Part shown: positions 1 through 64,000 of the stretch, piece by piece
Layout of the letters: every line of letters begins with the position of its first letter
Numbering within the stretch: position 1 is the first letter of the stretch
Assembly (NCBI GenBank): GCA_945897805.1
Contig: CAMDFX010000006.1
Coordinates: forward strand, 105,220-169,219
Direction of reading: 5' to 3'
DNA length: 64,000 nt
Source: Chryseobacterium gleum
Lineage (GTDB): Bacteria > Bacteroidota > Bacteroidia > Flavobacteriales_D > Crocinitomicaceae
Notes under the pieces: generated by a model
What the model was told of the DNA's origin: nothing
The model's input: the letters and a program-made list of their open reading frames with translations, nothing else
Databases searched by the model: none
Program-made: the position numbers and the translations under genes

Positions 1-1
1 T

Positions 2-223
2 AACATTCTTTCTATCAGAAACAGAAATGTCTTGGGAATTGAAAATAATTCAATTGAAGTCGGACAAAGAGCAGATTTAACGATTTTTTCTCCAAATGAA
101 AAATGGACTTTTGAAAAAAAGGATGTCGTTTCTTCGACTTATAATTCACCGTTTATTGGAAAAGTTTTGACCGGAAATATCCTAGGAATCATAAATAACG
201 GTAAATTAGCAATCAAAGAATAA
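2..223 (+). CDS. Dihydroorotase-like amidohydrolase, C-terminal fragment (truncated by window start)
   Basis: Open frame from base 2: NILSIRNRNVLGIENNSIEVGQRADLTIFSPNEKW...; the 'G.I..G..ADL.iF.p' tail is typical of the dihydroorotase/amidohydrolase C-terminus. Confidence 0.7.
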   Translation, partial: NILSIRNRNVLGIENNSIEVGQRADLTIFSPNEKWTFEKKDVVSSTYNSPFIGKVLTGNILGIINNGKLAIKE

Positions 224-229
224 AGCTCA

Positions 230-796
230 ATGACTAAAAAAACAGCTTTTTTAAAACAATTTTGGCAAGAAAAGAAAATGGTTGGAGCGATGAGCCCCAG
301 CTCTAAATATTTGGCGCATAAAATGCTCAGAAATATCGATTTCAAAAAAGCAAAAGTCATTGTTGAACTTGGACCAGGAACAGGCGTTTTCACGAAGAAA
401 CTTTTAGAATTCATGCAACCAGATGCAAAATTGCTGGTTTTTGAATTAAATGATACTTTTTACGAACAATTAAAGGAAGAAATTACCGACGATAGAATGA
501 TCCTAATTCACGACAGTGCTGAATTCATTCAAAAATATTTAAGTGACGCTGGTTTTATTCACGTTGATTACATCATTTCCTCTCTTCCTTTGGCAGTTTT
601 TCCAAATAAATTGAAAACGAATATCATCAATGTTTCTTATGAAACCCTAAAAAATCAAGGAAAATACATCCAATTTCAATATTCTCTCAATTCAAAAAGA
701 CTTTTGGAAAATAGATTTGACGCTGTTCATTTGGCTTTTACACCTCTAAATTTTCCACCTGCATTCGTCTATACTTGCATCAAAGACAAAGCTTAA
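230..796 (+). CDS. SAM-dependent methyltransferase (phospholipid N-methyltransferase / rRNA dimethylase-like)
   Basis: VIVELGPGTGVFTKKLLE SAM-binding motif I. Confidence 0.75.
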   Translation: MTKKTAFLKQFWQEKKMVGAMSPSSKYLAHKMLRNIDFKKAKVIVELGPGTGVFTKKLLEFMQPDAKLLVFELNDTFYEQLKEEITDDRMILIHDSAEFIQKYLSDAGFIHVDYIISSLPLAVFPNKLKTNIINVSYETLKNQGKYIQFQYSLNSKRLLENRFDAVHLAFTPLNFPPAFVYTCIKDKA

Positions 797-805
797 ATTT
801 TTATT

Positions 806-1399
806 TTGGTTAAATTCAGCTATTTTGTTGTTCACAAACCTTATGGTTACATTTCCCAATTTTCAGGAGAAAAAAATGTTTTGACATTGCAAAATTTAAT
901 TGCAGAAAATCAATTAAACAACTTTTCTAAAGATATTTATCCCGTTGGAAGACTTGACAAAGACAGCGAAGGTTTGCTTCTGTTAACAAACGACAATCAA
1001 CTCAAAACAAATTTATTAGACCCAAAAAATGAACATTTCAAAACTTATTGGGTTCAAGTAGAAGGTGAAATTTCAGAGGAGGCAATTTTCAAATTGAAAT
1101 CTGGTGGCATTGAAATCAAGCACAATGGGAAATCACATAGTTGTTTGCCTGCAAAAGCTTCAAAATTAGAAAATATCGAAATTCAGGAACGCAATCCACC
1201 GATTCGTTTTCGAGCAAATATTCCAACTTCTTGGATTGAAATTCAACTTCGAGAAGGAAAAAATCGACAAATAAGAAAAATGACTGCTGCTGTCGGTTTT
1301 CCAACGTTGCGCTTAATTCGAGTTGGAATTCAAAAATTAGAAATTATCCAATTTCCATTAGGAACTGTGACAGAAATCAAATTGAAGGAAATTCAATGA
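806..1399 (+). CDS. Pseudouridine synthase, RsuA/RluE family
   Basis: HKPYGYISQF, PVGRLDKDSEGLLLLTND, EGKNRQIRKMTAAVGFPTLRLIRVGI motifs; apparent TTG start. Confidence 0.88.
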   Translation: MVKFSYFVVHKPYGYISQFSGEKNVLTLQNLIAENQLNNFSKDIYPVGRLDKDSEGLLLLTNDNQLKTNLLDPKNEHFKTYWVQVEGEISEEAIFKLKSGGIEIKHNGKSHSCLPAKASKLENIEIQERNPPIRFRANIPTSWIEIQLREGKNRQIRKMTAAVGFPTLRLIRVGIQKLEIIQFPLGTVTEIKLKEIQ

Positions 1400-1400
1400 T

Positions 1401-2384
1401 CTATTCAAGAATTAATTTCTTGCTACTTCTCCCCGATTCTGAATTGATATTCAGCATATAAACACCTTTTTCTAAGTTTTGTAAATTTACTTTTATAAAG
1501 CTTTCAACTGAAAAAGAATCTATAATTTTCCCTGAAAGATCCAAAATCTGAATATCGCAATATTCCGATGTAGCGATTGAGATTTCAGTTTTTGCAGGAT
1601 TCGGATAAATACTAAAAATTTGAACGTTTTCATTTATTCCCAAAATCCCCTGGTGTATCACTCCCACTCCATCTAAATCAAAACCGCCTGATTCAAAAGC
1701 TGTTGGGAAAGGATCATTGACCATATTTCCAAAACTATCAAAAGTGGCAAAGAGCGAATCAATCGAACCAACAACATCTACAATTCTCACATGTGTGATG
1801 TAATCTAAATTTAAAAGAGAATCTTGCGGCAAATCTGATAAATCAAAAGGCGTACCAAATCCTTGTTCATATTTTCCTGCAAAATTATTCAAATAGCGAC
1901 AATCAATGAATTCAAAACCACCAATTTGATTAGCAAAAGGAACTTCAGTGTGAGCTGGAAAACGCAGGAAATGAATACCGTCTGAACTTACTTCCACAAA
2001 TGCCAATTCTAAAAAGTTGGCTAAAAAACTATTTTCAAAAACGGCGAAATCAGCACCAATTCCATTTTTTATCGGTGCATCAAAAGTCAATGTTGCGATT
2101 CCACCATCACCTAAACTCACAATATCAGCACTATTTCCTTCTGCTTGATACAATGCAGCTTCAGGAAGTCCATAAGTTGCTTTATTTACATCATTTAGCG
2201 CAAAATTGGTATCAGAAATATTCAAAAATCCCCGAGTCAATTCTATTCCAGTAGCCCAACTGACAAAGATATTGCTGTCTTTTGAAATAGCATTCGTTCC
2301 GCTTTCATTCGCCGCAGGAGCGTAAGATTGGCTATGAATTGAGAAAGAAATCAATCCAACGAAAAAAGTAATTATTCTACTCAT
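1401..2384 (-). CDS. T9SS type A sorting domain-containing cell-surface protein, last gene of the cobalamin riboswitch operon
   Basis: Signal peptide; C-terminal IYPNPAKTEISI...GVYMLNINSESGRSSKKLILE sorting domain; overlaps the upstream gene by 8 nt. Confidence 0.75.
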   Translation of the reverse strand: MSRIITFFVGLISFSIHSQSYAPAANESGTNAISKDSNIFVSWATGIELTRGFLNISDTNFALNDVNKATYGLPEAALYQAEGNSADIVSLGDGGIATLTFDAPIKNGIGADFAVFENSFLANFLELAFVEVSSDGIHFLRFPAHTEVPFANQIGGFEFIDCRYLNNFAGKYEQGFGTPFDLSDLPQDSLLNLDYITHVRIVDVVGSIDSLFATFDSFGNMVNDPFPTAFESGGFDLDGVGVIHQGILGINENVQIFSIYPNPAKTEISIATSEYCDIQILDLSGKIIDSFSVESFIKVNLQNLEKGVYMLNINSESGRSSKKLILE

Positions 2385-3417
2385 AAATCAAGATTGAATT
2401 TGGATTTAAACCAACATGAAATTGGCTTAAAAAATCTCCATTAACGTTGTACTTCAAAATATTTCCGGTATTGGTATAACCCTTTGAATCAAACAAATAT
2501 ATCTGTTGACTTGAACTTCTGAAATACGTATTTGAAAGCGTCGTAATTGAAGAATTATTGATAAAATTATCGTTTATCAATACATCAGTTTCTGCGTTGA
2601 AAAGCATCAATTTATTATTGTTTAAAATCAATAATCTGTTGTTCATCAATGCAATTTTGGAAGCATCGAAATCGTAACTTTCCAAAACTGTAAAATTATT
2701 TTGGTCGATTTTTTTCATGCGAGATGGAATCGTTGAGTAATTTCCTCTGGAAATAACATAAACGTCTCCTTGTCCATCCGTCACAATTGAACCTGGATTT
2801 TTTCCAACCACAATTTTTGTCAATTCTGTTTTTGAATTCAAATCAACCACGGAAACGGTAGAATCCAACACTAGCGCGTTCAAACCTCCTGAATTGGAGA
2901 CAAATAAATATTGACCAGAAATCGTCATTTGATCAGGATTAAGTCCTACGGGAATTCTTGATTCGATTTGAAAAGTGGCAGTATCCATCACATCTACAAA
3001 ACCGTCAAAACAGGAAATAAATGCTTTTGAGCCAAAAAAACGAATGCTTCGAGGCTGTTTGGCGTTTCCATTTGTCTGCATTGATATTTGTTGGATTGAG
3101 TTACCAGAGATCGCATCTAAAACTTCAATCGTACTAGAAACGTTCACAACAACGTAAATTTTATTTCCGTATCTAACCATTTCATTTCCTGTATCACCCA
3201 ACAATCTTCCTGATTTTTGAGTGAAAAATTGGTCATTTGAAGTTCCTGTTCCAAAATCTACCCAAGTCAAACTAGAATTATTTAGCTGAAACAATCCTTC
3301 ATTGAGCACCAACATGCCATTTTTAAGTATTGCTGGAGATTCAATTGTTTCTTCTTTTTTACAAGAATAAAATACCACCAACAAACTGATTAATAGTATA
3401 TATTTAATGAATTTCAT
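2377..3417 (-). CDS. YncE/BtuG-like beta-propeller surface lipoprotein
   Basis: Lipobox-like LVVFYSCKKEE; repeated propeller blades (VDVMDTATFQIESRIPVGLNPDQMTISGQYLFVSNSGG, VSVVDLNSKTELTKIVVGKNPGSIVTD). Confidence 0.78.
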   Translation of the reverse strand: MKFIKYILLISLLVVFYSCKKEETIESPAILKNGMLVLNEGLFQLNNSSLTWVDFGTGTSNDQFFTQKSGRLLGDTGNEMVRYGNKIYVVVNVSSTIEVLDAISGNSIQQISMQTNGNAKQPRSIRFFGSKAFISCFDGFVDVMDTATFQIESRIPVGLNPDQMTISGQYLFVSNSGGLNALVLDSTVSVVDLNSKTELTKIVVGKNPGSIVTDGQGDVYVISRGNYSTIPSRMKKIDQNNFTVLESYDFDASKIALMNNRLLILNNNKLMLFNAETDVLINDNFINNSSITTLSNTYFRSSSQQIYLFDSKGYTNTGNILKYNVNGDFLSQFHVGLNPNSILIYE

Positions 3418-5434
3418 AATTCAAGGAAATTAATAAATTAGTGCCCGGCATCACATAATAGCGGACAAATGCATAGGTTTGATTCAGTATATTTTTTACA
3501 TTCAAACTCAATCTCAAACTTTGTGTATTTGGCAAGGTAAAAGTGTGATAAATCGAAGCATCGAAAACATAAAATCCATCTATTCTATTGGCTTGGATAT
3601 TTTCATTCAACGCATAACGATTAGAAGTTGCCAAGCCAGAAATTGTAATTCCACTTTTGGATTTATGAGTGACTGTGAAATCAGCATTCAAAGTGTGTTG
3701 AGGTAAATAAGGCAACTGATTTTTATAGGTTGGCGAATTTTTATCTGATAAATCTTCCACCTTTTGGAACGAATAATTGACATTGGTTTCTAGTTTCAAT
3801 TCTGAAAAATTTCGTGTATGATTGAACTGAAAATCAGCACCAAAAACCTGCGCTTTGCCAATATTTTGAATTGACCAAATGAATAAATTTTTGGTTGGAA
3901 TGGCGACAATTTTATTTTCTACCAAGTTATAATAGGCATCTAATCTAAATTTGATCAGATTTCGGTGAATACTGTAATTATGAAAATTGCCAATATTGAA
4001 TTGATTTGCAATTTCTGGCTTCAGATTCAAATTCCCCAACGTATTATAATACAATTCATTGAACGTTGGAATTCGAAAAGATCGCTTCGCCCAAAAATTC
4101 AATCCACCAATGAAATACCTCCATTTTTCAGTTTGAAATGAGGCAAAAGGCGTAAAAACCAATCGCTTGATATTATTTCCTGTAATTGACTGCTTGTCAA
4201 CAAAAAACTGTTCTCCAACTTGAAGAACTAAATTAGATCTATTCCAATTTTTTTCGGTACCAAAAACTGCCTTTAATTGATATCTTTCAGGAGCTAAAAT
4301 TGCAGGTAAATTGCTGTTTAGCAAACTATAGCTCTGTTCAACTCCTCCAAAATAAATCAATTTTAATTTCTTCGATGAAGTAATTTCTATTATTTGGTAG
4401 ACAGAATCAAGTTCTCTTCTTTTTATGGACAATTTTCTGAATGAAAATCCATTTACAAAATGAGTATTGTAATATCTATTATCCAAGTAACCTGCAGTAT
4501 TTAAATAAGTTGAATCAATATAAATCAATTGTTCATTGCGCATTGAAGCATAAATTCTGAAAGGAAAAACTTGATCAAATCGGGTAAAATCTGCATTGAA
4601 TTGATTTGTCACATTTTTTAATCGTTGATTTGCAATATCATTATACAAAATCACAGCACCAGGAAGTCCTTTGTCAGATTGATTGAATTGATTGTTGATT
4701 CTAAAAACACTTTTACCCACTCTAAATCCTGATGAAAAACCGCCAAAACCTTCTTTAAAATCATTGTTGAGTCGCTTTCCTTGGTACAATTGATTCCCAT
4801 TTTCAATTTCGAAGTCATATCTGCCCGCAGCTTCGCGGTATTTGCCCATTAAAGAGAAAAAACTGCGATTATTGTTTACTTTCATTGCTAAATATGAATC
4901 AATTTGACCGAAAGAACCAACTTTTAACGCTGATCTAACTTGGTATTTGGGCATCGCAAAACTACTTTCAAAAGTTTCAATGCTAAGGCAACTTCCGCCG
5001 ATTAATGCAGAGATAGGATTTAAAAATCCCTGTGTGCCACCAATTGAAAGTGTAATTTTTTCTATGCTTTCAGTTTGAATATTACTCAAATCAAGTTGAC
5101 CAGTTTGGGTATTTTGCAATGAAAAACCATCCACTACAATTCCTGTTTGATTTCCATTTATTCCTCTAACTGAGATGGTTTTCATTCCGCCCAAACCACC
5201 GTAACTTTTCAATGAAACACCAACAAAGCGCTGCAACAATTGGCCTACATCTTCTGGTTGCAACGCTCTAATTTGCGATTTATTCAACTTTTGAACCTGA
5301 GAGTTTTCTATTTCAACGCGAAAATCAATCACCTCAATAGTGTCCAATTGATGACCCAATCTTTGGGCAAAAGTAGCCAAAGAAAAAAGTATCAAATAAA
5401 TGAAAATGAGGAATTTGAACATGATTAAAACCAA
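3404..5434 (-). CDS. TonB-dependent outer-membrane receptor, BtuB-like
   Basis: Plug motif VGQLLQRFVGVSLKSYGGLGGMKTISVRGINGNQTGIVVDG; C-terminal barrel with fRIPTFNELYYNTLGNLNLKPE; downstream of a cobalamin riboswitch. Confidence 0.88.
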   Translation of the reverse strand: MVLIMFKFLIFIYLILFSLATFAQRLGHQLDTIEVIDFRVEIENSQVQKLNKSQIRALQPEDVGQLLQRFVGVSLKSYGGLGGMKTISVRGINGNQTGIVVDGFSLQNTQTGQLDLSNIQTESIEKITLSIGGTQGFLNPISALIGGSCLSIETFESSFAMPKYQVRSALKVGSFGQIDSYLAMKVNNNRSFFSLMGKYREAAGRYDFEIENGNQLYQGKRLNNDFKEGFGGFSSGFRVGKSVFRINNQFNQSDKGLPGAVILYNDIANQRLKNVTNQFNADFTRFDQVFPFRIYASMRNEQLIYIDSTYLNTAGYLDNRYYNTHFVNGFSFRKLSIKRRELDSVYQIIEITSSKKLKLIYFGGVEQSYSLLNSNLPAILAPERYQLKAVFGTEKNWNRSNLVLQVGEQFFVDKQSITGNNIKRLVFTPFASFQTEKWRYFIGGLNFWAKRSFRIPTFNELYYNTLGNLNLKPEIANQFNIGNFHNYSIHRNLIKFRLDAYYNLVENKIVAIPTKNLFIWSIQNIGKAQVFGADFQFNHTRNFSELKLETNVNYSFQKVEDLSDKNSPTYKNQLPYLPQHTLNADFTVTHKSKSGITISGLATSNRYALNENIQANRIDGFYVFDASIYHTFTLPNTQSLRLSLNVKNILNQTYAFVRYYVMPGTNLLISLNYEIH

Positions 5435-5437
5435 ATG

Positions 5438-6397
5438 TTATTTTATCAATTTCTGGCAAGAAATAATTCCCTCTTTAGTCATCTGAACAAAATAGGTTCC
5501 TGATTCTAGATTGGAAACATCTATTTTAGAAAATTCTTGGTGTTCAAAAGATTGAAAAACTTTTCCTGTTAGGTCAACAATTTGAACTTTTCCGTTTCCG
5601 CCTTGAATTGATAGCCAATCATTGATCGGACTTGGATAAATTTTGAATTCTTGTTTTGCATGCTCTGAAATATTTTCCAGTGGAATAAAATCCAAATCAT
5701 CTAGCGCAAAATAAGCTGGAGTATTCATCCCAAAATCACCAACATCTGATGATTGCAATTCAAAACTCAAACCATAAACATTCTCTAAAGATGTCAAATC
5801 AACAGATTTCCAAGTGTTTAAAATGAAATCTTGCGCATTGTCTGCAAATCGAAAATCAGCCAAATAAACATCAACAGAACCTGTAATTTCATCTACTGAA
5901 TTCAAACCATTGATGGTCAATTTGAAAAAATCTTCGCCGTTAGTGCTATCAGCAATACCTTGCGCATTATTTAGAGATCCAAACTTTTTAGCATAAGCAT
6001 CACCGTCTCGCATCGAAATTCCTGCAAAGGTTGTGTTGGTAATTTTTGCAGTTTGTGGCATTCCAAGCTGCGGAAATGTAATTTTACCTGTGGGGTAGCA
6101 AATCGCATATTTTTCACTTGAATCAGCGCCTGAACCGGCAAAGGCACTGTATTGGTTTGAATAACCAGGAGTTGTTATGTCTGTCATATTGGAATAAACA
6201 AAGCCATTCCAATAGCCGCCAGCATCAGTATAATCGTTGGAAAAATAAATTCCCATGGCATTAAAACCGCCAGCGCCATCTGAACCGTTGTAATACGATT
6301 CTGCCTGTGGCAAAGTTAAACTCTCAAAATTAACGAATTGTGCGCTTGTGAACATCGCAATTGATGCGAAACAAGCAGTAAATACAATCTTCTTCAT
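5438..6397 (-). CDS. DUF4465-like T9SS-sorted secreted protein, first gene of the cobalamin riboswitch operon
   Basis: FESLTLPQAESYYNGSDGAGGF...YFSNDYTDAGGYWNGFVYSNMTD; C-terminal IYPSPINDWLSIQ...LESGTYFVQMTKEGIISCQKLIK. Confidence 0.72.
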   Translation of the reverse strand: MKKIVFTACFASIAMFTSAQFVNFESLTLPQAESYYNGSDGAGGFNAMGIYFSNDYTDAGGYWNGFVYSNMTDITTPGYSNQYSAFAGSGADSSEKYAICYPTGKITFPQLGMPQTAKITNTTFAGISMRDGDAYAKKFGSLNNAQGIADSTNGEDFFKLTINGLNSVDEITGSVDVYLADFRFADNAQDFILNTWKSVDLTSLENVYGLSFELQSSDVGDFGMNTPAYFALDDLDFIPLENISEHAKQEFKIYPSPINDWLSIQGGNGKVQIVDLTGKVFQSFEHQEFSKIDVSNLESGTYFVQMTKEGIISCQKLIK

Positions 6398-6514
6398 ACA
6401 TTATTTATTAAATAAAAAATAATACTAAGAAGAAATCAGGGACAGAAAATGCCCTTAAAAACAGATGAACCGTAAAGTAAATCCGACTTTATTCTGAAGT
6501 CTTCATTCAAAGAT

Positions 6515-6675
6515 TATTGGCAGATATTCTGACTTGCTCCAACTCTATTTCGCCTTCCCATCCTTGGCCTTCGGACAGTGACATATTGAAATAGATTTTA
6601 CAGAACTTACAGCTGCAGATACAGTTCTCGATTTACACGAGATTCCCTTTTAATCCAAAAAGATGGTACCAAAAA
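6515..6675 (-). ncRNA. Cobalamin (adenosylcobalamin-class) riboswitch
   Basis: Reverse complement reads GGTACC...AAAGGGAATCTCGTGTAAATCGAGAACTGTATCTGCAGCTGTAAG...TGTCACTG...GGGAAGGCG...GCAAGTCAGAATATCTGCCAA; the conserved GGGAA, GTGnAAnTC, CTGTAA, GTCACTG, GGGAAGG and B12-box AGTCAG..ATCTGCC elements appear in order. Confidence 0.93.
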
Positions 6676-6740
6676 TCTGAAACAAAGGTATAGAATAAAA
6701 TATAATAAAATAGATTTATTGCTATTTTTAGGAAAATACT

Positions 6741-6748
6741 TATATTTG
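6741..6748 (+). promoter_or_regulatory. Bacteroidota-type -7 promoter box (TATATTTG)
   Basis: Matches TAnnTTTG, 21 nt before the ATG at 6770. Confidence 0.5.
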
Positions 6749-6769
6749 TGCACACTAAAAAATTAAAAG

Positions 6770-7141
6770 ATGAAAAAAAGTTTATTTATTTTGTTAGCAG
6801 TTGTTGCTACATTTATTGCTTCTTGTTCTAAGGACGCAAAGATTAACCGTAGAATTGACGGAGAATGGAAAGTTGTATCTATCGGTGGTGCTTCGATTCC
6901 AGCAGATGAAAGTTACACTTGGAAGTTCAGTAAAGATGAAAAATTGACAGGAGATGGGACATATACTGAAGTTGATTCTTTTGGAACTTATTCTACTCCA
7001 TTTACTTATTCTGTTGGAAGCGAAAAAATTACACTAGTAATTGATGGTTTTTCTACCGTTCTTTCGGTTAATAAGTACGAAAAGAAGAAAGTTGAATTAA
7101 TTGACTCTGATGGAGATGTTTGGGTATTAGATCCTAAATAA
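6770..7141 (+). CDS. Lipocalin-like small lipoprotein, hypothetical
   Basis: Lipobox TFIASCSKD; IDGEWKVVSIGG lipocalin-like start; terminator follows. Confidence 0.6.
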   Translation: MKKSLFILLAVVATFIASCSKDAKINRRIDGEWKVVSIGGASIPADESYTWKFSKDEKLTGDGTYTEVDSFGTYSTPFTYSVGSEKITLVIDGFSTVLSVNKYEKKKVELIDSDGDVWVLDPK

Positions 7142-7161
7142 TATTTAATTTATAATAATTA

Positions 7162-7195
7162 AAAAAAGCCCAATTAACATTGGGCTTTTTTTTTG
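7162..7195 (+). terminator. Intrinsic terminator
   Basis: AAAAAAAGCCCAATTAACATTGGGCTTTTTTTTT hairpin with U-tract. Confidence 0.88.
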
Positions 7196-7270
7196 TAAAA
7201 ATGCTTATATTTATTAATAGAATCCAGCAAATCGTTCTTAGAATGAAGATTCTCTCGAGTCTTTTTTAAT

Positions 7271-8521
7271 TTAAACTCTTCCTGGATATACTTTCAACGC
7301 CTCTTCCAAACATTTCACCGCCTTGTGCAACGAATCTTGATTCAAAACATACGCAATTCTTGCTTCCTGAAGTCCAGCACCTTCTGTGGCATAAAAACCA
7401 TTTGCAGGCGCCATCATTACCGTTTGTCCTTCATATTCAAAATCTTCTAGTAACCATTGGCAAAATTTTTCGGCATTGTCCACTGGAAATTTAGCGACAC
7501 AATAAAAAGCGCCACTTGGCTTTGGACAAAAAACACCCGGAATTGCATTCAATCCGTCAACCATGATATTTCTTCTTGTTACATATTCTGAAACAACATC
7601 ATCGAAATATTTCTGTGGCGTTTGCAAAGCAGCTTCTGAGGCGATTTGATCAATTGTTGGGGGCGAAAGTCGCGCTTGACCGAATTTCAAAGCCGCTGAC
7701 ATGACTTCTTTATTCTTAGAAATCAATGCACCAATTCTTGCACCGCACATGGAATAACGTTTAGAAACAGAATCAATCATGATTACATTTTCTTCAATTC
7801 CTTTCAAATTCATGACAGAGAAAGGAACCGCTCCATCGTAACAAAATTCTCTGTAAACTTCATCTGCAAACAAGAACAAATCGTGTTTTTTAACGATTTC
7901 ACTCAATTGCTCTAATTCCTCTTTGGTATATAAATATCCTGTTGGATTCCCAGGATTACAAATGACTATTGCGCGGGTTTTAGAAGTTATCTTTTTCTCA
8001 AAATCTTCTACCGGAGGAAGTGCAAATCCACTTTCAATGCTAGAACCAACGGGCACAACTTTCAAACCTGCAGTAGTTGCAAATCCGTTGTAATTGGCAT
8101 AAAATGGTTCAGGAATAATTACTTCATCTCCTGGATCACAAGTAGTCATAAAACCAAAAATCAGTGCTTCAGAACCACCAGTTGTGATAATAATATCTTC
8201 AGCATTTACAGGGATTCCAGTTTTCTGATAATACAAAGCCAAATTATTTCTGTAAGACTCAAATCCTGCAGAATGGCTGTATTCAATCACTTTTTGATCA
8301 AAATTTCTAATCGCACTCAATGCAACCTCAGGAGTTTCAATATCTGGCTGACCAATATTTAAATGGTAAACGATTTTCCCTTGCTTTTTTGCTTTATCAG
8401 CATAAGGTACCAATTTTCTGATTGGAGAAGCTGGCATTTCAAGCGCCTTTTGAGATATTTTTGGCATAATTACTTTTTTTGATTCGCGAATATTAGGCTC
8501 AAAGCTACTAATTTTATTCAT
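7271..8521 (-). CDS. Class I/II PLP-dependent aminotransferase (aspartate aminotransferase-like)
   Basis: YHLNIGQPDIETPE, NPGNPTGYLYTKEEL, DEVYREFCYDG, DSVSKRYSMCGARIG. Confidence 0.88.
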   Translation of the reverse strand: MNKISSFEPNIRESKKVIMPKISQKALEMPASPIRKLVPYADKAKKQGKIVYHLNIGQPDIETPEVALSAIRNFDQKVIEYSHSAGFESYRNNLALYYQKTGIPVNAEDIIITTGGSEALIFGFMTTCDPGDEVIIPEPFYANYNGFATTAGLKVVPVGSSIESGFALPPVEDFEKKITSKTRAIVICNPGNPTGYLYTKEELEQLSEIVKKHDLFLFADEVYREFCYDGAVPFSVMNLKGIEENVIMIDSVSKRYSMCGARIGALISKNKEVMSAALKFGQARLSPPTIDQIASEAALQTPQKYFDDVVSEYVTRRNIMVDGLNAIPGVFCPKPSGAFYCVAKFPVDNAEKFCQWLLEDFEYEGQTVMMAPANGFYATEGAGLQEARIAYVLNQDSLHKAVKCLEEALKVYPGRV

Positions 8522-8562
8522 TTGATTTAATCGTAAACGGTCGAAATTCTTAAATTTGAAGC

Positions 8563-9321
8563 ATGAATTGTAAGCTAAAAAAATCCTTCTTCTTTTTTAT
8601 GATTCTTTTTTTGGTTTCTTGCGGCAATGGAGAAACAAAATTAGATAACGTTTCATCCAAAAGTACAAGTGAGACAAAAATTAAAATTGATACATTACAA
8701 AAAATAACCAACCAAATAAAACCTAGAATTGGTCTTGAACAAATGACAGATATTCAAACAATTAATCCATCGATTCATGTAGATTTAAAGTATGCAACGA
8801 CCGACAATTTTATGCACCAAATTTTATACAAAGACATTCCACATTTATATCTACAAAATGACGTTGCTGAAAGACTTTCAAAATGTCAAAAATTCTTAAA
8901 AAAAATAAATCCTTCACTGAGTCTTTTAATTTATGATGGCGTAAGACCTTTGACTGTGCAAAAAAACATGTGGAAAGCTTTAGATACAATTCCTGTCAAA
9001 GAAAGAACAAAATTTGTATCCAATCCCGCAAATGGAAGTTTGCATAATTACGGCGCTGCGGTTGATTTGACTATTTGTAATGAAAAAGGAATTGCTTTGG
9101 ATATGGGCGCTGGATTTGATGACATCAGAGAAATTGCTTATCCAAAATTTGAAGCTAAATTTTTAGCCAGTGGAGAACTAACAACCGAACAAATTGACAA
9201 TCGAAAATTACTGCGAAAAGTAATGTCGAGCGAAGGATTTACAAATATTCAAACAGAATGGTGGCATTTCAATGCCTGTTCAAGGAGATTTGCTAAGATC
9301 AAATACACCCTTTTGAAATGA
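8563..9321 (+). CDS. M15 D-alanyl-D-alanine dipeptidase, VanX/DdpX-like lipoprotein
   Basis: Lipobox FLVSCGNG; LLIYDGVRPLTVQKNMW, SLHNYGAAVDLT, EWWHFN zinc/catalytic motifs. Confidence 0.85.
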   Translation: MNCKLKKSFFFFMILFLVSCGNGETKLDNVSSKSTSETKIKIDTLQKITNQIKPRIGLEQMTDIQTINPSIHVDLKYATTDNFMHQILYKDIPHLYLQNDVAERLSKCQKFLKKINPSLSLLIYDGVRPLTVQKNMWKALDTIPVKERTKFVSNPANGSLHNYGAAVDLTICNEKGIALDMGAGFDDIREIAYPKFEAKFLASGELTTEQIDNRKLLRKVMSSEGFTNIQTEWWHFNACSRRFAKIKYTLLK

Positions 9322-9333
9322 CTAAAAATCAAA

Positions 9334-9358
9334 AACCCGGGTGGCCCCGGGTTTTTCT
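9334..9358 (+). terminator. Intrinsic terminator
   Basis: AAAACCCGGGTGGCCCCGGGTTTTT hairpin. Confidence 0.85.
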
Positions 9359-9743
9359 TACCTAACAATTCATACTACTACTGATGATGAACTTCTTATA
9401 TAATTTTCTTTTTAGTTATCTTTCTTCTACGATGCAATTTTAATATATTTTTTTAAAACTTCCAAATTTTTAACAACTAAAAATTTAATTTATTTTAAAC
9501 ATTACACAAACAGTGAATTACATCAACTAAAATTTTAATCTAAAATTCATTAAAAGTATGAATATTAACTGGTTTCCAAAACAATTACACTATTGAACAT
9601 TAAATTGAATTGCAATTTAAACTTTTAGAAATTGAATATGTTTGTTAAAATTGACAAGTTATTTACATTAATTTCAATGCTTGAAAATAAAATTTAACAT
9701 TGCTTTAATCCATTTTTTTACACAAAAATATCAGAGAAAAACT

Positions 9744-9751
9744 TATTTTTG
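9744..9751 (+). promoter_or_regulatory. Bacteroidota-type -7 promoter box (TATTTTTG)
   Basis: TAnnTTTG, 29 nt before the speDE ATG. Confidence 0.4.
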
Positions 9752-9780
9752 TATCTTCAATTTTAAAATAAAATATAGAA

Positions 9781-11061
9781 ATGAGTAATGCTTTAGGAAA
9801 TCATATTCTCGTTGAGTTTATGGGTTGCGATCCACACATCATGAATGATGTTTCTTCAATTGAACGCGACATGGTTGGCGCTGCGCAAAAAGCGGGTGCA
9901 ACAGTTATAAATTCTACGTTTCACCATTTTTCTCCCTATGGCGTTTCTGGCGTTGTGGTTATCCAAGAAAGCCATTTAGCAATTCATACGTGGCCAGAAT
10001 ATGGTTACGCTGCAGTAGATTTGTTCACTTGTGGCGAAATGGATGCTTGGATTTCTTTTGATTATTTAAAAGAATGTTTCGGTGCTAAACAATATTCTGC
10101 TATAGAAATGAAACGTGGCGCAATCCAATTATTGACACGCACAGATTTCGATTTGTCATCTATGCGCGAAAAAGCTACAGAATGGAGAAATCCTGAAATG
10201 TACACAAGAAATGTTTGGTTCACCGATAAAGATGAAGATCAAGCGCTTTCTTTGCGTTTTACTGGAGAAGTTTTTTACGACGTTCAATCTCCTTTTCAAC
10301 GCGTTCGCATCATGGAATCGTACAAATATGGTAAAATGTTGGCGTTGGACGATATGGTTATGACGACAGAAAAAGATGAATTCCATTACCACGAAATGAT
10401 TTCTCATCCTGCCATGTTTACACACGGAAATGCAAAAAACATTTTGGTCATAGGCGGCGGAGATGGCGGTACAGTGCGCGAAGTTTTGCGCCATGAAGTG
10501 GTTCAAAAAGTAACCATGGTCGAAATTGACGAAGAGGTAATCAAATCTTGTAAAGAATTTTTACCAACAATCGCAGCAGCTTTCGACAATCCAAAATTGG
10601 AATTATTGGTCGATGATGGAATTGCTTTCGCAAAAAATGCTGCACCAGAATCTTATGATATTATCATTATTGATGGCTCAGATCCTGTGGGTCCTGCAGA
10701 AGGATTGTTTTCTGTTTCATTCTACCAAAACTGCTACAATGCATTGAAACCAGGTGGAATCTTAATTGCACAAGGTGAATCTCCAAAATTCAACGAAAAA
10801 GCTTTCTCTGAATTAAATTTCACTTTAAGAGGAATTTTTGGTCAAGAAAATGCCCCTGTAAGTTTATTTTTCGTTCCTACATATCCAACAGGAATGTGGA
10901 GTTTTCAATATGGTTTGAAAGATTCAGAACATCCTAAGAAAATCAAAAACGTTGAAGAAATTGATGCTTTTGTTGAAGCTAAAGGTTTGCGCTATTATAA
11001 TTCTGATGTTCACACAGGAAGTTTCGCGACACCAAATTTTGTAAAATCACTTTTAAAATAA
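9781..11061 (+). CDS. Fused S-adenosylmethionine decarboxylase (class 1B, SpeD/SpeH) - spermidine synthase (SpeE)
   Basis: N-terminal [24 protein letters not shown] pyruvoyl-cleavage motif; C-terminal [35 protein letters not shown] spermidine synthase motifs. Confidence 0.93.
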
Positions 11062-11073
11062 ATTTCAAATTGA

Positions 11074-11116
11074 CAAATTGCAAATTGTAAATTAAGTCCA
11101 ACTAATTTGCAATTTG
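11074..11116. repeat. Perfect 13-bp inverted repeat CAAATTGCAAATT / AATTTGCAATTTG in the spacer
   Basis: Arms at 11074-11086 and 11104-11116, 17-nt loop, embedded in AAATTG/CAATTTG word-rich sequence. Confidence 0.7.
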
Positions 11117-11145
11117 CCATTCTGCCAATTTGCCAAACAAAAAAT

Positions 11146-12204
11146 ATGACATTCGATCCAAACGGCGTAGGAATCGCCAACGGCAATATTTTTGGCTTTC
11201 CTGTTTCTGCTGACGAAGCACAAATTATCATCACTCCGATTCCATGGGACGCGACAGCTTCCTACGGAAAAGGAACGAGCGATGGACCAAAAGCAATTTT
11301 GGAAGCTTCAACGCAATTGGATTTTTACCACCCAAAATTAGACAACGCCTGGAAAACTAAGATTTTTATGTCGCCGATTTCCGAAGAATGGAAAAAAATC
11401 AATGCCGATCTTTGTCTCAGAACAATCGAATACATTGCTTTTTTGGAAGATGGAGGAAAGATTGAGGATGCTCTGGAATATCAAATTCTTCTTGCTGAAG
11501 TTGCAGAAGCACAAAATGCATTGAAAGAAAATTTGAAAGAAAAATCGCTCAAAATCATGAGTGAAGGAAAAATTCCAGCGGTATTGGGTGGTGAACACAG
11601 TACGCCACTTGGCTTGATTGAAGCAATTGATGCACAAGGCTTTCCGTTTGGTATTTTACAAATTGATGCACACGCAGATTTACGTGACGCCTACGAAGGC
11701 TTTGACCAATCTCACGCAAGTATCATGTTCAATGTGGTCAAAAATAGTAAAAATTTAGACAAATTAGTGCAAGTTGGAATTCGCGATATTGCGCAAAGTG
11801 AAGTAGATTTAATTGATAAAAACAATTTAAAAATCAAAACTTTCTTTGATTGGGAATTGAAAGAAGCGCAATTTAATGGCACAACATGGAAGCAACAAGT
11901 AGATCAAATTATTGAACAACTTCCTGAAAATGTTTATATTTCTTTTGATATTGACGGATTAAAACCTTTTCTTTGTCCTAACACAGGCACACCGGTTGTT
12001 GGCGGATTTGAATTAGATGAAATCAATTATCTGTTTTTTGAACTTGTAAATGCAGGACGAAAAATCGTTGGTTTTGACCTCAATGAAGTTGCACCAGGAA
12101 ATGCCGATGATTGGGACGCCAATGTTGGAGCCCGTGCACTGTGGAATTTAGTTTGTGTAACTGAAAAAAGCAGAAGAATTCATGCAAAATCTAACAATCA
12201 GTGA
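11146..12204 (+). CDS. Ureohydrolase family protein, likely agmatinase
   Basis: GGEHSTPLG, IDAHADLRDAYEG, SHAS, SFDIDGLKPFLCPNTGTPVVGG Mn-binding motifs. Start set at internal ATG 11146 (MTFDPNGVG) because the upstream part is repeat-derived. Confidence 0.82.
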   Translation: MTFDPNGVGIANGNIFGFPVSADEAQIIITPIPWDATASYGKGTSDGPKAILEASTQLDFYHPKLDNAWKTKIFMSPISEEWKKINADLCLRTIEYIAFLEDGGKIEDALEYQILLAEVAEAQNALKENLKEKSLKIMSEGKIPAVLGGEHSTPLGLIEAIDAQGFPFGILQIDAHADLRDAYEGFDQSHASIMFNVVKNSKNLDKLVQVGIRDIAQSEVDLIDKNNLKIKTFFDWELKEAQFNGTTWKQQVDQIIEQLPENVYISFDIDGLKPFLCPNTGTPVVGGFELDEINYLFFELVNAGRKIVGFDLNEVAPGNADDWDANVGARALWNLVCVTEKSRRIHAKSNNQ

Positions 12205-12319
12205 GAAAGTAGAAATACTTAAAAAAGGATTTAAATAGAATACCAATTGCTTAAAAGACCAATTACTTTCAACTATAAACTTCCATTTATCAGGTATTTA
12301 TATTCCTCCAATTTCTTTG

Positions 12320-12327
12320 TATCTTTG
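12320..12327 (+). promoter_or_regulatory. Bacteroidota-type -7 promoter box (TATCTTTG)
   Basis: TAnnTTTG, 17 nt before the ATG at 12345. Confidence 0.5.
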
Positions 12328-12344
12328 CCTAAAGCCAGAAAATC

Positions 12345-12962
12345 ATGATTATTGAAATAAATCCGCAGAATATCGACGAAAGATTAATTAACCAAGCAGC
12401 TGATGTGCTCAAAAAAGGTGGAATTATTATTTTCCCAACAGATTCAGTATATGCCATGGGATGCGATTTATACAATAAAAATGCGTTGGCGAAATTGGCG
12501 AAATTAAAAGGCGTTAAATTAAATAAAGCCAGATTTTCAATCATTTGTCACAATTTGAGTGATTTATCGAACTATGTCAAACAAATTGACAGACCAACTT
12601 TCAAGTTATTGAAGCAACATTTACCTGGTCCTTTCACTTTTATTTTGACAGCAACCAACGAAATTCCAAAATTATTTGATTCAAACAGAAAAGAAATTGG
12701 CGTCAGAATACCTGACAATCAAATCATTCTGAAAGTCACGGAAGCATTAGGAAAACCAATTGCAACAACTTCTTTACACGATGATGAGGATACTTTTTTA
12801 GACTATTTCATTGATCCTTATGAAATCTACCAAAGATTTGACAAGGAAGTCGATTTAGTGGTTGACGGCGGATACGGAAAATTGTATGCGTCCACCATCA
12901 TTGATTGCACATCAGGCGCTCCTGTAATTATTCGTCAAGGAATTGGAAAACTTGATAGTTAA
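12345..12962 (+). CDS. L-threonylcarbamoyladenylate synthase-like (Sua5/YciO/YrdC family)
   Basis: GGIIIFPTDSVYAMGCDLYNKNALAKLAKLKG, LPGPFTFIL, IGVRIPDN. Confidence 0.85.
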   Translation: MIIEINPQNIDERLINQAADVLKKGGIIIFPTDSVYAMGCDLYNKNALAKLAKLKGVKLNKARFSIICHNLSDLSNYVKQIDRPTFKLLKQHLPGPFTFILTATNEIPKLFDSNRKEIGVRIPDNQIILKVTEALGKPIATTSLHDDEDTFLDYFIDPYEIYQRFDKEVDLVVDGGYGKLYASTIIDCTSGAPVIIRQGIGKLDS

Positions 12963-13014
12963 ATATTTTTCTTAATTTTCAATCTGTAAAACAGCACTTT
13001 CAAATTCAAAAAGT

Positions 13015-13593
13015 ATGATGCTCATTATAGATTGCGGAAGTCAAAAAACGCCATTCATCGAACAAACTGTTGATTTAGAGATGGATTATAAAACTGTCAA
13101 ACTTTTTGATGCAGATAAAAATGTTGCCAACGATTGCCAAGGAATTATTATTTCCGGCGCGCCGATTTTGATTACAGAAGTTGATAATCAGCCATATTTA
13201 GACCAATTATCATGGATTAAAGAGGTTAATATTCCTGTCTTGGGCATTTGTTTTGGACATCAAATATTGGGATTATTGTATGAAGCAAATGCTGCTCGAC
13301 AAAAAGAAGACCGAGATTGGCAATTGATTGAATCTTTAGAAAATCATTCAATATTGGAAAAATTACCGATAGAATTTGAAATGATGGAAGATCATTGTGA
13401 ATCGATTTCCGTTCCTCGAGACTTTAAATTACTGGCTGTTTCTGATGCTTGCGTCAACGAAGCAATGTATCACAAATCGAAACCATTTTTTGGCGTACAA
13501 TTTCATCCAGAAGTTTCTGGAAATCAAGGTTCAATAATTATTGAAAACTTTGTTAATATTTGTAGAAAAACAAACACTGAAATTCAAAAATAA
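13015..13593 (+). CDS. Stand-alone class I glutamine amidotransferase (GMP synthase GATase-subunit-like)
   Basis: LIIDCGSQ, PVLGICFGHQILGLLY (Cys nucleophile), FFGVQFHPEVSG. Confidence 0.82.
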   Translation: MMLIIDCGSQKTPFIEQTVDLEMDYKTVKLFDADKNVANDCQGIIISGAPILITEVDNQPYLDQLSWIKEVNIPVLGICFGHQILGLLYEANAARQKEDRDWQLIESLENHSILEKLPIEFEMMEDHCESISVPRDFKLLAVSDACVNEAMYHKSKPFFGVQFHPEVSGNQGSIIIENFVNICRKTNTEIQK

Positions 13594-13609
13594 AACGAGA
13601 TATTCGCAC

Positions 13610-14866
13610 ATGCTTTTAAATAGAATTTGGATTGGAATGTTTTTGATTGCCATGTTGATGGCTTTAGGGAAACTCATATTTTGGCAAGATTTAAATATTT
13701 TTCAGACAATGATTAATAGTTTGTTCGATGCTGCAAAATCTGGCTTTGAGCTATCATTGGGATTAACGGGAGCACTTTGCCTTTGGATGGGATTTATGAA
13801 AGTGGGCGAAGAAGCTGGCGCAATCAGAAAAATGTCAAAAATTGTTTCTCCACTTTTTAGCCGGATTTTTCCTGAAATCCCAAAAAATCATCCAGCAATT
13901 GGTTCTATGATGATGAATATTTCCGCCAATATGATCGGTTTAGACAATGCTGCTACGCCAATGGGATTGAAAGCGATGAAGGAGTTGCAGACTTTAAATC
14001 CTGAACCAGAAGTTGCTACCAATGCACAAATCATGTTTTTGGTTTTAAATGCTTCAGGACTAACTATCATTCCAGTCAGTATTCTTGCATTGCGGGCCAC
14101 CAATGGTTCCTCCTCACCTGCAGAAGTTTTTTTACCGATTTTGATTGCAACATTTTTCGCAACATTAGCAGGATTAATTTATGTTTCTATCAAACAAAAA
14201 ATCAACCTTTTCGATAAGGTCATTTTGGCTTATATTGGTTCTTTGACCGCCTTCATTGTCGGACTAATGATTTTTCTCTACTCAAATCCGTCATGGATTG
14301 AACCTGTTTCTTCCGTCGGAAGTAATTTGATTTTATTTGGAATCATCACCATGTTTATTGTGCTTGGAATTAGGGCCAAAGTAAATGTTTACGAGTCATT
14401 TATTGACGGCGCAAAAGGTGGTTTTGAAGTTGCAATCAGCATTATTCCTTATTTAGTTGGAATGCTTGCAGCAATTGCCGTTTTCAGAGCCAGCGGCGCT
14501 TTGGATGGTTTGATCGATTTAATAAAAATGGGATTGGTGGCAGTTGGCGTCACCACCACAACTTTTGTAGATGCATTGCCAGTTGCTTTCATGAAGCCAT
14601 TTTCAGGAAGTGGAGCACGCGCGTTGATGGTAGAATCGTGGTCGACTTATGGTGTAGATTCCTTTGTTGGTAAGTTGGCAGCTACATTTCAAGGAAGTAC
14701 AGAAACTACATTTTATGTTTTGGCTGTTTATTTTGGTTCTGTCAAAGTAAAAAACACCAGATACGCCGCAATGGGCGGAATTATTGCGGATATTGTTGGT
14801 GCATTGACTGCCATTTTTGTTGCATATTTATTCTACAGACACAATGTTGAATTGGTTCAAAAATAA
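13610..14866 (+). CDS. SpmA/SpmB-like (fused) nucleoside-recognition / Gate domain membrane protein
   Basis: NISANMIGLDNAATPMGLKAMKELQ (SpmA-like) and C-terminal half with FMKPFSGSGARALMVE...FQGSTETTFYVLAVYFGSV (SpmB-like). Start set at ATG 13610. Confidence 0.82.
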   Translation: MLLNRIWIGMFLIAMLMALGKLIFWQDLNIFQTMINSLFDAAKSGFELSLGLTGALCLWMGFMKVGEEAGAIRKMSKIVSPLFSRIFPEIPKNHPAIGSMMMNISANMIGLDNAATPMGLKAMKELQTLNPEPEVATNAQIMFLVLNASGLTIIPVSILALRATNGSSSPAEVFLPILIATFFATLAGLIYVSIKQKINLFDKVILAYIGSLTAFIVGLMIFLYSNPSWIEPVSSVGSNLILFGIITMFIVLGIRAKVNVYESFIDGAKGGFEVAISIIPYLVGMLAAIAVFRASGALDGLIDLIKMGLVAVGVTTTTFVDALPVAFMKPFSGSGARALMVESWSTYGVDSFVGKLAATFQGSTETTFYVLAVYFGSVKVKNTRYAAMGGIIADIVGALTAIFVAYLFYRHNVELVQK

Positions 14867-15329
14867 GAAGAAAGCTACGGAAACAATAAGCGAAATCGCT
14901 GAAATAATTCCAATGAAACCAATGAATTACCAACCGAAAATAATTTTGGCTTGGGCAAAAGCGGTGGAAGGAAATGTGCAAATTGCAAGGTGGCTGACAG
15001 ACAATGGTTTTCCAGAATTGACAATTGCATGTTCTGCAATAAGGTTGAAAGATGAAGCAAGAACTTGGTTGATGCAAAATGGTTTTCCGCATTTGATGGC
15101 AATGATCAACGCTTCCGAAGGAAACAAAAAAGCTTCAAAATGGCTTGAAATTAATAAATTAGATATTTTATTTCACATTTCTCAAGCGGTAGAAGACGAT
15201 CAAAAATCTTGGGCTTGGCTGAAACACAATGGAACGCAAGATTTATTTATTTTGGCGCAAAGTATCAAAAAAGTGAAGGATAAAATCGAGGAAAGACACA
15301 ACGACATTCACAGTTTTGGTGGGGATTAA
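14844..15329 (+). CDS. Uncharacterised protein with exact 25-residue helical repeats
   Basis: ORF overlapping the upstream stop; Trp residues at codons 50, 75, 100 and 125 with consensus WLxxNGfPxLxxxxxAxExxxxA. Confidence 0.75.
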   Translation: MLNWFKNKKKATETISEIAEIIPMKPMNYQPKIILAWAKAVEGNVQIARWLTDNGFPELTIACSAIRLKDEARTWLMQNGFPHLMAMINASEGNKKASKWLEINKLDILFHISQAVEDDQKSWAWLKHNGTQDLFILAQSIKKVKDKIEERHNDIHSFGGD

Positions 15330-15391
15330 TAAGTACTTTGATCAATGTCTGTTTAAAAAATCACAATCAGAAAGTTAAACTACTCTAAATC

Positions 15392-18300
15392 ATGGCATTC
15401 ATATTTTACAAACGAAAAAAATTTTGGAAAAGACTACTATTTCTTAGTATAATATTACCTGTATTTTTATTTTTTGCAGTAGTAACAGTTGTCTACTTTA
15501 AGCAAGATTCAATAGTAAGTCACATTATCAAAACTGCCAATGCGGATTTTACTGGCATGATTAAAATTAAAGGAAGTCATGTTTCTCCTTTCGCTACATT
15601 CCCAAATATTTCAATAGACATTGAAGGACTTCAAATTTTTGAAGGTAAAAAAGATATAAAGAATGAACGAATAGTTTATATCAAAGACAGTTACATCGGA
15701 TTTAATATTTGGGATTTAATTGCAGGCAAATATGATATTAATTCAATTCGAATTTCAGACGGAAGACTTTCCATTGTCCAGCACAAAGATGGATCGTTTA
15801 ATATTTCAAACGCTTTTAAGAGTAAAATACCAATCGAAAACGTTGAAGATGAATTTAATTTAGACTTAAAATCTATCAGTATGGATAGAATAAATTTGTC
15901 AAAATTAAATGAAGAAAATAATGTTTTAGTAAAAACCTTCGTTAGTAAAGCAAAATCAAAATTTAAGACAAGCAGTAAAATTTTGACTTTAGATTTAAAT
16001 TCAAATTTCGAATTAAGTATACTAAAGAACAATAAAAAAACATTTATTGAAAAGAAACATTTCAAAGTTGATACAAAAATTGAAATAAATGAAGTTACCA
16101 AAATTTTAACCGTTTCACCAACTGAGTTAAATCTTGAAAATTCCACCTTCGGCTTTCAAGGAAAGATACATTTAAATAAAGACGCTGACTTAGATTTACA
16201 ATTTAAAGGAAACAAACCAAACTTTGATCTCATTTTAGCCCTCGCTCCTTCTGAATTACAATCAACTTTGAAAAAATTTGAAAATAATGGACAAATCTAT
16301 TTCAACATACATGTTTTAGGAAAATCTGCAAATGGTCATAAACCAGCAATAAATGGGATATTTGGATGTAAAAATGGCCAATTCAATAACCTAGAATCAA
16401 AGAAAAAATTGTCAAAGATTGGATTTAAAGGAACTTTCACAAATGGTAAAAAACATGACTTAGAAACAATGAAGTTTGTTTTAGAAGAATTTTCAGCAAA
16501 ACCAGAAGCTGGAATTTTCTCCGGAAAACTGACTGTTGAAAATTTCAAATCTCCCAATATTGACATGAAACTAATTTCGGATTTTGATTTAGATTTCTTA
16601 GCTAAATTCTTCAATACTCAAGAATTAAAAGGATTGTCTGGAGGTGTGAAATTAACCATGAATTTCAAAGATATCATCGATCTCAAAAATCCTGAAAAGA
16701 GTATAGAACGTCTCAATGAATCCTATTACACTGAATTAGAAATCAACAATCTTAAATTCAAAACTTCAGAATTAGATATCCCTATAAACAATTTAAATCT
16801 AAAAACCTCATTAACAGGACATCAAGCAAAAATAGAAAAGTTTGATATTGTGATTGGAAAGTCAGATTTACACATCAATGGATCCATAAATGATTTGCCT
16901 GCACTTATTCATCATACAAACATTCCTATCTCATCAGATTTGAAAATTAAATCGAAATTTATTGACCTTGCTGAATTAACAAAACAAAAAGATGGTAAAA
17001 TTGGCTTAAATGAACAAATCAACAACTTAAGCCTAAAACTTAAATTTTTAGGTACTGCAAAATCAATCGCAGAATCTCCAACTCTTCCAATTGGTGAATT
17101 TTTTATCGAGGATCTTTATGCAAAAATGAAGTATTATCCTCATACACTGCATGATTTCCATGCTGATGTTTTGATTGATAAAAAAGATTTTAAAATTGTA
17201 GACTTTATGGGCATGATTGACAAATCAGATTTCAACTTTACTGGCAAATTAGGGAATTACGACATTTGGTTCAATGAAGAAATGAAAGGAGATACAAAAA
17301 TTGAATTTGACCTAAAATCTAACTTATTGCAGTTCGACAATACGTTCAAATATGGCGGCGAAAATTTTGTACCAGAAGAATACAGACACGAAGAAATCAA
17401 ACAACTCAAAATCCATGGATTTGCAGATTTACATTTCAAAAAAGTACTACACTCTACTGATTTATATTTGACACAATTAGACGGTAAAATGAAGGTTCAT
17501 CCATTAAAGCTTGAAAATTTTAAAGGTCGAATTCACTTGCAAAACGAACAACTAACTGTAAACAATTTTGGAGGTAAAATAGGAAAATCACAGTTTGAAT
17601 TGGATATGGATTATTTTCTGGGGAAAGAAAATAAAACCAAAAAAAATAAAATATCCATCCGTGCTCCAAACCTAAATTTTGACGAATTAATGAACTATAA
17701 TCCACCACCAAAAACTGCAAAAATTACAAATGCTGTTAATCATGACAAAGTTTTTAGCATTTTTGATTTTGACATTCCAGAAATAAATATTCAAATTAAT
17801 GTCGGACATTTAAATTATCATAAATACATCTTAAATCAGTTTAGTTTGGATTTAGAATCAGAAAAGAATCATATTTTTAAAATAAATAAACTTACTTTTG
17901 AGGCCGTTGGCGGTTCTTTTGACCTACAAGGATATTTAAGTGGAAAAGATAAAAAACACCTATATTTAAATCCAATACTTACCATAAAAAACATAGATTT
18001 AGATAAATTTTTGATCAAGTTTGACAATTTTGGCCAAGACCACATAGTTTCGGAAAACTTACATGGAAAATTTTCAGGAAAAATTACGGGGAAGATTCAC
18101 CTTCATGCTGATTTAGTTCCAAAAATTGATGATTCAGAAATAAAAATGGAAATGACAGTTGTAAATGGAAGGCTTGAAAACTTCGCAACTATTATTGCTC
18201 TTTCAAATTATTTTCAAGATAAGAATCTATCAAAAATTATGTTTGATACACTTGATAATGTTTTCACACTGAAAAAAAGTGTTTTTGAAATACCTAAAAT

Positions 18301-18565
18301 GACTGTCAATTCCACTTTGGGCTTCATGGAAATCACTGGCAAGCAAAGAATTGAAGGCAATATGGAAATGGACTATTTAATCGGCATTCCATGGAAAATG
18401 ATTGGTCAAGTAGCATCTAAAAAACTTTTTAAAAGAAAAGAAAATACAACCTCCGAAAATGAAGATGAAATTCAATACCGCCAAAAAAACTCCAAATTTG
18501 TTTTTATAAAACTATCTGGTGACTTGGAAAATTATAAAATTGGTTTAGCAAAAAAGGTAAAATAA
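15392..18565 (+). CDS. AsmA-like family protein
   Basis: Single N-terminal TM helix, 1057 aa, repetitive beta-rich DUF/AsmA pattern (LKIKSKFIDLAEL, MTVNSTLGFMEITGKQRIEGNMEMDYLIGIPWKM). Confidence 0.78.
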   Translation: MAFIFYKRKKFWKRLLFLSIILPVFLFFAVVTVVYFKQDSIVSHIIKTANADFTGMIKIKGSHVSPFATFPNISIDIEGLQIFEGKKDIKNERIVYIKDSYIGFNIWDLIAGKYDINSIRISDGRLSIVQHKDGSFNISNAFKSKIPIENVEDEFNLDLKSISMDRINLSKLNEENNVLVKTFVSKAKSKFKTSSKILTLDLNSNFELSILKNNKKTFIEKKHFKVDTKIEINEVTKILTVSPTELNLENSTFGFQGKIHLNKDADLDLQFKGNKPNFDLILALAPSELQSTLKKFENNGQIYFNIHVLGKSANGHKPAINGIFGCKNGQFNNLESKKKLSKIGFKGTFTNGKKHDLETMKFVLEEFSAKPEAGIFSGKLTVENFKSPNIDMKLISDFDLDFLAKFFNTQELKGLSGGVKLTMNFKDIIDLKNPEKSIERLNESYYTELEINNLKFKTSELDIPINNLNLKTSLTGHQAKIEKFDIVIGKSDLHINGSINDLPALIHHTNIPISSDLKIKSKFIDLAELTKQKDGKIGLNEQINNLSLKLKFLGTAKSIAESPTLPIGEFFIEDLYAKMKYYPHTLHDFHADVLIDKKDFKIVDFMGMIDKSDFNFTGKLGNYDIWFNEEMKGDTKIEFDLKSNLLQFDNTFKYGGENFVPEEYRHEEIKQLKIHGFADLHFKKVLHSTDLYLTQLDGKMKVHPLKLENFKGRIHLQNEQLTVNNFGGKIGKSQFELDMDYFLGKENKTKKNKISIRAPNLNFDELMNYNPPPKTAKITNAVNHDKVFSIFDFDIPEINIQINVGHLNYHKYILNQFSLDLESEKNHIFKINKLTFEAVGGSFDLQGYLSGKDKKHLYLNPILTIKNIDLDKFLIKFDNFGQDHIVSENLHGKFSGKITGKIHLHADLVPKIDDSEIKMEMTVVNGRLENFATIIALSNYFQDKNLSKIMFDTLDNVFTLKKSVFEIPKMTVNSTLGFMEITGKQRIEGNMEMDYLIGIPWKMIGQVASKKLFKRKENTTSENEDEIQYRQKNSKFVFIKLSGDLENYKIGLAKKVK

Positions 18566-18845
18566 AATATTTGTGCTCAATTTTTTAAACAAATAGTTGC
18601 AAATCTCTTTTGTGATTGGCTCTAATCGATTAAATTTAAGACGCTAGTATTAAAAATAAAAAGTTTCAATTTGAGTTAAAAAACTCCTAGGTTTTAGAAT
18701 GTTTTAATTTTTATAAAACATTGTATTTTAGTTGTATAAAAACTTATCAACCAAAAAATAGCACTGATAAAACAGGTGGTTAAAAACTTTTGAAATTTTG
18801 AACAAAATGATTTGATTTTGTTATATTATTTTACCTACTTTCGAC

Positions 18846-21800
18846 TTGCTAAAATTAAAAACTATGAAAATAAAGAAACTTATTTCTGTTAAGTTAATTG
18901 TCATTTTATCTCTTTTCTCTCTTTCAACAAATATTGCTTTTTCTCAAAATGTTGTGCGCTGTTTTACAGACGAAATGGATTCAATTTTAAAAATTAATAA
19001 CCCTGATATTGAATCAAAACAAGCGTTTGAAAATTGGCTTGGTAATGAAATGCAAACCAATACGGCAGCAAAAATTATTGGCGGTGTTTATTACATCCCT
19101 GTCGTTGTGCATGTTATTCATAATGGTGAAACTGTTGGATCTGGAACAAATGTTTCTTTCGCCGCTATTCAATCTCAAATTGATGTGCTAAATGAAGATT
19201 TTCGAAGAATGCTAGGTTCAAATGGTTGGAATACTAACGCAGCAGGAGTAGATACAAAAATTGAATTTTGTTTAGCTCAACGAAGACCGGATGGTTCAGC
19301 ATTTGCCGCTGGCGAGCCAGGAGTTAACAGAATTAATAGAAACACAGCGGGTTTTAGTACACCTCCTTTTTCAACAACATATATTGATGCAACAATCAAA
19401 CCTTGGACTTATAATAACAACACTCCAACTGCCACAAGAGGTTGGGATCCTACAAAATACATGAATATTTGGTTGTGCAACATTTCAGGAGGAATTTTAG
19501 GTTATGCGCAATTTCCTCAATCACCGATTGGTGGAATGGGTTGCGGAACTCCTGTGGCTTCAACTGATGGCGTTGTATTCCTTTATAATTCAATTGGAAA
19601 AAGTGCTGTTACTGGTTTTGCTGGCCCCTATAATGAAGGAAGAACTGCGACTCATGAAATTGGTCACTGGCTAGGATTGCGACATATTTGGGGCGATGGA
19701 GGATGCACAGTAGATGATTACTGCAACGATACACCAGAAGCGGCGGCTGCAAATTATGGTTGTCCGACAGGAACAAATTCTTGCACTGGAGCGCCAGATG
19801 CTGGAGTTGATATGATTGAAAATTACATGGACTACACGGATGATTTGTGTATGAATATTTTTACTGAAGATCAAAAAATGCGCATGAGAACTGTATTGGA
19901 AAGCAGTCCTTTGAGAGTAAGTTTGATAAATTCAGATGCATGCACTCCACCGATTGCAAGCGATGCAGCAGTGATAGATGTAATTAATCCAAAAGGTGAT
20001 AATTGTGCAGGAAGCATCACTCCTACTGTGGTTCTGAAAAATAGAGGTTCAAGTAATTTGACTTCTGCAACAATTTCTTATTCAATTGACAATGGATCTG
20101 TTACGACTTTTAATTGGACTGGAAGTTTAACTCCAAATGCAACTGCAAATGTGAATCTTACCGCATTTACAAGTCCCCTAGGAACGCACTTTTTCAAAAC
20201 ATGGTCAACTTTACCAAATGGTGCTGCTGATCAAGCTGTTGTTTACGATACATCTGGAATTTCATTTGTAATATCTAATGGTGAAATGGCACCATTTGTT
20301 GCCAATTTTGATGGTTCAGTTTTCCCTCCAGATGTAAGATGGCAACTAACAAATGGAGGTTCAGATTGCTACTACTGGGTGGGCGCATCTGGAGTTTCTA
20401 GTACCGGTGTTTTTGCCAACAACATTGCGCAAGTCCCCATGTTTGGAAATTCTACCGCTCAAACAGAATCTTTGATAACTCCAATTTTCATTTTACCTTG
20501 TAATGCAACTGCAGCAAATATTGAGTTTGATGTTGCTTATAGAAGAAGAACAAGTTCAACAAATGAGCAACTTTTTGTAGATATTTCAACTGATTGCGGT
20601 GCAACGTGGAATTCAACTCCGATTTTCAATAAAAGTGGAGCAACACTTGCCACAAGCACAACATTAGCAACGACTTCCTGGTATCCAACTGCTGCAACGC
20701 ACTGGAGAAATGAAACAATTAGTTTATTGTCATTTGTTACTGGAACATCATCAAACGTTAAATTCAGATTCAGAGCAATTGCTGCAAATGGCAATAATTT
20801 ATATATCGATAATTTCAAATTCAATGCCACAACACCAGGTGAAATTAACGTTACTCAAAATGCAAATACTGTTTTAGATGGCGGTTCTTACAATTTTGGA
20901 TCTGTCAGTCCTGGAAGCTCTTCTACAGCTACTTTTACCATCGCAAACTCAGGAACTTCGAACCTAGTTTTGACAGCTCCAATTACAGTTACTGGAACTG
21001 GTTTTACACTTGGTTCAACTTTTGGAACAACAACTGTGGCAGCTGGTGCAACAACTACTTTCACTATTGCTTTCAGTCCAACTGCTGGCGGAACATTCAC
21101 GGGAAATGTATCTTTTGCAACCAACGATTGTGATGAATCAACTTACAACTTTACTTTAAATGGTACTTCTGTTTCTGCTCCTCCTGTTGCGAATTTTTCT
21201 GCAACGCCTTTATCTTCTTGCGCAGGTACGCCAGTCACATTTACTGATTTATCCACAAATACAACAAGTTGGTCATGGAATTTTGGTGCTGGTGCGACTC
21301 CAACCACTTCGACATTGCAAAATCCAACGGTGACTTTCAATACTGCTGGAGTTTATACAATCACTTTAATAGCAACAAATTCTAGCGGTTCGGATACACA
21401 AACCAACACAAATTACATTACTGCACTCGGAACAACAGCAACTGCATTGCCAATCAATCAAGGTTTTACAGCAACCACATTTGTTCCAGCAAATTGGACC
21501 TTAGTCAATGCTAACAATTCACCAACAACTTGGGTGCGCTCTGCAACAATTGGAAATACACCAACAACAGGAAATTCAATGATGTTTGATAATAACAATT
21601 ACGCCGATGCTGATGACGACCAAATAAGAATGCCAAGTGCAATTTTTACTGGACTTGTTTCCGCGCAATTGCAATTTGATGTCGCTTATGCTCAATACAA
21701 TGCAACTTACTTCGATGGTTTAGATGTATCTGTTTCTATTGATTGTGGCCAAACATTTACATCGGTTTACAGTAAATCTGGAACAACTCTAGCAACTGCC

Positions 21801-23375
21801 CCAAATACTACTGCAAATTTCTCCCCAACAACAGCCCAATGGAGAACAGAAACAGTTGATTTAACAAACTATGTTGGAAATCCTGCCGTGATTGTTGCTT
21901 TCACTAATCTATCTGGAAATGGAAATAGATTGTTTGTTGACAATATTAATCTAACAGGTGTTGTATCGACAACGCCTCCAGTAGCAAGTTACACAAGTTC
22001 AGCAACTGCAGCTTGTGCAGGTACAGCAATTAATTTTACAAATACATCAACCGGAACGCCAACTTCCTACAACTGGACTTTTACAGGTGGAACTCCAGCG
22101 ACGTCAACTACAGCAAATCCAACAGTGACATATTCAACTCCGGGTGTATATTCCGTTTCATTGGATGCAACAAATGCTTCTGGAACTAATACCGTTACAC
22201 AGACAAATTCTATAACAATCAATGGAACAACTGCTGCACCGGGTGCAATTTCAGGAACAACAACACTTTGTTCAGGAACAGCTGGAAACGTTTATTCAAT
22301 AACAGCAGTTTCAGGAGCTACAAGTTATACATGGACAACTCCGGCAGGTTCAACGATAGTATCAGGTCAAGGCACAAATTCAGTAACAATTGCTTTTGGT
22401 TCCACTTCGGGAAATGTCTCAGTAGTTGCCAATAATGCTTGTGGCGCTTCAGCACCAAGTAATAAATCGATAACAATAACTCAAACTCCCTCCGCTCCAA
22501 CATTAAGTGTGGTTAATAACTGTGGAAATTCAGTTATTTCAACTGTATCAACTGCAAACTTGTTGTGGTCAAATGGTTTAACAACTTCATCAATTACTGT
22601 CACAACTGCTGGAACATATACCGCAACGCAATCATTGAACGGTTGTACTTCTCCCGTTTCAACAATTCAAGCAGCACCAAACACAATTCCAAGTGCACCA
22701 GTTGTCACAGTTTCCAATTTATGTGGTTCGTCAATTTTGACATCTACAACAACAGGAACATTAAATTGGTCAAATAACGCAACAACGACTAGTATTACTG
22801 TCACAAATTCAGGGAATTATGATGTCTATCAAACAGTTAATGGATGTTTGAGTACAACAGCAACAGCCACGGCAGCTCCTTTAATTGTGCCAAATGTTGC
22901 CTTAAATGAGTTGACATCAGTTTGTGTTAATTCACCAAAATTCACTTTAACTGGTGGTTCTCCCACAGGAGGATCATACTCTGGAACTGGCGTTGTTTCA
23001 AATCAATTTGACCCTTCAGTAGCTGGATTGGGAACATTCACAATTACTTATACCTTTACTGATGTAAATGGTTGCAGCGCTCAAGCTCAACAAAGTATCA
23101 CTGTTGGCTGCGCGAGCATCGAAGATTTGAACAAGAATAATTTCACCATTTATCCAAATCCAAATGACGGAACTTTCACAATTTCAGGAATTAAAAATCC
23201 TGTTCAAGCGTTAAAGGTTTTCGACATGTCTGGAAAATTAGTGAAAGAAATGAAAATTGAAAACAATCAAAATCAAGTCAATGTAAATATTCAACATTGT
23301 GCAGATGGCATTTATTCAGTTGAAATTTCTAGTAATAAATCTATTTCAAGAGTTAGAATTGTAAAAACAAAATAA
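18846..23375 (+). CDS. Secreted M43-like zinc metalloprotease with jelly-roll, choice-of-anchor, PKD/Ig-like repeats and T9SS sorting domain
   Basis: HEIGHWLGLRHIWGDGGC metzincin motif, YMDYTDD Met-turn; PVANFSATPLSSCAGTPVTFTD PKD units; C-terminal FTIYPNPNDGTFTISG... Confidence 0.9.
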   Translation: MLKLKTMKIKKLISVKLIVILSLFSLSTNIAFSQNVVRCFTDEMDSILKINNPDIESKQAFENWLGNEMQTNTAAKIIGGVYYIPVVVHVIHNGETVGSGTNVSFAAIQSQIDVLNEDFRRMLGSNGWNTNAAGVDTKIEFCLAQRRPDGSAFAAGEPGVNRINRNTAGFSTPPFSTTYIDATIKPWTYNNNTPTATRGWDPTKYMNIWLCNISGGILGYAQFPQSPIGGMGCGTPVASTDGVVFLYNSIGKSAVTGFAGPYNEGRTATHEIGHWLGLRHIWGDGGCTVDDYCNDTPEAAAANYGCPTGTNSCTGAPDAGVDMIENYMDYTDDLCMNIFTEDQKMRMRTVLESSPLRVSLINSDACTPPIASDAAVIDVINPKGDNCAGSITPTVVLKNRGSSNLTSATISYSIDNGSVTTFNWTGSLTPNATANVNLTAFTSPLGTHFFKTWSTLPNGAADQAVVYDTSGISFVISNGEMAPFVANFDGSVFPPDVRWQLTNGGSDCYYWVGASGVSSTGVFANNIAQVPMFGNSTAQTESLITPIFILPCNATAANIEFDVAYRRRTSSTNEQLFVDISTDCGATWNSTPIFNKSGATLATSTTLATTSWYPTAATHWRNETISLLSFVTGTSSNVKFRFRAIAANGNNLYIDNFKFNATTPGEINVTQNANTVLDGGSYNFGSVSPGSSSTATFTIANSGTSNLVLTAPITVTGTGFTLGSTFGTTTVAAGATTTFTIAFSPTAGGTFTGNVSFATNDCDESTYNFTLNGTSVSAPPVANFSATPLSSCAGTPVTFTDLSTNTTSWSWNFGAGATPTTSTLQNPTVTFNTAGVYTITLIATNSSGSDTQTNTNYITALGTTATALPINQGFTATTFVPANWTLVNANNSPTTWVRSATIGNTPTTGNSMMFDNNNYADADDDQIRMPSAIFTGLVSAQLQFDVAYAQYNATYFDGLDVSVSIDCGQTFTSVYSKSGTTLATAPNTTANFSPTTAQWRTETVDLTNYVGNPAVIVAFTNLSGNGNRLFVDNINLTGVVSTTPPVASYTSSATAACAGTAINFTNTSTGTPTSYNWTFTGGTPATSTTANPTVTYSTPGVYSVSLDATNASGTNTVTQTNSITINGTTAAPGAISGTTTLCSGTAGNVYSITAVSGATSYTWTTPAGSTIVSGQGTNSVTIAFGSTSGNVSVVANNACGASAPSNKSITITQTPSAPTLSVVNNCGNSVISTVSTANLLWSNGLTTSSITVTTAGTYTATQSLNGCTSPVSTIQAAPNTIPSAPVVTVSNLCGSSILTSTTTGTLNWSNNATTTSITVTNSGNYDVYQTVNGCLSTTATATAAPLIVPNVALNELTSVCVNSPKFTLTGGSPTGGSYSGTGVVSNQFDPSVAGLGTFTITYTFTDVNGCSAQAQQSITVGCASIEDLNKNNFTIYPNPNDGTFTISGIKNPVQALKVFDMSGKLVKEMKIENNQNQVNVNIQHCADGIYSVEISSNKSISRVRIVKTK

Positions 23376-23398
23376 CAAAAGCTTATTTTCAAACCTAA

Positions 23399-23443
23399 AC
23401 AGCAATGAAATTCATTTTTTGAAAATCATTGCTGTTTTTTTCT
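23399..23443 (+). terminator. Intrinsic terminator
   Basis: ACAGCAATGA...TCATTGCTGTTTTTTTC hairpin with U-tract. Confidence 0.8.
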
Positions 23444-23547
23444 CTTGAGATTTTAATCAGAATCAAAAGGAAATAATTCACAAACAATAGTTTCCTTTTA
23501 AACTAAAAATGCGAGAAATTTCTGATAATTTCTTTACTTTTGATTCA

Positions 23548-24576
23548 ATGAAAAATTTTCGATTGCTTCTTCTTCCATTCGGCCTTATTTATGGAGTAAT
23601 TACTGCTGTACGAAATTTACTTTTCAATCTCAAAATCAGAGAAATATACGAAATTCCAGTCAAATCAATTTGTGTAGGAAATCTTTCTGTCGGTGGAACA
23701 GGAAAAACTCCTCATGTTGCTTACATCGCTGAATTATTAAATGCTGACCATAAAATTCAAATTTTAAGTCGCGGTTATGGCCGAAAAACCAAAGGTTACT
23801 TTTTACTTGACGAAAATTCAAGTGCTGAAAACGTAGGCGATGAACCACTTTTTTACTACAAACAATTTAAAGATGCAGATGTTGCAGTTTGTGAATCTCG
23901 AAAAAATGGAGTTAAAAATTTATTGCTACTAAAAAAAAATCAGATCATTATACTTGATGATGCATTCCAACATCGTGCGGTTAGAGCTGGTTTGAATATC
24001 ATAATTACCGACTTCAATCAACCTTATTTCAGCGATTGGATGCTGCCTGCAGGAAATTTAAGAGAATGGATTTCAGGAAGAAAAAGAGCTGATATTGTCA
24101 TTGTCAGTAAATGTAAATTGAATTTAGATGAAGAGACAAAACTACGTTTCAAGCAAAAATTAAAATTCAATCCAGATTCTATTTACTTTTCTTCTATCAA
24201 ATATGGCGAATTGCGCGCATTTGGTTCAAATTCAGTTCTTTCCTCAGTAAAAAAAGTCTTACTAGTAACAGGTATTGCCAATCCAATGCCTTTACTTAAT
24301 CATCTGAAAGAAAATTTTGACGTCGAATTGCTGCAATTTCCAGATCATCATGCCTTCAGTCTGGAAGACATTCACAAAATTCACAAAAAATTTGATACTT
24401 TTGCAAGTGATAATAAAGCAATTGTAACCACTGAAAAGGATTTTATGCGTTTACAAAGCCAAAATTACAAATCTTTGATTGATCAAAAACCTTGGTTTTA
24501 TCAAAAAATCACTGTCGAATTAGATAGAGAACTTGAGTTTACAAAAGAAATAAACAATTATGCTAGAGCAATTTAA
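23548..24576 (+). CDS. lpxK: Tetraacyldisaccharide 4'-kinase
   Basis: VGNLSVGGTGKTPHVAYIAELL, SRGYGRKTKGY, DDAFQHRAVRAGLNIIITD; start set at ATG 23548. Confidence 0.92.
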   Translation: MKNFRLLLLPFGLIYGVITAVRNLLFNLKIREIYEIPVKSICVGNLSVGGTGKTPHVAYIAELLNADHKIQILSRGYGRKTKGYFLLDENSSAENVGDEPLFYYKQFKDADVAVCESRKNGVKNLLLLKKNQIIILDDAFQHRAVRAGLNIIITDFNQPYFSDWMLPAGNLREWISGRKRADIVIVSKCKLNLDEETKLRFKQKLKFNPDSIYFSSIKYGELRAFGSNSVLSSVKKVLLVTGIANPMPLLNHLKENFDVELLQFPDHHAFSLEDIHKIHKKFDTFASDNKAIVTTEKDFMRLQSQNYKSLIDQKPWFYQKITVELDRELEFTKEINNYARAI

Positions 24577-25372
24577 AGAATCAGTAGCTTACATCAAAAG
24601 TAAAACTGTAGTAGAACCAACAATCGGTATCATTTTAGGTACAGGTTTGGGCGGATTGGTGAACGAAATTGAAATCATCAATGAAATTTCCTACAAAGAA
24701 ATCCCTCATTTCCCGGTTTCTACAGTAGAAAGTCATTCTGGAAAATTGATTTTTGGAAATTTAGGAGGCAAACAAGTAATCGCTATGCAAGGCCGTTTTC
24801 ACTTTTATGAAGGTTATGACATGAAACAAGTAACTTATCCTGTTCGTGTTATGAAATTAATGGGCATAGAAAGATTGTTCGTTAGCAACGCTTCTGGAGG
24901 TGTAAATCCAGATTTTGAAGTAGGAGAAATTATGATTCAAGACGATCACATCAATTTATTTCCCGCACATCCTTTAATTGGAAAAAATTTCGACGAACTA
25001 GGACCACGTTTTCCTGATATGAGCGAGCCTTATGATCCAGAAATGATTGCTTTAGCAAAAACAATTGCTGCTGAAAACAATATCCGAGTGGCCGTTGGAA
25101 CATATGCTGGTTTGACAGGACCAACATTGGAGACACCTGCTGAATATGCTTACGTTCGTGCAATTGGTGCGGATGCTGTGGGCATGTCGACAGTTCCTGA
25201 AGTAATTGTAGCGCGTCACATGGAAATTCCTTGCTTCGCTATTTCAATCATTACTGATTTGGGCGTAAAAGGAAAAATCCAAAAAGTGAGCCTTGATGAT
25301 GTAATTGAAGTTGCAAGTCGACAAGAGCCCAAAATGACGTTAATCATGAAAGAATTGATTACAAGACTATAA
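24560..25372 (+). CDS. Purine-nucleoside phosphorylase
   Basis: GIILGTGLGGLVNEI, GKLIFGNLGGKQVIAMQGRFHFYEGY, NASGGVNPDFEVGEIMIQDDHIN. Confidence 0.93.
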   Translation: MLEQFKESVAYIKSKTVVEPTIGIILGTGLGGLVNEIEIINEISYKEIPHFPVSTVESHSGKLIFGNLGGKQVIAMQGRFHFYEGYDMKQVTYPVRVMKLMGIERLFVSNASGGVNPDFEVGEIMIQDDHINLFPAHPLIGKNFDELGPRFPDMSEPYDPEMIALAKTIAAENNIRVAVGTYAGLTGPTLETPAEYAYVRAIGADAVGMSTVPEVIVARHMEIPCFAISIITDLGVKGKIQKVSLDDVIEVASRQEPKMTLIMKELITRL

Positions 25373-25380
25373 AATAATGT

Positions 25381-25428
25381 ATTGCGAAAATTCAATTTCA
25401 TTTATTTAATTATTTGAATTTTCGCAAT
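25381..25428. repeat. Perfect 15-bp inverted repeat between purine nucleoside phosphorylase and gatB
   Basis: ATTGCGAAAATTCAA (25381-25395) and TTGAATTTTCGCAAT (25414-25428), 18-nt loop. Confidence 0.85.
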
Positions 25429-25440
25429 CAATGAAAAGAT

Positions 25441-26901
25441 ATGGAAATTAGAGATAAATACGAAGTTGTAATAGGCTTGGAGGTTCACGCGCAAATGCTG
25501 ACGAAATCCAAAGCTTACTCTAACGATGTCAATGAATATGGATCAAATCCAAACACCAATGTAAGCGTTATTTCTTTGGGTCATCCTGGCACTTTGCCTA
25601 AAATGAATAAAAAAACGATAGAATTTGCAATTAAATTGGGTTTGGCTTGCGGAAGTGAAATTGCCAGAGATCAATATTTTGCGCGTAAAAATTATTTCTA
25701 TCCTGACCTTCCAAAAGGGTACCAAATCACCCAAGACAAAACGCCAATTTGTACTGGTGGTCAAATTATTATCAAAAGAAAAGACGGTACAGAAAAATCA
25801 ATAGGAATTACCAGAATTCACATGGAGGAAGATGCTGGAAAAAGTATCCATGATGTAGACGTCTTTGATACCTTGGTTGATCTAAATCGTGCAGGTGTTC
25901 CTTTGTTAGAAGTTGTTTCTGAGCCAGATATTCGCTCTTCGCAAGAAGCGTATGACTACCTGACAGAAGTTCGCAAATTGGTTCGTTACCTTCATATTTG
26001 TGATGGAAACATGGAAGAAGGCTCGATGCGTTGCGATGCAAACGTTTCTGTCAGATTGCACAATGCGCCTGAATTTGGGACCAAAGTGGAAGTAAAAAAC
26101 ATGAACTCCATCAGGAATGTGCAACGTGCGATAGAATTTGAAGTAACTCGTCAAATCGAAATGTGTGAAAAAGGTGAAACGATTTCTCAGGAAACTCGTG
26201 GGTTTGATGCATTGAAAGGCATCACAATTTCTATGCGTTCAAAAGAAGCTGCAAATGATTACAGATATTTCCCTGAGCCAGATTTACAACCACTTTTTAT
26301 TGATCAAAAACAAATTGATATTATCAAAAGCGAAATGCCTGCTTTGCCAAGAGAATTATTTCAAAAATATACTTCTAAACTTGGTTTAACAGCTTATGAT
26401 GCAGGAATTCTGACCGATAGTAAACCTGTGGCTTTGTACTTTGAAGAAATTATTAAGAACACAAATAATTTCAAAGCAGCTGCCAATTTGGTGATGGGTG
26501 ATGTCAAATCTTACCTTAATCAAAATGGTTTGGAAATGGAAGAATTTCCCGTTGAAGCAAGAACTTTGGCGCAATTGATTCAGTTGATTGAAGAAGGAAA
26601 AATTTCTTCAACTGTTGCTTCTCAAAATGTTTTCCCTGAATTGACCAAAAATCCAGAGAAAAATCCGTTGGAAATTGCAACAGCATTGAACTTGATTCAA
26701 GAATCCGATGAAGGAAGTTTGATTGGATATATTCAACAAGTGATCGACGAAAACCCTGTTGAAATTGGACGCTACATCGCAGGTGAAAAGCAATTAACCG
26801 GGTTTTTAATGGGGAAATTGATGAAAGTTTCAGGTGGAAAAGCAGATCCAAAACAAGCAAATCAATTGATGCGTAAAATGCTAGACGAATTGTCTGCATA
26901 A
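25441..26901 (+). CDS. gatB: Asp-tRNA(Asn)/Glu-tRNA(Gln) amidotransferase subunit B
   Basis: YEVVIGLEVHAQMLTKSKAYSND, CDANVSVR, VEVKNMNSIRNVQRAIEFE. Confidence 0.96.
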   Translation: MEIRDKYEVVIGLEVHAQMLTKSKAYSNDVNEYGSNPNTNVSVISLGHPGTLPKMNKKTIEFAIKLGLACGSEIARDQYFARKNYFYPDLPKGYQITQDKTPICTGGQIIIKRKDGTEKSIGITRIHMEEDAGKSIHDVDVFDTLVDLNRAGVPLLEVVSEPDIRSSQEAYDYLTEVRKLVRYLHICDGNMEEGSMRCDANVSVRLHNAPEFGTKVEVKNMNSIRNVQRAIEFEVTRQIEMCEKGETISQETRGFDALKGITISMRSKEAANDYRYFPEPDLQPLFIDQKQIDIIKSEMPALPRELFQKYTSKLGLTAYDAGILTDSKPVALYFEEIIKNTNNFKAAANLVMGDVKSYLNQNGLEMEEFPVEARTLAQLIQLIEEGKISSTVASQNVFPELTKNPEKNPLEIATALNLIQESDEGSLIGYIQQVIDENPVEIGRYIAGEKQLTGFLMGKLMKVSGGKADPKQANQLMRKMLDELSA

Positions 26902-26913
26902 AAACATATTATT

Positions 26914-28122
26914 ATGAATAAACTATTATTTTTCAGTACTTTATTAATACTTTTTGCCTGTGGTGAACCTGAGCAAAATGCACCTATCGACGGTGCTATC
27001 AATGAAGAAGAACAACTGGCAGATTATTCAAAATTGAAGGTTAATTTTTCAATTTCTGGTCAAATTACTGGCGGCGGAAATCAATTACTTTCGCTTGAAG
27101 CGCTTAGCAACAAAGGTTCAATCAAATTAGCTGAAACAAAAACTGCTGCCAATGGAAATTTTTTGTTGAAAGGAAATATCCAAGGAATGGGATTGTATCA
27201 ACTTAAAATTGGAAATACTAATAAAATCATTCCGCTAACTTTGGAACCAAAAGATTCAATCATAGTGAAGGCTGATTTTGCGACTTACGAAAAGTTGCCA
27301 AAAATTTCAGGTGCTGTTTGGGCTGAAACCTTGACCAATTACATGCAGAAATTCAATCAATTTGCCGAAAAACAAGCAATTTTGATGACAAAAAAAGGAT
27401 TATCGCAAGAACAGCAAATTAAGGAATTCATGGAAATGAGAAAACCTTTAGATGCTTTTGCGAAAGCTGAAATGTTGAAAAACCCAGCAAATCCTGCCAA
27501 TATTGTGCTTTCAACTTCTCTTACTCCCGCCATGGGATTCGATAATTGGGACACAGACAATTTGAAAGTTTTGGAAAAAGTGGCAGCTGCTTTTGAAGTA
27601 AAATATGCCGGCTCCCCTATCGCCAATTCTTTGCGCATGCAAATGGAACAAATTTTGGCTGGAATGTCAGAATTTAAAAGTGCCAAAACAAATCCGAGAA
27701 ATGCATCAGGAATTGCAGCACCTGAAATAGAACTCAAAAATCCAGATGGAAAAACCTTGAAATTGTCTTCCTTAAAAGGAAAAGTGGTTTTGATTGACTT
27801 TTGGGCCTCTTGGTGCGGACCATGCAGACAAGAAAATCCAAATGTGGTGAGAGCCTATAATAAATTCAAGGACAAAGGTTTTACCGTTTTCAGTGTTTCG
27901 CTGGATGATGATGTAAACGCATGGAAAAGAGCGATAAAAACAGATGGATTAATTTGGCCAAATCATGTAAGCGATCTTAAAAAATGGAATTCTCCACTTC
28001 CAGAATTGTATGGTTTTGATGGAATTCCTTACACAGTTTTGATTGACAAACAAGGTAAAATAATTGGTACGAATTTGCGTGGGCAAGCTTTGGAACAAAA
28101 ATTGAATGAGATATTGAAATAA
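26914..28122 (+). CDS. TlpA-like thioredoxin-fold lipoprotein with DUF4369-like N-terminus
   Basis: Lipobox LLILFACGEP; VVLIDFWASWCGPCRQENPNVVRAY. Confidence 0.88.
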   Translation: MNKLLFFSTLLILFACGEPEQNAPIDGAINEEEQLADYSKLKVNFSISGQITGGGNQLLSLEALSNKGSIKLAETKTAANGNFLLKGNIQGMGLYQLKIGNTNKIIPLTLEPKDSIIVKADFATYEKLPKISGAVWAETLTNYMQKFNQFAEKQAILMTKKGLSQEQQIKEFMEMRKPLDAFAKAEMLKNPANPANIVLSTSLTPAMGFDNWDTDNLKVLEKVAAAFEVKYAGSPIANSLRMQMEQILAGMSEFKSAKTNPRNASGIAAPEIELKNPDGKTLKLSSLKGKVVLIDFWASWCGPCRQENPNVVRAYNKFKDKGFTVFSVSLDDDVNAWKRAIKTDGLIWPNHVSDLKKWNSPLPELYGFDGIPYTVLIDKQGKIIGTNLRGQALEQKLNEILK

Positions 28123-28186
28123 ACTAAATTGAAATTTAAAATTTTTAACTTTCAAACGAAAATTAATTTCTAAAACAAAAGAACAA

Positions 28187-29293
28187 ATGAAAAAATTATT
28201 GACAGCTACATTATTATTTTGCTCGGTATTCAGCATAGGTCAAATTCAAGTGTCTGTGAGTGGAAATATTTTCAACTTAAATTCAGATACAATCATTCTT
28301 GCGCAATATACGCAGCAGGGTTATGTTGATTACATCAAAGCGCCAGTAAGCAAAAAGGGAGATTTTAAATTGATTGGAAAATTACCGGCGAAAGATTATT
28401 ATGTTTTGAGAATTTCTCCAAATGAGCATTTGAACTTGATAATGAAAGATGGCGCAGACATAAAGGTTTATGGCGATGGAAAAAACATCAATTATTTTAA
28501 CAATATTATTGGGTCCGATGAATCTGCACACATGAATGCCTTCATCAATGATTTAAGGGTTTTCAACAGTAAAAAAGATTCAGCAAACGCTTATTTACAA
28601 AAATTCCCAGATCAATTAGATGCTGTAAATCAATCATTCAGTCAGATTTTTTATGAATTTAACGCTGTAAGACAACGTTATATTTCAGACAATCCAAATT
28701 CGCCAGCATTGATACCAACGTTACAAACAATTGATATTCAAAAGGAATTTGCTATTTATGAGTCTGTAATAAATCAATTAATCGCAGGTTTCGACGGAGC
28801 ACCAACGATCGAGCAAATAAAAGCGAATTTCTTGCAATTGAAAGCACAAAATGATGCAAATGAATTTTTAGCGGCAGGAAAAATTGCTCCAGATTTTAGC
28901 CAAGCAATGGCTGATGGCAAAATGTTGAAATTATCTGACTTGAAAGGAAAAGTAGTATTAATCGACTTTTGGGCTTCTTGGTGCGGACCATGCAGAAAAG
29001 AAAATCCAAATGTGGTGAATTTATACAAAAAATACGAAAAAGATGGATTTACAGTTTTAAGTGTTTCTTTAGATCAAAAGAAGGAACCTTGGTTAGCTGC
29101 CATCGAAAAAGACGGTTTGGTGTGGCCATATCATGTGAGCGATCTGAAATCTTGGTCAAATGAAGTTGCTCTTATGTACAAAGTAACTGGAATTCCTTTC
29201 ACGGTTTTGGTGGACAAGGAAGGAAAAATCATTAATACCAAATTAAGAGGTCCTGATTTGGAAAATACATTGAAAAGCATATTCGGTCATTAA
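28187..29293 (+). CDS. TlpA-like thioredoxin-fold protein (tandem paralog)
   Basis: VVLIDFWASWCGPCRKENPNVVNLYKK; colinear with the preceding gene. Confidence 0.88.
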   Translation: MKKLLTATLLFCSVFSIGQIQVSVSGNIFNLNSDTIILAQYTQQGYVDYIKAPVSKKGDFKLIGKLPAKDYYVLRISPNEHLNLIMKDGADIKVYGDGKNINYFNNIIGSDESAHMNAFINDLRVFNSKKDSANAYLQKFPDQLDAVNQSFSQIFYEFNAVRQRYISDNPNSPALIPTLQTIDIQKEFAIYESVINQLIAGFDGAPTIEQIKANFLQLKAQNDANEFLAAGKIAPDFSQAMADGKMLKLSDLKGKVVLIDFWASWCGPCRKENPNVVNLYKKYEKDGFTVLSVSLDQKKEPWLAAIEKDGLVWPYHVSDLKSWSNEVALMYKVTGIPFTVLVDKEGKIINTKLRGPDLENTLKSIFGH

Positions 29294-29315
29294 CTCCACT
29301 GATTTCAAAAGATAT

Positions 29316-30098
29316 ATGACTGAAAAATCAGGAAAAAACATTTACTTCGCTTCAGATTTTCATTTGGGTGCACCAAATTATCAAAAAAGTTTGGAACGTG
29401 AAAAAGCCATTTGTACTTGGCTCGATTCAATCAAACCAAGTTGCGAAGAACTATTTTTAGTTGGAGATATTTTTGATTTTTGGTTCGAATATAAAAATGT
29501 CATTCCCAAAGGCTTTGTAAGATTGCAGGGGAAAATTGCTGAATTTACAGACGCTGGAATTCCCGTTCATTTTTTCACTGGAAACCACGATATGTGGATT
29601 TTCGATTACATTCCGAAAGAATTGGGCGTTCAATTATACAGAAAACCAATCACGAGAACCTTTGGAAATAAGAAATTTTATATCGGACACGGCGATGGTT
29701 TGGGTCCTGGAGATTTTAAGTACAAAACATTAAAGAATTTCTTCGATAGCAAAATTTGTCAATGGCTTTTCGCCCGTTTTCATCCAAACTTTGGAATCGG
29801 ATTGGCCAATTATTCCTCCAGAAGCAGCCGTGCTAAAACTGGAAAAACAGATGAGAAATTTTTGGGCAAAGAAAAAGAATGGTTAGCAATTTATTGTGAA
29901 GAACAAGATGAAATCAATCCTGTCGATTTTTACATATTTGGCCACAGACACCTTCCAATTTCAATTCAAATTGGAGAAAAAGCAAGATATATGAATATCG
30001 GTGATTGGCTAAAATACAATACTTTTGCTGTATTTGATGGCGAAAATTTGACACTCAAAAGTTGGAACAACGGAACACCAGAAAAATATATTTTCTAA
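29316..30098 (+). CDS. lpxH: UDP-2,3-diacylglucosamine hydrolase
   Basis: FASDFHLGAP, LVGDIFDFWFEYK, FTGNHDMW, IGHGDGLGPGD, FGHRHLP metallophosphatase motifs. Confidence 0.9.
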   Translation: MTEKSGKNIYFASDFHLGAPNYQKSLEREKAICTWLDSIKPSCEELFLVGDIFDFWFEYKNVIPKGFVRLQGKIAEFTDAGIPVHFFTGNHDMWIFDYIPKELGVQLYRKPITRTFGNKKFYIGHGDGLGPGDFKYKTLKNFFDSKICQWLFARFHPNFGIGLANYSSRSSRAKTGKTDEKFLGKEKEWLAIYCEEQDEINPVDFYIFGHRHLPISIQIGEKARYMNIGDWLKYNTFAVFDGENLTLKSWNNGTPEKYIF

Positions 30099-30116
30099 AT
30101 CATATTTCGCATTCAC

Positions 30117-30698
30117 ATGAAGTACAATCTTTCAGAAATCACAGATTTAATCAAAGACAGACGCACGATTTATCCTGAACAATTTAGCGCTCGAAAAATC
30201 CACAAAGAACAAGTTGAACACATTTTGAACAATGCAATTTGGGCGCCCACGCATGGAAATACACAACCTTGGCGTTTTACAGTTTTCATGGAAGAAAGCC
30301 GACAAGATTTGGCAGATTTTTTAGGCAAATTGTACTTGGAGGAAACACCTGTTGAAAAGCAAAACGATATGAAATTGGCCAAAATGATTACCCGACCAAT
30401 GAAATCTTCAGTTGCGATTGCCATCAACATGAAAAGAGATGAAACAGGCAGAATCGCTGAAATTGAAGAGATTGAAGCAATTGCTTGCGCCGTTCAAAAC
30501 ATGCATTTGACATGCACTGCATACGGAATTGGCGGATTTTGGTCGACACCAAAAATCATTTCAAGTCCAAAAATGAATGGGTTTCTGAATTTAGGCGAAG
30601 CTGATAAATGTTTGGGGATTTTTTACATGGGATATCCAACTGAACAATGGCCAAAAAGTCAAAGGAAACCGATTGAATATTTAACTGAATGGAGGTAA
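30117..30698 (+). CDS. Nitroreductase family protein
   Basis: IKDRRTIYPEQFSARKI, NAIWAPTHGNTQPWRFTVF, GIGGFWSTPK. Confidence 0.88.
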   Translation: MKYNLSEITDLIKDRRTIYPEQFSARKIHKEQVEHILNNAIWAPTHGNTQPWRFTVFMEESRQDLADFLGKLYLEETPVEKQNDMKLAKMITRPMKSSVAIAINMKRDETGRIAEIEEIEAIACAVQNMHLTCTAYGIGGFWSTPKIISSPKMNGFLNLGEADKCLGIFYMGYPTEQWPKSQRKPIEYLTEWR

Positions 30699-30809
30699 AA
30701 CATTTACAACAACATTTAAAATTGTATTGAATACAGATAAATCAATTGATCCCATTTAATCCTTGAAATTGAAATAATTTGATTTAAAAACGTTTTCTTT
30801 GCTTAGTAT

Positions 30810-31601
30810 ATGCGCAAAAAATCAATCATAAGAATGCTTTTTCTTATTCACTTTTTAAGTGTTTCAGTAGCATCTTTTGCGCAAAACAGCGATATCAAAA
30901 AAGAAAAAAAAGACAAATTTCCTTCCTACTTTGGGCTGCAATTCAAACCTTTAATCGCAGGTAATTTTTTAGGGTCTTCACAACTAAAATTGAACAACGA
31001 ACAATTCTACGCCGTAATCAATCAAAAATTTGGCTATTCATTTGGCGCAAATGTAAGAATCGGATTAACCAAATTAATCAGCTTAGAAACAGGTATTAAT
31101 CAAGTAGTTAGAAATTATAACATTGATTATTCAATTCCCGATTCAAACTTGTATGTGCAAAATGATATTGGCTTTTTGAATTATGACATTCCACTCAATT
31201 CATTGATTTACATTCAGTTAAGTGATAAAATTTTCATGAATGCATCTCTTGGTGGTTCCATGGTTTACAATCCGACAGATGTGGCGACCAAATTAGCACT
31301 GCAGGGCGGAAATGTTTTTATTCAAGAAGGAAGAAGATTTTCGAAATTGGCCTTCGAAATGAATGCCAACTTTGGCGCTGAATATCGTACCGAAAAAAAT
31401 GGGATTTTTTACGTAGGCATTTCGGGTAGAATTCCGGTCAAACCTATTTATGAAATTGCAGCAGTTTACGAGAGACAATCTTATAAAAACAAAGCAACTG
31501 GAAATTTAATTGGAACCTATATATCCTTCGATTTTAGGTATTATTTACCCAACATTAAAAACAAAGGCGTTCAATTTATTCCTGGACCAATTGATCAATA
31601 A
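30810..31601 (+). CDS. Outer-membrane beta-barrel family protein, hypothetical
   Basis: Signal peptide ending ASFAQ, alternating beta-barrel pattern. Confidence 0.6.
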   Translation: MRKKSIIRMLFLIHFLSVSVASFAQNSDIKKEKKDKFPSYFGLQFKPLIAGNFLGSSQLKLNNEQFYAVINQKFGYSFGANVRIGLTKLISLETGINQVVRNYNIDYSIPDSNLYVQNDIGFLNYDIPLNSLIYIQLSDKIFMNASLGGSMVYNPTDVATKLALQGGNVFIQEGRRFSKLAFEMNANFGAEYRTEKNGIFYVGISGRIPVKPIYEIAAVYERQSYKNKATGNLIGTYISFDFRYYLPNIKNKGVQFIPGPIDQ

Positions 31602-31636
31602 ATCAACAATTTTATTCAAATTTTACAGAAAATTTC

Positions 31637-32098
31637 ATGCAAAAATACATTGACTCACTAGGTTTATTGCCGCATCCTGAAGGCGGATTTTACAAAGAAG
31701 TTTACCGTTCGCAAGAAACAATTGTGGGCGGTGAAAGAAACTTAATGACTTCTATTTATTTTTTGCTGACATCTGAAAATGTTTCCAAATTTCACCGAAT
31801 AAAAAGCGATGAATTGTGGTTTCACCATGCAGGAAGTCCATTGATTGTGCATACTTTGGATGAAAACGGCCACCACGAACATTTCGTTAGTTCTGATTTT
31901 GAAAAAAATATGCAACCGCAATTCATGGTTCCCAAAAACACCATTTTTGGATCAACTGTTATGTTAGAGAATAGTTTCTCTCTGGTTTCATGCGTGGTAG
32001 CACCAGGTTTTGATTTCCGTGATTTTGAACTTTTCTCCACCGAAAGTTTGCTTGAATTGTTTCCCAAGGAATTGGAAATCATCGAAAAATTGAGTTGA
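31637..32098 (+). CDS. Cupin family protein (DUF985-like)
   Basis: LLPHPEGGFYKEVYRS, TSIYFLLTSENVSKFHRIKSDELWFHHAGSPL. Confidence 0.87.
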   Translation: MQKYIDSLGLLPHPEGGFYKEVYRSQETIVGGERNLMTSIYFLLTSENVSKFHRIKSDELWFHHAGSPLIVHTLDENGHHEHFVSSDFEKNMQPQFMVPKNTIFGSTVMLENSFSLVSCVVAPGFDFRDFELFSTESLLELFPKELEIIEKLS

Positions 32099-32102
32099 TA
32101 AA

Positions 32103-32651
32103 ATGCAAATCAAATCCCGAATCCATCTCCTTGGATTAATTACCTTACTCGTGTTTCCGATTCCTGCTTTTTGGGCTTTGTGGTATTTTGAGGCGATAAA
32201 ACCATGGAAAATTCTTGATTTTAACAATTTAATCAATCCGAAAAGTTTGAAAGGTCTTTCTTGGGGAATAATTTATGCTATATTCAGCATGCGCGTTTTT
32301 CAGTTAAAAATTTTCGGAAATGAACTCGATCGGCAAGAAAAATTGATTCAGTCCATGAATTTAAATTTGGCAGAGAAAATATTCTTGTCATTTTGCGCCG
32401 GATTTGGTGAGGAAATTCTTTTCCGCGCAGGCGTGCAACATTGGTTAGGAATTTGGATTACTTCCATCCTATTCATTGCCATTCACGGATATTTGAATCC
32501 GAAAAAATGGCGCCTTTCCCTTTATGGAATTTTGCTACTTCCATTCATCCTCTCGCTCGGGTTTTGGCTTGCACCCATGGGAATTTGGTTTTGCATCGCT
32601 GCGCATTTCAGTTATGATTTGGTGCTCTTTATTAGTATTGATAGGGATTGA
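32103..32651 (+). CDS. CPBP (CAAX protease/Abi) family membrane protein
   Basis: FGEEILFRAGVQHWLG (EExxxR) and FIAIHG membrane His motif. Confidence 0.72.
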   Translation: MQIKSRIHLLGLITLLVFPIPAFWALWYFEAIKPWKILDFNNLINPKSLKGLSWGIIYAIFSMRVFQLKIFGNELDRQEKLIQSMNLNLAEKIFLSFCAGFGEEILFRAGVQHWLGIWITSILFIAIHGYLNPKKWRLSLYGILLLPFILSLGFWLAPMGIWFCIAAHFSYDLVLFISIDRD

Positions 32652-32737
32652 ATTTTAAATAATAAAATTTCACTCGTTGAAATTAGCGCTGTAATTCTTC
32701 GAAATAACCAAAAAAACTACAAGCAGAACTAATTATT

Positions 32738-33217
32738 TCAAAATCTAGATATTCCGAAGGCAAAAACCAATAAATCTGTTCCTCTTTCAAAAACGAAAGT
32801 TCTGCCTGATTCAGAAACTAGAATGATGCGAATATTAGTAGTTTGTCGCTTCTCACTTTCGGCAATAACTTGTCTACATGATCCGCAAGGAGAAACACAA
32901 TCATCTTGTTTGACTAAATCACCTTTGGCAACAACCACCAAAGTTTTGATCGCAGTTTCTGGGAAGTTTGCACCAGCATAAAATAACGCAACACGCTCGG
33001 CACACAAACCTGATGGGTAAGCAATATTCTCTTGATTGTTTCCGGCCACTTCCGTCCCATTTTCCATCAACAGCATTGCACCAACCCTAAAATTGCTATA
33101 GGGCGCATACGCTTTATCTGCAATTGCATAAGCTTTTTGAACCAATTCCTGCTCCTGAGAATCCAAAGAAATCCAATTTTCAAACTCCTGATATGCAATA
33201 GTAAGTGTTTTGTTCAT
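32738..33217 (-). CDS. cdd: Cytidine deaminase
   Basis: YAPYSNFRVGAMLL, PSGLCAERVALFYAGA, VSPCGSCRQVIAE. Confidence 0.93.
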   Translation of the reverse strand: MNKTLTIAYQEFENWISLDSQEQELVQKAYAIADKAYAPYSNFRVGAMLLMENGTEVAGNNQENIAYPSGLCAERVALFYAGANFPETAIKTLVVVAKGDLVKQDDCVSPCGSCRQVIAESEKRQTTNIRIILVSESGRTFVFERGTDLLVFAFGISRF

Positions 33218-33257
33218 CTTTTAGTATGTCAATATTGAATTATTTAAACCTTTCTTT

Positions 33258-33416
33258 AGACCAGAGACATTGTATCAGAGACATTAGATAATAGACACTA
33301 GACCAGAGACAATAGAATCTAATTTCTAACGCTAAATCGCAAAAATCTGAAATCTAATAATCTGCTAATCTGCAATCTGCTAATCTAATAATTTGCTAAT
33401 TTGCTAATCTAATAGT
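33258..33416. repeat. Intergenic degenerate word-repeat block (agaccagagacat / aatctgctaat units)
   Basis: Reiterated GACCAGAGACAtt, TATCAGAGACAtt, GACCAGAGACAat, then AATCTGCTAATCTGCAATCTGCTAATCTAATAATTTGCTAATTTGCTAATCTAAT. Confidence 0.75.
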
Positions 33417-33419
33417 ACC

Positions 33420-34676
33420 TTAAACAAGCATCGTCACAGGATTTTCTAAATAACCCTTTAAGGTCTGCAAGAAAGCAGCTCCTGAAGCTCCGTCAACCAC
33501 TCTGTGATCGCATGAAAGCGTCAATTTCATAACATTTCCTGGTACAACTTGTCCGTTTTTAACTACAGGAATTTGTTTGATTCCGCCTACAGCCAAAATG
33601 CAGCTATCTGGTGGGTTGACAATCGCAGTGAAAGACTCAATTCCAAACATTCCTAAATTTGAAATGGTGAATGTATTTCCTTCCCAATCTGATGGTTGCA
33701 ATTTTTTATCTTTCGCTTTTTGTGCAAAATCTTTCACTTCAGTGCCAATTTGTGCCAATCCTTTTGTATCTGTAAATCTTACGACAGGCACCAATAAACC
33801 TTCGTCAACTGCTACTGCAATTCCGATGTGTACATGGTGGTTTCTGCGAATCACATCACCCAGCCAAGAACTATTAATTGCTTGATGTTTTCTCAACGCC
33901 ATGGCTGATGCTTTGACAACCATATCATTGAACGAAATTTTTACATTTTTATCTGCATTCATCGCATTTCTTGCTGCAATGGCATTATCCATGTCGATGT
34001 CCAAAGTCAAATAAAAGTGTGGTGCTGTAAATTTACTTTCAGCCAAACGTCTCGCAATGGTTTTACGCATTTGAGAAACCGTTTCATCTGTGTAAGATTC
34101 TTGTCCAGCAGGAGCAGAATATTGAACTGCATTTGCAGCAGGAACATAAGGCGTAAAATGATCTACATCTCTTTTAACAATTCTTCCATGATCCCCAGTT
34201 CCAGCAACTTGATTGATGTCAATTCCTTTTTCTTCAGCCACTTTTTTAGCTAAGGGTGAGGCAAAAATACGTCCATTTGATGCAGAATTTGTTGATACGG
34301 TTGTTTCTTTTGGAGCAGTCATTGCAGCAGCTTGAATTGGCGCAGGATTCGCTTTTGGCGCCTCCACCGCTTTTTCTTCGACTTTCACTACTTCTTCAGG
34401 AGCGCCGGCATTGGCAAGAAGTGCAGAAATATCCTCTCCTTCTTCACCGATGATAGCAAGTACAACATTTACCGGAACTGATTTTCCTTTTTCAACTCCA
34501 ATGTGCAACAAAACACCATCGAAAAAAGATTCAAATTCCATGGTGGCTTTGTCTGTTTCAATTTCTGCCAACAATTCACCTGATGCAACTTTGTCACCCA
34601 CTTTTTTATGCCATTCCGCAACAACGCCCTCTGTCATGGTGTCGCTCAATTTGGGCATATAAATTATTTCTGCCAT
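33420..34676 (-). CDS. pdhC: Pyruvate dehydrogenase complex dihydrolipoamide acetyltransferase (E2)
   Basis: Lipoyl domain (ETDKATMEFESF), PSBD (IFASPLAKKVAEEKGIDINQVAGTGDHGRIVKRDV), catalytic SCDHRVVDGASGAAFL. Confidence 0.93.
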   Translation of the reverse strand: MAEIIYMPKLSDTMTEGVVAEWHKKVGDKVASGELLAEIETDKATMEFESFFDGVLLHIGVEKGKSVPVNVVLAIIGEEGEDISALLANAGAPEEVVKVEEKAVEAPKANPAPIQAAAMTAPKETTVSTNSASNGRIFASPLAKKVAEEKGIDINQVAGTGDHGRIVKRDVDHFTPYVPAANAVQYSAPAGQESYTDETVSQMRKTIARRLAESKFTAPHFYLTLDIDMDNAIAARNAMNADKNVKISFNDMVVKASAMALRKHQAINSSWLGDVIRRNHHVHIGIAVAVDEGLLVPVVRFTDTKGLAQIGTEVKDFAQKAKDKKLQPSDWEGNTFTISNLGMFGIESFTAIVNPPDSCILAVGGIKQIPVVKNGQVVPGNVMKLTLSCDHRVVDGASGAAFLQTLKGYLENPVTMLV

Positions 34677-34707
34677 AATTTTTATTTTTACTGTAAACAG
34701 TTAAATT

Positions 34708-35760
34708 TTAGTATTCTTTAATATAAGGATAATCTGTTTGCATGTAAACATCCTCGTATAATTCATGCGCTTCTGGATATGGAGAATTTTCAGCAAATTC
34801 AACTGATTCTTCCACCTCTTTTTTCACCCAACTAATGATTCCTTCAATTTCAGCATCTGTCAACCATTTGTTTGCTTTGATTACTTCTAAACAATGATCA
34901 ATAGGATCTTTCGCTTGCCATTCAGCAACCTCTTCTTTTGATCTGTATTTTTGAGGATCTGACATTGAATGTCCTTTGTATCTGTATGTTCTGATATCCA
35001 ACAATGTTGGCCCGTCACCTCTTCTTGCTCTGTCACAAGCTTCTTCGATTGCTTCATGCACCGCTTCAGGCGACATTCCGTTCACCGATTTAGAAGGAAT
35101 ATCATAAGACAATCCAATTTTAGATAAATCAGTTACGTTCGTTGTTCTTTCAACAGAAGTTCCCATCGCATAATTGTTATTCTCAATGATATAAATCACT
35201 GGTAATTTCCAATTCACAGCCATGTTGAAAGTTTCATGCAGAGCACCTTGTCTTACAGCGCCATCGCCCATTGATACGAAAACAACATTGTCTGTTTCGT
35301 TATATTTTTCAGCGAAAGCAACACCTGTTCCCATTGGAATTTGAGCTCCAACGATTCCGTGTCCACCCATGAAGTTTTTATCTTTATCGAAAAAGTGCAT
35401 CGAACCGCCTTTTCCTTTAGAACAACCTGTCGTTCTTCCGTAAAGTTCCGCCATCAAAACGCGTGGATCTGTTCCCAAACCAATTGGATGTGCGTGATCT
35501 CTGTAGGCAGTCATGTGACTATCAGTTGGACGACTTCCGCTTACGGTGCCTGCAGCAATTGCTTCTTGTCCTATATATAGATGACAAAATCCGCCAAACT
35601 TTTGTTGGATATATAATTGTCCAGCTTTTTCTTCAAAACGACGCATTAATAGCATGTCTTTGTACCACTTCACATAAGTCTCTTTGGAAAACTTTGAGTT
35701 GGAAGCAACTGAACTTTTTTTAGTTGTTTTGCTTGGTTTTGCAACTGCTTTTGTAGCCAT
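34708..35760 (-). CDS. pdhA: Pyruvate dehydrogenase E1 component alpha subunit
   Basis: FGGFCHLYIGQEAIAAG, GDGAVRQGALHETFNMA (ThDP motif), YRYKGHSMSDPQKYRS; start set at MATKAVAKPSK. Confidence 0.93.
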   Translation of the reverse strand: MATKAVAKPSKTTKKSSVASNSKFSKETYVKWYKDMLLMRRFEEKAGQLYIQQKFGGFCHLYIGQEAIAAGTVSGSRPTDSHMTAYRDHAHPIGLGTDPRVLMAELYGRTTGCSKGKGGSMHFFDKDKNFMGGHGIVGAQIPMGTGVAFAEKYNETDNVVFVSMGDGAVRQGALHETFNMAVNWKLPVIYIIENNNYAMGTSVERTTNVTDLSKIGLSYDIPSKSVNGMSPEAVHEAIEEACDRARRGDGPTLLDIRTYRYKGHSMSDPQKYRSKEEVAEWQAKDPIDHCLEVIKANKWLTDAEIEGIISWVKKEVEESVEFAENSPYPEAHELYEDVYMQTDYPYIKEY

Positions 35761-35978
35761 AATTTTGCTATATTTTTTAACGAAAGGCAAATATAACAAG
35801 AAGAATTGAAAGATAATAATTTTTCAAATACTCAATTTCGATTAATCCAATTTACCTTAGCGTCTTTTGTACATTAAGACTTGTGTTTTGTACTGAAAAA
35901 TGAACGAAAATCATTAGCTCTAAATCATTTTCAAAAACCATTTACAAGTTGGTTTAACAAGCTTAAATCTTGAGTAAA

Positions 35979-36980
35979 TTAATCTTTCACTTCCTCTCGA
36001 CCGTCTGTATAACGAGCAAATCGTCCTAAATTGCGGTCATGCACTTTGTCATATCGTTCAAATGGCCAACCGCCAAATTGTGTTTGTTGATATTCATTGA
36101 AGGCTTCAACAATTTCCTCTCTAGTATTCATGACAAATGGACCGTGTTGCACAACTGGCTCATTGATTGGTCTTCCTTGTAAAACCAAAATTTTGATGTT
36201 TTCATCTCCGCTTTTAAGTATTAGATCTTCATCAGAAACAACATCAATTGCATGGTAATTTGGTATCAATTGTCCTTCTAAATTTAATTGATTTCCTTTG
36301 TAAAAGTAAAATGTTCTGTTAATTCCTTCTGCGGTTTTTGGCATGAGAAAGGTTGAATTAGCTTGCATTTGAATGTTGTAAACACCTACAAAATTTCCAG
36401 CATCTGCAGCCCAAGAATTAACCGGAGGAGTTGGAGATTTTCTGCCCAATAATTCACCTGCCAACACTTCGATATTTACGCCAGTTTCAGCTTCAAAACC
36501 GGGTATATCTTCATTCCAAAACATTTTGTATTCTGGCTCAACCAATTTGTTTTTCTTGGGTAAATTCAACCAAATCTGAAACAATTCCAATGGATTTTCT
36601 GCTTCTTGATTTAATAATGGAAACATTTCTGAATGGAGCAATCCTTTTCCAGCTGTCATCCATTGCACATCTCCATTTCCGTAGCGACCTTTTCCTCCTG
36701 CTGAATCTGCATGATCTACCAAACCTTCACGCACTACCGTAATAGTTTCAAATCCTCGGTGAGGATGACCTGGAAAACCTGGTATTTTTTCTCCGTGATA
36801 CATGCGCCAGCCGTCTTTAATGACAAAATCTTGTCCGAGATTCCTCCCTGCTAAACTTGATGCTGGTCCGAGTTCATCATTTCCTTTTGGAAATTGATCT
36901 TCGTGATGCACACAAAATAAAAATGGATCCAATGTTTGCCACTGAAAGCCTAAAGGTCTAATATGTTTGATTTTGCTCAT
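35979..36980 (-). CDS. Pirin family protein
   Basis: PFPGHPHRGFETITVVREGLVDHADSAGGKGRYGNGDVQWMTAGKGLLHSEM; start set at MSKIKHIRPLGFQ. Confidence 0.9.
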   Translation of the reverse strand: MSKIKHIRPLGFQWQTLDPFLFCVHHEDQFPKGNDELGPASSLAGRNLGQDFVIKDGWRMYHGEKIPGFPGHPHRGFETITVVREGLVDHADSAGGKGRYGNGDVQWMTAGKGLLHSEMFPLLNQEAENPLELFQIWLNLPKKNKLVEPEYKMFWNEDIPGFEAETGVNIEVLAGELLGRKSPTPPVNSWAADAGNFVGVYNIQMQANSTFLMPKTAEGINRTFYFYKGNQLNLEGQLIPNYHAIDVVSDEDLILKSGDENIKILVLQGRPINEPVVQHGPFVMNTREEIVEAFNEYQQTQFGGWPFERYDKVHDRNLGRFARYTDGREEVKD

Positions 36981-37075
36981 TTTTTCGACTTTTAATTGTA
37001 GATTTTTAAAACTTGATCTCGTTTGTAAATTGTGTTTAATTAGAGTAAAGTTAAAGGTTTCTAGTAATTCATTTG

Positions 37076-37083
37076 TAATTTTG
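37076..37083 (+). promoter_or_regulatory. Bacteroidota-type -7 promoter box (TAATTTTG)
   Basis: TAnnTTTG, 16 nt before the bioA ATG. Confidence 0.5.
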
Positions 37084-37099
37084 CGACAAATATTCAAAC

Positions 37100-38377
37100 A
37101 TGTCCCATTTTCTTCAAGACGATCAAAATTACGTTTGGCATCCTTTCACTCAAATGCAAACTGCGCCTGCCCCTTTGGCGGTTGTAAAAGCCAAGGATTC
37201 AACACTTTTTACGGAAGATGGCAAACAATTTTTAGACTGCAATTCATCTTGGTGGGTCAATATTCATGGTCATGGAAATGAATATCTTAAAAACGCAATT
37301 TCAGCGCAGTTTGACAAAATAGATCATGTCATTTTTGCGGGTGTCACACATCCAAAAGCGGTTGAATTATCGAAAAGAATCTTGAATTTTTTACCTGATA
37401 ACCTGAGCAAAGTCTTTTTCTCCGATGACGGTTCTACCGCTGTTGAAGTGGCTTTAAAAATGGTTTTTCAATATTGGTTTAATCTTGACAAACCGAAACA
37501 CAGAATTTTGGCATTAGACGGCGCTTACCATGGTGATACTTTTGGCGCGATGTCGATTGGTCAGCGTGATTATTTTAATAAACCATTTGAACATTTGTTT
37601 TTTGATGTCGATTTCCTTCCTTTTCCAACGTTTGAAATGGAGGAAAAATGTATTGCATCAGCAGAAAAACTTTTTCAAACAGGCGAATTTGCTGGATTGA
37701 TCGTTGAACCATTAATTCAAGGTTCGGCTGGAATGCGCATGTATCGACCTGAATTTTTGGAAGCGCTTTTTCAATTGGCTAAAAAACATGAAGTTTTGAT
37801 TATTTGCGACGAAATCATGACTGGTTGGGGAAGAACAGGAAAATTATTCGCGCTGGATTACATTGAATCAAAACCTGACATTGTTTGCGTTTCCAAAGGA
37901 TTAACTGCCGGAATTTTGCCGCTTGGATTGACGGTTGTAACTGAACAAATTTACAATGCATTTTTAGGCCCTGACAAAATAAAAGCCCTGCTACACGGAC
38001 ATTCTTACACCGGAAATCCGCTCGCTTGTGCTGTGGCATGCGCCAATTTTGATTTGATTGAAAAACCAAATTTCTTTGAAAATATAAAGCGAATTGAAGA
38101 CAGTCATATGTCTTTTGCAACAGCATTGAAAAATCATCCAAAACTGTCAGATGTCCGACAAATGGGAACTATTGTGGCAGTTGAAATCAAAATCCCTGAA
38201 GGAAATTCATATTTTTCAGACATTCGCGACCAAGCTTATGATTTCTTTTTGACGCAAGGATTATTGATTCGCCCTTGCGGAAATGTCATTTTTCTGAATC
38301 CTCCATATTGCACAACCAACGCCGAATTGGAGAAAATGTATGAAGGAATTAAAGATTTCATTTCACAAATTGCCTAA
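37100..38377 (+). CDS. bioA: Adenosylmethionine-8-amino-7-oxononanoate aminotransferase
   Basis: VWHPFTQMQTAPAPLAVVKA, SSWWVNIHGHGNEYL, FSDDGSTAVEVALKMVFQYW, CDEIMTGWGRTGKLFA. Confidence 0.94.
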   Translation: MSHFLQDDQNYVWHPFTQMQTAPAPLAVVKAKDSTLFTEDGKQFLDCNSSWWVNIHGHGNEYLKNAISAQFDKIDHVIFAGVTHPKAVELSKRILNFLPDNLSKVFFSDDGSTAVEVALKMVFQYWFNLDKPKHRILALDGAYHGDTFGAMSIGQRDYFNKPFEHLFFDVDFLPFPTFEMEEKCIASAEKLFQTGEFAGLIVEPLIQGSAGMRMYRPEFLEALFQLAKKHEVLIICDEIMTGWGRTGKLFALDYIESKPDIVCVSKGLTAGILPLGLTVVTEQIYNAFLGPDKIKALLHGHSYTGNPLACAVACANFDLIEKPNFFENIKRIEDSHMSFATALKNHPKLSDVRQMGTIVAVEIKIPEGNSYFSDIRDQAYDFFLTQGLLIRPCGNVIFLNPPYCTTNAELEKMYEGIKDFISQIA

Positions 38378-38421
38378 TTTCAATTCAACAACAAAAAACT
38401 TCATTTTAAATTTCCAAATCA

Positions 38422-39003
38422 ATGAATTATCTCGGACATCTTTTCTTTTCAAATAATGACACAGAATTGATGTTGAGCAACTAATTTGGAGATTTTGTCA
38501 AGGGAAAAGACTTGAGTCAATTTCGTGCTAAAACACAAGAAGGAATTATTTTACATCGTGCGATTGATACATACATTGATACGCATCCAGCTGTAATTGA
38601 ACTTTTACATGTGCTTTATCCCAAACTGCCCAAGGTTTCTGGAATTGCAGTTGATTTATTTTTTGATCATTTGTTGGCCAAAAATTGGGAAAAATATCAT
38701 CCTGAAAATTTAAACACATTTTTAACTGCATTTTACGAGAATTTAAATAGCGGAAACGAAGAATTTACAATTGAATTTAAACACATGATTCACCACATGG
38801 TGAAAGTCAATTGGATTTCCTACTACCCCCAACTTGATGGACTCGAAAAAGCGTTGAATGGTGTTTCGTCTCGCATTTCATTTGCCAACGAATTGAAAAA
38901 CGGTTTACCCGTGTTTTTAGAAAATCAATCGCTAGTAGAATCTACGTTTGAAATCTACATGAAAGACGCAATCGTTCATTTCGGTATATCAAATTCAAAA
39001 TAA
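38422..39003 (+). pseudogene. ACP phosphodiesterase (AcpH-like) interrupted by in-frame TAA at 38482-38484
   Basis: Conceptual translation MNYLGHLFFSNNDTELMLSN*FGDFVKGKDLSQFRAKTQEGIILHRAIDTYIDTHP...; both sides of the stop are family-like and in the same frame. Confidence 0.78.
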
Positions 39004-39020
39004 ATTTGTAAATTGTTCCC

Positions 39021-40478
39021 ATGTTTCTGTCTGGGATAAACTTAAAAATCAATCGAAAAGTGCTAATTATTGGGGTTTTATTTCTTCTAATTGCAATTTA
39101 CTATATTGGTTGTGAGAGGAATAACGGAAGCCAAGATAAGATCGCTGCCGTACCCGGAATCGATTTACCAGCCATTCTTAAAAAAGGAAAATTAACCATT
39201 TTAGCAGAAAATAGTTCTACCTCTTATTTCATTTACAGAGGAAAAAAAATGGGTTTTGAATATGAAATTTTAAAAGAATTTGCAACTGAAATCGGAGTAG
39301 ATTTGGAAATTGTGAACATCACCAATTTGGACGATGTAAACGCAATGTTAAATCGTGGTGAAGGAGATTTAGTGGCTTGCAATTATACTATTACAAACGA
39401 ACGGAGCAAAATTATTGATTTCACAGTTCCTTTTTTGAGAACCAATCAAGTTTTGATTCAACGAAAACCTGAGAATTGGGAAACCATGTCTGCAGATCAA
39501 ATCAACTCAAAATTATTAACTGACCCAACACAACTGGCTGGAAAAACAGTGAATGTTTGGGGTAAATCTACTTATTACCAAAGACTTATAAATCTACAAC
39601 AAGAAATTGGAGATACGATTATCATTCACAAGGAAACAGGCGATTTTACTTCTGAAGATTTGATTGAAAATGTTTCAGAAGGAATAATCGATTATACGGT
39701 AGTTGAAAAAAATGTGGCGCAAATCAACAGTCATTTTTTAGACAATATCGACATCGATTTAGAATTGAGTGTGAAGCAAAAAATTGCTTTTGGGATCAGA
39801 AAAACCAGTCCATTATTGAGAGCAAGAATCAATCAATGGTTGAAAAAATTCACCCAGAAAGCATCTTTCAAGTATTTAAAGCACAAATATTTTGAACTGA
39901 CAGAAATAGCAAACAATGTGCAAGATTCTCAATCCAGCTTGAAAGGTGGCCAATTGTCATTGTTCGACAATTACTTTAAACAATCCGCCGCCAAATACAA
40001 TTGGGATTGGAGGATTTTGGCATCTGTTTCATATCAAGAATCGAAATTCAATCCAAGTGCCCGTGGCATGGGAGGCGCCTATGGTATGATGCAATTTATG
40101 CCTGATACTGGTCCGACATTTGGCGTTTATCCTTCGTCTACGCCGCAAGTTCAAATTGAAGGCGGTATGAAATTGCTTTTTAGAACCTATAAGTTGTGGA
40201 ACGATATTCCGAATCATGAAGAAAGAATCAAATTTACTTTGGCTTCCTATAATTCGGGGACAAGTCACGTGAAAGATGCACAAAAATTGGCTGAGAAATA
40301 CGGCATGAATCCAAAAAAATGGGATAATAGCGTGGAAGTGATGCTGAAAAATTTATCTAAAAAAGAATATTATCGTGATCCAATTGTTACTGCAGGAGCA
40401 ACAAGAGGTGCACATACAGCCAAATATGTGAAATCGGTTTATGCTAGATTTTTGTCTTATAAATCAATGTTTCGCTAG
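39021..40478 (+). CDS. MltF-like membrane-bound lytic murein transglycosylase (SBP3 + SLT domains)
   Basis: GFEYEILKEFATEIGVDLEIV SBP_bac_3 segment; SLT motifs SYQESKFNPSARGMGGAYGMMQFMPDTG, YNSGTSHVKDAQ. Confidence 0.9.
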   Translation: MFLSGINLKINRKVLIIGVLFLLIAIYYIGCERNNGSQDKIAAVPGIDLPAILKKGKLTILAENSSTSYFIYRGKKMGFEYEILKEFATEIGVDLEIVNITNLDDVNAMLNRGEGDLVACNYTITNERSKIIDFTVPFLRTNQVLIQRKPENWETMSADQINSKLLTDPTQLAGKTVNVWGKSTYYQRLINLQQEIGDTIIIHKETGDFTSEDLIENVSEGIIDYTVVEKNVAQINSHFLDNIDIDLELSVKQKIAFGIRKTSPLLRARINQWLKKFTQKASFKYLKHKYFELTEIANNVQDSQSSLKGGQLSLFDNYFKQSAAKYNWDWRILASVSYQESKFNPSARGMGGAYGMMQFMPDTGPTFGVYPSSTPQVQIEGGMKLLFRTYKLWNDIPNHEERIKFTLASYNSGTSHVKDAQKLAEKYGMNPKKWDNSVEVMLKNLSKKEYYRDPIVTAGATRGAHTAKYVKSVYARFLSYKSMFR

Positions 40479-40508
40479 CATTTTGTAATTTCGCAAGAAA
40501 ACAGAATT

Positions 40509-41405
40509 ATCAAAAATTTAATTGTCATTGAAGGTCCAACTGCTAGTGGAAAAACCACTTTGGCTATTGCCTTGGCAAAAAAAATGAATACGGTAATTTT
40601 ATCAGCGGATTCCAGACAATTTTACAAAGAAACAAGCATAGGAACCGCAAAACCCTCGCTGGAAGAACAAGCCGGAATCAAACATTATTTCATAGATTCA
40701 CATTCCATTCATCAGCCGCTAACTGCCGCACACTTTGAGAAAGAAGCCTTGGAAATTTTAAAAACTGAATTTCAACAGCATGAAACAATCATTTTGGTTG
40801 GCGGATCTGGACTTTTCATCGATGCACTTTGCCATGGTTTAGACGATGTTCCTCACGATGAAAATATTAAAAACCAATTAAATACTGAATTTGAATCGCA
40901 AGGTTTAGCGCCACTTTTGGCTGAATTGGAGACGAAAGATCCAATATTTTATGCCAAAGTTGATTTAAAAAATCCTATGCGAATAATTCGTGCTTTGGAA
41001 GTTATACGTATCACCAATAAACCTTTCTCTTCTTTTCATGCTTTTGAATCGAAAAAACGTCCTTTCGAGTTTCAAAAATTTGTGATTGATTTACCCAGAG
41101 AACTGCTATACGAAAGAATCAATATTCGCGTTAAAGTCATGGTGGAAAATGGATTGTTGCAGGAAGTTCAAGATTTACTTGCGTGGCAAAATCTATCCGC
41201 ACTCAATACCGTTGGTTATTCTGAATTATTTGATTATCTCAACAATAAAATCAGTTTAGAAGAAGCGATTGAATTGATTAAAAGAAATTCTAGAAGATAC
41301 GCCAAACGCCAATTAACCTGGTTTCGCAGGGATGAAAAAGCCATTTGGATCCAAGAATTAACGACAGAAAATCAAGTTCAAAAAATCATTTCTAGCACAG
41401 AATAA
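40509..41405 (+). CDS. miaA: tRNA dimethylallyltransferase (apparent non-ATG start; 40506 ATT or 40509 ATC)
   Basis: IKNLIVIEGPTASGKTTLAIALAKK (frame open upstream of ORF-track start 40560), LSADSRQFYKETSIGTAKP, GGSGLFIDAL, NTVGYSELFDY, KRNSRRYAKRQLTWFRRD. Confidence 0.88.
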   Translation: MKNLIVIEGPTASGKTTLAIALAKKMNTVILSADSRQFYKETSIGTAKPSLEEQAGIKHYFIDSHSIHQPLTAAHFEKEALEILKTEFQQHETIILVGGSGLFIDALCHGLDDVPHDENIKNQLNTEFESQGLAPLLAELETKDPIFYAKVDLKNPMRIIRALEVIRITNKPFSSFHAFESKKRPFEFQKFVIDLPRELLYERINIRVKVMVENGLLQEVQDLLAWQNLSALNTVGYSELFDYLNNKISLEEAIELIKRNSRRYAKRQLTWFRRDEKAIWIQELTTENQVQKIISSTE

Positions 41406-41449
41406 AAATCTTGGAATGATTATTGAAAATCGTTCTAAAAAACAATAAA

Positions 41450-42091
41450 ATGGACATTACTTTTCAAAATATCATGCCCCAACCTTTGGCTTCCATGCAA
41501 CATGGCGCTGAAAGTATTTGGGGAAATCACGTTGTTTTAAAGCATGGACAGAAAATCATTTTGAATGCATCTTCTGGCAAAGGAAAATCAACTTTTACCA
41601 GTGTTGTTTTTGGTTTGAGAAAAGATTTTGAAGGAAAATTACTTTATGATCAGGTAGATACATCAATATATACACCTGCAGATTGGACAAAAATCAGAAG
41701 AAATAAAATTTCAGTTGTATTTCAAGACTTGCAGCTTTTTCCAACGTTAACAGTCAAAGAAAATCTGTTACTAAAAAATGATCTTTGCCAAGTTTTCACT
41801 GAAAATGAATTGATTCAAATGCTGGAAGCCTTGGAAATCGATAATAAGTGGGAGCAAAAATGCGGATTACTTTCCATGGGACAACAACAACGGGTTGCGA
41901 TAATCAGAGCGCTTTGTCAGCCTTTTGAATGGTTGATTTTAGATGAACCTTTTTCGCATTTAGACATCGAAAATACGCAACGAAGTTTGAGATTGATTGA
42001 CGAAAGATGTAACCATTTGAAAGCAGGATTTGTGCTCACATCTTTGGGCGAAAGACACGGGTATAATTACGATGATGAAATTAAACTTTGA
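41450..42091 (+). CDS. ABC transporter ATP-binding protein with atypical signature and H-loop
   Basis: Walker A SSGKGKST, Q-loop FQDLQLFPTLTVKENL, LSMGQQQRVAIIRAL, Walker B WLILDEPFSHLD. Confidence 0.85.
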   Translation: MDITFQNIMPQPLASMQHGAESIWGNHVVLKHGQKIILNASSGKGKSTFTSVVFGLRKDFEGKLLYDQVDTSIYTPADWTKIRRNKISVVFQDLQLFPTLTVKENLLLKNDLCQVFTENELIQMLEALEIDNKWEQKCGLLSMGQQQRVAIIRALCQPFEWLILDEPFSHLDIENTQRSLRLIDERCNHLKAGFVLTSLGERHGYNYDDEIKL

Positions 42092-42094
42092 GCC

Positions 42095-43270
42095 ATGTTA
42101 AAGAAACTTCTGTTTAGAAATCAAGATATTAAGCAATTGGTGATTGCTGTAATCGGTTCATTTTTAGGAATCACATTTTTAATTACGTCTATTCATTATT
42201 TAATCAAAGTGAATGAATTTGGTGAAGGCTCTGATATTTTGGGCCCAAACACGCTGATTGTTCAGAAGGAAGTATCCAATTCAAATACGCTGAATTTGGC
42301 AAAAACGGATTTTTCTCCTGCTGAAATTGAGACCTTGAAAAAAGAACCTTTTATTTTGGATGTAAAACCTGTAATTAGCAATAATTTCGACGTTTCTTTT
42401 GAAACTGCAGACCCGCTCGTTCCTCGTTTTCGTTCAGATGTTTTCATTCAAACTGTTGATCCAAAATTCCTTGATGTGAAATCTAACAAATGGCATTGGG
42501 AAATGGGCGATACTGTTGTTCCCATTATATTGCCTAGAGATTTTCTAGTGATGCTCAATACTTTCATGAGCGCGAGCGGAATTCCTCAGATTTCTGATGA
42601 TTTGGCAAAAGACATACGATTCCGATTTACGCTTTCAAATGACACGCAGAAAGAATGGATTGACGCAAAAATAATCGGTTTTACCAATGAAGTTCCTTCC
42701 ATTTTGGTGCCTGAAAGTTTCATGGAATTTGGTAATAAAAAATATGGAATCGCTGCAGATCAAAAAATCACGCAATTGATGATTTCTGGGAAAGAAAGTG
42801 AATTTGGCTTGGTCGAAGACATGATAAAATCAAGACATTTGGAATCAAAAAATTCTCAAATTGTTGTCGGACGTTTAAAAAGTATGGTCGGAACGTTGAT
42901 TTTAGTGGTGTTGGGAATATCGATTATCGCTGTTTTCGTTTCTTGCTTGGTTTTGATTCAATACGCCCAACTTTTAATGTCGCGCAATGCTTATGAAGTG
43001 AGAACTTTACTGAGAATTGGTTATGCACCAGACAAAATTATCCGCGCCTTTTTCTTGTATTTTATCCAGATTTTCGGTTTCGTGAGCGCCATTGGATTGG
43101 CAATGTTTTTTGTTTTCAAGTATTATTTAGACAAAATATTTGAAGAAGGCGGATTATATCTAGGCAAAGAATTTACTTTCTATAGTATTGCCGCACTCCT
43201 ATTTGCTTATTTGCTTTTTGGAATTGCCAGTTTTTTCAATGCCAAAAAAGGCATTTACAGAGAATTTTAG
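42095..43270 (+). CDS. FtsX/MacB-like ABC transporter permease
   Basis: Multi-TM architecture with N-terminal TM, large extracytoplasmic domain and three C-terminal TMs; adjacent to the ATPase. Confidence 0.68.
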   Translation: MLKKLLFRNQDIKQLVIAVIGSFLGITFLITSIHYLIKVNEFGEGSDILGPNTLIVQKEVSNSNTLNLAKTDFSPAEIETLKKEPFILDVKPVISNNFDVSFETADPLVPRFRSDVFIQTVDPKFLDVKSNKWHWEMGDTVVPIILPRDFLVMLNTFMSASGIPQISDDLAKDIRFRFTLSNDTQKEWIDAKIIGFTNEVPSILVPESFMEFGNKKYGIAADQKITQLMISGKESEFGLVEDMIKSRHLESKNSQIVVGRLKSMVGTLILVVLGISIIAVFVSCLVLIQYAQLLMSRNAYEVRTLLRIGYAPDKIIRAFFLYFIQIFGFVSAIGLAMFFVFKYYLDKIFEEGGLYLGKEFTFYSIAALLFAYLLFGIASFFNAKKGIYREF

Positions 43271-43329
43271 GAAAATACATTTTTTCACACTTTTTAATCG
43301 TTAAAAACATGTTAATTCCAATGCTTTTC

Positions 43330-43337
43330 TATTTTTG
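43330..43337 (+). promoter_or_regulatory. Bacteroidota-type -7 promoter box (TATTTTTG)
   Basis: TAnnTTTG, 41 nt before the ATG at 43379. Confidence 0.4.
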
Positions 43338-43378
43338 TATCGTCTAAAAATCATAATTTCAACCAAAAATAAATTAAT

Positions 43379-44896
43379 ATGAAACAAATATTATTGCTTG
43401 CATTTTTAACTTTGAGTACTTTGGGTTTTTCTCAAAAAATCAAATTGAAAGTCAATGGTCATAAGGACACCACAGTTTTCTTGATCAAATACTATGGTAA
43501 AAATTTGCTTTATGCTGATACTGCCCAAATGAAAGGCGGTTTTGTCGAATTTGATGGAAAGAAACAAAAACCTGGAATTGTTGGTTTGTTACTTCCTGGA
43601 CAAAAATACTTTGAATTCATTTACAACAATGAAGAAATTCAACTGGAAACAACGGGTCCAGATTTCGTGACGAATATGAAAGTCAAAAAATCGGCTGAAA
43701 ACATGCTTTTTATAGATTATATCAAATTTATAAATTCGGAAAGACAGAAAGCCAATGATCTAGTTTCCAAAAGAGACGCTTTGAAAAAAACAGACGAAGA
43801 TTACAAAGCGCTTTCTACAGAAATTGATACCATTTCTAAAAAAGTAGTTGCATATCAAAATAAAATTGTCACGGAAAATAGCGGAAAATTAGTTTCTAAA
43901 GTGATTAAAATGTCGATGGATGTGAAAGTTCCCGAAGCTCCAAAAAATGCTGATGGCTCTCCAGTGGATTCAAATTTTGCCTACCACTATTTCAGAGATC
44001 ACTTTTTTGATAATTTAGATATTACAGATGATCGTTTAGTAAATACGCCTATTTTTCACTCAAAATTGGATTATTTCTATTCACAAAGTATGTTGATTCA
44101 GCATCCTGATACGATTGTGAAATATGCGTATTGGTTTTGTGATAAATTGAATCCAGCATCTGAAATGTTTAAATATGCTGTCATTCACATAACCTCCACT
44201 TTCGAGAAATCGAAAATCATGGGAATGGACAAAGTTTTCGTTAAAATGGGCGAAAAATACTATTGTTCTAAAAACGCAGCGGGAAAATCTCCAGCATATT
44301 GGATGGCAGAAGATAAATTGAAAGATTTGTGCGAAAAAGTCACTACAAATAAAGTGCTGGTGCAAGGAGTTCGTCCGCCAAACATCAGTTTGAGAGACAC
44401 AACCGATGTGACTTGGAGAGATTTCTACAGCATCAAAGCAGATTATACCATTCTATATTTCTGGGAATCAGATTGCGGACATTGTAAAAAATCTACTCCG
44501 AAATTGCAAAAATTGTACGAAGAGAAATTGAAGGCAAGAAACGTGGAGATTTTTGGAATTTCTAAAGGAATTGATGACGATTTTGGTAAATGGAAAAAAT
44601 TCATCAAAGAAAACAAATTAACGTATATCAATGTGGCTTTGACAAATTCACTTTTCAGAGCGGCGCAAGAAAATGCTTTGCAATTTATACCAAAATATAC
44701 CACGCTAGAGGCGTTGAATTACCAAGAAACGTATGATGTGGTAACGACTCCAAGGGTTTTCATCTTAGACAAGGACAAAAAAATCATCGGTAAAGGTTTG
44801 TCCATTGCGCAATTGGAAGATTTCATGGATAAAATTCAAGGATTTAAAGATGCTCCGAAAATTATCGAGCCTGATCCTGAAGATGAAGGACATTAA
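43379..44896 (+). CDS. Thioredoxin-fold (TlpA/DUF5106-like) secreted protein
   Basis: Signal peptide; FWESDCGHCKKSTPKLQKLYEE CxxC motif; N-terminal DUF4369-like region. Confidence 0.8.
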   Translation: MKQILLLAFLTLSTLGFSQKIKLKVNGHKDTTVFLIKYYGKNLLYADTAQMKGGFVEFDGKKQKPGIVGLLLPGQKYFEFIYNNEEIQLETTGPDFVTNMKVKKSAENMLFIDYIKFINSERQKANDLVSKRDALKKTDEDYKALSTEIDTISKKVVAYQNKIVTENSGKLVSKVIKMSMDVKVPEAPKNADGSPVDSNFAYHYFRDHFFDNLDITDDRLVNTPIFHSKLDYFYSQSMLIQHPDTIVKYAYWFCDKLNPASEMFKYAVIHITSTFEKSKIMGMDKVFVKMGEKYYCSKNAAGKSPAYWMAEDKLKDLCEKVTTNKVLVQGVRPPNISLRDTTDVTWRDFYSIKADYTILYFWESDCGHCKKSTPKLQKLYEEKLKARNVEIFGISKGIDDDFGKWKKFIKENKLTYINVALTNSLFRAAQENALQFIPKYTTLEALNYQETYDVVTTPRVFILDKDKKIIGKGLSIAQLEDFMDKIQGFKDAPKIIEPDPEDEGH

Positions 44897-44920
44897 AAAA
44901 AGAATAAAATTTTAAGTAAA

Positions 44921-44948
44921 AGGTCGTCAGTTTGGCGGCCTTTTTTTG
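44921..44948 (+). terminator. Intrinsic terminator
   Basis: AGGTCGTCAGTTTGGCGGCCTTTTTTT. Confidence 0.75.
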
Positions 44949-45004
44949 TGGATATATTTTTGATTTCTTTTTATAAACGGTAAATTTCTCAGGTTTACTT
45001 GCGT

Positions 45005-45012
45005 TATCTTTG
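45005..45012 (+). promoter_or_regulatory. Bacteroidota-type -7 promoter box (TATCTTTG)
   Basis: TAnnTTTG upstream of the M1 peptidase gene. Confidence 0.45.
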
Positions 45013-45078
45013 TAACTAAATTTACTGTAACTTTTTGATTCGAAAATAGTCATACAGCTATTAATAATAATTAAAACT

Positions 45079-48078
45079 ATGAGAAAAAACATACTCCACG
45101 CTTCTCTACTTTGTGTTATTTCAACTTTTTCATTTGCCCAAAATTATTGGCAGCAAGAAGTGAATTACAAAATTGATGTAAAATTAGACGATGTAAATCA
45201 TGTAATTAGAGCTTCTGAATCGTTTGTGTACATCAATAATTCGCCAGACAAATTGGATCAAATTTACATCCACTTGTGGCCAAATGCCTACCGCGATGGA
45301 AATTCAGCTTTGGGGAAACAATTGTATAAAAATGGGGACGAATTTTTGACTTTTGCAGATGAAAAAGACAAAGGCAGAATTGATTCTTTGGATTTCAAAG
45401 TGAACGGCGAAAAAGTAAAATGGGATTACCTTCCAAAAAACATGGATGTTTGTGTTTTAACGCTAGCAAAACCATTAAATTCAGGTGAAAGTTTGGTGAT
45501 TTCAACGCCTTTCAAAGTAAAACTTCCATCAGGGAAAATTTCTCGTTTGGGACACATTGATCAATCTTATCAAATCACACAATGGTACCCAAAACCAGCA
45601 GTTTATGACAAAAATGGATGGAACTGGATGCCTTATCTAAATCAAGGAGAATTTTATTCAGAATACGGATCGTTTGATGTTTCAATCACTATGCCAAAGA
45701 ATTACGTAGTTGGATCAACTGGAGATTTACAAACTACCACTGAACTTGAATTTTTGGATGAATTGGCCAGCAAAACTGCAGAAAAGATTAAATCTAGCAC
45801 TTATCAAACTTCTAGAAAAGAAAAATCGGCTTTCCCTGAATCGTCAAAAGAATGGAAAACCATTAGATACACTCAATCCAAAGTGCATGATTTTGCTTGG
45901 TTTGCTGACAAAAGATTTGACGTTCTGAAAGGCGAAGTTGAATTGCCAAACAGCCAAAGAAAAGTAACTTCTTGGGCAATGTTTGTGCCGCAAAATGGAA
46001 ATTTATGGCAAAAATCTATTGAATACATCAACGATGCAACTTTCTATTATTCTAAGTGGAACGGCGATTATCCCTACAATCAGGTTACAGCAGTTGATGG
46101 GACAATCAGCGCTGGTGGTGGAATGGAGTATCCTAATGTGACTGTGATTGGAAACTGCAGCAGTGCGATGGAATTGGAAATTGTGATTGTACATGAAGTT
46201 GGTCACAATTGGTTTTATGGAATTTTAGGATCCAATGAGCGCATTCATGGTTGGATGGACGAAGGAATGAATACATTGAACGAAATGCGCTATGTTGCAA
46301 CTAAATATCCTGACAATAAAAACATGTCTGATATGATTTTGGGTGGAAGATTTCATTTGAATGATTTAGACCACCATGATATGGGAGATCTTTCTTACAG
46401 AACCGTTTCGATATTGGGTGAAGAACAGCCAATTGAAACAAAATCTACTGATTTTTCAAGTACTAATTATGGTGTTATCATGTACCAGAAAACAGGATTG
46501 ATATTTTTCTATTTGAAAGATTATTTGGGAGAAACAGCTTTCAACAAAGCGATGTCAGATTATTTTGAAGCATATAAATTCAAACATCCCCAACCAGAAG
46601 ACATGCAAAGGGTCTTGGAACAATCTTCAGGGAAAAAATTGGACTGGTTGTTTCACGATTTGATTCAAACGACAAACCACATTGACTACAAGATCAAAAG
46701 TGTGAATACGACTGAAGTATCCACGCAAGTAAAAATCAAAAATGTTGGTCAAGTTGACGGACCAATTGGAGTGAGCGCAATCAAGGACGGGAAAATAGTT
46801 GAAACAGTTTGGGTGGAGCCAGGTGCAAAAAAGACTTTGGTTTCCATGGCGACAAAGAATGCTGAATTCATTCAAATCGATCCGAATAAAAATATTCCTG
46901 AATTAAATCGAAGTAACAATAGCTGGAAAAAAGACCAACTTTTTAACAAAATTGAGCCTCTGAAATTTGAAATTTTGTCGGGAGATTTAGAAGCTACCAA
47001 ATCAAATAATTTTTTCATGCCTGTGATTGGTGCAAATCGCCATGACAAACTGATGCTCGGTATTGCTATTCACAATATAGGAATTCCATTAAAAACATTC
47101 CAATACTTCGTTGCGCCAGTTTATTCATTTGGAAGAAAAAATATATCAGGAACTGGCGAAATTAGTTTTACATTTTTACCGAAATCTTGTATCAAAATGA
47201 CAAGAGTTGGAATGTCGATGAGAACATTCAAAAATGACTCTTACTTCAGAGGAAATGAATCATATTACGCAGCAGCAATGCCGTATGTTTACATGAAACT
47301 GGGCAATCGAAAATCAGCTGGTCCACTTTCACAAACAATTTTATTTCAGACTATTTACAGAAATGACAAATACGGCCCAACGACCAATGATCACGCTGGA
47401 GGCTATGCAAAATACACTTTTGACCACAACAAACCTGACCATCAATTTGGAACTATTTTAAGGGCTGATTTTATTGACAATTTGCGAGATAATAGCCAAA
47501 TGAGTCGTGCAACATTTGAGGCAACTTACCGATACAAATACTTGAAAAACAAAATGAAACGTTGGATTGAAATCAGGGCTTTCATTGGTGGAAATTTGAG
47601 CTACAACACCAGCACAATTTATGGAAATCGCTTACAAATGTCGCTGGGTGGAACAAGTGGTTCACAAGATATTTTCTTGGAAGAATATTTCTTTGACAGA
47701 ACAAACAGTGGAAATTTTGGCAGTAGTAATCAGCGCCTAGAAAACCAAGGTGGATTTAAAATGACGAGTAACTTTGGAACTACCGATAAATGGATGACTT
47801 CTGCCAATTTGTATTTTGATTTACCGTTCAAACCTGGAATTTTTGGTGTTTTTGTTGATGCTGGAGGATTCCAAAAAGGAACCATATTTACAGGTGTTTT
47901 AAATACTGGTATTGGTTTAAGAATTAGTAAAGTTTTCAACGTTTACTTCCCAGTATATATGAGTAAAAACTTGGTGGATGCTTACAAAGCAACTGATGCA
48001 AAATATTTAGAAAAAATCAGATTTACAATTCGTTTAAATGGGATTAATAAACCAATTAAATTGGCAAATTTGCTCTAA
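45079..48078 (+). CDS. M1 family metallopeptidase (secreted aminopeptidase-like)
   Basis: GGGMEYPNVTVIG and HEVGHNWFYGILGSNERIHGWMDEGMN (HExxH...E). Confidence 0.9.
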   Translation: MRKNILHASLLCVISTFSFAQNYWQQEVNYKIDVKLDDVNHVIRASESFVYINNSPDKLDQIYIHLWPNAYRDGNSALGKQLYKNGDEFLTFADEKDKGRIDSLDFKVNGEKVKWDYLPKNMDVCVLTLAKPLNSGESLVISTPFKVKLPSGKISRLGHIDQSYQITQWYPKPAVYDKNGWNWMPYLNQGEFYSEYGSFDVSITMPKNYVVGSTGDLQTTTELEFLDELASKTAEKIKSSTYQTSRKEKSAFPESSKEWKTIRYTQSKVHDFAWFADKRFDVLKGEVELPNSQRKVTSWAMFVPQNGNLWQKSIEYINDATFYYSKWNGDYPYNQVTAVDGTISAGGGMEYPNVTVIGNCSSAMELEIVIVHEVGHNWFYGILGSNERIHGWMDEGMNTLNEMRYVATKYPDNKNMSDMILGGRFHLNDLDHHDMGDLSYRTVSILGEEQPIETKSTDFSSTNYGVIMYQKTGLIFFYLKDYLGETAFNKAMSDYFEAYKFKHPQPEDMQRVLEQSSGKKLDWLFHDLIQTTNHIDYKIKSVNTTEVSTQVKIKNVGQVDGPIGVSAIKDGKIVETVWVEPGAKKTLVSMATKNAEFIQIDPNKNIPELNRSNNSWKKDQLFNKIEPLKFEILSGDLEATKSNNFFMPVIGANRHDKLMLGIAIHNIGIPLKTFQYFVAPVYSFGRKNISGTGEISFTFLPKSCIKMTRVGMSMRTFKNDSYFRGNESYYAAAMPYVYMKLGNRKSAGPLSQTILFQTIYRNDKYGPTTNDHAGGYAKYTFDHNKPDHQFGTILRADFIDNLRDNSQMSRATFEATYRYKYLKNKMKRWIEIRAFIGGNLSYNTSTIYGNRLQMSLGGTSGSQDIFLEEYFFDRTNSGNFGSSNQRLENQGGFKMTSNFGTTDKWMTSANLYFDLPFKPGIFGVFVDAGGFQKGTIFTGVLNTGIGLRISKVFNVYFPVYMSKNLVDAYKATDAKYLEKIRFTIRLNGINKPIKLANLL

Positions 48079-48087
48079 AATTAAAAG

Positions 48088-48591
48088 ATGAAAATAGCAT
48101 CAATCAATCAAATTAGAAAAGAAATTGGCCAACTTCCAGAAGCGGAGTTGGTCGTTTTGCTTTCCGAATTGGCGAAATACAATAAAGAGAACAAAGAATT
48201 ATTGAATTATTTGTTGTTTGAAGCTGATTTTGAGTCTAATTACATTCAAAAAATCAAAGAAGATTTAGATTTACAATTTCAAGAAATAAACAAATCCAAC
48301 ATTCGATTCATCAAAAAAGGATTACAAAAGATTGCGCGTGAATTGAAGAAAACCGTCAAATATTCAGGCAAGAAAGAAACGGAAATTGAGTTATTGATTC
48401 ATTTTTGCAAAAATATGATAGCGCTCAAAATCCGATTAGATCGCTTCCCAGTATTATTTAATCTATTAAACCGACAATTCACAAATATTGAAAAAGCGAT
48501 TTTAAAAATTGATGAAGATTTACATGCAGATTACCGTGAAGAGATTGAATTGATTGAAAATTACCTTTCTAGTTTTACAGCATATTATTGA
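48088..48591 (+). CDS. Conserved hypothetical, helical protein
   Basis: Intact 167-aa ORF closely following the M1 peptidase; charged/helical composition. Confidence 0.6.
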   Translation: MKIASINQIRKEIGQLPEAELVVLLSELAKYNKENKELLNYLLFEADFESNYIQKIKEDLDLQFQEINKSNIRFIKKGLQKIARELKKTVKYSGKKETEIELLIHFCKNMIALKIRLDRFPVLFNLLNRQFTNIEKAILKIDEDLHADYREEIELIENYLSSFTAYY

Positions 48592-49188
48592 TCAAATATC
48601 AACCACAATATTGTGTTTATCAATCATTTTTCTCAAATTCATCAAAGCATAACGCATTCTACCTAAAGCAGTATTGATGCTAATTCCTTCCATTTCGGCA
48701 ATATCTTTGAAAGATAAATCTTGAAAAATACGCATTCTAATAATTTCTTTTTGAGAGCTTGGCAAATAATCGATTAATTCAACCATTTGATTTTCTAATT
48801 CTACTTTGCTCATACATTTAAGCGTATCGTCATCACCAGAACTTAAGACACTAAATATAGAGAAATCTTCATTTTTGGAAGAACTTTCAGAAATCATGCG
48901 AACTTTACTCGTTTTACGGAAGTGATCAATCACCAAATTGTGCGCAATTCGCATCGCCCAAGGCAAAAATTTACCTTCTTCATTGTAATTTCCCAACTGA
49001 AGTGTATTGATAATTTTCACAAAAGTCTCTTGAAAGATATCTTCTGCCAATTCTTGACTTTTAATTTTCAAATAAATAAAACGATACATTTTATTTTTAT
49101 GACGCATTAAAAGTGTTTCGAACGCTTTGTGGTTTCCTGCCAAATAAGCAGTAACAAGCTGGTGATCATCCATTAGTTTCATAGACAT
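48592..49188 (-). CDS. ECF-type RNA polymerase sigma-70 family factor
   Basis: LAEDIFQETFVKIINTLQ (region 2), LPSSQKEIIRMRIFQDLSFKDIAEMEGISINTALGRMRYALMNLRK (region 4). Confidence 0.92.
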   Translation of the reverse strand: MSMKLMDDHQLVTAYLAGNHKAFETLLMRHKNKMYRFIYLKIKSQELAEDIFQETFVKIINTLQLGNYNEEGKFLPWAMRIAHNLVIDHFRKTSKVRMISESSSKNEDFSIFSVLSSGDDDTLKCMSKVELENQMVELIDYLPSSQKEIIRMRIFQDLSFKDIAEMEGISINTALGRMRYALMNLRKMIDKHNIVVDI

Positions 49189-49395
49189 AACATTTCTCGT
49201 TTAAAATGAGCTAGGCTCTGATTTTTAAAATTTTATAGAGTAATGTTTTGCTATAGGCAACTTGTTTTTATAATTATTATTTGGACGAATATACAAATTT
49301 TGCTGTAAACAACAATAAATGATGATTATTTATAGCCACTTTGTTATCAATCTTAACGCTTCATCGATAATAAAGGTTGGGAAAAAATTGAATTT

Positions 49396-49716
49396 CTACG
49401 CTTTTTCTACTTCGACTGCAGTTCCATAAGCCAAAACTTCAGTCACTCCCTGCATCACTTCATTGGATTCATAGCGCATATTTATGATTGCATTTGCGCC
49501 CAATAATTCTGCGTTCTTGATCATCAATTGATACGCTTCTTCGCGAGCACTTTCGCATAGATTGGTGTAGATTACACTTTTTCCACCAAAAATGGTCATA
49601 AAACTGCCTACAAAATTTCCGCCCAAACCGCGTGAGCGAACTGTAATTCCTCTTACTAAACCATGTTGATTGGTGATTTTAAAACCTTCTAAATGTGTAC
49701 TTGTAGTGATGTGCAT
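49396..49716 (-). CDS. YbjQ family (DUF74) protein
   Basis: GLVRGITVRSRGLGGNFVGSF...AREEAYQLMIKNAELLGANAIINMRYESNEV. Confidence 0.88.
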   Translation of the reverse strand: MHITTSTHLEGFKITNQHGLVRGITVRSRGLGGNFVGSFMTIFGGKSVIYTNLCESAREEAYQLMIKNAELLGANAIINMRYESNEVMQGVTEVLAYGTAVEVEKA

Positions 49717-49829
49717 GATTTTTTATTTTTAAAATTAATTTATTTGAAACCCTAGTATTTAGTGGTACCTAAATGATTATAACAGATAAAAACGGCTAAT
49801 TTAAACCTAAAAATCCTCCCGCAAAATCG

Positions 49830-51587
49830 CTAAATTTCAGTTGGCAATTTATGTATATTAACCTCCGGTGAAAGCGTAAATTCTCCTTCTGATTTAGCAA
49901 TAATTACAGATGCCAAACAATTTCCAATGACATTCACGCTCGTTCTTGCCATGTCCATCAGAGCATCAACAGCTAAAATAACACTTGCTTTTTGAGGATC
50001 AACTCCATCGATTGTTGCGACAGCTCCAGCTAAAATCACAAAGGATGCGCCTCGCACGCCTGCAACACCCTTACTGGTAAGCATCAAAACCAAACAAATT
50101 CCAATTTGCTCACCTAAAGACATATCGACACCGCACATTTGTGCAACGAAAACTGTGGCCAACGAAAGATACAAGGTTGTTCCGTCTAAATTGAAACTAT
50201 AACCAGTTGGAATTACGAAAGCGACCACTTTTTTAGAAACACCTAACTTTTCCATGTTTTCCATCGCTTTTGGCAAAGCTGCTTCACTACTTGCGGTGGC
50301 AAAGGCAAGCGAAACAGGCTCTGTAATTGCTTTGATAAATCTGCGAACTGGTACTTTTGCAATCAAAGCAATTGGAAGTAATATGCAAGTCAAAAAGATG
50401 ATCAATGCGACATAAAGCGTTCCGACCAATTGCAATAAATTTCCTAAAATTTCGACCCCAGATTTTGCAACAGTACTCGCTAAAGCCCCAAAAACGGCTA
50501 ACGGTGCAATGTACATGACAATGTCAGTAAACTTAAACATCACTTCACTCAGTCCTTCGAAAAAGCTAAGCATGGTATGTTTATGTTGCTCATGTTTCAC
50601 CATCCCAAGTCCAACGGCAAAAATCACCGAGAAAACCACAATTTGCAATACTTCATTATTGAAAATAGATTTTGCAATGTTTTCAGGAAAAATCTCCACA
50701 ATGTGATCGCGGTGATTTCCTTCCTTGGTTTGTTCTAAAATTTTCTCAGATTTTGCTTTGTCTTCTGCCCTAGCCTCGACATGGACACCAACACCAGCTT
50801 TACTGACATTGATTGCCAGCAAACCAACAAAAAGCGCCATGGTTGTGATAATTTCAAAATACAAAATACTTTTTAAACCAATTCTTCCCAATTGTTTCAT
50901 ATTGGTATGACCGGCAATGCCTACAACCAGCGTAGCGAAAATCAATGGAGCAACCAAAGATTTAATCAAACGAAGGAAAATGACTCCTAAACGTTCCATT
51001 TCAAGGGAAAACATAGGAAAATCAATTCCAACACCAACACCAATTATCATAGCAGCAAAAATCCATAAGGCCAATTTCTTTCTTTTGTAGGCAACAAAAA
51101 GTAGAAAAGCCATCAATAAATACCTTACTATTTGTGCAATTAAAAGTGCATTTTGCGGTGCAGGCATTCCGTCTATTTTCAAAGCTTGAGATTTGTTTGA
51201 AAGCTTGTCGAAGGAAATAGTTGCTTGTTGAATGCTGTCTAATTGATAATTCCCTGAATATAATTTTTGAAGGTTTGTATTTGACAAAACCAATCTTTTG
51301 GAATTAGAATCTAGTTTTGCATTATTTTCTACCAAGTAAACTTTATCCTTTTGAATAAAATCAATGACGAAAACATTTTTCTGAATTGATTTTCCAATAT
51401 TTACTGTTGAAATTTCAATTTTTTGATTGACTTTGAGCCACTCAATTTTCTTGGCGATTTCTTCCTGATGGCTGTTGTGTATTTTACTTTCAATAAAAAA
51501 CACAAAACCAACTAGCATAAAAGCAGTTATAAAAGCAAAAAGAGAATTGATATACTTCATAAATTGAAATTTCGAATAGTTGCTCAA
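49830..51587 (-). CDS. Dicarboxylate/amino acid:cation symporter (DAACS family) with extended N-terminal extracytoplasmic region
   Basis: LIFATLVVGIAGHTNMKQLGRIG, FATASSEAALPKAMENMEKLGV, VIPTGYSFNLDGTTLYLSLATVFVAQ. Confidence 0.92.
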   Translation of the reverse strand: MSNYSKFQFMKYINSLFAFITAFMLVGFVFFIESKIHNSHQEEIAKKIEWLKVNQKIEISTVNIGKSIQKNVFVIDFIQKDKVYLVENNAKLDSNSKRLVLSNTNLQKLYSGNYQLDSIQQATISFDKLSNKSQALKIDGMPAPQNALLIAQIVRYLLMAFLLFVAYKRKKLALWIFAAMIIGVGVGIDFPMFSLEMERLGVIFLRLIKSLVAPLIFATLVVGIAGHTNMKQLGRIGLKSILYFEIITTMALFVGLLAINVSKAGVGVHVEARAEDKAKSEKILEQTKEGNHRDHIVEIFPENIAKSIFNNEVLQIVVFSVIFAVGLGMVKHEQHKHTMLSFFEGLSEVMFKFTDIVMYIAPLAVFGALASTVAKSGVEILGNLLQLVGTLYVALIIFLTCILLPIALIAKVPVRRFIKAITEPVSLAFATASSEAALPKAMENMEKLGVSKKVVAFVIPTGYSFNLDGTTLYLSLATVFVAQMCGVDMSLGEQIGICLVLMLTSKGVAGVRGASFVILAGAVATIDGVDPQKASVILAVDALMDMARTSVNVIGNCLASVIIAKSEGEFTLSPEVNIHKLPTEI

Positions 51588-51839
51588 ATATAGGGCAAAA
51601 TAAGTTTTGGAGCGAAATTCTTAGGAATTAAATGTTTTTAGTGACACAAATTTATTTGCTACTTCTTAAATCTTTATGAGAAAAAATTAATTGACTAAAA
51701 TTTTCATTTTTTTTTCAATAAAACTTGTCATTAATTAGAATATTGTTAATATTGCACTGTCGAAATAGATCCATTCGAAAAAATCAAACAGCACATTTAA
51801 TAGTATAGTGTACTTTCCAGTAATTACTAATTCATATTT

Positions 51840-53738
51840 ATGAATATCAAAGATTTAGAGAGCAAAAAACTCCCTGATTTGCGTGAAATTGCCAAAGCAG
51901 CCGGAATAAAAAAAGTTGAAACTTTTAAAAAATCTGAACTTGTTGATGCAATCAAAGAACTTTCATCAACCACAAGCGATGAAAATTCAGCTCAAATTCA
52001 AAGAAATACAAAGCCCGAAAAAGCAAAAGTTCAAGACGCGGCTTCTGAAATTATTCCAATTGCAGAGACTAAAACAGATGAATCAATTGCTAACAAGCCT
52101 GAAGGCGAAAATCCAATCAAGAAAAGAAAAAGATTGGCTCCTGAAAAAGTAATTATTGGTGCTAAACAACCAATGATTCAAAAAACAGAAGAAAACAGCG
52201 ACCTCTTTACCATCGTTGCTGAAACAAAAGTTGAAATTTCCGCTGCAGATTTAGAAAAGATTACTGAAACAAATTTAGATGTAAAACCAGAAAATAAAGG
52301 ACGTGATATCCGCAAAGAATTTGCCAACAAAAAACCATTTCAACCCAAAGAAAATAGTCTGGAATCAAAAGAAAAAAGACCTTTCATCGAGGGAAATGAA
52401 GAAAAAAACACTCCAGTAGAAGGAGAAATTATACCTGTAGAAAGAAAACCTTTCGTACAAACGCACAAACCAAATCCAAATCAGAATAGACCAAACCCAA
52501 GGCCTAATCCCAATCAAAACCCAAATCAGAATCCAAATCAGCAACGCAATCAAAATCCAAATCAATTGGCTCAGCAACAACGTCAAGCTGAAAAAGAAGC
52601 GGAAGAAGAATTGTATGATTTAGCTGGAATTGTAAGCGCCGAAGGTGTTTTAGAAGTGATTCAAGACGGTTTCGGTTTCTTGCGTTCTTCAGATTATAAC
52701 TATTTGGCTTCACCTGATGATATTTATGTTTCTCAAAGTCAAATCAAACTTTTTGGATTGAAAACTGGAGATACAGTCAAAGGTACAATTCGACCGCCTC
52801 GTGAAGGTGAGAAATTTTTCCCTTTGGTGAAAGTAGATTCAATCAACGGTCGTCATCCTTCTTACATTCGTGATCGTGTTCCTTTTCAGTACTTAACCCC
52901 TTTGTTTCCAAATGAAAAATTCATTTTAACGGGCCACAAGGATGAAAGTATGTCAACAAGAATTATGGACATGTTTGCTCCAATTGGAAAAGGTCAACGT
53001 GGAATGATTGTTGCGCAACCAAAAACTGGTAAAACAATGCTATTGAAAGATGTTGCCAATGCAATTGCGGCAAATCATCCGGAAGTCTACTTGATTGTTT
53101 TATTGATTGATGAACGTCCTGAAGAGGTTACAGACATGGCTCGAAGCGTAAAAGCAGAAGTTGTTGCTTCAACATTTGACGAGCCTGCTGAAAGACACGT
53201 GAAAGTGGCAAATATTGTGCTTGAAAAAGCAAAACGAATGGTTGAATGTGGTCATGATGTTTGCATTTTATTAGATTCAATTACACGTTTAGCACGCGCT
53301 TACAATACTGTTTCACCTGCTTCTGGAAAAGTACTTTCTGGTGGTGTAGATGCCAATGCGTTGCACAAACCAAAACGTTTCTTCGGTTCTGCAAGAAAAA
53401 TCGAAAATGGTGGTTCACTTTCAATTTTAGCGACTGCTTTAGTTGAAACAGGTTCTAAAATGGACGAGGTAATTTTCGAAGAGTTCAAAGGAACTGGAAA
53501 CATGGAATTACAATTGGATCGTAAAATTTCTAATCGTAGAATTTTCCCAGCTATTGACATTTTAGCTTCTGGAACAAGACGCGACGATTTGTTGGTAAAC
53601 AAAGACATGTTGCAACGGATTTATGTATTGCGTCGCCACATTGCCGATATGAATCCAGTGGAAGCAATGGAATTTTTGAAATCACAAATGGACCATACCC
53701 GCTCAAATGAAGAGTTTTTGGTTTCAATGAACAGATAA
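51840..53738 (+). CDS. rho: Transcription termination factor Rho with long disordered insertion
   Basis: Rho_N ([13 protein letters not shown]), RNA-binding domain ([22 protein letters not shown]), [51 protein letters not shown]. Confidence 0.96.
52468..52590 (+). repeat. Asn/Pro/Gln-rich low-complexity coding repeat in rho
   Basis: [54 protein letters not shown]-type nucleotide repeats. Confidence 0.9.
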
Positions 53739-53748
53739 TTAAATTATT

Positions 53749-53789
53749 AAAACTGTCAATTTCTACTTTAAAATTGGCAGTTTTTTTTT
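53749..53789 (+). terminator. Intrinsic terminator of rho
   Basis: AAACTGTCAATTT...AAAATTGGCAGTTTTTTTTT hairpin and U-tract. Confidence 0.85.
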
Positions 53790-53797
53790 GAATCAAT

Positions 53798-54361
53798 ATG
53801 AGAATTACAGTTAAAGTTGGATTTTTATTTGCCATTGGATGGATGCTTGTCAAGATGACTTTTCATTTTGCAGGGATTTCTGCAACTTCAATTGTACCAA
53901 CTATTTTCATTAATATGTTTTTGCTTTTATCTTCCATTTCTGTGGGATTATATATGCATAAAAAACGAGAAGGTTTTTCACAGGGAAATGCTTTAAGCGA
54001 TATCAAATCTTGCATGACTGTTGGCATTCCTTACAGCGTTTTGGTTGTGATTTTTGTTTATGTGTATTACAATTACATCAATCCAGATTTTGTAAATCAC
54101 ATGATAGCTGAAAAATTAAACGCTTACAAAATAGGATTAGCAAATCCTGAAGAGTTAAAATTAATTCGCGCCAGTAATGAAGCATTTGAAGTAATGACCA
54201 AGGAAGATATTTTCAAGGAAATGGAAAAAAGCACGAGAAGTACAATTTCACCTTTTTCGATAACAACGATTTCTCTACTCGGAATGATTTTACTTTCAAC
54301 TGTTTACAGTATCTTAGCAACTGTAATATTCAGAAAAGTTTTAATGCGTGGCTTAAGATAA
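53798..54361 (+). CDS. DUF4199 domain-containing membrane protein
   Basis: GFLFAIGWMLVKM...FLLLSSISVGLYMHKKREGFSQGNALSDIKSCMTVGIPYSVLVVIFVYVYYNYINP. Confidence 0.75.
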   Translation: MRITVKVGFLFAIGWMLVKMTFHFAGISATSIVPTIFINMFLLLSSISVGLYMHKKREGFSQGNALSDIKSCMTVGIPYSVLVVIFVYVYYNYINPDFVNHMIAEKLNAYKIGLANPEELKLIRASNEAFEVMTKEDIFKEMEKSTRSTISPFSITTISLLGMILLSTVYSILATVIFRKVLMRGLR

Positions 54362-55018
54362 AACTGATTTTTTATCAAATTCAATATTTTTAGCTCCCAA
54401 GTAAAAACAAATTGTACATCCCAACATGAAAAGATGACTTAAATCGTCTTTATTCAACCATTTATAAGGATTTATTTTCAAGATAAATATAAATGCTGAA
54501 GGCAAACAAACCAACACACCATAAACCATATATTTCATGTAGTTGTGTCCTTGTTTCAAATAAATATATCCATAAACACCACAAAAAAAGATGTATGTCA
54601 CGATTGCATCAATGGCAATAAAAAGAAAATTTTGCTTCCACAAGGCCAAGAATAAAAATGTACTGGCTTTTACAATGATACCAATCTTAAATATTTTTTT
54701 GTTTGACTGATTTTTCATTTTAACTAGCATAGCATTGCTAGCAAAATATCCAGAAATGATACCGGTAATCCAATTTGGAAATTTTCCAGGAATAGATAAA
54801 TACTGAAAAAACAAATGACCAAAACCAGCAAAAAGAGTGGAGCAAGAAAAAGTAATGAAAAAATACTTCCAATAATTTACCTCTTCACCATTTCTATCTT
54901 TCAATTTCAAAAATGCATAAAAACAAAAGGAAGCAATTATCCAATTTGTTACCGCCGCCATAGGTTCTTGAAGTTTTATTCCTTGAAAAGAAAAATGGAT
55001 GATTTCTGTTTGATTCAT
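54353..55018 (-). CDS. Hypothetical multi-pass membrane protein
   Basis: Intact ORF with about six hydrophobic segments; no family recognised with certainty. Confidence 0.6.
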   Translation of the reverse strand: MNQTEIIHFSFQGIKLQEPMAAVTNWIIASFCFYAFLKLKDRNGEEVNYWKYFFITFSCSTLFAGFGHLFFQYLSIPGKFPNWITGIISGYFASNAMLVKMKNQSNKKIFKIGIIVKASTFLFLALWKQNFLFIAIDAIVTYIFFCGVYGYIYLKQGHNYMKYMVYGVLVCLPSAFIFILKINPYKWLNKDDLSHLFMLGCTICFYLGAKNIEFDKKSVLS

Positions 55019-55147
55019 GTTGCAAATTTACGGAAAACCAATAAAATAAAGGGAATTTATAATTAATTCTGTATAAATTGTTCTATTTTAACATTCACTT
55101 ACTTACCTTTACAGACAGAAATAAAATCAAAATTCATCCATTTCAAC

Positions 55148-55756
55148 ATGAAAATTCCCTCCAAATATATGGAAGAAGCTGTCGAACAATTGGCAACACT
55201 TCCAAGCATTGGAAAACGTTCAGCTTTGCGTTTGGTCATTCATTTACTGAATAGAAAACCTGAAGAAATTGAGCGCTTTGCGCAATCTTTTTTGGAGATG
55301 AAAAAACATGTAAAATACTGTAAATCATGTGGAAACATTTCTGATTTAGAAATTTGCGCCATTTGCAGTAATCCGCAAAGAAAGCAAGATGAAATTTGTG
55401 TAGTGGAAGATGTTCGCGATGTCATGGCGATTGAAGAAACAGGTTCATTTCATGGAATTTACCACGTTTTAGGTGGAATTATTTCACCCATGGACGGCAT
55501 CGGACCGGCGGATTTAAATATTCCTTCACTTTTAGAAAAAATCAACACGGGAAATGTCAAAGAAGTCATTTTTGCTCTCAGCGCAACGATGGAAGGCGAC
55601 ACGACCAATTTCTTTTTGTACAAAAAAATCCAACCTTCTGGAATTACTGTCACAACCTTGTCAAGAGGGGTTTCTGTTGGCTCAGAACTGCAATATGCCG
55701 ACGGTTTGACATTGGGAAGATCGATTATTAATCGGACATTGTTTCGGGTGGATTGA
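55148..55756 (+). CDS. recR: Recombination mediator RecR
   Basis: LATLPSIGKRSALRLVIHLL, CKSCGNISDLEICAICSNPQR zinc finger, VVEDVRDVMAIEETGSFHGIYHVLGGIISPMDGIGP Toprim. Confidence 0.96.
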   Translation: MKIPSKYMEEAVEQLATLPSIGKRSALRLVIHLLNRKPEEIERFAQSFLEMKKHVKYCKSCGNISDLEICAICSNPQRKQDEICVVEDVRDVMAIEETGSFHGIYHVLGGIISPMDGIGPADLNIPSLLEKINTGNVKEVIFALSATMEGDTTNFFLYKKIQPSGITVTTLSRGVSVGSELQYADGLTLGRSIINRTLFRVD

Positions 55757-55758
55757 AA

Positions 55759-56805
55759 TTAGTTCAAGTTTTCCAGCCACTTCATCGTATCAATTCCATC
55801 TGCATAATCACTCAACATCGGACATTGCGCCTGACCAAAAGGGACATAATTATTCCCAACAATTAATTGGATACTTTCTTGGTGCATTTCTATGTAATTT
55901 TCAACTTCCGATTGATTTTCATATCGGTGGTAAAAAAGCATCGCCAAGGGTGAGTGAAGTTCAGCTGATTCCTTGAGCAAAACAAAACCATTATCCAAAA
56001 TATTTTCTTGGTTCATTAAATGAATCGCTTTGTTGTAATCGTAATTATTGGCGTATTTGTGGTGGTTGACAATTTCAGAATGATTGATTATTCCGCCAAA
56101 AAAACGATTGATATCAAAATCTGCTGGAATCAATATTTGTGACACATTGCGACAGCCTAAACCAAAATAAGTAAAAATATCTTTTCCCAATTCGTGGATT
56201 TGCGATTCTGTTTCTGTTCCGTCCAAAATGGCTAATGAAGTTCTGTTTTTTCTAAAAATATGCGGATATTTACCAAAATAGTTCTCAAAATAACGCATTG
56301 AATTGTTGCTTCCTGTTGCAATCATGGCATCAATCTCACCTATTCTACCTTCGGTCAACGTAATATTAGCCTTAATTTCTGGAGCAAATTTGATTAACAA
56401 ATCGGTCAAAACTGGCAGTAGCGTTTTATCATCCGAACTCATTTTTGCAACAATATGATGACCAGACAACAATACACAAAGAAAATCGTGAAATCCTACC
56501 AAAGGTAAATTTCCAGCCATGATCACTCCTACTCTTTTTGGATTTTCAGTAAAATAATAATTTGATGTCCATGAAGTTAAAGATTCAATCGTCAATTGAT
56601 TTCCCAACGCCAACAATGATTCACAAACTGATTTTTTTGAAAACCAACCATTGAAATGAATTTGTCGATCAATTACAATTTGCAATTTTTCGTATTCTTC
56701 TTCTGTTAATCCAAGGGAAAAATCTGTCCAAGGTTCTTGCTTTCCTGCCTGAACCATCACTTTTCCTAACTGGGCAAATGCAGTAATAAATGTCTCTTTA
56801 TTCAC
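55759..56805 (-). CDS. Acyl-CoA reductase (LuxC-like)
   Basis: RVGVIMAGNLPLVGFHDFLCVLLSGHHIVAKMSSDDKTLLP...YFGLGCRNVSQILIP. Confidence 0.82.
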   Translation of the reverse strand: MNKETFITAFAQLGKVMVQAGKQEPWTDFSLGLTEEEYEKLQIVIDRQIHFNGWFSKKSVCESLLALGNQLTIESLTSWTSNYYFTENPKRVGVIMAGNLPLVGFHDFLCVLLSGHHIVAKMSSDDKTLLPVLTDLLIKFAPEIKANITLTEGRIGEIDAMIATGSNNSMRYFENYFGKYPHIFRKNRTSLAILDGTETESQIHELGKDIFTYFGLGCRNVSQILIPADFDINRFFGGIINHSEIVNHHKYANNYDYNKAIHLMNQENILDNGFVLLKESAELHSPLAMLFYHRYENQSEVENYIEMHQESIQLIVGNNYVPFGQAQCPMLSDYADGIDTMKWLENLN

Positions 56806-56956
56806 GATGTAAAATTAATTGAAAAAGCCAAGAGTTGTGTCACAAATGAATTATTAATTGTAAAGTTAAGTTCATTATTTCCAAATCGACTCGTTGTAAT
56901 ATTTATTTGACCAATCAAAATCAAATATAAAAAATTACGCCTTAGATTTCGTACAT

Positions 56957-57373
56957 TTGAGCAAAGAAAATGCAATGAAAAAGGAGGTTCCGATTGTTTT
57001 TTATGACGGAGATTGTGGTTTTTGCAACAAAACCGTGCAATTCATTCTGAAAAACGGAAAAAACCAAAATCTTCACTTTGCTGCATTACAATCCATCTTC
57101 TCAAAAGATTTTTTTGAAAGCAATCAATTTCCCCAACCAGATTTGAGTACTTTTTATTTCTGGAATGGTAAAGATTTGTTTTCGAAATCAACAGCAGTAC
57201 TTCACTTACTAGATCAACTAAAAATCAGATTTCATTTTTTAAAAATCGGCTACATTTTACCAAAACCACTAAGAGATAAAATGTATGATTTTGTTGCCAA
57301 ACGAAGACATAAAATATCCAATGGATTTTGCGTTATTCCAAGTATTGAAGATAGCAAAAAGTTTATTTCTTAG
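56957..57373 (+). CDS. DCC family thiol-disulfide oxidoreductase (DUF393)
   Basis: IVFYDGDCGFCNKTVQFILKNGK. Confidence 0.9.
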   Translation: MSKENAMKKEVPIVFYDGDCGFCNKTVQFILKNGKNQNLHFAALQSIFSKDFFESNQFPQPDLSTFYFWNGKDLFSKSTAVLHLLDQLKIRFHFLKIGYILPKPLRDKMYDFVAKRRHKISNGFCVIPSIEDSKKFIS

Positions 57374-58979
57374 TCGATTTTATTGCATTTTCCTCTAGTG
57401 CACTTTTTTCTATAATTTCTTTCGGCTCCTCTATGATTTTTAATAAATCCGCCACATTCAAAGGTCGATATTTTGGATTCCAGGAAAAATATTGGATAAA
57501 CTGTTCATCCTTATTGATTTGATCCATGGGATACATCACGCCATCTGGTTGCCCGAGGTACGTGACACTTTCCACTTCTCCACTATCCAACAAAACTTTC
57601 AAATCACTGGCATACAACCTTGTCATTCCTTTTCTTTGTATTTCTACCAGTGTATCATTTTCCTTTGTTTCTTCCGGAAAATAAACTGTTTGCGCATTTC
57701 CTTTTACATCCAGTTTTTTTAATTCATTTGCTATAAAATAAGCAATCATCTTTTTACCAGCAACTTGATTGTAAAATTTACCAGAATCCAATTGCATGAC
57801 TGCTGATGATTTATCAGTAATCTCTACCCTTTCAATGATTGTATCATTCAGAAAAACTTCCATAAATTGTCCCTTCAATTCCGCATTTTTACTCCAAACC
57901 ATCGGCTTTTCGAACATTTGCAACTTTCCGCCTTGTTGCTGATAGCTGAGACTGTCGCATTTTCCTTGAAAATCTTTGCTGAAAATCCGCACATCGTTGT
58001 GTCCCAATATTTTTTCTAATTGATTGAGACTATCTTGAAAACTGAACAATGTATCTGCATGGATGAAAAGTGTATCCTCTTTGAGTTGATATTGGGCAAT
58101 TGCTTTTCCTGTTAAAAATCCATATTTCTTCAAATCGGAAAAATAGGCTTTCTCCCCATTAAATGAGATTTTATTGGTTGTATCTCGATAGAAAATATTT
58201 CCTTTTCCTTGCGAAATTCCTTTTTGGGGATTGACATATAAACTGTCTCCAGAAATAAATTTACTTTCTTTTATGATCGAAGCATTTTTTTGTAAAACGC
58301 CTTCTTCGGTTTCCGTTTGAAACCATCCTTTTTCGCAATGAATTGAATATGTTTTCGATGTGATATCTGTTGGGCCAAAGAAATAAACTTTTTTTACCAA
58401 ATATTTATATCTCAATGTATCTGTTATCATAGATAAGCTATCATTTCGATAATTTACTTTTCCGCTAAAAAAAAGATTTTTGGTATTTGGATAAAAATAA
58501 CCGACTTTACTTGTCAAGATTTCTTTGCTAAGAATACTTTCAATTCTACCACCATTTCTATAAACGGCTTGCTTCAATTTGGCATCATATTCAAGCGTAT
58601 CGGTCAATAATTTGTATTCTCGATCTCGCATTCTCACATTTCCCCACAACTTTGCTTTTTTGGTTTTCCCGCTATAATACATGGAATCACAAAACAAATT
58701 GAGCGTGTCGTTGCTATTTATATGTACTTTTCCGTAGGCTTTAACCTCGTTCGTTTTATCGTAAAAATAAGCTGAATCACAATATATTACATTTCCTTGG
58801 TAAGTAAAATTGACACCACCTCCAGTCAATTTTTGTGCGCCTGTCTTTTCGTTAAATGAAAGTTTGTAAGCCCCTGGTAATAATTCTAAAATATCGTTTT
58901 GACTCCACGAATTGGGCGAGAACAAAAAAATTGCGCCTATGACAAGCGCAATTTTAGATATTTTAAACATGTTCTTCAA
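57363..58979 (-). CDS. OstA-like protein (LptA/LptD N-terminal-like)
   Basis: Repeated YCDSAYFYDKTNEVKAYGKVHINSNDTLNLFCDSMYYSGKTKKAKLWGNV units. Confidence 0.87.
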   Translation of the reverse strand: MKNMFKISKIALVIGAIFLFSPNSWSQNDILELLPGAYKLSFNEKTGAQKLTGGGVNFTYQGNVIYCDSAYFYDKTNEVKAYGKVHINSNDTLNLFCDSMYYSGKTKKAKLWGNVRMRDREYKLLTDTLEYDAKLKQAVYRNGGRIESILSKEILTSKVGYFYPNTKNLFFSGKVNYRNDSLSMITDTLRYKYLVKKVYFFGPTDITSKTYSIHCEKGWFQTETEEGVLQKNASIIKESKFISGDSLYVNPQKGISQGKGNIFYRDTTNKISFNGEKAYFSDLKKYGFLTGKAIAQYQLKEDTLFIHADTLFSFQDSLNQLEKILGHNDVRIFSKDFQGKCDSLSYQQQGGKLQMFEKPMVWSKNAELKGQFMEVFLNDTIIERVEITDKSSAVMQLDSGKFYNQVAGKKMIAYFIANELKKLDVKGNAQTVYFPEETKENDTLVEIQRKGMTRLYASDLKVLLDSGEVESVTYLGQPDGVMYPMDQINKDEQFIQYFSWNPKYRPLNVADLLKIIEEPKEIIEKSALEENAIKSTKK

Positions 58980-58981
58980 TT

Positions 58982-60256
58982 TTACTTTTTATTTTGCAAA
59001 GTTTGCGTTCGATCTGGACCAACTGAAACCACAGTAATCGGAACCTCTAAAGCATTTTCAAGATAAGATACATAATCTTTCAACGCTTGCGGCGATTCTT
59101 CAAATGATTGTAGTTTTGTTAAATCACAATTCCAACCTTGTAATTCTTCATAAATTGGTTCAATTTCAACGTCATTGATATCAAATGGAAGGTAATCAAT
59201 AACCTCGCCATTAATTTTGTAGTGTGTGCACACTTTGATTTTATCAAAACTGCTCAAAACATCTGCCTTCATCATCGACAATTCAGAAACGCCATTGATC
59301 ATGATTGCATATTTCATTGCAGGTAAATCAACCCAGCCACATCTTCTTGGACGACCCGTTGTTGAACCAAATTCTCTTCCCTCCTGACGAATATGTTCTC
59401 CATCTTCATCCAATAATTCAGTTGGAAAAGGACCGCTCCCCACACGCGTGCAGTATGCTTTGAAAATTCCAATCACATCACCAATTTTTGTTGGCGCAAT
59501 GCCTAAACCAGTGCAAGTTCCTGCGGTAACCGTATTTGAAGAAGTTACGAATGGATAAGTTCCAAAGTCAATATCTAACATCGTACCTTGTGCACCTTCA
59601 GCCAAAATTTTCTTCCCTGATTTGATGGCATTATTGATATATTGCTCACTATCAACGCAATTCAACGATCGCAATAATTCAACTCCTTCGAAAAATGCTG
59701 GCTCAAGTTCGGCAATATCAAATTCAAAACCTTCATAACGCTTTAGCATTCCTTTGTGCTTTTCTATTAAAGCATCATATTTCTCCTTAAAATTCGGAGA
59801 AAAAATATCTCCAACTCGCAAACCATTTCGACCAGTTTTGTCCATGTAAGTTGGACCGATACCTTTCAAAGTCGAACCAATTTTATCTTTTCCTTTAGAA
59901 ATCTCAGAAGCAGCATCCAATAGTTTGTGTGTTGGAATAATGATGTGTGCTTTTTTAGAAATCAATAAAGCGTCTTTAATATTCAAATTAAAAGGCGCTA
60001 ACTTTTCAATTTCTTTTTGAAAAACTACTGGATCAATCACCACTCCATTTCCGATCAGATTTTTTACTTCTTTCCTGAAAATACCAGAAGGAATCGTATG
60101 TAAAACATGTTTTACACCTTCAAATTCAAGTGTATGTCCTGCATTTGGTCCACCTTGAAACCTTGCAATAATGTCGTACTTAGGAGTTAAAACATCCACG
60201 ATTTTTCCTTTTCCTTCGTCGCCCCATTGAAGGCCTAATAATACATCTACACCCAT
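58982..60256 (-). CDS. purA: Adenylosuccinate synthase
   Basis: DVLLGLQWGDEGKGKIVDVLTPKYDIIARFQGGPNAGHT, GIGPTYMDKTGRNGLRVGD, EGAQGTMLDIDFGTYPFVTSSNT. Confidence 0.97.
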   Translation of the reverse strand: MGVDVLLGLQWGDEGKGKIVDVLTPKYDIIARFQGGPNAGHTLEFEGVKHVLHTIPSGIFRKEVKNLIGNGVVIDPVVFQKEIEKLAPFNLNIKDALLISKKAHIIIPTHKLLDAASEISKGKDKIGSTLKGIGPTYMDKTGRNGLRVGDIFSPNFKEKYDALIEKHKGMLKRYEGFEFDIAELEPAFFEGVELLRSLNCVDSEQYINNAIKSGKKILAEGAQGTMLDIDFGTYPFVTSSNTVTAGTCTGLGIAPTKIGDVIGIFKAYCTRVGSGPFPTELLDEDGEHIRQEGREFGSTTGRPRRCGWVDLPAMKYAIMINGVSELSMMKADVLSSFDKIKVCTHYKINGEVIDYLPFDINDVEIEPIYEELQGWNCDLTKLQSFEESPQALKDYVSYLENALEVPITVVSVGPDRTQTLQNKK

Positions 60257-60259
60257 TGC

Positions 60260-60610
60260 TTAATTTGCGTTTACTTTTTTTAATCCTTCCTCTAAAGTTG
60301 GACAAATTGTGAATATTTCGTTTAATTTAGAAATGATAAATAATTTTTCAACAACACCATTCATGCCTGACAAAATCAAATCTTTCCCTGCATTTCTGGT
60401 TCTAGTCAAAGCTCTTATGAAAAAATTTAGACCAGAACTATTTATGTATTCAAGTTTTGCAATATCAAAAATGACAAATTTAATTTCTGATTCAATAATC
60501 TTATTTAAATCAATCATGATTTGCTCGACCATATCAACTTGACTAATTCTGCCAGAAATAGCAAATACAACCACATTTGGTTGATTAGTTATGTTATAAT
60601 CAAAATTCAC
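60260..60610 (-). CDS. STAS domain protein (anti-sigma-factor antagonist-like)
   Basis: VVVFAISGRISQVDMVEQI...FVIFDIAKLEYINSSGLNFFIRALTRTRNAGKDLILSGM (phosphorylatable-Ser context YINSSGL). Confidence 0.88.
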   Translation of the reverse strand: MNFDYNITNQPNVVVFAISGRISQVDMVEQIMIDLNKIIESEIKFVIFDIAKLEYINSSGLNFFIRALTRTRNAGKDLILSGMNGVVEKLFIISKLNEIFTICPTLEEGLKKVNAN

Positions 60611-61065
60611 TATTCTTTTTCTTCTTTAGCGTTTGCTCTAACTCCATACAAATAAAGCGAATGATGTTGAATTTTTACTCCAAAAACTTCCTCGATTGTT
60701 GCTTTAATTTGCTGAATTCTGGGGTCACAAAACTCTATTACTTCTCCAGTATCAGTAATGATAACATGATCATGTTGTTTTGAACCGTGAGATTTTTCGA
60801 ACTGTGCGATATTTTTGCCAAACTGATGTTTTCTGACCAAATTACAAGCTAAAAGAAGTTCAATTGTATTATAAAGAGTAGCTCTAGAAACGCGGTAATT
60901 TTGGTTTTTCATTTTAATATATAAAGATTCAATATCAAAATGACCTTCATAATTATAAATTTCTAAGAGTATGGCGAAACGTTCAGGTGTTTTCCTGTGA
61001 CCATTTTTTTCGAGATAAGCCGAAAAAATATTCTTAACCGTTGATTGTAATTCTTCTGTCAACAT
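60610..61065 (-). CDS. Fur family transcriptional regulator
   Basis: [66 protein letters not shown]. Confidence 0.92.
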
Positions 61066-61187
61066 TCCAAATGGGAAATTACAAAATTAACGCTTTTTTT
61101 TGGTCTGAATTGAAATCAAGACTTTTCTTTTCACAATTTATTCACATTATGAAAATTTGCAAAAACTTGCTGAATTAGCAAAAAAAA

Positions 61188-61214
61188 AGCTGCTTGAATT
61201 TCAATCCAAGCAGC
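61188..61214 (-). terminator. Intrinsic terminator of the S46 peptidase gene
   Basis: Minus strand AGCTGCTTGGATTGAAATTCAAGCAGCTTTTTTTTT. Confidence 0.87.
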
Positions 61215-61235
61215 TAAAAAATAGTTATAAAAGTT

Positions 61236-63365
61236 CTATTTTACGATGTTCATTTCATTAATCAAATTGGTTGCTCCATAGCATTTATCAATCAACCAAA
61301 GTGTATATCTCACATCCAATGAAATTGTACGCTGAATATTTGGTTCAAAATAAATATCTCCTGACATGGCTTCCCAGTTACCATCAAAGGCAGTTCCAAT
61401 CAATTCGCCTTTTCCATTGATTACTGGCGAACCTGAATTTCCACCTGTAATATCGTTGTTTGATAAAAAGTTAACTACCAATTGTCCTTTTTCATCTGCA
61501 TAACGACCGTAATCTTTTTTGCTCCAAAGTTCTTTGATTCTGGCATCAACTACAAACTCAGGATTAGTTGGGTCTTCTTTTGCAATCAATTCATCCATAT
61601 TTGAAGTGAAATTGTAAGCTTTACCTTCATTTGTAGTGTAAGGCAATACATTTCCGTAAGTCAAACGCATGGTTGAATTTGCATTTGGATAAAATTTCTT
61701 TGCTGGTTGCATGTCTTTCACACCTTGAACAAACAATCTATTTGCACGTTGTAATTTTTCATTTGCTGATTTAATGGAAGCTTCAGTAGATGCCTTCAAA
61801 TAAGCATCGTCCAAATCTTTTATCAAAATATACAATGGATCTGTTTTCAAATCTTTCTCATTAAAATTCGCTGCAAAAGCGTCAAATCTTGCTTTAGAGG
61901 TGAAAATTGAAAACGCTTTAACTCTGTTGATATAAGCTTCAACGCTTTGCTCATTCAACATTTTCGCTATTCCAACTCTTTGATTCATTGGGATATCTTT
62001 CAAGTACATCTTCAAAACTTCTGAAAGTGTTTCCAATTCTATTTGCATATTTCTATCTGCGAAGAATACATTTCCCTGCTCAAAAGCGGCATCTCTCAAT
62101 TGTTTTGCTCTTTCTTTGTTGCCTTTAGATTCTTGGTCAGCAGCAGCCTTCAAAGTGTAAACCAATGCATTAATATCTACCTGACGAATGAATTCACTTT
62201 GGTAAACTCTCAAATAAATAATGTCATTCAAAGCTTTGAAAGAATTTTCAATGTCTTTCAATACATCGTTATATTGCGATTTTCCCGCACTGTAACCTGT
62301 AAAATCTGCTTCAACCTTTCTCTTTTTATCAGCAACATTGTTGTTTTTTAGTTGAGTTGATTGTCCAATAAAATATTTCCAATAATTTGCAACTTGCGCA
62401 TATTTTGAAGAATATTTTAATCTAACTGAAACATCTTTGTCCATGTATTTTTTCATGATTTCTAATTTCTTAGCACGAACGTCAACAATCTTTGGTTGTT
62501 CAATTGAAATTGCTTGTTCAACGCCATAAGAAGTTAAAAATCGATTTGTTCGCCCTGGAAATCCCATTACCATTGCGTAATCATCTTTTTTTACACCTTT
62601 GATAGAAATCGGTAAACTATGTCTTGGAGTCAATGGAATATTTGATGCACTGTAAGCTGAAGGTTTATTGTCAGCGCCGGCATAAATCCTAAACATCGAA
62701 AAATCGGCAGTATGTCTTGGCCACATCCAATTGTCTGTATCACCTCCGTATTTTCCAGCAGATTGTGGAGGTGTTCCTACCAAACGCACATCTTTATAGG
62801 TTTCTTTAACAAAAAGATAAAATTCATTTCCATCAAAAAAATCTCTTACAAAAGCTTCATAGTGAGTTCCTTCAACTGCTTGTTTTTCTAAAATTTTTGA
62901 AAGTTCAGCAATCTTTGCAGCTCTTTGCTCTGGCGTCATTGATTCTGTTAATTCTTTTGCAATTGTTTTCGTTACATCTTCCATACGAATAATGAAAGTT
63001 GCTGTCAAACCTGGCACTGGTATTTCCTCTGACAAACTTTTCGCCCAAAATCCATTGTCCAAATAATTTTTTTCTGGGGTTGATGCATCTGCAATAGCAT
63101 CATAACCACAATGGTGATTAGTTAAAACCATCCCTTTTTTTGAAATAATTTCCCCTGTACAAAATCCACCAAAAGAAATTACCGCATCCTTTAGAGATGA
63201 TTTGTTTATTGAGTAAAGTTGTTCTGGTGTTAATTTCAAGCCATGCTTTTTCATGTCTTCATAGTTTCTTCCTAACATGAAAGGAAGCCACATTCCTTCG
63301 TCTGCTTTTGCTAAAACACTCATTGAAAGTACTCCTAGCAAAACAAAAATTTTAATTCTTTTCAT
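61236..63365 (-). CDS. S46 family dipeptidyl-peptidase (DPP7/DPP11-like)
   Basis: DEGMWLPFMLG, GTGEIISKKGMVLTNHHCGYDAI, DITGGNSGSPVINGKGELIGTAFDGNWEAMSGD. Confidence 0.93.
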   Translation of the reverse strand: MKRIKIFVLLGVLSMSVLAKADEGMWLPFMLGRNYEDMKKHGLKLTPEQLYSINKSSLKDAVISFGGFCTGEIISKKGMVLTNHHCGYDAIADASTPEKNYLDNGFWAKSLSEEIPVPGLTATFIIRMEDVTKTIAKELTESMTPEQRAAKIAELSKILEKQAVEGTHYEAFVRDFFDGNEFYLFVKETYKDVRLVGTPPQSAGKYGGDTDNWMWPRHTADFSMFRIYAGADNKPSAYSASNIPLTPRHSLPISIKGVKKDDYAMVMGFPGRTNRFLTSYGVEQAISIEQPKIVDVRAKKLEIMKKYMDKDVSVRLKYSSKYAQVANYWKYFIGQSTQLKNNNVADKKRKVEADFTGYSAGKSQYNDVLKDIENSFKALNDIIYLRVYQSEFIRQVDINALVYTLKAAADQESKGNKERAKQLRDAAFEQGNVFFADRNMQIELETLSEVLKMYLKDIPMNQRVGIAKMLNEQSVEAYINRVKAFSIFTSKARFDAFAANFNEKDLKTDPLYILIKDLDDAYLKASTEASIKSANEKLQRANRLFVQGVKDMQPAKKFYPNANSTMRLTYGNVLPYTTNEGKAYNFTSNMDELIAKEDPTNPEFVVDARIKELWSKKDYGRYADEKGQLVVNFLSNNDITGGNSGSPVINGKGELIGTAFDGNWEAMSGDIYFEPNIQRTISLDVRYTLWLIDKCYGATNLINEMNIVK

Positions 63366-63491
63366 TTTTTTGATTTGGTTTTTTATACTGAATTTGACTG
63401 ATTTGTTTTTCAGTGGTAAAAATAATGAAATATAAATTGATTTTTCATTGAAAAATCAAAAATATAATAAATCGCCTTTTAAAAACGCCTA

Positions 63492-64000
63492 CTATTTCTT
63501 AAACTTAATGGTCGTTCTGCGATTCAATCTCAGTTGTTCTTCATTGCAGTTTGCGCATTTAATCAATGGTGCGGATTCACCTTTGTAACTACCTGATATT
63601 CTGTCTTTATCAATTCCATGATCGATTAAATAGGCAATTGTTCTTTTCATTCTTCTTTCTGACAACCAATAATTGTAATGATTTGTTCCCCGTTTGTCAG
63701 CATAGGCTAACACGAAAACCTTGAGCTCTGGTTTTGATTTCAAAATAGGAATCACATAATCCAATACCTTCTTATTTTCACGATTCAAATAAGAAGAGTT
63801 GTCATCAAAATAGATTGTATTATTCTTGTCTAAATCTTTATTCAAATCTTTATCTTTGCTCGCTGTAATTTCCTGCTCATTGGCAAAAACTGGCGCATCG
63901 ATATTGACTTCTGCGAATGCCTCTTGACCATATTCGTCTGAAACGCGCACTTTGTAAACTCCTGGCTGCAAATTTTGTGGGTCTTCAATCGTATCATTGT
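63492..64000 (-). CDS. OmpA family protein, C-terminal part (runs off window end)
   Basis: IYFDDNSSYLNRENKKVLDYVIPILKSKPELKVFVLAYADKRGTNHYNYWLSERRMKRTIAYLIDHGI; frame stays open to 64000. Confidence 0.87.
   Translation of the reverse strand, partial: NDTIEDPQNLQPGVYKVRVSDEYGQEAFAEVNIDAPVFANEQEITASKDKDLNKDLDKNNTIYFDDNSSYLNRENKKVLDYVIPILKSKPELKVFVLAYADKRGTNHYNYWLSERRMKRTIAYLIDHGIDKDRISGSYKGESAPLIKCANCNEEQLRLNRRTTIKFKK

Follow-up and report, generated by a model that had tools for sequence, protein, structure and literature searches.

The sequence of the locus described here reads as an operon with which a flavobacterium-type bacterium takes up vitamin B12. Its parts are those that the gut Bacteroides also use to capture the vitamin, except that two predicted B12-catching proteins bear sorting tags of the type IX secretion system (T9SS) in place of a lipid anchor. 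A single cobalamin riboswitch is followed by four packed minus-strand genes for a T9SS-tailed DUF4465 protein, BtuB, a BtuG lipoprotein and a second T9SS-tailed protein, 1401-2384 (Table 1), and we consider it highly probable that the whole locus is a B12-repressed operon for the capture of cobamides at the outer surface. The new part is the family of the 1401-2384 protein (hereafter the 1401 family), whereas the DUF4465/BtuJ half is already known. A literature search for T9SS in combination with BtuG or with B12 riboswitches returned only work on other topics.

Table 1. Features of the B12 uptake locus, in order of transcription.
Feature	Position	Strand	Evidence
Candidate -7 promoter box TAccTTTG, just 5' of the aptamer	6683..6690	-	read in sequence
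Cobalamin riboswitch aptamer RF00174	6502..6688	-	97.3 bits, E 4.9e-23, full length 1-189/189
Leader / expression platform, aptamer to first start codon	6398..6501	-	fold z-score -0.98
BtuJ-type protein with a signal peptide, a DUF4465 jelly roll and a T9SS sorting tail of type A	5438..6397	-	PF14717, PF18962
BtuB, TonB-dependent outer-membrane cobamide transporter	3404..5434	-	8blw_A match, Plug PF07715
BtuG-like beta-propeller lipoprotein (lipobox ...VFYSC-KK)	2377..3417	-	8blw_B, DUF5074
BtuH-related domain (residues about 20-247) with signal peptide and type A T9SS tail (residues 259-326)	1401..2384	-	TIGR04183, hhalign

An earlier note on the 64,000-nucleotide stretch of DNA analysed here (the window) had proposed a cobalamin riboswitch and an Rfam search to verify it, and the match obtained clears the gathering score of 31.5 bits. 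The genome (3.19 Mb) contains no other cobalamin riboswitch, and the right edge proposed for the locus, 6675, omits the first 13 nt of the match. The sequence just upstream of the aptamer may be a -7 box of the Bacteroidota type; its TACCTTTG is also kept at the equivalent place in two other loci, L002 and L003, to which the leader is nearly identical in sequence. No strong terminator was found in this leader, which folds no better than shuffled sequences. The four open reading frames proposed in 1401-6675 are all present where they had been placed, and the overlaps of 14 nt (3404-3417) and 8 nt (2377-2384) are exact, but the first gap measures 3 nt (5435-5437) rather than 4 nt with the TTG start at 5434. 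A likelier start for btuB is the ATG (MFKFLIF..., base 5422) four codons downstream. The window indeed contains no gene resembling btuF, btuC or btuD; the only FecCD-type permease of the genome is located on another contig, where btuFCD was identified, and a split B12-dependent methionine synthase (metH) is also encoded elsewhere in the genome.

The BtuB-like and BtuG-like assignments proved right, with BtuB1 and BtuG1 of B. thetaiotaomicron (8blw) as the best matches. The BtuB protein aligns with 8blw_A over residues 44-671 (E 3.1e-73) and contains a Plug domain (54.3 bits). Its score against TIGR01779 (89.9 bits) is below the equivalog cut-off of 599.7 bits, and it was therefore filed as a Bacteroides-type BtuB and not as a TIGR01779 equivalog. 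Likewise, the BtuG-like protein matches 8blw_B (E 4.1e-54) as well as 8ptf and 8ptd (E about 5e-54) over residues 35-343, contains the BtuG propeller domain PF16819 (49.6 bits, E 4e-13) and has a predicted lipoprotein signal, with a lipobox (...YSC) that was read in the translation. Among the relatives, B12 binding is known for DUF4465, BtuG and BtuH, and the lid mechanism of BtuG is known in Bacteroides. The range of ligands handled by TonB receptors and propellers is wide, and one could imagine that the locus imports some other tetrapyrrole or a metal complex, with the riboswitch sensing B12 only indirectly. However, the best matches of BtuB, BtuG and the DUF4465 protein are all B12-specific solved relatives and the riboswitch belongs to the canonical cobalamin class, which makes another ligand extremely improbable.

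The DUF4465-like call for the 5438-6397 protein was borne out by a PF14717 score of 169.9 bits (E 9.1e-50; gathering score 25 bits), and the HI-loop motif NTPAYF (MNTPAYFALDD, with the conserved tyrosine) and the helix motif RDGDAY are both present. Solved relatives are 9fct, 9hmu and 9i2l (PMC13398666). DUF4465 is the B12-binding BtuJ family, for which crystal structures are known and binding has been demonstrated for eight members (PMC12751083, PMC13398666), one of them from Fluviicola taffensis (PMC13398666). T9SS tails have been reported in 229 of 824 members (PMC12751083), and the location of these genes beside TonB receptors and propellers has also been described. Since B12 binding, T9SS tails and genomic siting are all published, this half of the locus is not new. 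In domain score, HI loop, operon context and T9SS tail, the protein shows no essential difference from the DUF4465/BtuJ family (IPR027828) and is unremarkable among its T9SS-tailed members. The suggestion that the locus represents an under-described system thus no longer applies to the BtuJ half and stands for the 1401-2384 protein, for which the earlier note had named no family and to the domain of which no family model in Pfam or NCBIfam could be matched.

Profile comparisons identify the 1401-2384 protein as a remote homologue of BtuH. The hhalign probability is 97.6% (E 3.8e-12; controls at most 0.3%) over about 100 columns of the N-terminal half, the BtuH part of 8blw_B was matched in a PDB profile search (E 4.8e-6), and all 19 matches of the 1401 family in the Bacteroidaceae fall in BtuH domains. 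A divergent DUF4465 domain was ruled out (hhalign 0.1%). BtuH (BT_1956, PDB 7biz; H domain of BT_1490, PDB 8blw) has the same operon neighbours and shares the core SLG-GG...NG-G-DF...N-x-F with the 1401 family. The strongest conserved motif of the family, FEN-x-F (N118, F120), aligns with GNAF of BtuH; judged by their spacing, the two residues would match Asn399 (B12 phosphate) and Phe401 in BtuH2. The new domain is shorter (about 227 residues, compared with about 270 in BtuH) and the C-terminal halves do not align, so that several corrin contacts cannot be traced, with His476, Tyr510, Trp511 and Trp577 of BtuH2 all falling in this region. BtuH is lipid-anchored, whereas members of the 1401 family have a T9SS or PEP-CTERM tail. 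The study that surveyed BtuH in gut Bacteroidetes described the protein as lacking known structural homologs (PMC8941943).

Structure prediction, which the earlier note had also proposed, yielded an AlphaFold2 model from 29 sequences with pLDDT 84.8 and pTM 0.88, replacing a poor first model from eight close sequences (pLDDT 58.6). In a Foldseek search with this model, BtuH2 (7biz) ranked second to third (E 1.5e-3) with a query TM-score of 0.46, which is the highest among the PDB matches listed but falls short of the customary 0.5. Similar E-values were obtained for F5/8C, CBM32 and discoidin domains. Furthermore, some large T9SS proteins contain divergent tandem copies of the fold, and no B12 genes were seen in their neighbourhood; the fold alone thus does not imply B12 binding. 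A remote tier of the family also weakly matches the Leptospira LIC_13355 family lipoprotein (NF033170; 45.0 bits, E 7.5e-12, far under the family cut-off of 120 bits), which has been described as a host-component-binding lipoprotein (PMC11891782). The resemblance to general-purpose carbohydrate-binding and discoidin domains and the tandem copies would fit a protein that belongs to the operon as a scaffold, adhesin or release factor and does not itself bind B12. There is a precedent in BtuL, a Bacteroides protein of such an operon that does not bind B12 and promotes vesicle release (PMC12751083). Such a role seems to us unlikely, if worth serious attention, given the alignment of FEN-x-F with the GNAF motif of BtuH and the tight linkage of the 1401 subfamily to cobalamin riboswitches.

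This linkage is seen across a broad set of genomes. Of 395 sampled class genomes, about 119 contain strong matches to the 1401-2384 protein. Among 50 genomes tested, 36 have a cobalamin riboswitch on the same strand as the gene and 0.1-4.7 kb upstream of it, against an expectation of about 0.04. No B12 riboswitch was detected near the gene in 13 of the 50, some of these genes being situated at contig ends. The remaining genome (G455) has an AdoCbl riboswitch upstream of the gene, as has a genome outside the 50 (G648) a cobalamin riboswitch; both were recovered by a search with permissive settings upstream of lone 1401-family genes, which gave nothing above the cut-off in the other 15 stretches. 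All of the first seven homologue loci have a cobalamin riboswitch upstream, including a lone Planctomycetales gene with its own riboswitch and a PEP-CTERM-like tail, and homologues standing alone behind their own riboswitch occur in both the Bacteroidota and the Planctomycetes. At 55 distinct loci, same-strand neighbours within 6 kb include btuB (35), btuG (34) and DUF4465 (22), and 49 of the loci match the T9SS-tail model; loci L009-L014 of the genome scan were dropped as homologues, the match being confined to the T9SS tail. The DUF4465-T9SS gene repeatedly adjoins the 1401-family gene in operons of the Bacteroidota. Flavobacterium subsaxonicum (L004) is among the species with an operon of this kind. 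Both T9SS proteins thus co-occur with cobalamin riboswitches, an association on which the earlier note had staked its reading, and together with the B12-type gene families this supports its proposal of a related corrinoid acquisition locus.

By a modest margin over even odds, we favor the hypothesis that the 1401 family represents a branch of the BtuH superfamily whose members bind B12. This branch would be common in Bacteroidota other than Bacteroides, would also be present in Planctomycetes, and would be anchored by the route of each lineage (T9SS tail, lipid anchor or PEP-CTERM). If so, B12 capture by secreted or surface-exposed binders would reach far beyond the gut Bacteroides system, and the superfamily placement of this riboswitch-linked flavobacterial and planctomycete family would provide a testable function for a protein found in so many of the sampled genomes.

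As had been claimed, both proteins carry T9SS sorting domains (TIGR04183, 51.6 bits in 1401-2384 and 42.9 bits in 5438-6397; PF18962, E 1.2e-12 in the latter). The tails are of type A and a PorU sortase is encoded elsewhere in the genome (1212 bits), from which we infer export by the T9SS. T9SS cargo may be either released or anchored, and release would allow both proteins to act as diffusible, siderophore-like B12 carriers. Vesicle-borne BtuJ of B. thetaiotaomicron acts in a siderophore-like manner (PMC12751083). However, type A tails in studied cases are usually cleaved and the protein is then attached to the surface lipopolysaccharide, and we regard free carriers as unlikely.

For the B12 capture operon, the following scenario can be envisioned. 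When cobamides are scarce, the riboswitch would permit expression of the operon. As in Bacteroides, BtuB would reside in the outer membrane, and the BtuG lipoprotein would cover it as a lid. The BtuJ-type and BtuH-related proteins would be exported by Sec and then by the T9SS, after which they may remain at the cell surface or be released, capture scarce cobamide and pass it on to BtuG and BtuB. BtuF, BtuC and BtuD would complete the import, and the methionine synthase would consume the vitamin. The riboswitch, gene families, sorting tails, co-occurrence, synteny and remote homology to BtuH can be read directly from the sequences; the binding of B12 by the 1401-2384 domain and the hand-over to BtuG are what we infer from them.

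The closest comparison is btu operon 1 of B. thetaiotaomicron (BT_1486-1491), which encodes BtuK1, BtuK2, BtuH1, BtuB1, BtuGH and BtuJ1. Common to both are the riboswitch, BtuB, a DUF4465 BtuJ, and BtuG immediately followed by a BtuH-type domain. In btu operon 1, BtuH and BtuJ are lipoproteins and BtuG is fused to BtuH, whereas the locus described here has separate BtuJ and BtuH-like proteins with T9SS tails, no BtuK, and btuFCD elsewhere in the genome. This suggests that the BtuJ and BtuH capture modules have been conserved while the anchoring route was swapped between lineages. The gene order btuB-btuG-1401 parallels the domain order in the BtuG-BtuH fusion BT_1490, and in another Bacteroidaceae protein (L135) BtuH is fused to DUF4465.

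The four minus-strand reading frames and their overlaps lie where the earlier note had placed them, and its cobalamin riboswitch was recovered as a full-length match at 6688-6502 (97.3 bits), the sole cobalamin riboswitch in a genome-wide scan. Divergent from the operon, a gene at 6770-7141 (+) encodes a small lipoprotein that matches Lipocalin_8 weakly (E 0.003).

Genes of the candidate cobamide-capture operon (window positions)
Position	Strand	Product	Basis
5438-6397	-	DUF4465 with T9SS tail	family matches
3404-5434	-	TonB-dependent receptor	family match
2377-3417	-	DUF5074 propeller lipoprotein	family match
1401-2384	-	domain without known family, T9SS tail	family search

The receptor matches Bacteroides thetaiotaomicron BtuB1 (8blw_A) over its length (E 3.1e-73); for the propeller, the corresponding match is to BtuG1 (8blw_B; E 4.1e-54). 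The DUF4465 protein belongs to the BtuJ family and retains the HI loop NTPAYF, including the B12-binding tyrosine. Eight DUF4465 members bind B12, one of them from Fluviicola taffensis (PMC13398666), 229 of 824 members carry a T9SS tail (PMC12751083), and frequent proximity to TonB receptors and DUF5074 propellers has already been described (PMC13398666). At four homologue loci (L004:6684-7967, L053, L055 and L059), BtuG-type propellers with a T9SS tail were seen besides another BtuG in the same operon.

The 227-residue domain of the fourth protein (1401) is strongly conserved and has no named family in Pfam or NCBIfam. The first seven true homologues, from six Bacteroidota and one planctomycete, are 49-88% identical to it, and a cobalamin riboswitch lies upstream on the same strand at all seven loci. 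The frequency of the family depends on sampling, with matches in 140 of 395 genomes spread across the class (about 119 strong) versus only 9 strong matches in 396 genomes spread across the phylum. For this family, the co-occurrence with riboswitches that the earlier note had proposed for its T9SS-sorted proteins was borne out: 48 of 50 genomes carrying the gene contain cobalamin riboswitches, and in 36 of the 50 the domain match has a same-strand riboswitch 88-4737 bp upstream, against about 0.04 genomes expected by chance (5-kb same-strand upstream stretch; 58 riboswitches in about 165 Mb). Among 55 distinct loci, the neighbours include btuB (35), btuG (34) and DUF4465 (22), and 49 encode a T9SS tail by HMM. 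The riboswitch link is more than hitch-hiking with btuB, since the gene is directly preceded by its own riboswitch in L008 (Planctomycetales), G405 and G569, and has one just upstream in G648.

When the family and its remote tier were combined into one profile, a PDB search matched the BtuG-BtuH fusion at its H domain (E 4.8e-6). With a stretch of the fusion chain as query, a BtuH set was gathered from 61 Bacteroidaceae genomes; all 19 matches of the 1401 profile in these genomes fell on BtuH domains. Profile-profile comparison with BtuH gave 97.6% (E 3.8e-12), in an alignment spanning the N-terminal half only, whereas comparison with DUF4465 and with BtuG gave 0.1%. In the reverse search, with every ORF of the B12 loci as a target, the BtuH profile selected 1401-family members only. 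N118 and F120 belong to an invariant FEN-x-F that aligns with GNAF of BtuH, and by spacing these residues may correspond to the B12-phosphate Asn399 and Phe401 of BtuH2 (PMC8941943). The predicted structure (pLDDT 84.8, pTM 0.88) retrieved BtuH2 (7biz) as matches 2 and 3, with the top query TM-score listed (0.46), and 8blw_B as match 6, with generic discoidin-like domains among the matches; this model-based comparison is supportive, not decisive. In the remote tier (L053-L064, L024-L044), from other Bacteroidota lineages, a cobalamin riboswitch was found at six of eight loci tested, and a weak relation to the Leptospira LIC_13355 lipoprotein family was seen.

The 1401 protein probably binds B12, a prediction that draws on the link to riboswitches and on the homology to BtuH, not on the fold, because the diverged fold occurs in other settings. 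A remote match is found in a family of Leptospira lipoproteins known to bind host components (PMC11891782), and in one family of genomes diverged copies occur in tandem within large T9SS proteins, separate from the B12-locus copy. In that family (f58: G397, G469, G523, G549, G573, G618 and G638), loci L184-L191 encode arrays of two to three divergent BtuH-like copies; the ORFs measure about 390-1140 aa and mostly carry a T9SS tail, and there are more than seven matches per genome. No BtuB, BtuG or DUF4465 genes were seen adjoining these arrays, and the same family additionally has an ordinary copy at btu-operon loci (L192, L193).

Family assignments, synteny and co-occurrence were computed; for regulation, export and hand-over we infer the following course. 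Low cobamide would end riboswitch repression and switch the operon on, and the T9SS would export BtuJ and the BtuH-like protein to the cell exterior, where they may catch cobamide. BtuG would act as a lid of BtuB and hand the cobamide inward, as shown for Bacteroides (PMC10404256), and BtuFCD would finish the import. The source genome is able to import and use B12 and to run a T9SS, as it encodes a btuF-btuC-btuD group, with no cobalamin riboswitch there in the genome-wide scan, a B12-dependent methionine synthase in two genes on the same contig (C5), and the sortase PorU. The methionine synthase genes are adjacent (L195:2918-6789), with a 350 aa homocysteine part and an 887 aa remainder.

The order of genes and domains shifts between lineages, along with the anchoring route. 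BtuH and BtuJ of Bacteroides are lipoproteins (PMC8941943, PMC12751083), whereas the window proteins and most Bacteroidota homologues have T9SS tails and the planctomycete homologue (L008) a PEP-CTERM-like tail. Likewise, BtuG and BtuH form a single protein in BT_1490 but are encoded by two overlapping genes here. One Bacteroidaceae protein (L135:1381-3186) combines an N-terminal BtuH domain with a C-terminal DUF4465 (BtuJ-type) domain, and thus provides an independent tie between these two families.
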